Source: a virus. Taken from it: 29,101 bases of DNA. The DNA lies in IMG/VR virus record IMGVR_UViG_3300024980_000011, positions 1 to 29,101 of that record; one strand, written 5' to 3'. Both the position numbers and the translations under genes were made by a program. Positions 1-29,101 of this stretch are shown here, piece after piece. Position 1 is the first letter of the stretch. Each line of letters opens with the position of its first letter. Under the pieces are notes generated by a model. The model did not search any database and had not been told where the DNA came from. It was given only the letters and a program-made list of their open reading frames with translations.

Positions 1-125
1 GCCCGACGCTCCGCGCAGTCGATCTTGGGCGGTTTCGGCGCGCTTACGTGCTTGGGCGACGGCGTCGCGCACGATAGGATCATCAGGGGCAGGAATAACA
101 ACAGGCTGAATTTTAATACGTTCAC
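1..125 (-). CDS. Rz1: Rz1-like outer-membrane spanin lipoprotein, embedded in Rz in another frame, partial
   Basis: GTG at 125-123 opens a frame offset from the enclosing Rz gene and runs 41 codons to the window edge. GAGG at 132-135 sits six bases upstream as ribosome binding site. The product begins with a short Leu/Phe-rich signal peptide, then the lipobox ILSC with the modified Cys at residue 19. A Pro/Lys-rich segment follows (ATPSPKHVSAPKPPK), as in lambda Rz1. Rz1 lipoproteins sit in the outer membrane and bind the C-terminus of the inner-membrane spanin across the periplasm. A Cys at residue 37 could support a disulfide-linked dimer, which is inference. The stop codon lies outside the window. 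Confidence 0.82.
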   Translation of the reverse strand, partial: MNVLKFSLLLFLPLMILSCATPSPKHVSAPKPPKIDCAERR

Positions 126-435
126 GGATAACCTCGACGGTTTGAGTAGTGGCGGCCTCGGTAGCGGCCGCGCGGTTGTCCTGGTCGGCCACGGTGTCGG
201 CGGTAATCTCGCCGGCGCGCTCGACCTGTTTCTCGTCCTTACGCGCGACCTTAGTCTCGGCGCGGGACGTCTCGAGCTTGACGGCGAGCCGGTCGGCTTT
301 GCCATCGTAATACCAGGCTTTGAACTTAGTAAGGCCCAGCACGCCGGCGAACCAGAGTACGGCAAGCAATAGAACGCCGGCACCAATGACGCGAATTAAA
401 CCATGTTTAGCGATAAGACTAGCAAGCCAGGGCAT
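1..435 (-). CDS. Rz: Rz-like inner-membrane spanin (i-spanin), 3' end cut by window edge
   Basis: The frame starts with ATG at 435-433 and stays open for 145 codons to the window edge. AAAGGA lies just upstream as ribosome binding site. Residues about 8-28 form one hydrophobic N-terminal helix, followed by a long charged, Ala/Glu/Lys/Arg-rich stretch expected to be a periplasmic coiled coil. This is the layout of Rz inner-membrane spanins, which pair with an outer-membrane lipoprotein to fuse the two membranes in the last step of lysis. The decisive sign is a second frame inside its 3' half coding for an Rz1-like lipoprotein. It lies 11 bases downstream of a lipoprotein gene and at the end of the late cluster. 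The C-terminus is not in the window. Spanins diverge strongly in sequence, so the call rests on architecture and position. Confidence 0.85.
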   Translation of the reverse strand, partial: MPWLASLIAKHGLIRVIGAGVLLLAVLWFAGVLGLTKFKAWYYDGKADRLAVKLETSRAETKVARKDEKQVERAGEITADTVADQDNRAAATEAATTQTVEVIRERIKIQPVVIPAPDDPIVRDAVAQARKRAETAQDRLRGASG

Positions 436-446
436 GATGACGTCCT

Positions 447-1076
447 TTATAAACAGACAATAAGGTTACGAGCAGCCGCCGCGAATCGAAGCCCGGACAC
501 GCCGTATAGCTCTTTTGGTTTCAGGTGCATCGAGTGATAGACCGGCGTATTGGCTGCTGACACGTAGAACAAGGCGTAAGGCGCGGCGATTGAGGCGAGT
601 AAGGTAGCCGGATTTCCTGCGCCTAATAGCTTGTTACCCTCTCGGAAGCCCTTGGCCTGGCAAAACATCGTGGTTCCAACGTCCGCGCCGAAACTCAGGC
701 CGAGCGTTTTCATCATCTTGGCTTCCTGTGAGTCGAGCGTGCCTTTTATGTAATGCTCGTTACTCAGTGCGGCGATATCGGCAGGGCTTACCTGGCAGTC
801 ATCGCCCCAATAAAACTGTACGGTTCCCTTGCGGCCTTGGTCGAGAACCAACAGGGACGACATGCAGGGCTTAGTTTCGTGATTCTTTTTCTCGTACCAC
901 GAATACGCGGGAACGGTTCGGGTTTCCGTATGCTGCCAATCCCAAGCGCCGTCCGGCAGGGTTTGATGCACTTGAACTTCGGCAGTGCCGCCTTTGTGCC
1001 ACTTGCCGTGGGTTTCGATAGTGGTCGCGCATGAGGTGAGAAAGAGCGCGAATAGTAGAGCGGTGAGGGTCTTCAT
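447..1076 (-). CDS. Predicted lipoprotein of unknown function, 209 aa
   Basis: The ATG overlaps the stop of the preceding gene (ATGA, 1073-1076). Residues 1-15 form a type II signal peptide (Lys, then a Leu/Ala/Phe-rich core) ending in the lipobox LTSC with Cys16, so the mature protein should be lipid-anchored and periplasm-facing. The rest has no motif I recognise. There are Cys residues at several later positions and a moderately hydrophobic stretch near residues 155-175. It lies between a fibre-linked gene and the spanin pair. That position could mean a role in lysis, superinfection exclusion or a surface change of the infected cell, but nothing in the sequence chooses between them. The export signal is clear; the function is unknown. 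Confidence 0.7.
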   Translation of the reverse strand: MKTLTALLFALFLTSCATTIETHGKWHKGGTAEVQVHQTLPDGAWDWQHTETRTVPAYSWYEKKNHETKPCMSSLLVLDQGRKGTVQFYWGDDCQVSPADIAALSNEHYIKGTLDSQEAKMMKTLGLSFGADVGTTMFCQAKGFREGNKLLGAGNPATLLASIAAPYALFYVSAANTPVYHSMHLKPKELYGVSGLRFAAAARNLIVCL

Positions 1077-1513
1077 ACGTTTTTAGCCTCGGCAAATTCG
1101 GACGGGATCCAGCGAGGATTGTCGTCGGGGTCGAAATCAATATCGGCTTCGAGAATGGTCTCGCCCGTCGAGGGGATCGTTAGGATCCGCGTCTCAGGGT
1201 TGAATTCTGCGCCGGGAGGCACGCTACGCTTCGCCGCCGCCATGTGACCGTAGCAGGCCGCGGCGATCACGTCAAACGTCGTCACGCCTTGGGCGGAAGC
1301 GGAAGCCAACGCCGCGAACTGTGCGGGCGTCAGATTGAATTCGCGAGTGTCGACCGGCTGCCCGTTCGCTTTCTGCCGGATATCGGCGGACACGTAGCCG
1401 GCCAAGACGAGGCGCGTAAGCTTCGCGACGGGGTCGATAAACACGCCAGCCAGTCGCCAGTAATTTGCGCTAACGCCGGAGTCGCTTCGAGTGATTGTTT
1501 TTTGAAATGCCAT
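1073..1513 (-). CDS. Hypothetical phage protein following the tail fibre, 146 aa
   Basis: An ATG at 1513 follows the stop of the fibre gene by 13 bases, and the 3' end overlaps the next gene by four. The product is soluble, without signal peptide or membrane helix. It begins with a stretch about variable phage structure or assembly (residues 1-50, including ANYWRLAGVFIDP) and ends with an acidic segment (ILEADIDFDPDD). Small proteins of this type often sit directly behind tail-fibre genes in phages of Gram-negative bacteria and may be accessory virion or fibre-assembly proteins. That is inference from position only; no catalytic motif is visible. Confidence 0.65.
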   Translation of the reverse strand: MAFQKTITRSDSGVSANYWRLAGVFIDPVAKLTRLVLAGYVSADIRQKANGQPVDTREFNLTPAQFAALASASAQGVTTFDVIAAACYGHMAAAKRSVPPGAEFNPETRILTIPSTGETILEADIDFDPDDNPRWIPSEFAEAKNV

Positions 1514-1526
1514 GATTTATCCCTGA

Positions 1527-3476
1527 TTAAACTACGGTTAAGACGCCGGCATTGCTCCAAACGTCGCCAGCAACAAGCCCCGCGCTGCTTGTTGGCAATG
1601 TCGGCATGCGTACCCGTCCACGAACCCCCGAGCCCGAGGCCGCGCCGCCCTGGATTACAATCGCGCCGCCGTTGCCTGTACCATAGCCCACGCCGCCTGT
1701 TATGTTTACGGCACCACCAGCAGCAGCGCCACCAGCAGACGCGGCACCCGCGCCGCCGTTAATAGCGAACGCACCGCCGACTATGTTTGTCGCCGCAGTT
1801 GCGTAGGCAGTCGCAGCATTTAACGTGACGCTACGCGCGGCAACGTCCGAAAAATACGTGCCGTGAGTTAATGTGAATGATGTGCCTAAGTCGCGGCCGG
1901 CATTGATTCCGGTATTGTTTAAGTTCATACCGGTAGACCCGGCGGTTGCGCCGACAAGAATGCTGTCAAGATTAAATCCGGCGCTTATGTCAGTTGTAAA
2001 TACCGCCTGCCCCGTACCGTTATTTGCCGACAAGGTAAAACCGCGACCAGTACCGCCGGCAGCGTGTCCGCTGAACCACATCTGAAACCCGTTAGTGCTG
2101 TTAGGCGTTAGCCGCGCCCAAAGCGCCCCGACACTATTTCGCCATTCAGACAAATTTCCCGTTTGGCTCGTCGCGGCTTGCACGGCAAAGGGAATCGCCG
2201 CCGCCGCTTGCGAGACGACCGCGAGCGTATTGCCCGAGAACGTCGTGCCGGGAATACCGCCGAACGCGCCGGCGTTGTTGTATTGCACTTGGCCACTCGA
2301 ACCGCCCGGGCTCGCTGCGACCGTCTGCCAAGTGCCATCATCGCGCAGGAAGCGCAGCGAACTCGTCACGGGGGCAGGAACTAAGCCCTTCGCCGCCGCC
2401 GTGAACGTGTCGAACAGGGCCGTTTGCGCCGTTGCGCTCGCTGCGCCAAGAACCGCGAGGCCCGCCCCCGTAGCTTGCGAGTCGAGGAGGTACTGCGTAT
2501 GGGGGTCGGCCTGCGCTACGTGGGCGACGACCGCCGCCGCCGCTGCGCCTGCGACCTCCGCGCCGATATCCCCCGGCACGAGGGACACGTCTCCGGCGAG
2601 GTCCGGCGCGACGCCGTTCACGCTGTTTACTGAGCCGAACGGGGCCGCGGATATCAGTCCCTCGACTTGCCCGAGATTGGTCGCGTCGCTCGGCAATAGG
2701 CCGGCGGCCACGTTTGCCACGAGTCGCGAGGCGTCTCCAGTGCCGACGCTTACCTCGTTTTCGCGCGTATTATTTGAGCCGTTGCCGAGCGCGACCGAGT
2801 TAGTATACGCCGAGGTCGCGCCGTAGCCGAGGGCCGTCGAGTATGCTGCGGTCGCGGTAGCCCCTCGACCGAGGGCCGTCGAATACGTGCCGGTTGCCAG
2901 CGAATAGGCCCCGAGCGCGGTCGCTTCCAACGCGGTCGCCGTCGATGCAAACCCAACCGCCATACTACGCTCCGCCGCCTCGGATTGCGCGCCGATAGCG
3001 ATAGAGTTGTCCGCCGTCGCGTCTGCGCCGTCGCCGATCGCGACCGAGTCGGCGCCCGCGGCAATGGCAAAGCCGCCAAGCGCGGCCGAGCGGTCGCCGC
3101 TGGCGTTACTGCCCGCCCCCGCGCTTACTGAGTAGGCGCCGGTCGCCGTGTTTACTAGGTAGTCGCCCGCCGGTTGCGCGCCTATGTCGCCGGGCGTCAA
3201 TTCGACGTTACCGGCGATATCGGGGAGCACGGCGTTAACGCTTGTCACGGTACCGGCGCCGGTGTCGGGGTCGACCCAGCCGGTCGCCTGGTCGGCGTCG
3301 GACGTCTTGGCGAGAATTTGCCCCGTCGTGCCGCCGTCGGGAACGCCCGGGCCGGTAGCCCCTACGAGGGCGAGGTTTAGCTCGGCCTCGAGCGAGCCGG
3401 CGGGGTCGGTCGTCGATAACGGGATCCCGAACGTTATCTCGGGGACGAGTACCGCTTCGAACGAGGGGGTGGTCAT
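1527..3476 (-). CDS. Tail fibre/adhesin with YadA-like trimeric head repeats, 649 aa
   Basis: This is a long Gly/Ala/Ser/Thr-rich receptor-binding protein candidate. Residues about 115-249 hold tandem 14-16-residue repeats of the form (S/T)xAxGxxAxA (e.g. NSIAIGAQSEA, YSTALGRGATA), the pattern of the left-handed parallel beta-roll of YadA/Hia-type trimeric autotransporter heads. Residues about 250-275 (RLVANVAAG...DATNLGQV) match the neck that ends such heads. Two related modules near residues 78-103 and 284-310 (VNxVxPDxAGxVxLxPGDIGA) are typical phage fibre repeats. The C-terminal part is Gly-rich (GGAxxAGGAVNITGG) and probably also a beta structure. It overlaps the preceding gene by four bases. 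No chaperone domain is visible at its C-terminus. A trimeric host-recognition fibre is the best reading. Confidence 0.85.
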   Translation of the reverse strand: MTTPSFEAVLVPEITFGIPLSTTDPAGSLEAELNLALVGATGPGVPDGGTTGQILAKTSDADQATGWVDPDTGAGTVTSVNAVLPDIAGNVELTPGDIGAQPAGDYLVNTATGAYSVSAGAGSNASGDRSAALGGFAIAAGADSVAIGDGADATADNSIAIGAQSEAAERSMAVGFASTATALEATALGAYSLATGTYSTALGRGATATAAYSTALGYGATSAYTNSVALGNGSNNTRENEVSVGTGDASRLVANVAAGLLPSDATNLGQVEGLISAAPFGSVNSVNGVAPDLAGDVSLVPGDIGAEVAGAAAAAVVAHVAQADPHTQYLLDSQATGAGLAVLGAASATAQTALFDTFTAAAKGLVPAPVTSSLRFLRDDGTWQTVAASPGGSSGQVQYNNAGAFGGIPGTTFSGNTLAVVSQAAAAIPFAVQAATSQTGNLSEWRNSVGALWARLTPNSTNGFQMWFSGHAAGGTGRGFTLSANNGTGQAVFTTDISAGFNLDSILVGATAGSTGMNLNNTGINAGRDLGTSFTLTHGTYFSDVAARSVTLNAATAYATAATNIVGGAFAINGGAGAASAGGAAAGGAVNITGGVGYGTGNGGAIVIQGGAASGSGVRGRVRMPTLPTSSAGLVAGDVWSNAGVLTVV

Positions 3477-3844
3477 GGCGCGGGCGCCTGCGTCGCGCTT
3501 TCGACGATGTCGATCCGAACGTATCCTTTAGTTGGAACGCGCTCGCCGGTGGGGTAAACGAAAACGAGGTCGGTACATGTCGCGCCGAGGGGCCACGCGC
3601 CGGCGGCCGTTTGGTCGGCCGATATGCGGTACTGCCCGAGCGCGGCGCTAATGATGACGCCGTCGAGTTGCGCGACGAGGCCGTCGGCGCCCATGACGGG
3701 ACGCCCCGCGACAAATTTGCGGAGCTGCGCTTGCAACGTCGTTCCTACAGGCAACGGTACGACGAGCTTCGTGCGAGGGTCGCGAGTCGTGCCCAAAAAC
3801 GAAAAGTATGTGCCTCGCTTGTATTCGATCGCCGCGATTGACAT
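3473..3844 (-). CDS. Hypothetical fibre-associated protein, 123 aa
   Basis: The chosen start is ATG at 3844-3842, which overlaps the lysozyme stop (TAATG) and has GGAGG about six bases upstream. An in-frame ATG at 3862 would add six residues but lies inside the lysozyme gene without a better site. The product looks beta-rich, with alternating hydrophobic residues (LVVPLPVGTTLQAQLRKF; GQYRISADQTAAGAWPLG; GYVRIDIVES). This loosely resembles N-terminal domains of baseplate and fibre upper proteins of the BppU kind, but similarity by eye is weak. It overlaps the YadA-like fibre gene by four bases, so the two are probably translated together; it may be a fibre adaptor. Confidence 0.65.
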   Translation of the reverse strand: MSIAAIEYKRGTYFSFLGTTRDPRTKLVVPLPVGTTLQAQLRKFVAGRPVMGADGLVAQLDGVIISAALGQYRISADQTAAGAWPLGATCTDLVFVYPTGERVPTKGYVRIDIVESATQAPAP

Positions 3845-4371
3845 TACAGGGCCTCCAGGCACATTTTGACCTCATAGTCACGGCGGGCGGGAAGCCCCCC
3901 GCAACGGTTCGCAGGATCTCGGCAATTAACCTTTTTACCGTTTTTAGTGACCCACGTCCACGCTGCCATACCGCGACATGCGCCAGCGTGATCGCCGGCG
4001 TTCAATTTGCGCACGAGCGACGAGTTACAAAACGCCGACGTGCCGACATTGTATGCCCAATGCCCGTACGCGACCCACTCGCCATCCTTAAGGGGGACGG
4101 TAACGCACTCGCCCATGCGCGACACCATGCGGGCGACGTAATCAGCCTCGAGCGCATCGCACTCGGCCTCCGTGTATGTCTTGCCCTCAATAACGCGCGA
4201 GCCGGTGATGCCATTGCAGACGGTCAAGACCCCCACGATATCGCGGTACGGTTTAAGCGGGCGCTTGTTGCTGCTCTCCCAAACGAACAGGCTCGCCACG
4301 ATAGCGGCGGCGATCGCCGCGGCGCGGACGCCGGCGGGCGCGTTGCTCTTCGGCTTGGCCGGCGCGTTCAC
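3844..4371 (-). CDS. Signal-anchor (SAR-type) endolysin, GH24 lysozyme family, 175 aa
   Basis: The enzyme cleaves the glycan strands of peptidoglycan. Residues 17-31 form a weakly hydrophobic, Ala-rich N-terminal helix, the mark of SAR endolysins, which are held inactive in the inner membrane and released when it is depolarised. The GH24 core follows: Glu32, Asp44 in PYRDIVGVLT, Thr50, then VCNGITG, which stands where many relatives have a GHT motif. Later come the conserved AYGHWAYNVGTSAFCNSS helix and a C-terminal CxGLxxRRxxE-like segment. The Glu-Asp spacing is about three residues longer than in T4-type enzymes, so the exact catalytic Glu is an inference. The start is GTG at 4371, overlapping the stop of the upstream PAS gene (GTGA), with AGGA about eight bases upstream. 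The pairing with spanins at 1-435 fits a complete Gram-negative lysis pathway. Confidence 0.93.
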   Translation of the reverse strand: MNAPAKPKSNAPAGVRAAAIAAAIVASLFVWESSNKRPLKPYRDIVGVLTVCNGITGSRVIEGKTYTEAECDALEADYVARMVSRMGECVTVPLKDGEWVAYGHWAYNVGTSAFCNSSLVRKLNAGDHAGACRGMAAWTWVTKNGKKVNCRDPANRCGGLPARRDYEVKMCLEAL

Positions 4372-5060
4372 GCGTCAATCCTGAAAATGATGCCGATCCA
4401 TCTATCCGGCGGCGCTTGGCCCTCGGGGATAGGGGTGGCGGTAGACTCGACGAGAAAAGAATCGCCGCCGCTAGAGACCATGCGGAAGCGCATCGAACAG
4501 GTTCGGCTCTCCTCGACGGCAAGGTGCCACTCGGCGCGCACGCGGGGTTGGTCGTCAATATGTACGGCGTTAAGCCATCCGAGCCCGACGACCTCGCTCT
4601 CGCGCAGGCCGGTCCAGCGTAGGTACGTTTTATTGACAAGCTCGGTACGACCGTCGGCGTGGCACTCAAAAACTGCGCACTTGGGGTCGGAGTCTTGCCG
4701 TACTCGCTGATTCGCCGATAAGCGCGTTACCTGCGCGGCCACGGCTTCAAGGCGGGCCGATAGATTATTTTGCATACCGTGGCTTTCAAACTGCCCGGCG
4801 CGCAAGGTCTTGAGGGCCTCGGCGATCGAGCTGCCGTCGTCGGTCGCGACTTGCTTAGCGATGCGATCAATCTGCCCTTGAGCGCCGGAGAAAGCCGTTA
4901 GGGCGACGGGCAGTTGCGCGACGGCCTTAAACGCTTCGGACCACGGGGCCCACCAGGCGGAGACGCGCTTGTGCGCGAATTTGGCGTACCCCCAAAGGAT
5001 CGCGCCAAGCGTGCAGACCCCGATCGCGAAGTCGATAATGCCTGAATATTCGGTTAACAT
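4368..5060 (-). CDS. Membrane-anchored PAS-domain protein in the lysis region, 230 aa
   Basis: Residues about 9-28 are a single hydrophobic helix (IIDFAIGVCTLGAILWGYAKF), followed by a Trp-rich juxtamembrane part. Residues 45-120 are helical and charged and may be a coiled coil. Residues about 125-229 read as a PAS fold: FECHADGRTELVNKTYLRWTG, then GWLNAVHIDDQPRV (the typical HPDD-like turn), then RFRM and a final beta hairpin ending WIGIIFRI. PAS domains sense small ligands, redox state or light and mediate dimerisation. No kinase, cyclase or other output domain is present. The gene overlaps the lysozyme start by four bases and the upstream stop by one, so it is translated with the endolysin. 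Its position is the usual place of a holin or lysis regulator, but that role is inferred. Confidence 0.8.
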   Translation of the reverse strand: MLTEYSGIIDFAIGVCTLGAILWGYAKFAHKRVSAWWAPWSEAFKAVAQLPVALTAFSGAQGQIDRIAKQVATDDGSSIAEALKTLRAGQFESHGMQNNLSARLEAVAAQVTRLSANQRVRQDSDPKCAVFECHADGRTELVNKTYLRWTGLRESEVVGLGWLNAVHIDDQPRVRAEWHLAVEESRTCSMRFRMVSSGGDSFLVESTATPIPEGQAPPDRWIGIIFRIDA

Positions 5061-5593
5061 TATGGCGGCTCTCCCCCACGTTGTAGCGAGATAGGCACGT
5101 CAACGTACGCGGTCGCCGCAAGGGCGTCGGTCACAGTGCAGCGCCAAGTCGCGAAGCGGATCCCTGCGAGCCCGGCGGCGGTGAATGTGAATATCGGGGA
5201 CGCGACCGCGGCGTTATCGATCGTAATCGCCGCGCTGCCGGAGACGTACGTCCAAGCGTAGGTATACGGCCCAGTGCCGCCTGTAGCGGTCGCCGTGCCG
5301 CCGGCACTTACTGAGCCGGGGCCGTCGGTGCCGTCGTACCCGTATATCGGGTTCGGATCAACGTCGAGCGCCAAGTCGCCGAAACCGATCGGGGCGAATA
5401 TGTCCTTTAGGTCGACGCCGGTGTCGGTAAAATACGTCACGGCGGCTTTTGCGCCCGCCGTGTATTTTTGATACCGGTCCTTTAGGTCGACGCCGCCGAC
5501 CGTCAAGTACGTGAGGTCGGCTTTCGCGCCTGATACGTAAGGCGCGAAAATGTCGTCGAGGTCGACGCCGTTCGCTACGAAGTCGGAGGGCAT
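5060..5593 (-). CDS. Virion-type protein with 25-residue repeats and Ig/PKD-like domain, 177 aa
   Basis: The N-terminal 75 residues contain three copies of a 25-residue repeat, each with GVDLxD (at residues 9, 34 and 59) followed by a (Y/F)xxGAKAxxTY(L/F)T segment. Residues about 80-172 look like an immunoglobulin or PKD-type beta-sandwich (GGTGPYTYAWTYVSG; TFTAAGLAG; WRCTVTDA), a common decoration on phage virions thought to bind weakly to glycans or surfaces. It follows the S74 fibre gene by three bases and overlaps the PAS gene by one base (TAATG). It is probably a tail or fibre accessory protein rather than a lysis protein. No signal peptide is present. Confidence 0.72.
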   Translation of the reverse strand: MPSDFVANGVDLDDIFAPYVSGAKADLTYLTVGGVDLKDRYQKYTAGAKAAVTYFTDTGVDLKDIFAPIGFGDLALDVDPNPIYGYDGTDGPGSVSAGGTATATGGTGPYTYAWTYVSGSAAITIDNAAVASPIFTFTAAGLAGIRFATWRCTVTDALAATAYVDVPISLQRGGEPP

Positions 5594-5596
5594 GGC

Positions 5597-6424
5597 TTAA
5601 CGCCCCGAGAGGATCAAGTGCACGGCGAGCTTGCCGTAGTTAACGTGCAAAACGCCGTTCTTGTCGCGCGATACGCACGAGGGGTAGGCGCGCTCGACGT
5701 CTTGAGCTATGACGCCCGAGTCGTCGGTGCCGGGGAGCTCACCTGGAGCGTTTTCGTTCCACGTCCAAGACATAAGCGCCAAGGCTTCGCGCTTGCCCTC
5801 GTAGGGCCGTACGTTGTCCTTGAGCGAAATGTCCGAGGGTGTGTCGAACGAGACTCCGGTAACGGGGCCGGTAAAAGCGTCGCCCGCGAGCTGCGCATAT
5901 AAAGCCAGATTGGACGCTACGACGGCGCGGTCGGTTGCGGAGCGAGCGGCGGCCTCGGGGCTCGTGGCGTATCGGGTGATGCCGGCGGTGCTTGTCGAGG
6001 CGACCGGCAAGCCGGCCGAGCTGCCGAGCTGCTGCCATTTCGTCGGGTCGCTTTCGGGGCTCGTCGTATTGGCGGCGGCGATTGACACGTATATTTTAAA
6101 ATCGGTCGGGGTTGCCGCAAAGGCGAACCGGCACGTCGCGCCGACGCCGTACGAGAACGGGGCGCCTCCGTTCATGGCCGTCGTAATAAAATCGGGATAC
6201 CCCCACTGCTGCAAAAACGAGAGGACGTTCGTTATCTCGTAAAGCAAGCCGTTCATTTCGTCGCGTTCGATCGGTTTCGCGTCGGGGTCGACGCCGATCT
6301 CGAGCTCATAGTCGGGGCCATAGCCCTGGTTATAACTCACAGAGCCGGACGGCTGAATCGCTTGGGGTATGTCGAGCTTGTCGCCAGCGTTGGCAAAGGG
6401 CTCGATAAAGTATTTAGTCGTCAT
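5597..6424 (-). CDS. Short tail fibre with C-terminal S74 intramolecular chaperone (self-cleaving), 275 aa
   Basis: Residues 1-130 form the baseplate-attachment part (EIGVDPDAKPIERDEMNGLLYEIT is a common start of such fibres). Residues about 146-190 carry the fibre segment AGITRYATSPEAAA...DRAVVASNLALYA. From residue 195 the S74 chaperone begins: SDISLKDN with Ser197 and Lys202 as the expected catalytic pair, then WTWN, GVIAQDVERAYP and VNYGKLAVHLI. In this family the C-terminal domain drives trimerisation and is then cut off N-terminal to the Ser. The fibre part is unusually short, so it may be a stub or base-attached fibre. It follows the DUF2612 gene by nine bases. Confidence 0.9.
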   Translation of the reverse strand: MTTKYFIEPFANAGDKLDIPQAIQPSGSVSYNQGYGPDYELEIGVDPDAKPIERDEMNGLLYEITNVLSFLQQWGYPDFITTAMNGGAPFSYGVGATCRFAFAATPTDFKIYVSIAAANTTSPESDPTKWQQLGSSAGLPVASTSTAGITRYATSPEAAARSATDRAVVASNLALYAQLAGDAFTGPVTGVSFDTPSDISLKDNVRPYEGKREALALMSWTWNENAPGELPGTDDSGVIAQDVERAYPSCVSRDKNGVLHVNYGKLAVHLILSGR

Positions 6425-6433
6425 AGTCAGGGC

Positions 6434-7102
6434 CTACCCGAAAGAGCTAGAGGGGAAATTACCATTATTGAAGTTAAGATTATAGACCCCAAAGCCGAAA
6501 ACGGGGTACGCGAACACGTCGTAATCTATCCCGACCGTCGAAGGGCGCGGCAATAAGTCAAAATTGCGCAACACAAACGCAAGTTGTGAATCGATCGCGA
6601 AGCCGAACGTGTAGGACATAGTCATGTCGAGATTGTCGTTTACCGTGACGGGCCCGAGGTTGCCAAAAACGGCAATCATGAATTTATTTATTTCTGGTAC
6701 GTTGCAGCGCCCGACGAGCTGGAAGTAACGCAGGCGCAGGATTAGGCGCTGCTGCTCTAGCGTTAAGCTGATGGACCCCGAGCCGCCCCGGCCAAAATTG
6801 CCCCGCCCAAAGTTTTGGCGCAGTACGCCAAACGCCCAAGCGGGCGCCGTCGTAGGCGTAGGACCGACCGACACGGTAAGCGGTAAGCCGAGGATGATCG
6901 CCCAAACCTTGAGACCGAACGCGTTCGCGGTGCGAAGGTCGAACACGTCGCGCGTCCAATCGGTCCAGAATGCCGACTGATTGTCATCGTACCAGGCTTG
7001 TTTCTGCGTGAGTATCGACTCCAGCCTCGGCGCGTTGTTGTACTGCCAGAGCAACGCCCGGAGGATGTCAACGCTAAACTCGAGCGACTGAATGGTACTC
7101 AC
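6434..7102 (-). CDS. DUF2612-family baseplate/fibre-connector protein, 222 aa
   Basis: The start is GTG at 7102, overlapping the stop of the baseplate J gene (GTGA). The N-terminal helical part (LRALLWQYNNAPRLESIL; FWTDWTRDVFDLRTANAFGLKVWAIILGLP) and the later segment (LRLRYFQLVGRCNVPEINKFM, then a beta-rich C-terminus with Phe/Gly/Asn repeats) match DUF2612. This family always sits between baseplate J and the tail fibre in this group of myophages and probably joins the fibre to the wedge. Its biochemical role has not been read from sequence. The C-terminal FGVYNLNFNNGNFP tail is low-complexity. Confidence 0.87.
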   Translation of the reverse strand: MSTIQSLEFSVDILRALLWQYNNAPRLESILTQKQAWYDDNQSAFWTDWTRDVFDLRTANAFGLKVWAIILGLPLTVSVGPTPTTAPAWAFGVLRQNFGRGNFGRGGSGSISLTLEQQRLILRLRYFQLVGRCNVPEINKFMIAVFGNLGPVTVNDNLDMTMSYTFGFAIDSQLAFVLRNFDLLPRPSTVGIDYDVFAYPVFGFGVYNLNFNNGNFPSSSFG

Positions 7103-8295
7103 ACGGTCACGACCGTAATGTACCCGGACGCCGTGCTCGCTACCTCGTCGAGCGCGAGCGCGTACTCGGTCGACTGGTAGACGGCCCCCGCAACGGTAGC
7201 GACCTCGACAAGCGTCACGAACAGGCCCGGCGCAAAGTACGACACGCCGCCGGCGATCTCGAACGGTGACACGCTCGCGCCGACTACAAACCCGCGCTCG
7301 CCTGGAATCTCGCCCTCGGCGTAAGCCAGAACGGCGGCCTTAACGTCCGCTTGCGGGTCGCCGAGGTAGTTGCCGACGCGTACCGTAACGCGGATAAGCA
7401 TGGGTACGTTCGTCGGGCGGTCAAATAGCACGGTGTAAGTTTGGCCGCTGTATTCGTCGACGACCGGGACCGACTCGGAGCCGTTCCACGCTGCGCCGCA
7501 TGTTTTGTTTTGTAGCAGAGCGAGCGCGACGTCCTCGTCGCTGCCCCCGTCAACGCACGCCCAAACGCTATGCGCGACGAGTGATATGCCGTCGATAACT
7601 TGCGTCGTCGGCGCGATGTTCTCGCGGTACTGCATCGACTTGACGCCCTCGACCGCCTGCACGTCGGAGGTAATCGCCTCATTTACGGATATCCCTTGCC
7701 GCGCAAGCGTGCGCCGGCGCAGGTCACGGAGAGACTCGTCGGACTGCTCCGCCGTACCGAGTACGCCCTCGGTCGGGTTCGTCACGGTTTCCCAGCCGAG
7801 GACCGAGTCGATAACGACGTTCAAAGCGGCCGCGGCGCAAGGGATCGGGCCGAACTCGACAGACTGAAAATTTACCGAGCCGTTTCCGCCGGCGTCAAGC
7901 ACGACCCCGCCGACGGTCTCGAACAGGTCGCCCGCTGCCGTCGCCGCACGCGTGCCGGCGGGGACGTTGGTCGACGGTTGCCCGGCGACCGTTACGTCGC
8001 GAACGAGGGTACGCGTGGCGATTGCGCGCTCGAGGCCCAGTAGGGCGCATATCGCATCGAGAAAGACGCCGCCGGCGAGGTTCGGATTGATCTGGTTTGC
8101 GAGCTGCGCATTATTGGCGGCAACGGCCGCGCGCGCGGAGGTCTCGCCGGCGATCATGACGCCTTGCGGCGTGTCGCTCGTAACCTGCAAGTCGGCGCCG
8201 AGGGCGGCTTTCCATTCGGTCTGGACCTCGAGCAACAGGTCCGCCGTATCGGGTACGATTACGCCGGTCTCGGTGATGAACTGGTAGTTACCCAT
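7099..8295 (-). CDS. Baseplate assembly protein J (gpJ/Mu gp47-like wedge protein), 398 aa
   Basis: This is a main wedge component of contractile-tail baseplates. The N-terminus (ITETGVIVPDTADLLLEVQTEWKAALG) and the middle (ANQINPNLAGGVFLDAICALLGLERA) are the classic baseplate J opening. The domain around residues 180-330 includes GTAEQSDESLRDLRRRTLA and VEGVKSMQYREN. A C-terminal segment with EGEIPGERGFVVGASVSPFEIAGGV completes it. Length is close to the family norm. It overlaps the gp25-like gene by eight bases (ATGGGTAA), as W and J genes commonly do, and is followed by the connector gene. Confidence 0.94.
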   Translation of the reverse strand: MGNYQFITETGVIVPDTADLLLEVQTEWKAALGADLQVTSDTPQGVMIAGETSARAAVAANNAQLANQINPNLAGGVFLDAICALLGLERAIATRTLVRDVTVAGQPSTNVPAGTRAATAAGDLFETVGGVVLDAGGNGSVNFQSVEFGPIPCAAAALNVVIDSVLGWETVTNPTEGVLGTAEQSDESLRDLRRRTLARQGISVNEAITSDVQAVEGVKSMQYRENIAPTTQVIDGISLVAHSVWACVDGGSDEDVALALLQNKTCGAAWNGSESVPVVDEYSGQTYTVLFDRPTNVPMLIRVTVRVGNYLGDPQADVKAAVLAYAEGEIPGERGFVVGASVSPFEIAGGVSYFAPGLFVTLVEVATVAGAVYQSTEYALALDEVASTASGYITVVTV

Positions 8296-8635
8296 TAACC
8301 GCCCCTCGTCCGTAAATTGTGCGTATGCCGGCAGTATATCGCAACGTCGAGCCGGTGCGCGAGGTACTGAACGACTCGACCTCGATCACGCCGGGCACGG
8401 CTTTTAATATCGTCCGCGCGGCCGCCTCGAATTGTATCGGGTTGTAGTTGTCCCAAGCGGTCGCGAGCGTCGGCATCCCGGTGTTGACGGCGTACTGCAT
8501 TTCGCCGCGTTGCGCTTGCATGGCCGTCTTGCAATTTCCAATCACGGCGGCGAGGCCGGTCACAATAGACACGTTGCCGTTTACGTCGAGCGCGATATCG
8601 TTCGCGGTGGTGGTTTCGATTGTCCGGGTCGTCAT
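8288..8635 (-). CDS. GpW/gp25-like baseplate protein, 115 aa
   Basis: The small alpha/beta protein has the sequence pattern of gp25-like wedge proteins. These include DIALDVNGNVSIVTGLAAVIGNCKTAMQAQRGE near the N-terminus, the central NTGMPTLATAWDNYNP, and the C-terminal ILKAVPGVIEVESFSTSRTG. T4 gp25 and P2 gpW join the sheath to the baseplate and start sheath assembly. The gene starts at an ATG that overlaps the stop of the spike gene by four bases and itself overlaps baseplate J by eight. Length is typical. Confidence 0.88.
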   Translation of the reverse strand: MTTRTIETTTANDIALDVNGNVSIVTGLAAVIGNCKTAMQAQRGEMQYAVNTGMPTLATAWDNYNPIQFEAAARTILKAVPGVIEVESFSTSRTGSTLRYTAGIRTIYGRGAVNG

Positions 8636-9333
8636 GGGTTCGGGGGTCCTGAGTTGCCGGCGCCTGGGTCGACGCCGCTATGCGTATGAGTCTCGAAGTC
8701 AATACCGGCGATTTCTGCGCCGGCGGTCGCCGTAACATAGCCAGTTAAAAGGCTTGTGCCCGTCACTTCAAGGTTCCCCGTTACGAGGACGGTCGGCGCT
8801 TCTAACTCAATGCGCGTCGGGTGTACGGCGCGCACGCGATCGGGCCCTACGATTATGCGGACCGTACCGTCTAAATTTTGGATGACCATATCGTCGGCGC
8901 CCACGTCTCCGGCGATCGTGTAGGTATTAAAAATATCGGGAATAAATCGGCCGTCCTCGAAAGAGTGCAGGCGCACGGTGTTCGGTTGCGCTTCCTTGAG
9001 TCCCTGCATAGCGAGCGAGATGTCGCGGTCGCTGGCCTCTATCCACCCCAGATCCCCCGCCTTAACAGGGAAGTTTATCAAGTAGCCGCCGGCGCCGAGG
9101 CAAAGTACCGGCACGCGGGCCACTTGTGCGCGCGAGACTTTCGCCCCGTCGGTCGTCAAGACCGCCACGATGGGTTGAACGGTCGCCATGTTCGAGACGC
9201 GGTCGTACTGGATAACGCGCGCGGGAAGCATGCCGTCGACGTTTTGCAGCATCTTTTTAAATACCGCACGGAAAGCGCCGCCGAGCGTGCCGTCGTCCGC
9301 GGGGTCTTTGCTGGGAATATTGCCTTCGCTCAT
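8632..9333 (-). CDS. Central baseplate spike (gp138 N-terminal/gpV-like), 233 aa
   Basis: Residues about 30-130 look like the OB-fold of gp138/Mu gp45-type spikes (GMLPARVIQYDRVSNMATVQP; VPVLCLGAGGYLINFPVKAGDLGWI). Residues 150-210 contain short beta repeats (VRIIVGPDRVRAVHPTRIELEAP; VTGNLEVTGTSLLTG), the expected beta-helix. The C-terminus reads FETHTHSGVDPGAGNSGPPNP. The HxH pair there is the motif that binds an iron ion at the needle tip of P2 gpV-type spikes, so this is the part that pierces the outer membrane. It overlaps hub and gp25 genes by four bases on each side. Confidence 0.9.
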   Translation of the reverse strand: MSEGNIPSKDPADDGTLGGAFRAVFKKMLQNVDGMLPARVIQYDRVSNMATVQPIVAVLTTDGAKVSRAQVARVPVLCLGAGGYLINFPVKAGDLGWIEASDRDISLAMQGLKEAQPNTVRLHSFEDGRFIPDIFNTYTIAGDVGADDMVIQNLDGTVRIIVGPDRVRAVHPTRIELEAPTVLVTGNLEVTGTSLLTGYVTATAGAEIAGIDFETHTHSGVDPGAGNSGPPNP

Positions 9334-10160
9334 TTTTCGCCCGCCCGTTTACATTCGGCGATAGTGTAAAACGGCGTGTCGCGGTTTGATATCTCAAAAT
9401 TTAATTTATAGATGACGTATTTTCCGTTCATGGCGGGGTTTGCCTTCGAGTCGAGCACGAGCTCGCCGCCGAGTTTGGCGTTCGGGTCAAGTAAAAACGT
9501 CACTTTTACGCCTTGCTCGGTTAGCTCGGGGATCCCTACCATCCCCGTCGCCTCGCTAAGCGTGTGCGTAATGCCGGCGAGCGGGACGTTATAGTCCTTG
9601 ACGACGAGGTTCGCGTCGTCGACGTAGGCGTTCACGTTGCCGGAGGCCGATAGCTTATTAACCTGGTTGAGCGCCGAGCCGGTGAACGAGTAGTTAGAAA
9701 TCAATTTTTCTTTCGCCTCGAATATCAGCGACAGGCCGAGCGCGCTCGCCGCGTCCGCTGCAATACGTGAGAGCGGGGCCTGCGCGCCGTGTGACTTGGC
9801 TACGATAGTGCCCTTACTAAATTGGCCCGTTTTTGACTTGAGCGTCAAGGTGATGTCCGGCGCCTGAGTCGGTACCGCCTCGGTGATGTCGCCCTCGTAC
9901 AAGAGAAAATCGCCCGTCGATACGCGTCCGGCCCATACCTTAACGCGCTTGGGGGTCTTGTTGGAATTGAACGGGCTCGTTTCCGTGAGTAGGTACTGCC
10001 TCACGTCTTTTGAGAGGTTCGAAATCCGAACTTCGCACTCGTTCTGTAGCGGGTTCGCGAACTTAGACCCGGACGCCGAGACCCATAAATCGGAATAGAC
10101 GCGGAGCTGCCCGTCGACTTCAATACCGACCTTTACGATGCGGAGGTCTAGCTCGGCCAT
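9330..10160 (-). CDS. Baseplate hub protein (gp27/Mu gp44-like), 276 aa
   Basis: The chosen start is ATG at 10160, one base after the preceding stop; a TTG at 10193 would add 11 unlikely residues inside the neighbouring gene. The product is beta-rich, beginning with LRIVKVGIEVDGQLRVYSDLWVSASGSK. It contains ECEVRISNLSKDVRQYLL, a pattern of hub proteins in this phage group, and ends with YVIYKLNFEISNRDTPFYTIAECKR. Hub proteins form the trimeric base that holds the spike, whose gene follows directly with a four-base overlap. The call rests on pattern and position between plug and spike genes. Confidence 0.82.
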   Translation of the reverse strand: MAELDLRIVKVGIEVDGQLRVYSDLWVSASGSKFANPLQNECEVRISNLSKDVRQYLLTETSPFNSNKTPKRVKVWAGRVSTGDFLLYEGDITEAVPTQAPDITLTLKSKTGQFSKGTIVAKSHGAQAPLSRIAADAASALGLSLIFEAKEKLISNYSFTGSALNQVNKLSASGNVNAYVDDANLVVKDYNVPLAGITHTLSEATGMVGIPELTEQGVKVTFLLDPNAKLGGELVLDSKANPAMNGKYVIYKLNFEISNRDTPFYTIAECKRAGEK

Positions 10161-10161
10161 G

Positions 10162-10476
10162 TCAGGCCGCCAGTATTTCGTCGGTCGTTGCAAACGCCAG
10201 GAAGCACGTCGAGCCGAACGCCGGGTAATAGGGGATCTCGCCGGGTGCGACGGTCGTAAAAATGAACGAGCCGAACATCCCTACGAGATGGAAGTAAGGG
10301 AGCAACGGCGAGCCGGCGCAAGCGCGGACGCCAGAAATAAGCACGACATCGTCGCGCGTAATCGTGACCGCCATCATGCCGCCGATGTCGCGCAGGGCGA
10401 TGACGTACCGGTGATTGTCGAGCCGGACGGTTAACTCTTGATTAGGTACGGGGTCGAGAGGTATGCGCAGAGTCAT
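10162..10476 (-). CDS. Baseplate plug-type protein (DUF6983-like), 104 aa
   Basis: The small beta-rich protein starts MTLRIPLDPVPNQELTVRLDNHRYVIALRDIGG and continues with VVLISGVRACAGSPLLPYF, the layout of phage baseplate plug proteins (DUF6983-like). It lies between the Dit-like and hub genes and overlaps the former by four bases. It probably closes the tube end or links it to the hub. No enzymatic motif is present. The family match is by memory of pattern and not by alignment. Confidence 0.78.
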   Translation of the reverse strand: MTLRIPLDPVPNQELTVRLDNHRYVIALRDIGGMMAVTITRDDVVLISGVRACAGSPLLPYFHLVGMFGSFIFTTVAPGEIPYYPAFGSTCFLAFATTDEILAA

Positions 10477-11150
10477 CCCCCACCCCCTAGGATGCTTCGG
10501 GTAAAGCTATTGCCGTACGTATCGCGCAACCGACGCGCGGTCGATTGGACCTCGGTCGGGCCTCCGGCGGGCGCGGCGGTTGCGCTGGGCTCTGCCGTGC
10601 CGGTCTGTTGCCCGCGTTTCACGGTCGAGACGTTGCGTTGCTGCGCGACGGCGCGCGGCGGCAACGCCTGGAATTGGACCGTTACGAGGATCGCTTCGCG
10701 CAACCGTAGCGACATGTTGATCGTGTCGTATGTGTCCGGGCTCTCGTCGTGCGGCATGGCTGAGATCAACATGTTGGAATAGCTGCCCGATCGGGTCTGT
10801 ACGACCAGCAACGACGCCCGGTTGTAAAGGTCTTTTATCTGGTTGTAGGTGTCGCGGTAGTCCTCGCCGGACATGACGAGGTAGAGCTCGATCTCGATCG
10901 GGTCAATGACGCGGTGATCGGTCATTGTGCTGCCCGACTCGACGGGGTGATCCATCACGCGCGCCGCCTCGTATACGTCCGCCTTGAGCGGTCGGGCCTT
11001 GGCGAAGACCTGATTAAACTCGTCGTCGAAAACGCCTACGGCGTCCGCTGCTGAGTTTTCCGGCGGAGGCGTGGGCGCAGGGGAGGCCGCCGAGGGGAAG
11101 CTCGGCAGAGTCACGCCTAGGCGGCTCGTGATGATCGTCGGGAGCGTCAT
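10473..11150 (-). CDS. Dit-like phage tail protein, 225 aa
   Basis: Residues about 55-160 are the recognisable domain, with ADVYEAARVMDHPVESGSTMTDHRVIDPIEIELYL, DTYNQIKDLYNRASLLVVQTRSG and ISAMPHDESPDTYDTINMSLRLREA. This matches the Dit-like N-terminal domain of contractile-tail phages, a tube-end or baseplate-initiation component. The first 40 residues and the last 55 are Pro/Ala/Gly-rich linkers. The start ATG overlaps the tape measure stop by four bases. It is followed by the plug gene. Confidence 0.82.
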   Translation of the reverse strand: MTLPTIITSRLGVTLPSFPSAASPAPTPPPENSAADAVGVFDDEFNQVFAKARPLKADVYEAARVMDHPVESGSTMTDHRVIDPIEIELYLVMSGEDYRDTYNQIKDLYNRASLLVVQTRSGSYSNMLISAMPHDESPDTYDTINMSLRLREAILVTVQFQALPPRAVAQQRNVSTVKRGQQTGTAEPSATAAPAGGPTEVQSTARRLRDTYGNSFTRSILGGGG

Positions 11151-12679
11151 GCGGCGACCCCATCGTCGGTGCCGTCGATCGCGTTGCGGAGCTCTTTCTG
11201 CAAGCTAAACGTGAACCCCTTCGCAACGCCCTCGGCGTCGGTCGCTTGCGTGTTAACGGTGACTTTGTCCACGCGTACCGTCGTCGTCTTATTGTTGGTG
11301 CGCGCAGCGTTGTTGATCGAGTTTGAAGTCTGCGAACTGATAGGCGAGTTTGTCGCGCCGAGTGCGCCCTTTGCTACGTTGAGGAGCGAGAGCACGCGCG
11401 ACTTGCCGCCAAACGACGCGCCCTCAAGTTTTTCAAAGATGCTAAAAAGCCCCTCGAGCGCGGGTATCTGCTGCTTGACGTCTGCCACGAGGGCGCGTAT
11501 CGCGTCGCGGAAAGTATTGATCGCGTTCGGGATTGAGTCGTTAAACAGGTCGGACATTAACTGCCCAAACGCGTTAAGGACGACCGTAAGCCAGGTCAGG
11601 CCCTTGCCGATAGCGTTGATCGTTGCGCCTATCGCCTCACCAACAACGCCCCAACTCTCGACGATATCGCCGGTCACGGATTTGTTACCCTTGCCGAACT
11701 GGTAAAGGTCTTCGGTCACGAGGGCGAGCAATGCGCTAAATAATAGGATGGCGCCGGCCGCTGCGATGATCGGGGCGTACAAGAGGAGCGAGCGGGCGCC
11801 GGCCACGATGGCGGCTTGCCCGTAGGCAACAACGGCGGCGGTCAGTACGGTAAAAAATATGGCGACGGTCGTCTTATTTTCTTTCGCCCAGGCCGTCACG
11901 CTTTGCGCCGTGCGCAGGAACCACGTCAACGCCGGGATGACGAGCGTCACGAGCTGCCGTTTCATGTCTTGCCAGAGGTACGAGGTCGCGTCGAGCTCGT
12001 CGTTGTACTTTTTGAACTCCGCCGCTTGCTCCTCGGTCACGACGCCAAGCTCTTTCTGCTTGCGGATAATCTCGTCGAGCCCTGCGCGGCCCTCGCGTAA
12101 TAGGTTAATGGTGCCTTGATCCAGTCCCATTTTAGCGCCTAGGCCCGCCGCCTCCGACGCGCTGAGCTTGGCGAACTGGTCAGACATTTTTTCTAGGGCG
12201 CTTATCGGGTCTTTCGCCCCTTCCTTGATGTCAGCCATCGAGAGCCCGAGCTCTTCGAAAAACGGCAGCATGAGGCCCTTGCCTTTCGTGGCTATGGCGT
12301 TCAGCCCGGTGTTAAGTGTGCCGAGCGACGCAGTAAACGCGCCCGTCTGCCCGCCGGACATTTGCGCGGCGTTGTCCCAGGCGTGTAGCGCCGACACGTT
12401 CACGCCGAGCGCCTCGGCGGAGTCGTTTAGCGTGTCGACAAAATTAGAGACCTCGGATATCGACGACTTGATCGCGCCGATCGAGAATATCGCGCCGAGG
12501 GCAAACGCGGCTTTGCCGGCCAAGTCCATGAACGAGCCGCCGACCATGTCCGCGGCTTTGTCCGTCTGCTGTAATTCTTTCTCGAGTTTCTCGGCCGATT
12601 TGGTCGAGTCGGCGAGACCCTTGTCGAGTTTCTTCGCATCGCTGTCGAACATGAAATAAAAGGTTTCTAAAATATTCAC
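11147..12679 (-). CDS. Tape measure protein, 510 aa
   Basis: The start is GTG at 12679, adjacent to the TAA that ends the predicted frameshifted tail-chaperone product. The N-terminus is helical with coiled-coil character (DAKKLDKGLADSTKSAEKLEKELQQTDKAAD). It continues with VSALHAWDNAAQMSGG and DQFAKLSASEAAGLGAKMGL, a common motif of tape measures in this group. Residues about 265-330 hold hydrophobic segments (VAIFFTVLTAAVVAYG; LLLYAPIIAAAGAILLFSALLAL) thought to insert in the host membrane during DNA entry. A tape measure this short fits a short contractile tail, on the usual rule of about 1.5 angstrom per residue. Confidence 0.9.
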   Translation of the reverse strand: MNILETFYFMFDSDAKKLDKGLADSTKSAEKLEKELQQTDKAADMVGGSFMDLAGKAAFALGAIFSIGAIKSSISEVSNFVDTLNDSAEALGVNVSALHAWDNAAQMSGGQTGAFTASLGTLNTGLNAIATKGKGLMLPFFEELGLSMADIKEGAKDPISALEKMSDQFAKLSASEAAGLGAKMGLDQGTINLLREGRAGLDEIIRKQKELGVVTEEQAAEFKKYNDELDATSYLWQDMKRQLVTLVIPALTWFLRTAQSVTAWAKENKTTVAIFFTVLTAAVVAYGQAAIVAGARSLLLYAPIIAAAGAILLFSALLALVTEDLYQFGKGNKSVTGDIVESWGVVGEAIGATINAIGKGLTWLTVVLNAFGQLMSDLFNDSIPNAINTFRDAIRALVADVKQQIPALEGLFSIFEKLEGASFGGKSRVLSLLNVAKGALGATNSPISSQTSNSINNAARTNNKTTTVRVDKVTVNTQATDAEGVAKGFTFSLQKELRNAIDGTDDGVAA

Positions 12680-13224
12680 TTAGCCGCCTTTCCTTTCGTT
12701 GTGCTTGATTGCGAGATGTTCGTTATACCGTGTGACCGCGATTACTTCCCAAAGATTTAACGCCTCCTCAAGCGTCAATTCGTCCCTTAATTCTTTGTAG
12801 GTTGCGAGCCGCTCGGCGAGGATTGCCCCTGTAAGTCCGTCAATGTTTTGATAATCGACGCTTGCACCTTCTCCCCGATAAGAGCGAAGAAAGTCGAGGC
12901 TTTGCCGTTCGCGAAAAAACTCACGTTGTACTCGATCATCGCCATTTCAAGGCGCATCAGGCACTCAAAATCCGGCACGTGATTGTCGACTAGCCCCTCG
13001 GTCGACAGGGCGAGAGGGCCCGCCGCCGTCGGCACCGACACAAAGCTCATGATTTTTAACATCATGAGCTTGTTCGTCGCGTAGTCGCCGAGCTTAGGGA
13101 GTGCCGAGAGCGGGTACTGCGTAATGATCTCACGGCCTGCAATCGCTGGGAATTTCGAGAGGATGAACTCCTTACTCGCCCCGTCGTGGCACTCAATTTG
13201 AACTGATTTAGGCTGCAGACTCAT
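12680..13224 (-). CDS. Tail assembly chaperone, predicted -1 frameshift fusion, about 181 aa
   Basis: The zero frame reads AGT TTT TTC at 12919-12913, the heptamer T TTT TTC of the classic X XXY YYZ type. A slip back by one base after codon 104 enters a frame open for 77 more codons, ending at TAA 12682-12680, directly before the tape measure GTG. The added C-terminus contains [17 protein letters not shown], then a helical [20 protein letters not shown] stretch and a basic end. This resembles the second domain of other frameshifted chaperones (lambda G/GT and myophage analogues). The 145-aa unshifted form and the fusion would be made in a fixed ratio. No strong stem-loop downstream of the heptamer was seen, so efficiency is unknown. 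Confidence 0.75.
12787..13224 (-). CDS. Tail assembly chaperone, unshifted product, 145 aa
   Basis: The gene follows the tail-tube gene with a four-base overlap and lies before the tape measure, the standard place of tail assembly chaperones. The N-terminus ([43 protein letters not shown]) and the later segment [18 protein letters not shown] are typical of this family in DUF3277 myophages. These chaperones coat the tape measure and recruit tube subunits. The gene ends at TAA 12787-12789. A slippery heptamer at 12913-12919 and a long open -1 frame beyond the stop show that a longer fusion is probably also made. Confidence 0.87.
12913..12919 (-). other. Slippery heptamer T TTT TTC for -1 ribosomal frameshift
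   Basis: On the minus strand, the six T and one C at 12919-12913 are in phase with the chaperone gene as T TTT TTC. Both tRNAs (TTT and TTC, Phe) can re-pair after moving back one base. The -1 frame reached is open to 12680. A slip at this site would join the two tail-chaperone domains. A second candidate, G GGG CAA near 12831, allows only the P-site tRNA to re-pair and is less likely. Confidence 0.75.
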
Positions 13225-13664
13225 GACCGAGCAACCGACTCAAACGCGAACATGTAAACCTTCGTTTTGTAGCGGCCGGCGCTTGCCACGGAGTTAGCGG
13301 GGGCGCCGTCGGTGATCTTGCCCTGAGTGAACAGAGCCGATCGGCCGTCGGGGAAGCCCACCGATAAGGTGATGACGTCGCGCGCGCTCCGTTTCCCCTT
13401 GCCGACGCGGTTCGCTTCCGCCAGTACGGCAAGATTGCGATCGTCGTCGGAGTTTGGGATCACGGATAACGCGACCTTGATCGGGTTCGCTTTCGAGAAC
13501 GCGATCAGGTCGCCGTTGAGCCCCATAGCGGTTTCCATGATTTGCTGCGTCGGAGCGTCGAACGGGTCGCCGTCGTCGGCGAACTGAGTAACCGCGATGC
13601 CGGTCGGAAACGTCACGGAGGCGCGAACCGAAAGGCGGAGGCCAAAGCCTGATATGTCTTGCAT
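13221..13664 (-). CDS. Tail tube protein (DUF3277 family), 147 aa
   Basis: The product matches DUF3277 in length and pattern. Key features are an N-terminal beta-rich domain with [27 protein letters not shown], a central [33 protein letters not shown], and a C-terminal end [16 protein letters not shown]. It is the inner tube through which DNA passes and against which the sheath contracts. It follows the sheath gene by 13 bases and overlaps the tail chaperone gene by four. Order sheath-tube-chaperone-tape measure is canonical. Confidence 0.92.
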
Positions 13665-13677
13665 GTTACGCGCTCCT

Positions 13678-15186
13678 TTAGATTAGAGAATGGGTGCCGG
13701 ACACGAAACGGACCGCGTCGTCTTTGCTGTATAGCAGCGAGTAAACGGCCTTGTACTCGGTGATTCCGGACTCCGCCACGTATGACTGGATGACGGCGTC
13801 GACCCAATACCCGAGGTTCTGGATCTGGTGCCAAGCGAGATCGTCGCCCGTTTGCTGCGTGACGAAAAGTCGCTGCGCGGTCGTCAGAGTTTTGCCGATG
13901 CTAATCGTACCGTTGAAAATGGCGAGATCGATCGAGTCTTGCACGACTGAGAGTATCTGCAGGCGACCCTCCTCGTTTGCCGGCACGCGCCCAGTGCCCA
14001 GCAATAGCGCCATGAGGGCCGCGCCGACCGAGTCTTTCAGCCATTGCTCGTTCGCGTACACGTTCATGTCGAGAGGGGCGGTCGCTGGGCCCATCAGCAC
14101 GCCGCGCTGGTAGAACGCGAGTGTCTGCCCGGCGGTCTGCGTCGCGCCGTAGTAATTGACCCGAGCGGCGTCGAGCGCATCGCTTACGGCCTCGGTCGTT
14201 ACCGACGGGGTAAGGGCGAACTGTTTAAACATGTAATTCACGGTTGCATTGCGGCGCAGGTAGTCCGTGGCGGCGAGCTGGACCATTGGCACCATCTCGG
14301 GATATTCGCCCGCCGTTACCGACAAGGTTAAGCCAGTACCGGCGTACCCAATGAGCGCGGCGGACCACGACACGTAATCGGCCAAAGCAACGGGGACCAT
14401 GTATTGGAATAACACATTCAGGCCCGAATTATATTCGGCGATGTCGCCATGCTCGGAGATCGTCAGCTCCGAGCTAAATACGAAGGACCCGAAATTGTTC
14501 GAGATGTTTATTGACGCCTGCAGGGCTTCGAGCGGGGTCTGCGCGGCGGCGACGCCGGTTACGTTGATAGCGCCAAGGGAGGTATACAGGCTGAGAGCGT
14601 TGCCGACGTCGGTTAGACCGCTGCCGAGCTGGTCAAACGACATAGCGGTCAAGTCGAGCAACGAGCCGGCGATAACAAAGCGGTTATTCGTGGCGTCGTA
14701 CGAGACGGTCGTCGCGGCGACGTTCGGGTCGGCGTCCGCCGCAAACTCGGCCGTCAACAAGGTCGCGACCTGGGCAAGCGAGACGGCGGTCGAGAAGTCA
14801 ATCGCAGTTAGCGTGACGGTCGAGGCGCCAAAATTAAAGCGCATCGTGCCGGCGGTCACGGTGTTTAAGTAGCCGAGCGTACGAGCGAGCGGGCCGCCGT
14901 ACACGCGAGGCGCGCGGCCGGACGGGGCAAACGAGGAAAAGGACAATTTTTGCGGCGCGCTGATACTCGCCGAAACAAAGTCAAAGTAAAAAGCCGCGCG
15001 TGCCGCCTCGTCGGAGCTCGCCCCGAAAAACGACGACACGTCGTCGGCGCTATTGAACTCTAAGACTGAATCGGCGGAGATCAGCAAAGACTCGCTAAAA
15101 ACGCGGCCGATCAGCTCTCGGTTGGCGACTTGGGAAACTCCGCCGACGCCGCTCGTAATGCTTACGTATTTTGAAAAGGGGATCAT
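13678..15186 (-). CDS. Contractile tail sheath protein (DUF3383 family), 502 aa
   Basis: The long protein begins [33 protein letters not shown], the typical opening of DUF3383 sheath proteins. It contains the repeated beta domain near residues 110-215 ([38 protein letters not shown]) and a C-terminal sheath fold with [24 protein letters not shown] and the late segment [19 protein letters not shown]. Contraction of this sheath drives the tube through the cell envelope. The family identifies the particle as myovirus-like. It lies directly before the DUF3277 tube gene. Confidence 0.94.
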
Positions 15187-15197
15187 GGGGCGGGCTC

Positions 15198-15734
15198 CTA
15201 AACTCGGTTAATGATAACTTCTTGTGCGTTGATAATACCAATAATTTCGGTCGTGGTGTCGCGGTGGGTAACGGTGATGTCAAAAGTGGGGTTCGGCATA
15301 AACTCGCCGGAGTCGTCGATCGTGTAGCCGGTGCGGACGTCCTGCACGCGTAGGACCGAGACGCCGTCGGCCAAGAGCGCGGCGCGGGCCGCGTCCGAGC
15401 GCAGTATGGCGGCGGTCGCCTTGAGAATATCGGCGGGCGTTAATTCGAAATCGTTGCTCGGGTCTTGTTGCGCAACGGCGGTAAACTGGTAGGTGCTTTC
15501 CATTTGTTGCGACTCGGTCCCGTACATTACGAGCTCGTCCTCGTCCCATCGGGTCGACCGCTCGGGGTAGCCGTACTGCTTGTCGGTGATCTTGAAAAGC
15601 GAGACGAGCGGCCCCGAGGGGACGCCCTGCTGCGTCGGCTGGTTTCCCTGCTTGACGTCCGCCGCGATCCCGCGCGCCGCGAGGCGGGGCACGATGGCGG
15701 AGCGCAGCGAGATAATGACTTGATTATCGAGCAT
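15198..15734 (-). CDS. Neck / tail-terminator-like protein (LIC_12616-type), 178 aa
   Basis: The chosen start is ATG at 15734, with GGAG further upstream; an in-frame ATG at 15773 would add 13 residues inside the preceding gene. The gene overlaps that one by 11 bases. The product starts MLDNQVIISLRSAIVPRLAARGI and contains GVPSGPLVSLFKITDKQYGYPERS and a beta-rich C-terminus ending EIIGIINAQEVIINRV. Proteins of this kind in the group are called gateway or LIC_12616-domain proteins and are likely tail terminator or neck components. The call is by pattern and by position directly before the sheath gene. Confidence 0.78.
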   Translation of the reverse strand: MLDNQVIISLRSAIVPRLAARGIAADVKQGNQPTQQGVPSGPLVSLFKITDKQYGYPERSTRWDEDELVMYGTESQQMESTYQFTAVAQQDPSNDFELTPADILKATAAILRSDAARAALLADGVSVLRVQDVRTGYTIDDSGEFMPNPTFDITVTHRDTTTEIIGIINAQEVIINRV

Positions 15735-16101
15735 TGGTCGCTTTCTCCACGCATAGGCACTCGACCCAGCCATCCTGGGCGAACCAATTTGTCATATTCT
15801 CAATATCGTACCGGCGCCCATTAAATTCGATTTGATCGCCCGAAACGTCGCGGCCGAGGCCGATTACATTCTGCGGCACGAACCACGTGACGTAATTACG
15901 CGAAAAGTTTAGCCCGAGGACCTCGTAACGGCTGCGCGGAACGGCCTGAACGCTGCCCTCGGCTATCGTTACGGGTTCCTGAAAGTACGTAATGTCGCGC
16001 CCGGTCGCGGACGTACTGCGGCCCGCGTCAGCGTAATACGTGACCGACTGCGAGCCGATCATGCTAAGCGCCTGGCGTAATAGGTTAGAGCCGGGGATCA
16101 T
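15724..16101 (-). CDS. Head-tail connector/stopper-like protein, 125 aa
   Basis: The small beta-rich protein (TYYADAGRSTSATGRDITYFQEPVTIAEGSVQAVPRSRYEVLGLNFSRNYVTWFVP; GDQIEFNGRRYDIENMTNWFAQDGW) has the layout of phage head-tail joining or stopper proteins, with the closing motif FNGRRYDI...DGW typical of the family. It overlaps its neighbours by four and 11 bases and lies in the connector block between capsid and sheath genes. It probably forms a neck ring. The exact family is uncertain. Confidence 0.75.
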   Translation of the reverse strand: MIPGSNLLRQALSMIGSQSVTYYADAGRSTSATGRDITYFQEPVTIAEGSVQAVPRSRYEVLGLNFSRNYVTWFVPQNVIGLGRDVSGDQIEFNGRRYDIENMTNWFAQDGWVECLCVEKATNAR

Positions 16102-16586
16102 TTCGCTGTGACCTCATAGCTTACCGAGGCGACCATGAGGCCAGTAGCGACGAGAGGCTTCGTTAAGCTGCCCGTCGTTTTCTTGTCGGCGTACCCGCGA
16201 CGGCGGGCCGCGACGGTGCTATCGGCAAGCGGCGGGGTGTTGACCGCGGCGATCGACTTGCGGACCTCGCCGGCGGCGTCTTCGCAAACGCTCGCCATAA
16301 CATGAGCGGCCGTAAAACGCCCCTTCATGACGGCGGTCGCGCCTTTGCCGAACGCCTTGGCCCACTTGTCAGAATTGGCCGCAACGGCCGGGCGCATGAA
16401 AGGGCGCGGCGGTATGTTTTGCGCGCTCGCTCCAAACTCTTGAATACTTGCCACGTAGGCGACGGGCGTACCGTCTGCGTACTTGGACGCCTCAAAAAAC
16501 CCGACTTTACCGCGCAAGTCGTTCAACGACGCGGCCGCCTGGGCGACATCGGTCGTTGTGCCTTTCTTGCGGATCATGCGCCCCAT
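16098..16586 (-). CDS. HK97 gp10-like / tail-completion neck protein, 162 aa
   Basis: The central segment VGFFEASKYADGTPVAYVASIQEFGASAQNIPPRPFMRPAVA is the signature of a family of neck or tail-completion proteins related to HK97 gp10. After it, residues about 90-125 form a helical part, and the C-terminus LTKPLVATGLMVASVSYEV is also characteristic. Such proteins link head and tail. It overlaps the DUF4054 gene by one base and the next gene by four. The assignment is by motif; structural role is known for the family and not seen here. Confidence 0.83.
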   Translation of the reverse strand: MGRMIRKKGTTTDVAQAAASLNDLRGKVGFFEASKYADGTPVAYVASIQEFGASAQNIPPRPFMRPAVAANSDKWAKAFGKGATAVMKGRFTAAHVMASVCEDAAGEVRKSIAAVNTPPLADSTVAARRRGYADKKTTGSLTKPLVATGLMVASVSYEVTAK

Positions 16587-17029
16587 CAGAATCGGCCGCC
16601 GACTTTGCGAATCGCGCGACGCTCCGGCGAACCGCCGACGGCCCAGCCACCGACCGACTTAGCCGACAACAGGGCCCACAATTGCAAGCCGTAAGGCGTC
16701 GTCGCCAGCCAATAACGCCAGCCACTAGGGCCTGTAGGCGGGGCCGAGGCAGTCACGGAAACTTTATCGATCGTCGCCGACGTGATGACCCCGCCGACCG
16801 GCGTTACGCCCGACGCGGCCACGGTGAATAGCTGCGCGAGATGCGCGGTCATGAGGTTGAGCGCAAGCTGCAACGGCGCGCCGGTCAGGCGGCAAGCGTC
16901 GTACGCGCTGATATAGCTGGTCGCGGTGTCCCAGTAGAGCTGCAGCGTCGCGTCCGGGTAGACGGTATCGCTCGTGAATTGAGCGAAGAGCGCACGAAAA
17001 GCCGCAACGTCAAACGTATGTAAGGCCAT
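16586..17029 (-). CDS. DUF4054-family head-tail adaptor, 147 aa
   Basis: The N-terminus FDVAAFRALFAQFTSDTVYPDATLQLYWDTATSYIS followed by LTGAPLQLALNLMTAHLAQLF is the family signature: helical, binding to the portal ring. The C-terminal half has TIDKVSVTASAPPTGPSGWRYWLATTPYGLQLWALL, also typical. DUF4054 proteins sit between portal and neck rings as adaptors. The gene is the first of the connector block, after the hypothetical gene at 17048-17452. Confidence 0.9.
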   Translation of the reverse strand: MALHTFDVAAFRALFAQFTSDTVYPDATLQLYWDTATSYISAYDACRLTGAPLQLALNLMTAHLAQLFTVAASGVTPVGGVITSATIDKVSVTASAPPTGPSGWRYWLATTPYGLQLWALLSAKSVGGWAVGGSPERRAIRKVGGRF

Positions 17030-17047
17030 CTCGTGCGCTCCTATCGA

Positions 17048-17452
17048 CTACTTCTTTTTGGTGGATTTTTTACCGGTACTCAGCTCGACTTTTTGGTCGT
17101 CCGGGGCGTCGGGGAAATCGCCCGGAACGATAGGCGCCGAGTTGTCTCGGCTCGCCATATCGGCCGCTACGACGTTCGCGTCCGCTTTCGCCCCGCTTCC
17201 TTCTACGACTTTGATAAATCCGTTCGCCTCGTGCCGTTTAAAAGTGTAGTCCGCACGCAGCACGGCAAGCTCCTCGGCGTCGATAAATGTCGCGATGCCT
17301 TGGGGCGTAATCAGGTGTTTTGTGGCAAGCCCGGCGCCGCCTTTAATCAGCACGCTGCGGCCCTCGACGGGGACGTCGCCGCCGCCTTTTTTCCATTCAA
17401 CGTACCGCACGTCGGCGGTGATCGTCGAAAAAACGGTAATATTTTTAGACAT
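17048..17452 (-). CDS. Hypothetical protein downstream of the capsid gene, 134 aa
   Basis: The product has no signal peptide or membrane helix. The N-terminal part looks beta-rich (NITVFSTITADVRYVEWKKGG; RSVLIKGGAGLATKHLITPQGIATFID). The C-terminus is Ala/Asp-rich and ends in a basic STKKK tail. Small proteins at this place, between capsid and adaptor genes, are frequent in this phage group and may be capsid or neck accessory proteins, but I recognise no family. It is the first gene after the intrinsic terminator at 17472-17503, so its expression depends on read-through or on an unseen promoter. Confidence 0.68.
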   Translation of the reverse strand: MSKNITVFSTITADVRYVEWKKGGGDVPVEGRSVLIKGGAGLATKHLITPQGIATFIDAEELAVLRADYTFKRHEANGFIKVVEGSGAKADANVVAADMASRDNSAPIVPGDFPDAPDDQKVELSTGKKSTKKK

Positions 17453-17471
17453 GGTATTTCCCTCGGTTTAG

Positions 17472-17503
17472 AAAAAGGCCCGCCCATTACGAGCGGGCCT
17501 TTC
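17472..17503 (-). terminator. Rho-independent terminator after the major capsid gene
   Basis: A perfect 10-bp stem (AAAGGCCCGC at 17474-17483 against GCGGGCCTTT at 17493-17502) with a nine-base loop is followed on the minus strand by a short T run (CCTTTTTC). It lies between the capsid stop (17528) and the next gene start (17452), which is typical of genes whose product is needed in large amounts. It probably terminates part of the transcripts. It could also work on the plus strand, but with only three T. Confidence 0.85.
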
Positions 17504-17527
17504 GATATTACACCACTCCGGCGCGAT

Positions 17528-18643
17528 TTAAATGCCGGTGATGCGGGTCACTGCCCAAGGGCGTTTCACCATGCACCCGGCCGTTGCGTTGGTCGAGTCT
17601 TCAAGGTAGGCCTTTGCGCGGGTTTCCGTACCCAAGGTTTTAAACTTAGTCGGCACGATTTGGATCATGACCGAGCCGCCGTCGGTGCTCGCGCCGTCCA
17701 CGACTTTATCGGCGAACATGTACCCGACGCTCTCGCCGCCGTTTGCGCCGTCCAATTCTGGAGCGGCTACGACGCGAACATTGGGATTGTTAGATTTCAA
17801 CCAGTCGAGAACCGACTGAGTGCCCAGGGTGTTGGTGATGGTCAGATATTCGTAACGGTCATTCGAGACGCCGAAAGTAATCGGGGTTTTCGCTGGATCG
17901 ATACGGCCGCCGCCTTGAGTACGTAGGCGGGTAAACATGGCGCGCAGGTCGGCGGTGATTTCCAAAAAGGTCTTAGTCGACCAAAGCGGGGACGAGCTCG
18001 CGCCGTTCGCCGCCGTAACGTACGCCGGCAGGGCCGGGTCGTTCAGGAAGCCGTACGTACGGTTTGCGCCGCCGTTGTAGCCGTTGTAACCGATTTGATT
18101 GCGGCGGATTTCCAAAGCTTGAGCAACTGAGCCGCGTTTTTCTGCGCCCGAATTGACGTTCATACGGCCCGCGCGTGCTTCTTCAAGTTTGCCGACTTCG
18201 AAGCCCAGCTCGCCGCGTACAACAGTACGGCGCTCGAAGTTGACATTCCACGAAGCGAGCGGCACGTTTGCGGCGTCGCCATAGTTTGCTGCGAGGCCGG
18301 TCGGCTCCATAACGCCTTGTACGACTTCTTCGTCTTCCCACGAACCGGCGACGACCATGCCGACCATCTCGTCGATTGTCTGCGGTTGCGTGATGACGTT
18401 TACGAAGCCTGGGAGCCAAGCCTGCAAGAATTGGACCGGGGTCGAGATGCTTGCGGTAGTGGTCAAGCCCTGCAGGGAGTCGACAGTGAAGCCGAGATTG
18501 CGGGCCATCGCGGAGAGCTGCCCTTCATCCAAGCAGATGCCCAGCGCCGCTAGATCGCGGAACTGGTCGCACTGGTCGGCGGTCATGGATAATTCGCGGA
18601 CGTCTCGGCCCGCGACGCTGCTAATGATTTTATTCGCGTTCAT
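17528..18643 (-). CDS. Major capsid protein (DUF2184 family), 371 aa
   Basis: DUF2184 proteins are HK97-fold major capsid proteins. Visible signatures include FLQAWLPGFVNVITQPQTIDEMVGMVVAGSWEDEEVVQGVMEPTG, the segment RRTVVRGELGFEVGKLEEARAGRM, and YNGYNGGANRTYGFLNDPALPAYV. A C-terminal KFKTLGTETRAKAYLEDSTNATAG completes it. The N-terminal 50 residues are helical. A good AAGGA lies eight bases before the ATG, and an intrinsic terminator follows the stop, both fitting high expression. The gene follows the decoration protein by 12 bases. Confidence 0.93.
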   Translation of the reverse strand: MNANKIISSVAGRDVRELSMTADQCDQFRDLAALGICLDEGQLSAMARNLGFTVDSLQGLTTTASISTPVQFLQAWLPGFVNVITQPQTIDEMVGMVVAGSWEDEEVVQGVMEPTGLAANYGDAANVPLASWNVNFERRTVVRGELGFEVGKLEEARAGRMNVNSGAEKRGSVAQALEIRRNQIGYNGYNGGANRTYGFLNDPALPAYVTAANGASSSPLWSTKTFLEITADLRAMFTRLRTQGGGRIDPAKTPITFGVSNDRYEYLTITNTLGTQSVLDWLKSNNPNVRVVAAPELDGANGGESVGYMFADKVVDGASTDGGSVMIQIVPTKFKTLGTETRAKAYLEDSTNATAGCMVKRPWAVTRITGI

Positions 18644-18655
18644 TGGTCAAGGTCC

Positions 18656-19384
18656 TTAGTTGGTCAAGCGGATGACGGCGAGCTGCGCACCGACCGCGTC
18701 GGGAGCGTAGCGCGACACGTAGGCGTTAGGCACGAGAGCGTACCCGGCACCGGAGGCGAGGGCGTTGTTCGTCGCTTCCATTGTGGTGCTTGCGACGGCG
18801 ACGGTGATGTTGGTTTTATACGTGCCGTTCGAGCCAGCGGTGCCGGTCAATTGCTCCGTGATGACCGTGCCGACAGGCACCCCCGTGCCGGTAAGCTTCG
18901 CGCCGGCCGCCAAATACCCGCCGGCAGCCAAAGCCGAGACGGTCAAGATTCCGGTGGTCACGGCGATCACGCCGGTAAAGCTAGTCAGCCCAGCGATGCT
19001 ATCGAGGGCACCGGTAGTGGTGCTATACGTAATCGGGTCGCCGATGGCGGCGATGCCGGGCAGCGCAACAACGACCTCGCCCATTTGCACGAACTGGCCC
19101 ACTTCGTCATTTGCGAGGGTCAGAGTCGGGGCCAGAGAACCGTCTGCGACGGTGCCGCGCGAGGCGTATTCTTTCGGCATCCCGAGGATACCGGCGAATA
19201 TCGTACCGACCGCGCCGGCACCAGCGTCAGTACCGTTACGGAAAAAGAACGCGCGACCGACGACGTTATTCGCCGCATCGTCACTGTTTAAGTTGAGAGG
19301 CTGAACTCGGCGCGGACCGTCAAAGGCGAACTCGCCAATGACGCCAAAGCCTTGAAGGGTGTTTAAGGTAGATTGGAAGCCCAT
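18656..19384 (-). CDS. Capsid decoration/cement-type protein with inserted beta module, 242 aa
   Basis: The first 135 and last 40 residues fit a small structural protein encoded directly before the capsid gene, as cement proteins are (NTLQGFGVIGEFAFDGPRRVQPL; GIAAIGDPITYSTTTGAL; GYALVPNAYVSRY). Residues about 136-203 look like an extra module, with GILTVSALAAGGYLAAGAKLTGTGVPVGT and SNGTYKTN...ASTTMEA. This sort of Gly/Thr-rich beta module recurs in many unrelated phage virion proteins. It probably decorates the capsid surface. The gene follows the protease/scaffold gene by three bases. Confidence 0.78.
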   Translation of the reverse strand: MGFQSTLNTLQGFGVIGEFAFDGPRRVQPLNLNSDDAANNVVGRAFFFRNGTDAGAGAVGTIFAGILGMPKEYASRGTVADGSLAPTLTLANDEVGQFVQMGEVVVALPGIAAIGDPITYSTTTGALDSIAGLTSFTGVIAVTTGILTVSALAAGGYLAAGAKLTGTGVPVGTVITEQLTGTAGSNGTYKTNITVAVASTTMEATNNALASGAGYALVPNAYVSRYAPDAVGAQLAVIRLTN

Positions 19385-19387
19385 GAC

Positions 19388-20506
19388 TTACTCCTTTTTG
19401 CCGGCGAGGTAATTAGCAACCAGCGAGCCGCGGACGGCCGAGTCGGTTGCGACGGTTGCTACGGATGGCGCGCGGCCGTGCAGGTAGCCGTTCAGCGTGG
19501 CTTCCTCGGCGCCGGCGGGAGCGTTCAGCTCGAGCTTGTCGGCGGCATACTTGGCAACGTCCGAGACGGTCATCAAGGCCGAATCGAAAACGCCGATAAA
19601 CGGCGTCACTTTGGCGACCAGGGCGTCGCGTTTTTGAACGTGGGCGAGCACGGTTTTAATGTCCGCGCTGTCGGTCACGGTGGCGAGTTGCGCCTCGGTG
19701 GCTTTTAAGCGCGCGTCCATTGCGGCCAATTGCTCGGCGGCCTGGGTGTCGAGCATGGCGGCGTCGGCTTTGGCCTTGGCGGCCTTTTCATCGTCCGACA
19801 TTTCCGGGGATTCGGCCGGTTTGGCTGCGGCGCCGGCGAGAGAGGCTTTAATCTCTTCGACTTGCGCTAACAGGGGGGCGAGTGATTCGAGAGCCGCTTT
19901 AATGCTCGCGAGGTCGCCGTCTTTGCTTTCAATTGCGTCGGGCATAGCTATGTACTCCATAGAGTCGATGGTAAAACAGTTATGATCCAAGACGGCAACG
20001 TCGGGACCCATGCGGCCCTGCGCGACGAGCGCAAGGTGGTTAGCGCGAATATCACGCTGAACGGCGTCATACCGAACGCCGTCGGGGGTAACGCCCGGCG
20101 TCCAGTCGTAGAGGCAACGATAGCCCGCGCTTAATTCTTTTTTGACGCGGGTTATGAGATTCGCCATTGCCTCGCTAAATACTTTCAGGTTCCCGCGAAT
20201 ATACGTACCGTCAAACTCGATCTCTTCGCCGACGACGCCGTGTACCCCCTTCTGTTCGGCAGGCGTCAAGCCCGGAGAATCAGACGGGCCGAGCATTGTG
20301 TGTTCGTCGATAAACGGGATCAGCTTGAAAGACTCGAGGCACTCGCGGCGGCCCAGCTCCTCGGCGGGGCGGTAGACTTGGTACACGCGGCCGGGGTCCG
20401 GCGCGTTCGGGAGCTGCGCGCCGAGGTAAGGAAATACGCCGACCTTAGAGATCGGATTCCCTTTGCTTTCAAACCATCCATTTAAACAGGCGACGCGATT
20501 CGACAC
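19388..20506 (-). CDS. DUF2213 prohead protease with scaffold-like C-terminus, 372 aa
   Basis: The start chosen is GTG at 20506 because GGAGG at 20515-20519 lies eight bases upstream; a TTG at 20563 or ATG at 20533 would extend it without such a site. The N-terminal half is a DUF2213 domain: GNPISKVGVFPYLG, IPFIDEHTMLG, GVVGEEIEFDGTYIRGNLKVF, KKELSAGYRC and RANHLALVAQGRMGPDVAVLD. These proteins are prohead proteases, with the His and Ser above likely catalytic. The C-terminal half (about residues 190-300) is Ala/Lys/Glu-rich and helical, probably the scaffold domain that is cut away during maturation. Position between head morphogenesis and decoration genes fits. Confidence 0.87.
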   Translation of the reverse strand: MSNRVACLNGWFESKGNPISKVGVFPYLGAQLPNAPDPGRVYQVYRPAEELGRRECLESFKLIPFIDEHTMLGPSDSPGLTPAEQKGVHGVVGEEIEFDGTYIRGNLKVFSEAMANLITRVKKELSAGYRCLYDWTPGVTPDGVRYDAVQRDIRANHLALVAQGRMGPDVAVLDHNCFTIDSMEYIAMPDAIESKDGDLASIKAALESLAPLLAQVEEIKASLAGAAAKPAESPEMSDDEKAAKAKADAAMLDTQAAEQLAAMDARLKATEAQLATVTDSADIKTVLAHVQKRDALVAKVTPFIGVFDSALMTVSDVAKYAADKLELNAPAGAEEATLNGYLHGRAPSVATVATDSAVRGSLVANYLAGKKE

Positions 20507-20573
20507 GCGGTAAACCTCCGTACAGTAGCGCATAGCGTACAGTCTTTCGCTCGCGCTTTGCAATGGCGGCGCG

Positions 20574-21404
20574 TCACTCGTCCGGCTCGCCGAAATTTAA
20601 ATCGACAATCGGGCGCATGACGCACCGACAATTGGGGAGCTGCCCGGGTATCCCCCGTTCGCCTGTCGCGTTGTCAATAATCGGTAATTCTGCGAACGAG
20701 TAAATCTCGCCGCTCATTTCGACATGCTGCGGCCGCGGCTTTTGACTCCCGCCCGTATGTATCCACTCGAACGATTGAACGCCGAGTTTTTGCATCCGTG
20801 CCTTGTTAAGCGAGTTGTACGCTTTGCGCGTTTGATCGAGCGCCATGTTTTTCGCCGAGCGTTTCGTCTGCCCTTTTTGTTTCTCTAGGAAAGGCTGCAG
20901 GTCCTGCAGTCCGTTACCAGTGGTGATCGATCGCATTACGGCGCCCTGAACCGCGGCGAGGTATTTTTGCGGAATCGATTTAATCAGGCCGACGTTCTCC
21001 GCGATGCTCGCGCGCGCGACATCCCGCGTCACGCCGTCGGTTATCTTTCCCTTCAGTTTAATTTTGTCGGACGCCGCGCGCAGACTTCGCTTTACGCCTA
21101 ACTCGCTCGACACGTCTGCGTCGTCGACCATGGTTATGGCGTACGGTTTGGCGTAGCGCGCAAACATGACCTCGAAACGCGACATGAGGGCGTTTGTCAA
21201 AATGCGCGCCTGGCTAGAGATGCTCGCGTCGGTCGTCACGTGAGACTCGACGGCGACGCGCGACTCGAACAGGCGCACGACTTCGCGCTCGGTCGTCGCG
21301 ATCATCCTGTCGACGAGCTTCGCAATACGCGCGGCGTACCGGGCCTCGGCGCCGGCCGACACGCGCAGGACAAGGCCCTTAAATTGCGGGCGCTTCGGGG
21401 TCAT
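20574..21404 (-). CDS. Phage head morphogenesis protein (SPP1 gp7/Mu F-like), 276 aa
   Basis: The C-terminal half carries the Mu F signature: DQTRKAYNSLNKARMQKLGVQSFEWIHTGGSQKPRPQHVEMSGE, followed by IPGQLPNCRCVMRPI, with the conserved His and the CRC pair. The N-terminal half is helical (ARIAKLVDRMIATTEREVVRLFES). These minor head proteins are bound to the portal and packaged in a few copies. The start overlaps the portal gene by 26 bases, which is common at this junction. Length is near the family norm. Confidence 0.9.
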   Translation of the reverse strand: MTPKRPQFKGLVLRVSAGAEARYAARIAKLVDRMIATTEREVVRLFESRVAVESHVTTDASISSQARILTNALMSRFEVMFARYAKPYAITMVDDADVSSELGVKRSLRAASDKIKLKGKITDGVTRDVARASIAENVGLIKSIPQKYLAAVQGAVMRSITTGNGLQDLQPFLEKQKGQTKRSAKNMALDQTRKAYNSLNKARMQKLGVQSFEWIHTGGSQKPRPQHVEMSGEIYSFAELPIIDNATGERGIPGQLPNCRCVMRPIVDLNFGEPDE

Positions 21405-22854
21405 CTAGCGGATCATCGCGGACGCCCGGCTCGAGGCCGAGGTATCCGCTCTGTTTGTCATTGCGTAAGCGGTTGCGCTCGTCGACAGTATCGATCGCGC
21501 CGGAGGCGATAAGCGCCCCGCCCGTCTCGGCTTTAAGTTTGTTGGTCTCGGCCAATTCTTTCGCGGTCGGCGTGTCAAGCGGCAAGAAGTTGACCGACAA
21601 GCTCGGCGCGTCGGTGACGCCGTCCGAGCGCAGCGTTAGCAGCCAATGACGCTCGATAAACGCCGCGAGGTCGCCGGTCTGGATACTCTCGAGCTCTTCG
21701 TGATAATTGGCCTCGTCGCCCTCGCCGGTGGCGTTTAGCCCCTTGGCCGCCGTCCCGAGTAACTTCGTTGCCGGCACGTCCGAGCATGCCGCGACGAGCT
21801 GGTACTGCCCCATGATAACGTCGTCAAAACCGGCGAGCGTCGTGTCGAATTGCTGGATCGCTTCGCTATCTTTGTCGATAACTTTTACTTGGAAGTTGTC
21901 GCGCCATGCGACCCACGTGCGCAAGTTGGCGAGAAAGTTGTCCTCGTCGGCCATCGCGGCGGCGCTATCGGTCGCGAGTACCGTTTGCCGTTTGGTCATG
22001 GCGAGCTGCGGCGCTTCGTTCGCGGTGCGCTCGGCGCAGTAAACGCGCTCGACGATTTTCTGCGGCACCGAGATCCCGCCGTACATGTAACGCGGCTTCA
22101 ATAGGTCCGGCACGTCGGGCCCGCGGAATATCATCAAGTGCGAGCGGTGGTACTTCTTGCCGTTGATATTCCAGAACGTCGGCTCGTAAAAGTGCGGGCT
22201 TGTCGGGTTGGCCGCCGCGTTCGCGTCCAGCTCGGGCGAACACCAATACGGATCGACTTGGCTCCACCCCTTAAAACTGCCCTTCGTAACGCCGTCGGGG
22301 TTGAACGGGTGCGCGTAGTAATTCGGGTCGGTGCTCTCAATGATCGGAAAGGCGATACGGATACCGAACACCCGGCCAAGGTTGATAAACTCGATCAAGT
22401 TTTTATTCAGGCGGTGCTTTTTGTCCGATCGGCGCAGGCGGTTCACGAGCTCCGGCGGCAAGTCTTTGCCGTCGTCGCTTACCGGCTCGAACCCCTTGCG
22501 AATCGCATCGCGCGCGGGCATGAGGCAGGCTTTCGATATTAGCCAATGCTGCGCGAGGAGGGCGCAGATTTGATACCCGATAAACCCTTGACCGATGAAA
22601 AAACCGAGCACGGCCTCGTTAATTTGCGTCTCGCGTAGGGCGTAGGCGCTATTCACGGAGGACTCACAGGCTGCGCTATCCGCGGCGCCGAGGCCGGTCG
22701 CTTTCGGGGCGCGCCCCTTGAGCTCGAGGAGTTGACCGGCGAGCGACTCGGCGACGCCGCTCGCTTTCGGGCCGCTCGGCTCGCGCGCCAACACTGCGCG
22801 GCCTTTCGTGACGACCGTCGCGGCGGTCTGTTTGAAACTATCTAGCCAGCGCAT
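21379..22854 (-). CDS. Portal protein (DUF1073 family), 491 aa
   Basis: This DUF1073 protein forms the dodecameric vertex ring through which DNA is packaged. Signatures include QNEAVLGFFIGQGFIGYQICALLAQHWLISKACLMPARDAIRKGFEP near residues 75-125 and the central INLGRVFGIRIAFPIIES. It also has YWCSPELD, HRSHLMIFRG and AACSDVPATKLLGTAAKGLNATGEGDEANYHEELESIQ. The C-terminal part is helical and acidic (DEALRDDP-like end). The gene overlaps the large terminase by 17 bases and the Mu F-like gene by 26. Length is typical for the family. Confidence 0.94.
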   Translation of the reverse strand: MRWLDSFKQTAATVVTKGRAVLAREPSGPKASGVAESLAGQLLELKGRAPKATGLGAADSAACESSVNSAYALRETQINEAVLGFFIGQGFIGYQICALLAQHWLISKACLMPARDAIRKGFEPVSDDGKDLPPELVNRLRRSDKKHRLNKNLIEFINLGRVFGIRIAFPIIESTDPNYYAHPFNPDGVTKGSFKGWSQVDPYWCSPELDANAAANPTSPHFYEPTFWNINGKKYHRSHLMIFRGPDVPDLLKPRYMYGGISVPQKIVERVYCAERTANEAPQLAMTKRQTVLATDSAAAMADEDNFLANLRTWVAWRDNFQVKVIDKDSEAIQQFDTTLAGFDDVIMGQYQLVAACSDVPATKLLGTAAKGLNATGEGDEANYHEELESIQTGDLAAFIERHWLLTLRSDGVTDAPSLSVNFLPLDTPTAKELAETNKLKAETGGALIASGAIDTVDERNRLRNDKQSGYLGLEPGVRDDPLDDPEAPAI

Positions 22855-24484
22855 GCGGAGTCCTCTTTCGTGTCATAAACCCGACCGGCTTAACCGTCCG
22901 GGGACTGTAGAACATATTAACCGCATCCGCCAAGTTTGGCGAACGGGTGCCCGGCGGGGTCTTGTCGACAATCATCCGGCCGGAAGTGTCGTGGTCATAG
23001 GTCGGTTGTGAAAGCTCGGTGCATAGCTTAGTAAGCAAGGGCAGGCGCGGGTCAAGGCTGATAATCAGCGACTCGTCGAACGGTTCGCCGTCGACGACTG
23101 CGCGGTGCGTATGCTGGAAGCGCAAGCGCAGGGCCCACCACGCCTGGGCCTTGAAGTTGCGAAAGAAGTCTTTATTGCGCCGGCCGCTCGGGTCGTTTTT
23201 GCTTTTCGTCTTGTCCTCGTCGATAAACGACTCGGGGTTAATAACCGCGCCCGACCCACGAAACGCCTCGACGTTAAGCTGCCCGCGCCCCGACTCTTTC
23301 CGGCGTTCGTTAATCATGCGCGCGTCGCCGCGTATGCCGGAGCCGAGGCCGTCCGCGTCGTACACGAACTCGAGCGCGCCGCACGCGTCGGCATGATTGA
23401 ACGCGCGCTCGGTCGTGCGTAACGTGTCGGACCCGACGCCCGACCACTCCTCGAGAAACGAGAGCTCGACGCCCCGGCCGGCGGCGAACGCGTTAGCGTC
23501 GAGCCCCTCGTCGGCAACGTCGAGCGCGCCGCGCGCACTGCCCAAGACCTCGGCCCCGAGACGCTGCGCGGCGCCAATGGCTGACTGCACCCAGGCCGAC
23601 GGGATGAGGATTCCCGACTTGCTCGCGTTGCGATCCATGTCGACTTCCTGGGCGAGCGTGACGGCGTCGAGCTTGCGCACTTGCGCCGCATACCACTCGT
23701 CATCCTTGCGCGGGTCGTCGCGCCAGTGAAACGTGAACACTTGCTCGGGCGGATAGCCGTCGAGCTTGTCAATAAACGGGCCGCTCGAGCCGTTAAGCGA
23801 CGAGAGGTCGATCCTGCAGTTTGTCGTCGCGGAGAGTGACGCCTCGACGAGCATAGGGCGGTCGATATGGTGCGCCTCGTCGACAAAATATATCGACGTA
23901 CGATCGCCGCGACCGATGTTATCGCCCGCCTCGCCACTGATAACGCTCCCCGTGCTCGGAAAGCTTATCCGCATATGCGGGGCGTGCTTAGGCGACCAGC
24001 CGCCGCGAAACTCCGGCGGCAATAGCTCCAGAAATTTACGGGCTTTCCAGAATAGCGCGCGCGGTTTGTCCGACGCGTCGACGTACTCCTCTTTTCGCGA
24101 GCCGAACCCGATCGCCATGCCGTCATGCGACAAGCAGAGCGAGACCGACGTCGCGACCGATAGCCAGGACGCGCCGACGTCGCGGGACTTTGCCGATACG
24201 CCCGGGTTCCCCGTTTTCCATAGCCGGACGATCCACTCGACAAACTCGACCTGTTTCGGGAATAGGATAAACGGCACGACCGAGGGCAGGCCGCGCTCGA
24301 GGTTGCGGGGGTCGTACGTGCACCCCCAATCGCCTATGAAGTCCGCAGGGTTGTCGCGGTAATGCACTTTGAACGCCGCGAGCATGGCTGGGTCGGCGCG
24401 GAGCTTTTCCAGCAATTGCAAACGCCAAGCGAAAACCGCCGAATAATCGGGGTTCTTAAAGTCGAACGCGTACGGGTAGGCCAC
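22838..24484 (-). CDS. terL: Large terminase subunit (ATPase/nuclease), 548 aa
   Basis: The ATPase half has a deviant Walker A at residues 98-107 (AKSRDVGASW) and Walker B at about 198-205 (IYFVDEAH), with the catalytic Glu203. The nuclease half has the acidic residues of an RNase H-like fold: LDVADEG with Asp322, FVYDADGLG with Asp376/378, and NLADAVNMF near the C-terminus. The enzyme cuts concatemeric DNA and powers packaging into the prohead. It overlaps the small terminase by one base at 24484. The deviant Walker A (SRDVGAS) is common in this group and should still bind ATP. Confidence 0.95.
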   Translation of the reverse strand: MAYPYAFDFKNPDYSAVFAWRLQLLEKLRADPAMLAAFKVHYRDNPADFIGDWGCTYDPRNLERGLPSVVPFILFPKQVEFVEWIVRLWKTGNPGVSAKSRDVGASWLSVATSVSLCLSHDGMAIGFGSRKEEYVDASDKPRALFWKARKFLELLPPEFRGGWSPKHAPHMRISFPSTGSVISGEAGDNIGRGDRTSIYFVDEAHHIDRPMLVEASLSATTNCRIDLSSLNGSSGPFIDKLDGYPPEQVFTFHWRDDPRKDDEWYAAQVRKLDAVTLAQEVDMDRNASKSGILIPSAWVQSAIGAAQRLGAEVLGSARGALDVADEGLDANAFAAGRGVELSFLEEWSGVGSDTLRTTERAFNHADACGALEFVYDADGLGSGIRGDARMINERRKESGRGQLNVEAFRGSGAVINPESFIDEDKTKSKNDPSGRRNKDFFRNFKAQAWWALRLRFQHTHRAVVDGEPFDESLIISLDPRLPLLTKLCTELSQPTYDHDTSGRMIVDKTPPGTRSPNLADAVNMFYSPRTVKPVGFMTRKRTPHALAR

Positions 24485-25248
24485 TACTTGCCGCCCGACA
24501 CGACCGTCGCGTATAGCTTGGCCGCCTCCGCCGGGGGCATGTCGCTAGTCACGATAGCGGTCGTTCCCGGCGGAAGCGCCAAACGTAAGGTATCCGAGTG
24601 CATCCCGTAGTACTTGGCAAGGTTGAGCAGGGCGCCGCATTGGTCGCGGAGTTTGATCTCGGGGCCGTTTGCCGTTTGCTTGATGCCGGCGAACAGTTTG
24701 CGCGCCGCGGGCGACACGCTTGAAATGTCCGCGAGGTACGTGTCGAGGATGCCCTCGCCGTCGCACTCGGGGCACTTCGGATGGGGCGGGTCGAGCTTTC
24801 GGTAGCCGAACCCGCCCGAGGCGTCCGGCATGTCCTGTTGTTTGGCGCCGCGCTTTTGTTCGGCCGCGGCGTTATGGTCCATAACGGCCGCAACGGCCAT
24901 CGCGTACTCGGTCGGGTTTTTCCATTGGTACGCATGGCCCTCTCCCCAACAATGACGACAGGAGAGGTGCCGCGTCCGACTCAGCTCGGAGGGGTCGGCC
25001 GTCGCGATAGTGACCCATTCGCGGAGTATGTCGGCGATCTCGAACATGATCGGCTCGGCCGCCGCGTCTCGTAACTCTTTGATACGGGCCGTTATTTTAC
25101 CGTCCCGCATTAACTCGGCGACGCGGCTCGAAACGGTCGCCGGCTTCATTCTGCCCGCATCGTAGGCCACGCGATAGGCGTCCGCGTCTGAGTGACAGTC
25201 GGGACGTGCGCGGGCGATACAAAAGGCTTCTTGCTTAGGCGTTAACAT
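24484..25248 (-). CDS. terS: Small terminase subunit (Terminase_2) with DnaJ-type Cys pairs, 254 aa
   Basis: The N-terminal 60 residues (LTPKQEAFCIARARP...DAYRVAYDAGRMKPATVSSRVAELMRDGKI) match the DNA-binding helix-turn-helix of Terminase_2 small subunits, which recognise the packaging site. An insertion between residues 97 and 165 carries two CxxCxGEG motifs (CRHCWGEG with Cys97 and Cys100, CPECDGEG with Cys159 and Cys162), like the zinc-binding repeats of DnaJ. The rest is helical and ends with IKLRDQCGALLNLAKYYGMHSD, typical of the oligomerisation part. The start ATG has no strong ribosome binding site. It is the first gene of the late cluster, next to the divergent control region. Confidence 0.9.
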   Translation of the reverse strand: MLTPKQEAFCIARARPDCHSDADAYRVAYDAGRMKPATVSSRVAELMRDGKITARIKELRDAAAEPIMFEIADILREWVTIATADPSELSRTRHLSCRHCWGEGHAYQWKNPTEYAMAVAAVMDHNAAAEQKRGAKQQDMPDASGGFGYRKLDPPHPKCPECDGEGILDTYLADISSVSPAARKLFAGIKQTANGPEIKLRDQCGALLNLAKYYGMHSDTLRLALPPGTTAIVTSDMPPAEAAKLYATVVSGGK

Positions 25249-25303
25249 GGGTCAATTCTTACTGACTTGGTCGTCACAATCAAGCGAAGCGGCGGCGGGT
25301 ACT

Positions 25304-25552
25304 CGGGGTAAAAGTCGGGGTATTTTCCTAATGTCTTACTTATCAATACTTTACGTTCTTAAATACCCCGATACCCTAATACCCTGTAATAATACTAATA
25401 GCACTATACGTATATAGGATATGGGAGAGGGACGCACGGGATATAGGGAAGCGTGGGCGCGGGAGAGTGAAAAAGTGACACGGGGTATTGGGTTACGGGG
25501 TAAGCCCTAATAAATCAATGACTTATCGTACCCGCTAAAAAGTTACGGGGTA
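25304..25552. repeat. Six CGGGGTA repeats, five direct and one inverted
   Basis: CGGGGTA occurs at 25304-25310, 25316-25322, 25481-25487, 25496-25502 and 25546-25552, with the inverted form TACCCCG at 25364-25370. Two of them sit in the longer 11-mer TTACGGGGTAA at 25493-25503 and 25543-25553, exactly 50 bases apart. Two TACCCT near-copies follow at 25372-25385. Such clusters around an AT-rich island look like binding sites of one protein (repressor, activator or replication initiator). The binding protein is not evident in the window. Confidence 0.75.
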
Positions 25553-25564
25553 ACGGCGGGTACG
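25527..25564. repeat. Inverted repeat CGTACCCGC / GCGGGTACG, operator candidate
   Basis: A perfect 9-bp inverted repeat has arms at 25527-25535 and 25556-25564 and a 20-base spacer that encloses one TTACGGGGTAA copy. The core GCGGGTAC appears again at 25295-25302 near the terminase gene. The long spacer does not suit a terminator, and no T run follows, so a protein-binding site is the likelier role. Confidence 0.6.
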
Positions 25565-25626
25565 CTCTCGCGCTCTCGCAGCGCCGCACGCTTCCCTCTC
25601 GCCGCGCTCCGGCGGCGCGCGGCACT

Positions 25627-25656
25627 ATTGACGGGGCAGTCAATACCTAGTATGGT
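25627..25656 (+). promoter_or_regulatory. Sigma70-like promoter with -35 box inside an inverted repeat
   Basis: TTGACG at 25628-25633 and TATGGT at 25651-25656 are separated by 17 bases, a good -35 and moderate -10 match. The -35 box lies in an inverted repeat TATTGAC (25626-25632) / GTCAATA (25639-25645) with a six-base spacer, a likely repressor or activator site. Transcription would start about 25 bases before the ribosome binding site of the first plus-strand gene. Host sigma70 use is inference. Confidence 0.62.
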
Positions 25657-25684
25657 CGCGGGACATTCAAGAGAGGAGCGCGAC

Positions 25685-25870
25685 ATGCTTAAAAGGTTAG
25701 GGATATTTCTCGGAGTCGTAGCGTTTTTCGTCGCGGCGTTTTTTATGGTGCTATTCGCCGGAGGCGGGAAATGGGGGACGGAGCCCGCTGGTACGGGCAT
25801 GTTTTTCTCGTTGTTTATGGGGGTACTCTTTGGGGTCATGACACAAGGCGCTTTCGGGGGTGACGAGTGA
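25685..25870 (+). CDS. Small membrane protein with two helices, 61 aa
   Basis: The start is ATG at 25685 with GAGGAG seven bases upstream. A TTG at 25628 is in frame, but it lies inside the promoter's -35 box. The product has two hydrophobic segments, about residues 5-25 (LGIFLGVVAFFVAAFFMVLFAG) and 38-55 (MFFSLFMGVLFGVMTQGAF), separated by a short Gly/Thr-rich loop. It would sit in the inner membrane. It is the first gene of a six-gene operon with overlapping ends and overlaps the next gene by four bases. Function is unknown. A two-helix peptide in an early-type operon could act on the host membrane or in superinfection exclusion, which is a guess. Confidence 0.7.
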   Translation: MLKRLGIFLGVVAFFVAAFFMVLFAGGGKWGTEPAGTGMFFSLFMGVLFGVMTQGAFGGDE

Positions 25871-26052
25871 AACTAAACGACGAGATTACCGTCCAGTTTA
25901 AAGGCGAGCTCGAGGCCCAAGTCGGCAAGGTGACGCAAGTCTCCGGCCCCTTGGTCCGCATCGTATTCCCGAACGGTCAAAAAATATTTCATTACGTGAC
26001 GCGCCCCTCGGGCCGCTACCGTATTACGCACATTAAAGGGGTGAAGGTATGA
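25867..26052 (+). CDS. Small beta-rich protein, 61 aa
   Basis: The GTG at 25867 overlaps the previous stop (GTGA), and the stop overlaps the next ATG. The protein is almost all predicted beta strand (LNDEITVQFKGELEAQVGKVTQVSGPLVRIVFPNGQKIFHYV) and ends with a basic YRITHIKGVKV. The pattern of a small SH3- or KOW-like barrel is suggested. It resembles the N-terminal half of the next gene's product, around the segment (F)xNGQ and the end ITHIKG versus VTHVNG, so the two may be related by duplication. Function is unknown. Confidence 0.68.
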   Translation: MKLNDEITVQFKGELEAQVGKVTQVSGPLVRIVFPNGQKIFHYVTRPSGRYRITHIKGVKV

Positions 26053-26471
26053 AGCGCGCAGACGTTCAATTAAAAGCGGGCGACCGCGTTCTCGTCGCTA
26101 CCGGAGGCCCTCGCGATGAAACCCTCGACGCCTATGTCGCGGGCGAAAACGGCCTACACGCCGAGCTCCAATTTAACGACGGGCAGCGCCTACTATTTAA
26201 AATGGACGGGACGCGTTCCGGCTTGGCGGTTTTCTGCGATGATAAAGTGACGCATGTAAACGGCGAAGCGGTCGAGGGCGCGCCGACCTACACAGACAGG
26301 CGCGGCATGGTCGAGGCTTTAAACAATACGACTAGGGCTATATTGCTTTGCGACTCAATGGCCGCCGCCCTCCGCGAGTTTTGCGACAGGGTCGACGCCG
26401 ACGAGATACGCAGTAAACGCACGTACGCGCAGTTTAAAGCCTTGCTCGCTGAGTACGAGGCGCTCTCGTGA
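26049..26471 (+). CDS. Hypothetical protein with beta N-terminal and helical C-terminal domain, 140 aa
   Basis: The ATG overlaps the preceding stop (ATGA), with AAGG just before it. Residues about 1-75 are beta-rich (LKAGDRVLVATGGPRDETLDAYVAG; LQFNDGQRLLFKMDG; DKVTHVNGEAV) and resemble the 61-aa product upstream. Residues about 80-140 are helical (MVEALNNTTRAILLCDSMAAALREFCDRV; YAQFKALLAEYEA). The gene overlaps the methyltransferase start by four bases. I recognise no family. A partner or regulator of the methyltransferase is possible from position only. Confidence 0.68.
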   Translation: MKRADVQLKAGDRVLVATGGPRDETLDAYVAGENGLHAELQFNDGQRLLFKMDGTRSGLAVFCDDKVTHVNGEAVEGAPTYTDRRGMVEALNNTTRAILLCDSMAAALREFCDRVDADEIRSKRTYAQFKALLAEYEALS

Positions 26472-27946
26472 GGTTCGGTTCGGTATGCTCCGGCATTGAA
26501 GCGGCCGCTGTTGCGTGGCACCCTCTCGGATGGCGCGCGGCCTGGTGCGCCGAGATCGAGCCCTTCCCCTCGGCGGTGCTCGCGCACCATTACCCGACCG
26601 TCCCCAATATGGGCGACATGACCAAACTCCCCGACCTCGTGCGGCTCGGCCTCCTTGAAGCGCCCGACGTATTGGTCGGCGGTACGCCCTGCCAGGCGTT
26701 CAGCGTTGCCGGCTTGCGACACTCGCTCGCCGACGATCGCGGCAATTTAACCCTCTCTTACTTTCACTTATTGGACGCCATCGATCATGCTCGAGCCGAA
26801 CGAAACGAACCCGCCTGTATCGCCGTATGGGAAAATGTCCCCGGCGTTCTCTCCACAAAAGACAATGCTTTCGGCTGCTTCCTTGCTGGCCTTGCCGGGG
26901 AAAGTGATGCGCTACTCCCGCCAGGGGGTAAATGGTCGGACGCTGGTGTTATTGTTGGACCCGCGCGAGCAATCGCTTGGCGGATTCTTGACGCCCAATA
27001 TTTCGGCTTGGCCCAACGCCGCCGCCGTGTGTTCGTTGTCGCAAGTGCTAGAAACGACATCGATCCCGCCGCGATACTTTTTGAGTTCGAAGGCGTGCGC
27101 CGGGATTCTCCGCCGAGCCGAGAAACGGGGCAAGAAGCTACCGCCGGCACTTATGGCTGCGCTGGAATCGGCAGTTACGAAAACAACGGGCACGGCCCCG
27201 ACGACCCTACCGGACCCCTGCTGAAAGGTTCGCCGAGCGGAGGAGGCTACCCGCTACCGCCGGTAGCGGTTTGGCCCGCCCAAGTCGCCAGCACGCTAAA
27301 CGCCCATTTTGGGGACAAAATGGGGCTAGAGGATCAGCACGCGCTGGGCGGCGCGAGCCTGTTCGTCCCGGCCGTAATGGGCACCATTACGGCCCGTATG
27401 TTTAATTCGCTGGGCGCGCGCGATGTCGAGGCGGGGGCGGTAATCGCCTTCAACCATAACGCCCAAGCCTGCCAGCTACCGAGCGAAAACACCGATACAA
27501 CCGCCGCCCCCTCGCTAACCTGTTCGCAGGGGGCGGCGGTCGCTCTAGCCTTACGGGGCCGCGAAGGCGGAGCGACTGCAGAAGTCGGCGACGAGTGCGC
27601 CTTCGCCCTTCGAGCTAGTAGCGGCGGAGGAGATAAGCCGCACGTACTTTCAATACACGAAAATCAGCGCGCGGAAATAACGCTAAACGATACGGCAGGC
27701 GCTCTAAATTCGGGCGGCGGAAAACCAGGGCAAGGATACCCGACGGCTTTTACGTCCGCGATGCAAGTCCGCCGCCTAACCCCGCGCGAATGCGAGCGTC
27801 TGCAAGGCTTCCCCGACGATTACACGCTCGTCCCGCATCGTAACAAGCCGGCCGCCGCCGGCCCTCGCTACAAGGCGCTCGGTAACTCGATGGCCGTCCC
27901 CTGCATGGCGTGGATCGGCGCGCGTATCGCGGCGGCGCTCCTATGA
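26468..27946 (+). CDS. DNA (cytosine-5) methyltransferase, 492 aa
   Basis: The enzyme methylates the C5 position of cytosine in DNA, using S-adenosylmethionine. Motif I is at residues 3-12 (FGSVCSGIEA), the catalytic PCQ at 74-76 with Cys75, motif VI ENV at 122-124, and motif VIII QRRRRVFVVA at 183-192. RRLTPRECERLQGFPDDYT (435-453) and GNSMAVP (472-478) form the C-terminal motifs. Residues about 210-430, where the target-recognition domain should lie, are Gly/Ala-rich. They contain repeated short units such as STLNAHFG, APSLTCSQG and GALNSGGG, as in many phage-borne relatives. GTG overlaps the preceding stop. No endonuclease gene is near, so it may protect phage DNA from host restriction. 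Confidence 0.95.
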   Translation: MRFGSVCSGIEAAAVAWHPLGWRAAWCAEIEPFPSAVLAHHYPTVPNMGDMTKLPDLVRLGLLEAPDVLVGGTPCQAFSVAGLRHSLADDRGNLTLSYFHLLDAIDHARAERNEPACIAVWENVPGVLSTKDNAFGCFLAGLAGESDALLPPGGKWSDAGVIVGPARAIAWRILDAQYFGLAQRRRRVFVVASARNDIDPAAILFEFEGVRRDSPPSRETGQEATAGTYGCAGIGSYENNGHGPDDPTGPLLKGSPSGGGYPLPPVAVWPAQVASTLNAHFGDKMGLEDQHALGGASLFVPAVMGTITARMFNSLGARDVEAGAVIAFNHNAQACQLPSENTDTTAAPSLTCSQGAAVALALRGREGGATAEVGDECAFALRASSGGGDKPHVLSIHENQRAEITLNDTAGALNSGGGKPGQGYPTAFTSAMQVRRLTPRECERLQGFPDDYTLVPHRNKPAAAGPRYKALGNSMAVPCMAWIGARIAAALL

Positions 27947-28089
27947 CCTGCCCCCTCGCCCGTACCGCCTCGAAGCGTCACGTCTACACATTCGCCGGCG
28001 AGGCCATTATCCGCACGGCCCACGCCTACACGCGGCGCGGGATTTACCGGTGCGCGTGCGGTAAGGTTAAGCGGAGGGCGCCCCGGTGA
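27943..28089 (+). CDS. Small Cys-containing basic protein, 48 aa
   Basis: ATG at 27943 overlaps the methyltransferase stop (ATGA), and the stop at 28087-28089 overlaps the next start. The product is basic, with Cys3, His13 and His27, and a terminal YRCACGKVKRR (Cys37 and Cys39). The CxCG pair with the earlier Cys and His residues looks like a small zinc-binding fold, common among short phage proteins of unknown role. It falls below common gene-length cut-offs and could easily be missed. Translation coupling supports that it is real. Confidence 0.6.
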   Translation: MTCPLARTASKRHVYTFAGEAIIRTAHAYTRRGIYRCACGKVKRRAPR

Positions 28090-28286
28090 GCTGCGCCCAT
28101 TTCTACCATACGGACGATCTCATGCCCCGCGACGCCTCGGGCGTGGTGCGCTGGCCGTGCTGCCGGTGCGGGGCGGTCGCCGCCGTACCTTACGGGCTCG
28201 CGGTAAACGGTACGATTATCGGGCCAGGCGAGGAGCCCCCGCCGCCGGCACTTTGGGAGCGACTAGCCCGCGCCCTTCGCAAATAA
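28086..28286 (+). CDS. Small Cys/His-rich protein, 66 aa
   Basis: GTG at 28086 overlaps the preceding stop (GTGA). The N-terminus has MSCAHFYHTDD, then WPCCRCGAV, so Cys3, His5 and the CCxCG group could bind zinc. The rest is short: a Pro-rich stretch (GPGEEPPPPALW) and a basic helical end (ERLARALRK). It is the last gene of the plus-strand operon and is followed by the terminator at 28285-28313. Function is unknown; both small proteins may bind nucleic acid or protein. Confidence 0.62.
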   Translation: MSCAHFYHTDDLMPRDASGVVRWPCCRCGAVAAVPYGLAVNGTIIGPGEEPPPPALWERLARALRK

Positions 28287-28313
28287 AAACGCCCCTCTCG
28301 GGGCGTTTCGTTT
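28285..28313 (+). terminator. Intrinsic terminator ending the plus-strand operon, possibly bidirectional
   Basis: ACGCCCC at 28289-28295 pairs with GGGGCGT at 28300-28306 around the loop TCTC, with TTTCGTTT following. The A-rich upstream side (AAATAAAAACG) gives a T-rich tail on the minus strand too, so it could stop transcription from both sides. Confidence 0.85.
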
Positions 28314-28349
28314 AGTGGATTAGACTGGTACGGCCCCAATCTATCAGAC

Positions 28350-28388
28350 AATAAAAAGCCCCGCAAGGCTGTCCATACCTTGCGGGGC
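28350..28388 (-). terminator. Intrinsic terminator for the minus-strand helicase gene
   Basis: An 11-bp perfect stem (GCCCCGCAAGG at 28358-28368, CCTTGCGGGGC at 28378-28388) with a nine-base loop is followed on the minus strand by TTTTTATT. It lies 45 bases after the stop of the gene at 28433 and faces the plus-strand terminator at 28285-28313, so two convergent operons end here. Confidence 0.88.
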
Positions 28389-28432
28389 AAGTGTCGGCGG
28401 CTACGAGGGGAGCGTGCGCCGACCGGTCAATA

Positions 28433-29101
28433 CTAAGCGGCCCGCACGCCGAACTCAATACCCCCCGTTTGCGCTTTGCTATACGCGGCGGCAATGGCCG
28501 CGGCGCCCACGATGCCCGCTTGTATCGATCGAGCCTTGACGTATAACACGGGCTTGCTCGAGTCAGGCGCTACGATGTTATTAACGCGGCCGCCGTCGAG
28601 CCCCGGGTGCTTTATATATCCCATATCGACGAGGAGCTGCTCGCGCTTGCGATGCGTGAGTACCCTCGAGCGGCCGATCTTGTCGAGCAAGCGCGCGACG
28701 GCGTGGGTCGAGATCCAACCGCCAATGAAGCCAGGCGTACCGGCCTCGATCGCTTCCATAATTTCTTGTTCAATACCGCCAATACTGGCGCCGATCGCCT
28801 CCTCGGTGCTCGAGGTAATGGGCGCGCGCTGGCACTCGCCGGCGGGGTTTAGCTCGGCGGGTATGGCGTAGGTCGCGAGGTACTCCGACACGGCCGCGTA
28901 GCCGCCGCCGTTAAGCCACTGGTACAAGCTCGGGAAGTAGTTTCCCTGCATACCGTCGCGGGTTAGGTCGTCGGCGTGTTGCTGCGCGCAGTAGAAATTC
29001 GCGAAGCGGCGGTCATTGCGCGTCTTGCGGAGCGCATCCTTATGATTGCTATTTAAAATAAAATTACAGCATATCCACGCGATGCGCTGATCGACGCCCT
29101 T
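28433..29101 (-). CDS. C-terminal part of phage primase/helicase (DUF5906/D5-like), 5' end outside window
   Basis: The frame is open from the right edge (29101) through 222 codons to the stop at 28433; the first in-window ATG at 28951 is internal. The edge-proximal part reads NHKDALRKTRNDRRFANFYCAQQHADDL, followed by GMQGNYFPSLYQWLNGGGYAAVSEYLATY and IPAELNPAGECQRAPITSSTEEAI. This is the C-terminal region I recall from large phage replication proteins with a D5/DUF5906-like helicase domain. The rest (GGWISTHAVARLLDKIGRSRVLTHRKREQLLVDMGY) looks like a winged-helix-type DNA-binding end. The Walker motifs lie outside the window, so the call is by pattern. The gene ends at its own terminator and runs opposite to the methyltransferase operon. 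Confidence 0.75.
   Translation of the reverse strand, partial: KGVDQRIAWICCNFILNSNHKDALRKTRNDRRFANFYCAQQHADDLTRDGMQGNYFPSLYQWLNGGGYAAVSEYLATYAIPAELNPAGECQRAPITSSTEEAIGASIGGIEQEIMEAIEAGTPGFIGGWISTHAVARLLDKIGRSRVLTHRKREQLLVDMGYIKHPGLDGGRVNNIVAPDSSKPVLYVKARSIQAGIVGAAAIAAAYSKAQTGGIEFGVRAA

Follow-up and report, generated by a model that had tools for sequence, protein, structure and literature searches.

Phage lysis timing is mostly explained by the accumulation of holin and, in T4, by holin T, whose periplasmic domain senses superinfection. The late operon described here raises the question of what a membrane-anchored PAS protein does when its gene directly precedes, and is translationally chained to, that of a signal-anchor lysozyme. 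The locus belongs to virus record IMGVR_UViG_3300024980_000011 of IMG/VR, positions 1 to 29,101, of which the whole stretch (29,101 nt) was analysed and is referred to as the window. A PAS-bearing lysis protein, if this is what the gene encodes, would couple host physiology directly to lysis time.

The PAS protein and its late operon

The features of the window and the parts of the PAS protein on which the analysis draws are as follows.

1-125, minus strand: Rz1-like o-spanin, a lipoprotein encoded in a different frame that overlaps Rz and extends beyond it, truncated by the end of the window (L003 8979-9260; lipobox ILSC; by inspection)
1-435, minus strand: Rz-like i-spanin, truncated by the end of the window (phrog_214, 7.7e-5; transmembrane segment at 16-34; complete in L003 8669-9109)
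447-1076, minus strand: putative lipoprotein of 209 aa with an LTSC lipobox and, towards the C-terminus, another hydrophobic stretch; between the tail genes and Rz
3844-4371, minus strand: GH24 lysozyme with a signal-anchor-like N-terminus, a putative SAR endolysin (PF00959, 1.7e-26; phrog_7, 6e-35; hydropathy)
4368-4371, minus strand: stop/start overlap GTGA of 4 nt, coupling the PAS gene and the lysozyme gene (sequence)
4368-5060, minus strand: membrane-anchored PAS protein, 230 aa, PHROG 9869-like, ATG start (ORF list, Pfam, AF2)
4371-4685, minus strand: C-terminal PAS domain, residues 126-230 (PF08447, AF2, Foldseek)
4689-4982, minus strand: helical linker, residues 27-124, predicted cytoplasmic (AF2 secondary structure)
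4815-4847, minus strand: residues 72-82, ATDDGSSIAEA, which diverges from the family motif PNGGSSLRDAV but aligns with it in register (hhalign, E 4.5e-6)
4983-5039, minus strand: the only transmembrane helix, residues 8-26, with an acidic charge ahead of it and a basic one behind, predicted N-out/C-in
5060-5593, minus strand: probable virion protein of 177 aa with weak Ig/PKD-like matches, its gene joined to the PAS gene through TAATG
5597-6424, minus strand: tail fibre gene with an S74 domain (Pfam)
13678-15186, minus strand: tail sheath gene, among the late genes
17528-18643, minus strand: major head gene, among the late genes
21379-22854, minus strand: portal or minor head gene, among the late genes
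22838-24484, minus strand: terminase-like gene (weak match, 0.0029)
25628-25870, plus strand: small ORF with two predicted helices, a holin-like candidate by hydropathy, without a PHROG match

The PAS domain is genuine by both profile and fold. PF08447 matched at E 9.4e-13 (48.7 bits against a curated Pfam cut-off of 25.6), PF08448 also matched (1.1e-6), and when the model of the protein was compared with the PDB using Foldseek the top matches were PAS structures, the best at E 5.5e-10. The AF2 model, made from 29 family members, has a mean pLDDT of 85.6, rising to 93-98 over most PAS blocks, and places helices at residues 3-48, 50-73 and 77-124; given its pTM of 0.54, the angle between anchor and PAS domain is not fixed by the model. 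No output domain of the sensor kinase or cyclase kind was found: the chain stops after the last PAS strand, at residue 230, and Pfam gave no other match. An earlier note, made from the sequence alone, had described a membrane-anchored PAS protein with no output domain and had suggested profile and structure searches of the PAS region; these searches, together with AF2 and hydropathy, bear the description out.

Only one hydrophobic segment is present (residues 8-26, Kyte-Doolittle 1.73), with a net charge of -1 before it and +3 over the 20 residues after it. As judged by hydropathy and the positive-inside rule, this charge pattern predicts an N-out/C-in topology, from which we infer a cytoplasmic PAS domain. 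The same pattern runs through the family: for members with an intact N-terminus, the 20 residues that follow the helix are net basic in 25 of 28, and the residues that precede it are net basic in none of the 28.

The stop codon of the PAS gene overlaps the GTG start of the lysozyme gene by 4 nt (...GACGCGTGAACGCG...), and an AGGA lies shortly upstream of this GTG, within the PAS gene. The N-terminal segment of the lysozyme is weakly hydrophobic (residues 13-31 at 1.89), and basic residues K6, K8 and R16 are found ahead of its anchor. A second contig, L002/L003 (IMGVR_UViG_3300024979_000027), differs by 3 nt in the PAS gene and by none in the lysozyme gene; as it carries the same genes, an assembly error does not account for the arrangement.

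Downstream of the 177-aa gene the minus strand encodes, in order, the PAS protein, the lysozyme, a 129-aa protein, a 649-aa fibre-like protein, two further genes, of which the second encodes the putative lipoprotein, and the Rz-like spanin; this 209-aa protein, encoded at 447-1076, had no Pfam or PHROG match. Apart from the lysozyme and the spanins, the PAS protein is by hydropathy the only small membrane protein of the window's late strand, and so the sole unassigned one in the visible late operon. No separate holin was found on the late strand of the window; both the window and the second contig are incomplete and a holin may lie outside them, such that its absence is not proven, the genome ends being located beyond the window. 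In one rival explanation, the PAS protein merely modulates the true holin, as an antiholin or accessory factor might, and the holin itself is encoded either by the ORF at 25628-25870 or beyond the window. The ORF, the only other holin-like one, has two hydrophobic segments, as do pinholins, but it is located on the strand opposite the late genes and lacks a PHROG match; overall, we regard this explanation as rather unlikely.

Relatives with a PAS domain and their gene context

Direct searches with the PAS protein returned only the near-identical contig: tblastn against 50,697 annotated phage records gave no matches at 0.01 (chance matches appeared at E 1-2), and no distant DNA match was found in plasmids. 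Relatives were instead found using a degenerate DNA pattern for the signature stretch of the PAS family, GWxNxxHxDD, followed by profile searches; profile matches in genome contigs were mostly to PAS alone and were left out of the family. Using this approach, we identified an architecture of one helix, a linker with the motif PNGGSSLRDAV and a C-terminal PAS domain in ∼33 uncultured-phage contigs (33 records checked). The 29 members that were aligned fall into 26 clusters at 60 % identity and 19 at 40 %, and 8 of 11 tested members match PHROG 9869, for which function is unassigned. The top viral Foldseek matches were likewise proteins named 'PAS domain [uncultured Caudovirales phage]' (A0A6J5QVN9 and others), and among proteins of the PHROG 9869 and A0A6J5QVN9 type we found no assigned function or stated link to lysis.

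The closest relatives, in contigs L112 and L157 (the latter protein being truncated), align with the window protein at 33 and 38 % identity, respectively. In both, the PAS gene overlaps a GH24 lysozyme gene by 4 nt (TTGA/ATGA) and an Rz-like gene follows, whilst the lysozymes have four or five basic residues ahead of the anchor (by inspection). Thus, all three members of this nearest group overlap a SAR-type lysozyme by 4 nt and have an Rz-like spanin downstream. The earlier note had proposed co-translation with a SAR-type lysozyme and a search for the same gene pair elsewhere, and the pair does recur, with its overlap, in these two contigs. An extra multi-helix membrane gene of 126 aa is located between lysozyme and Rz in L112, as would suit a holin other than the PAS protein; against this, no gene separates lysozyme and Rz in L157.

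Beyond this group the context, tallied by hand count with no enrichment statistic, is mixed. The PAS gene of L096 overlaps an NlpC/P60 gene (PF00877, 1.3e-10), L268, L173 and L164 have an Rz-like spanin within a few genes (a weak match for L164), L273 has an endolysin a few genes downstream, and in L148 the following gene has a weak Rz-like match (0.011). In the L181/L183 group the gene is flanked by a T7-type tail fibre region and TerS-TerL, an interval that in T7 contains holin 17.5. In the L165/L169/L177/L178 group, the gene is found away from recognisable lysis genes. No lysis link was seen in L272, where it lies between terminase and portal, or in L267 and L098, where a glycosyltransferase precedes it, and several further relatives have no recognisable lysis gene nearby. 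A GH24 lysozyme as the general partner of the family was considered and rejected, as it accompanies the PAS gene in only 2 of 33 PAS contigs (L112 and L157). As a separate observation, the order in T4-like contigs (L165 5917-7313) is nrdB, encoding the ribonucleotide reductase small subunit, then the PAS gene, then a Mom-family gene (PF25680, 2.8e-45).

Such contexts bear on a second rival, namely that the protein is a membrane sensor whose target is signalling, of the host or of the phage, and not lysis, with its adjacency to the lysozyme an incidental result of late-operon packing. PAS domains are typical signalling parts, and the positions between nrdB and mom in T4-like relatives, or after a glycosyltransferase in another, would fit this view. 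However, the 4-nt coupling to a SAR-type lysozyme in every member of the nearest group, the absence of an output domain, the resemblance of the anchor to the lysis protein LysF1b and the presence of PAS-less members in lysis cassettes (both considered below) all speak against it, and we consider it distinctly improbable. The host-signalling decoy suggested by the earlier note is similarly unsupported apart from the PAS fold. That note had also held that a gene varying independently of lysis genes would count against a lysis role; such independence is seen in some distant relatives (nrdB-mom), but not in the nearest group.

PAS-less anchors and known lysis proteins

Short homologues of 78-147 aa without a PAS domain retain the helix and the motif. 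Gene 040 of Thermobifida phage P1312 (P1312_040; L295 3710-4153) encodes a 147-aa one-helix anchor and overlaps an amidase endolysin gene by 4 nt, and gp52 of Streptomyces phage mu1/6 (L304 2842-3117) comes after endolysin gp50 and has a 4-nt overlap with holin gp51. A PAS-less anchor overlaps a GH24 lysozyme in L290, abuts VanY in L285 and abuts an NlpC/P60-like gene in L288. Comparison of PAS-less with PAS-bearing anchors by hhalign gave 99.8 (E 5.5e-28), a score inflated by both sets having been cut from one joint alignment; the N-terminus of the window protein scored 33.9 against an anchor profile from which it had been excluded, compared with 16.5 for the best of 60 shuffles. At the level of sequence, the two kinds of anchor plainly form one family. 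It was also noted that P1312_040 is annotated 'sensory protein kinase CreC' yet belongs to this family, and that mu1/6 gp52, a hypothetical protein, has the PNSGSSLRDAVNRIE motif and represents a cultivable family member.

The anchor profile also resembles seven mycobacteriophage DUF2746-type proteins: hhalign scored the comparison at 31.4 (E 3e-5), whereas none of 60 shuffles exceeded 16.8, and the alignment keeps register across the motif N...[ST].[LM]RD.[LV]. This link rests on hhalign and shuffles, because the PF10874 HMM matched neither the window protein nor any of 22 related records; homology is likely, although not certain. In two A-cluster-type mycobacteriophages the DUF2746 genes adjoin minor tail genes.

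Phages Girr and NBJ need the DUF2746 protein LysF1b to lyse their hosts properly; LysF1b shows holin-like behaviour, and its deletion leads to a severe lysis defect in mycobacteriophages (PMC13056207). It has one N-out/C-in helix followed by four basic residues and a helical cytoplasmic tail (PMC13056207). The window protein shares with LysF1b/DUF2746 (PF10874) the N-terminal helix, predicted here to be N-out/C-in, the basic residues that follow, the helical tail and the 4-nt overlap in a lysis cassette; LysF1b differs in being ∼124 aa long, in having no PAS domain and in its actinobacterial hosts. The position in a lysis cassette is absent in several distant relatives. Mycobacteriophages commonly have a holin as well as a one-helix protein (PMC13056207), and this combination, found also in mu1/6, is a further point for a separate holin with the PAS protein as its modulator.

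Releasin gp25 of phage Mu frees the SAR endolysin gp22, depending on lysines in the cytoplasmic N-terminus of the enzyme (PMC9239132). Mu gp25 (DUF2730) has in common with the window protein one N-terminal helix, the N-out/C-in topology and cytoplasmic domain predicted for the latter, and a SAR endolysin partner with basic N-terminal residues; it differs in lacking a PAS domain and in being encoded downstream of the endolysin. Kinship with gp25/DUF2730 was rejected (hhalign of the anchors against gp25, prob 1.1; no DUF2730 Pfam match). Holin T of T4 and T5 (PF11031) likewise combines one helix with a similar-sized soluble C-terminal alpha/beta domain that takes regulatory input, and in T5-like copies there is a 4-nt overlap with the endolysin, but its topology (C-out; PMC13056207) is opposite to that predicted for the window protein. 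A weak Foldseek match (E 0.023) had suggested homology to T4 holin T, which we rejected after comparing the profiles (hhalign prob 0.1). VqmA has a PAS domain and steers lysis. It is the quorum-sensing receptor encoded by vibriophage VP882 (PMC8284805) and differs from the window protein in being a transcription factor rather than a membrane lysis protein. A pairing of PAS with lysis genes is not described in the literature searched, of which few subscription papers formed part.

A possible role in lysis timing

We favour, at about an even chance of being correct, the view that the protein regulates lysis through a single helix, in the manner of LysF1b or a releasin, and has acquired a PAS sensor at its C-terminus. 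This reading, with the PAS domain in the cytoplasm, is best supported because LysF1b is a lysis protein and Mu gp25, with the same topology, frees a SAR endolysin. Counting against a lysis regulator are the several distant relatives far from lysis genes and the scarcity of GH24 genes among the PAS contigs, as well as the missing PF10874 match, the lack of kinship with gp25 and the minor tail neighbours of DUF2746 genes in two mycobacteriophages. The late operon encodes the PAS protein in a translational chain with the SAR-type lysozyme, and the anchor would oligomerise in the membrane, where it might either collapse the membrane potential as a holin or directly free the signal anchor of the lysozyme as a releasin, as Mu gp25 does for gp22. 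From the nature of the domain we infer that PAS senses something and thereby shifts lysis time: binding of a ligand or metabolite, or a redox change, could alter the packing of the linker helices, and the moment of lysis would be advanced or delayed. The more specific proposal, of a one-helix holin/releasin family in which a cytoplasmic PAS domain monitors the infected cell for its metabolic or redox state and so sets the time of SAR endolysin release, is plausible but tentative, with clearly less than an even chance.

The PAS domain itself could alternatively serve a one-helix lysis protein in structure or dimerisation only, with no signal to read. PAS domains commonly dimerise, and as PAS-less relatives occupy the same lysis position, the domain appears dispensable for the basic role. 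Moreover, no conserved cofactor residue was recognised: His179 varies in the 29-member alignment and inspection revealed no LOV cysteine motif. On the other hand, the signature residues G137, W162 and, in most members, N164, H167 and D170 are kept across very divergent clusters, beyond what a spacer would need, and a purely structural role is in our view somewhat unlikely. LOV-type photosensing had been considered, as LOV chains were among the structural matches; it was dropped on the grounds of the family signature, GWxNxxHxDD, and the missing cysteine motif.

The observation made in the earlier note is confirmed and its interpretation partly supported. The holin-like position that it assigned to the protein gains support from anchors beside endolysins that are probably related to LysF1b, and its alternative of an unusual holin gains most. 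The role of the anchor can be tested now, as two cultivable phages (mu1/6 and P1312) carry the PAS-less form, and, should the lysis reading hold, a widespread unannotated phage family, PHROG 9869, would gain a testable function.

Finally, the lysozyme at 3844-4371 (minus strand) has an Asn in the column of the catalytic Glu (nine before the Asp), where all 11 aligned relatives have Glu. This is not a slip of one assembly, since the residue is identical in the second contig; a Glu is found three residues further upstream of the Asn column (ESSNKRPLKPYRD).
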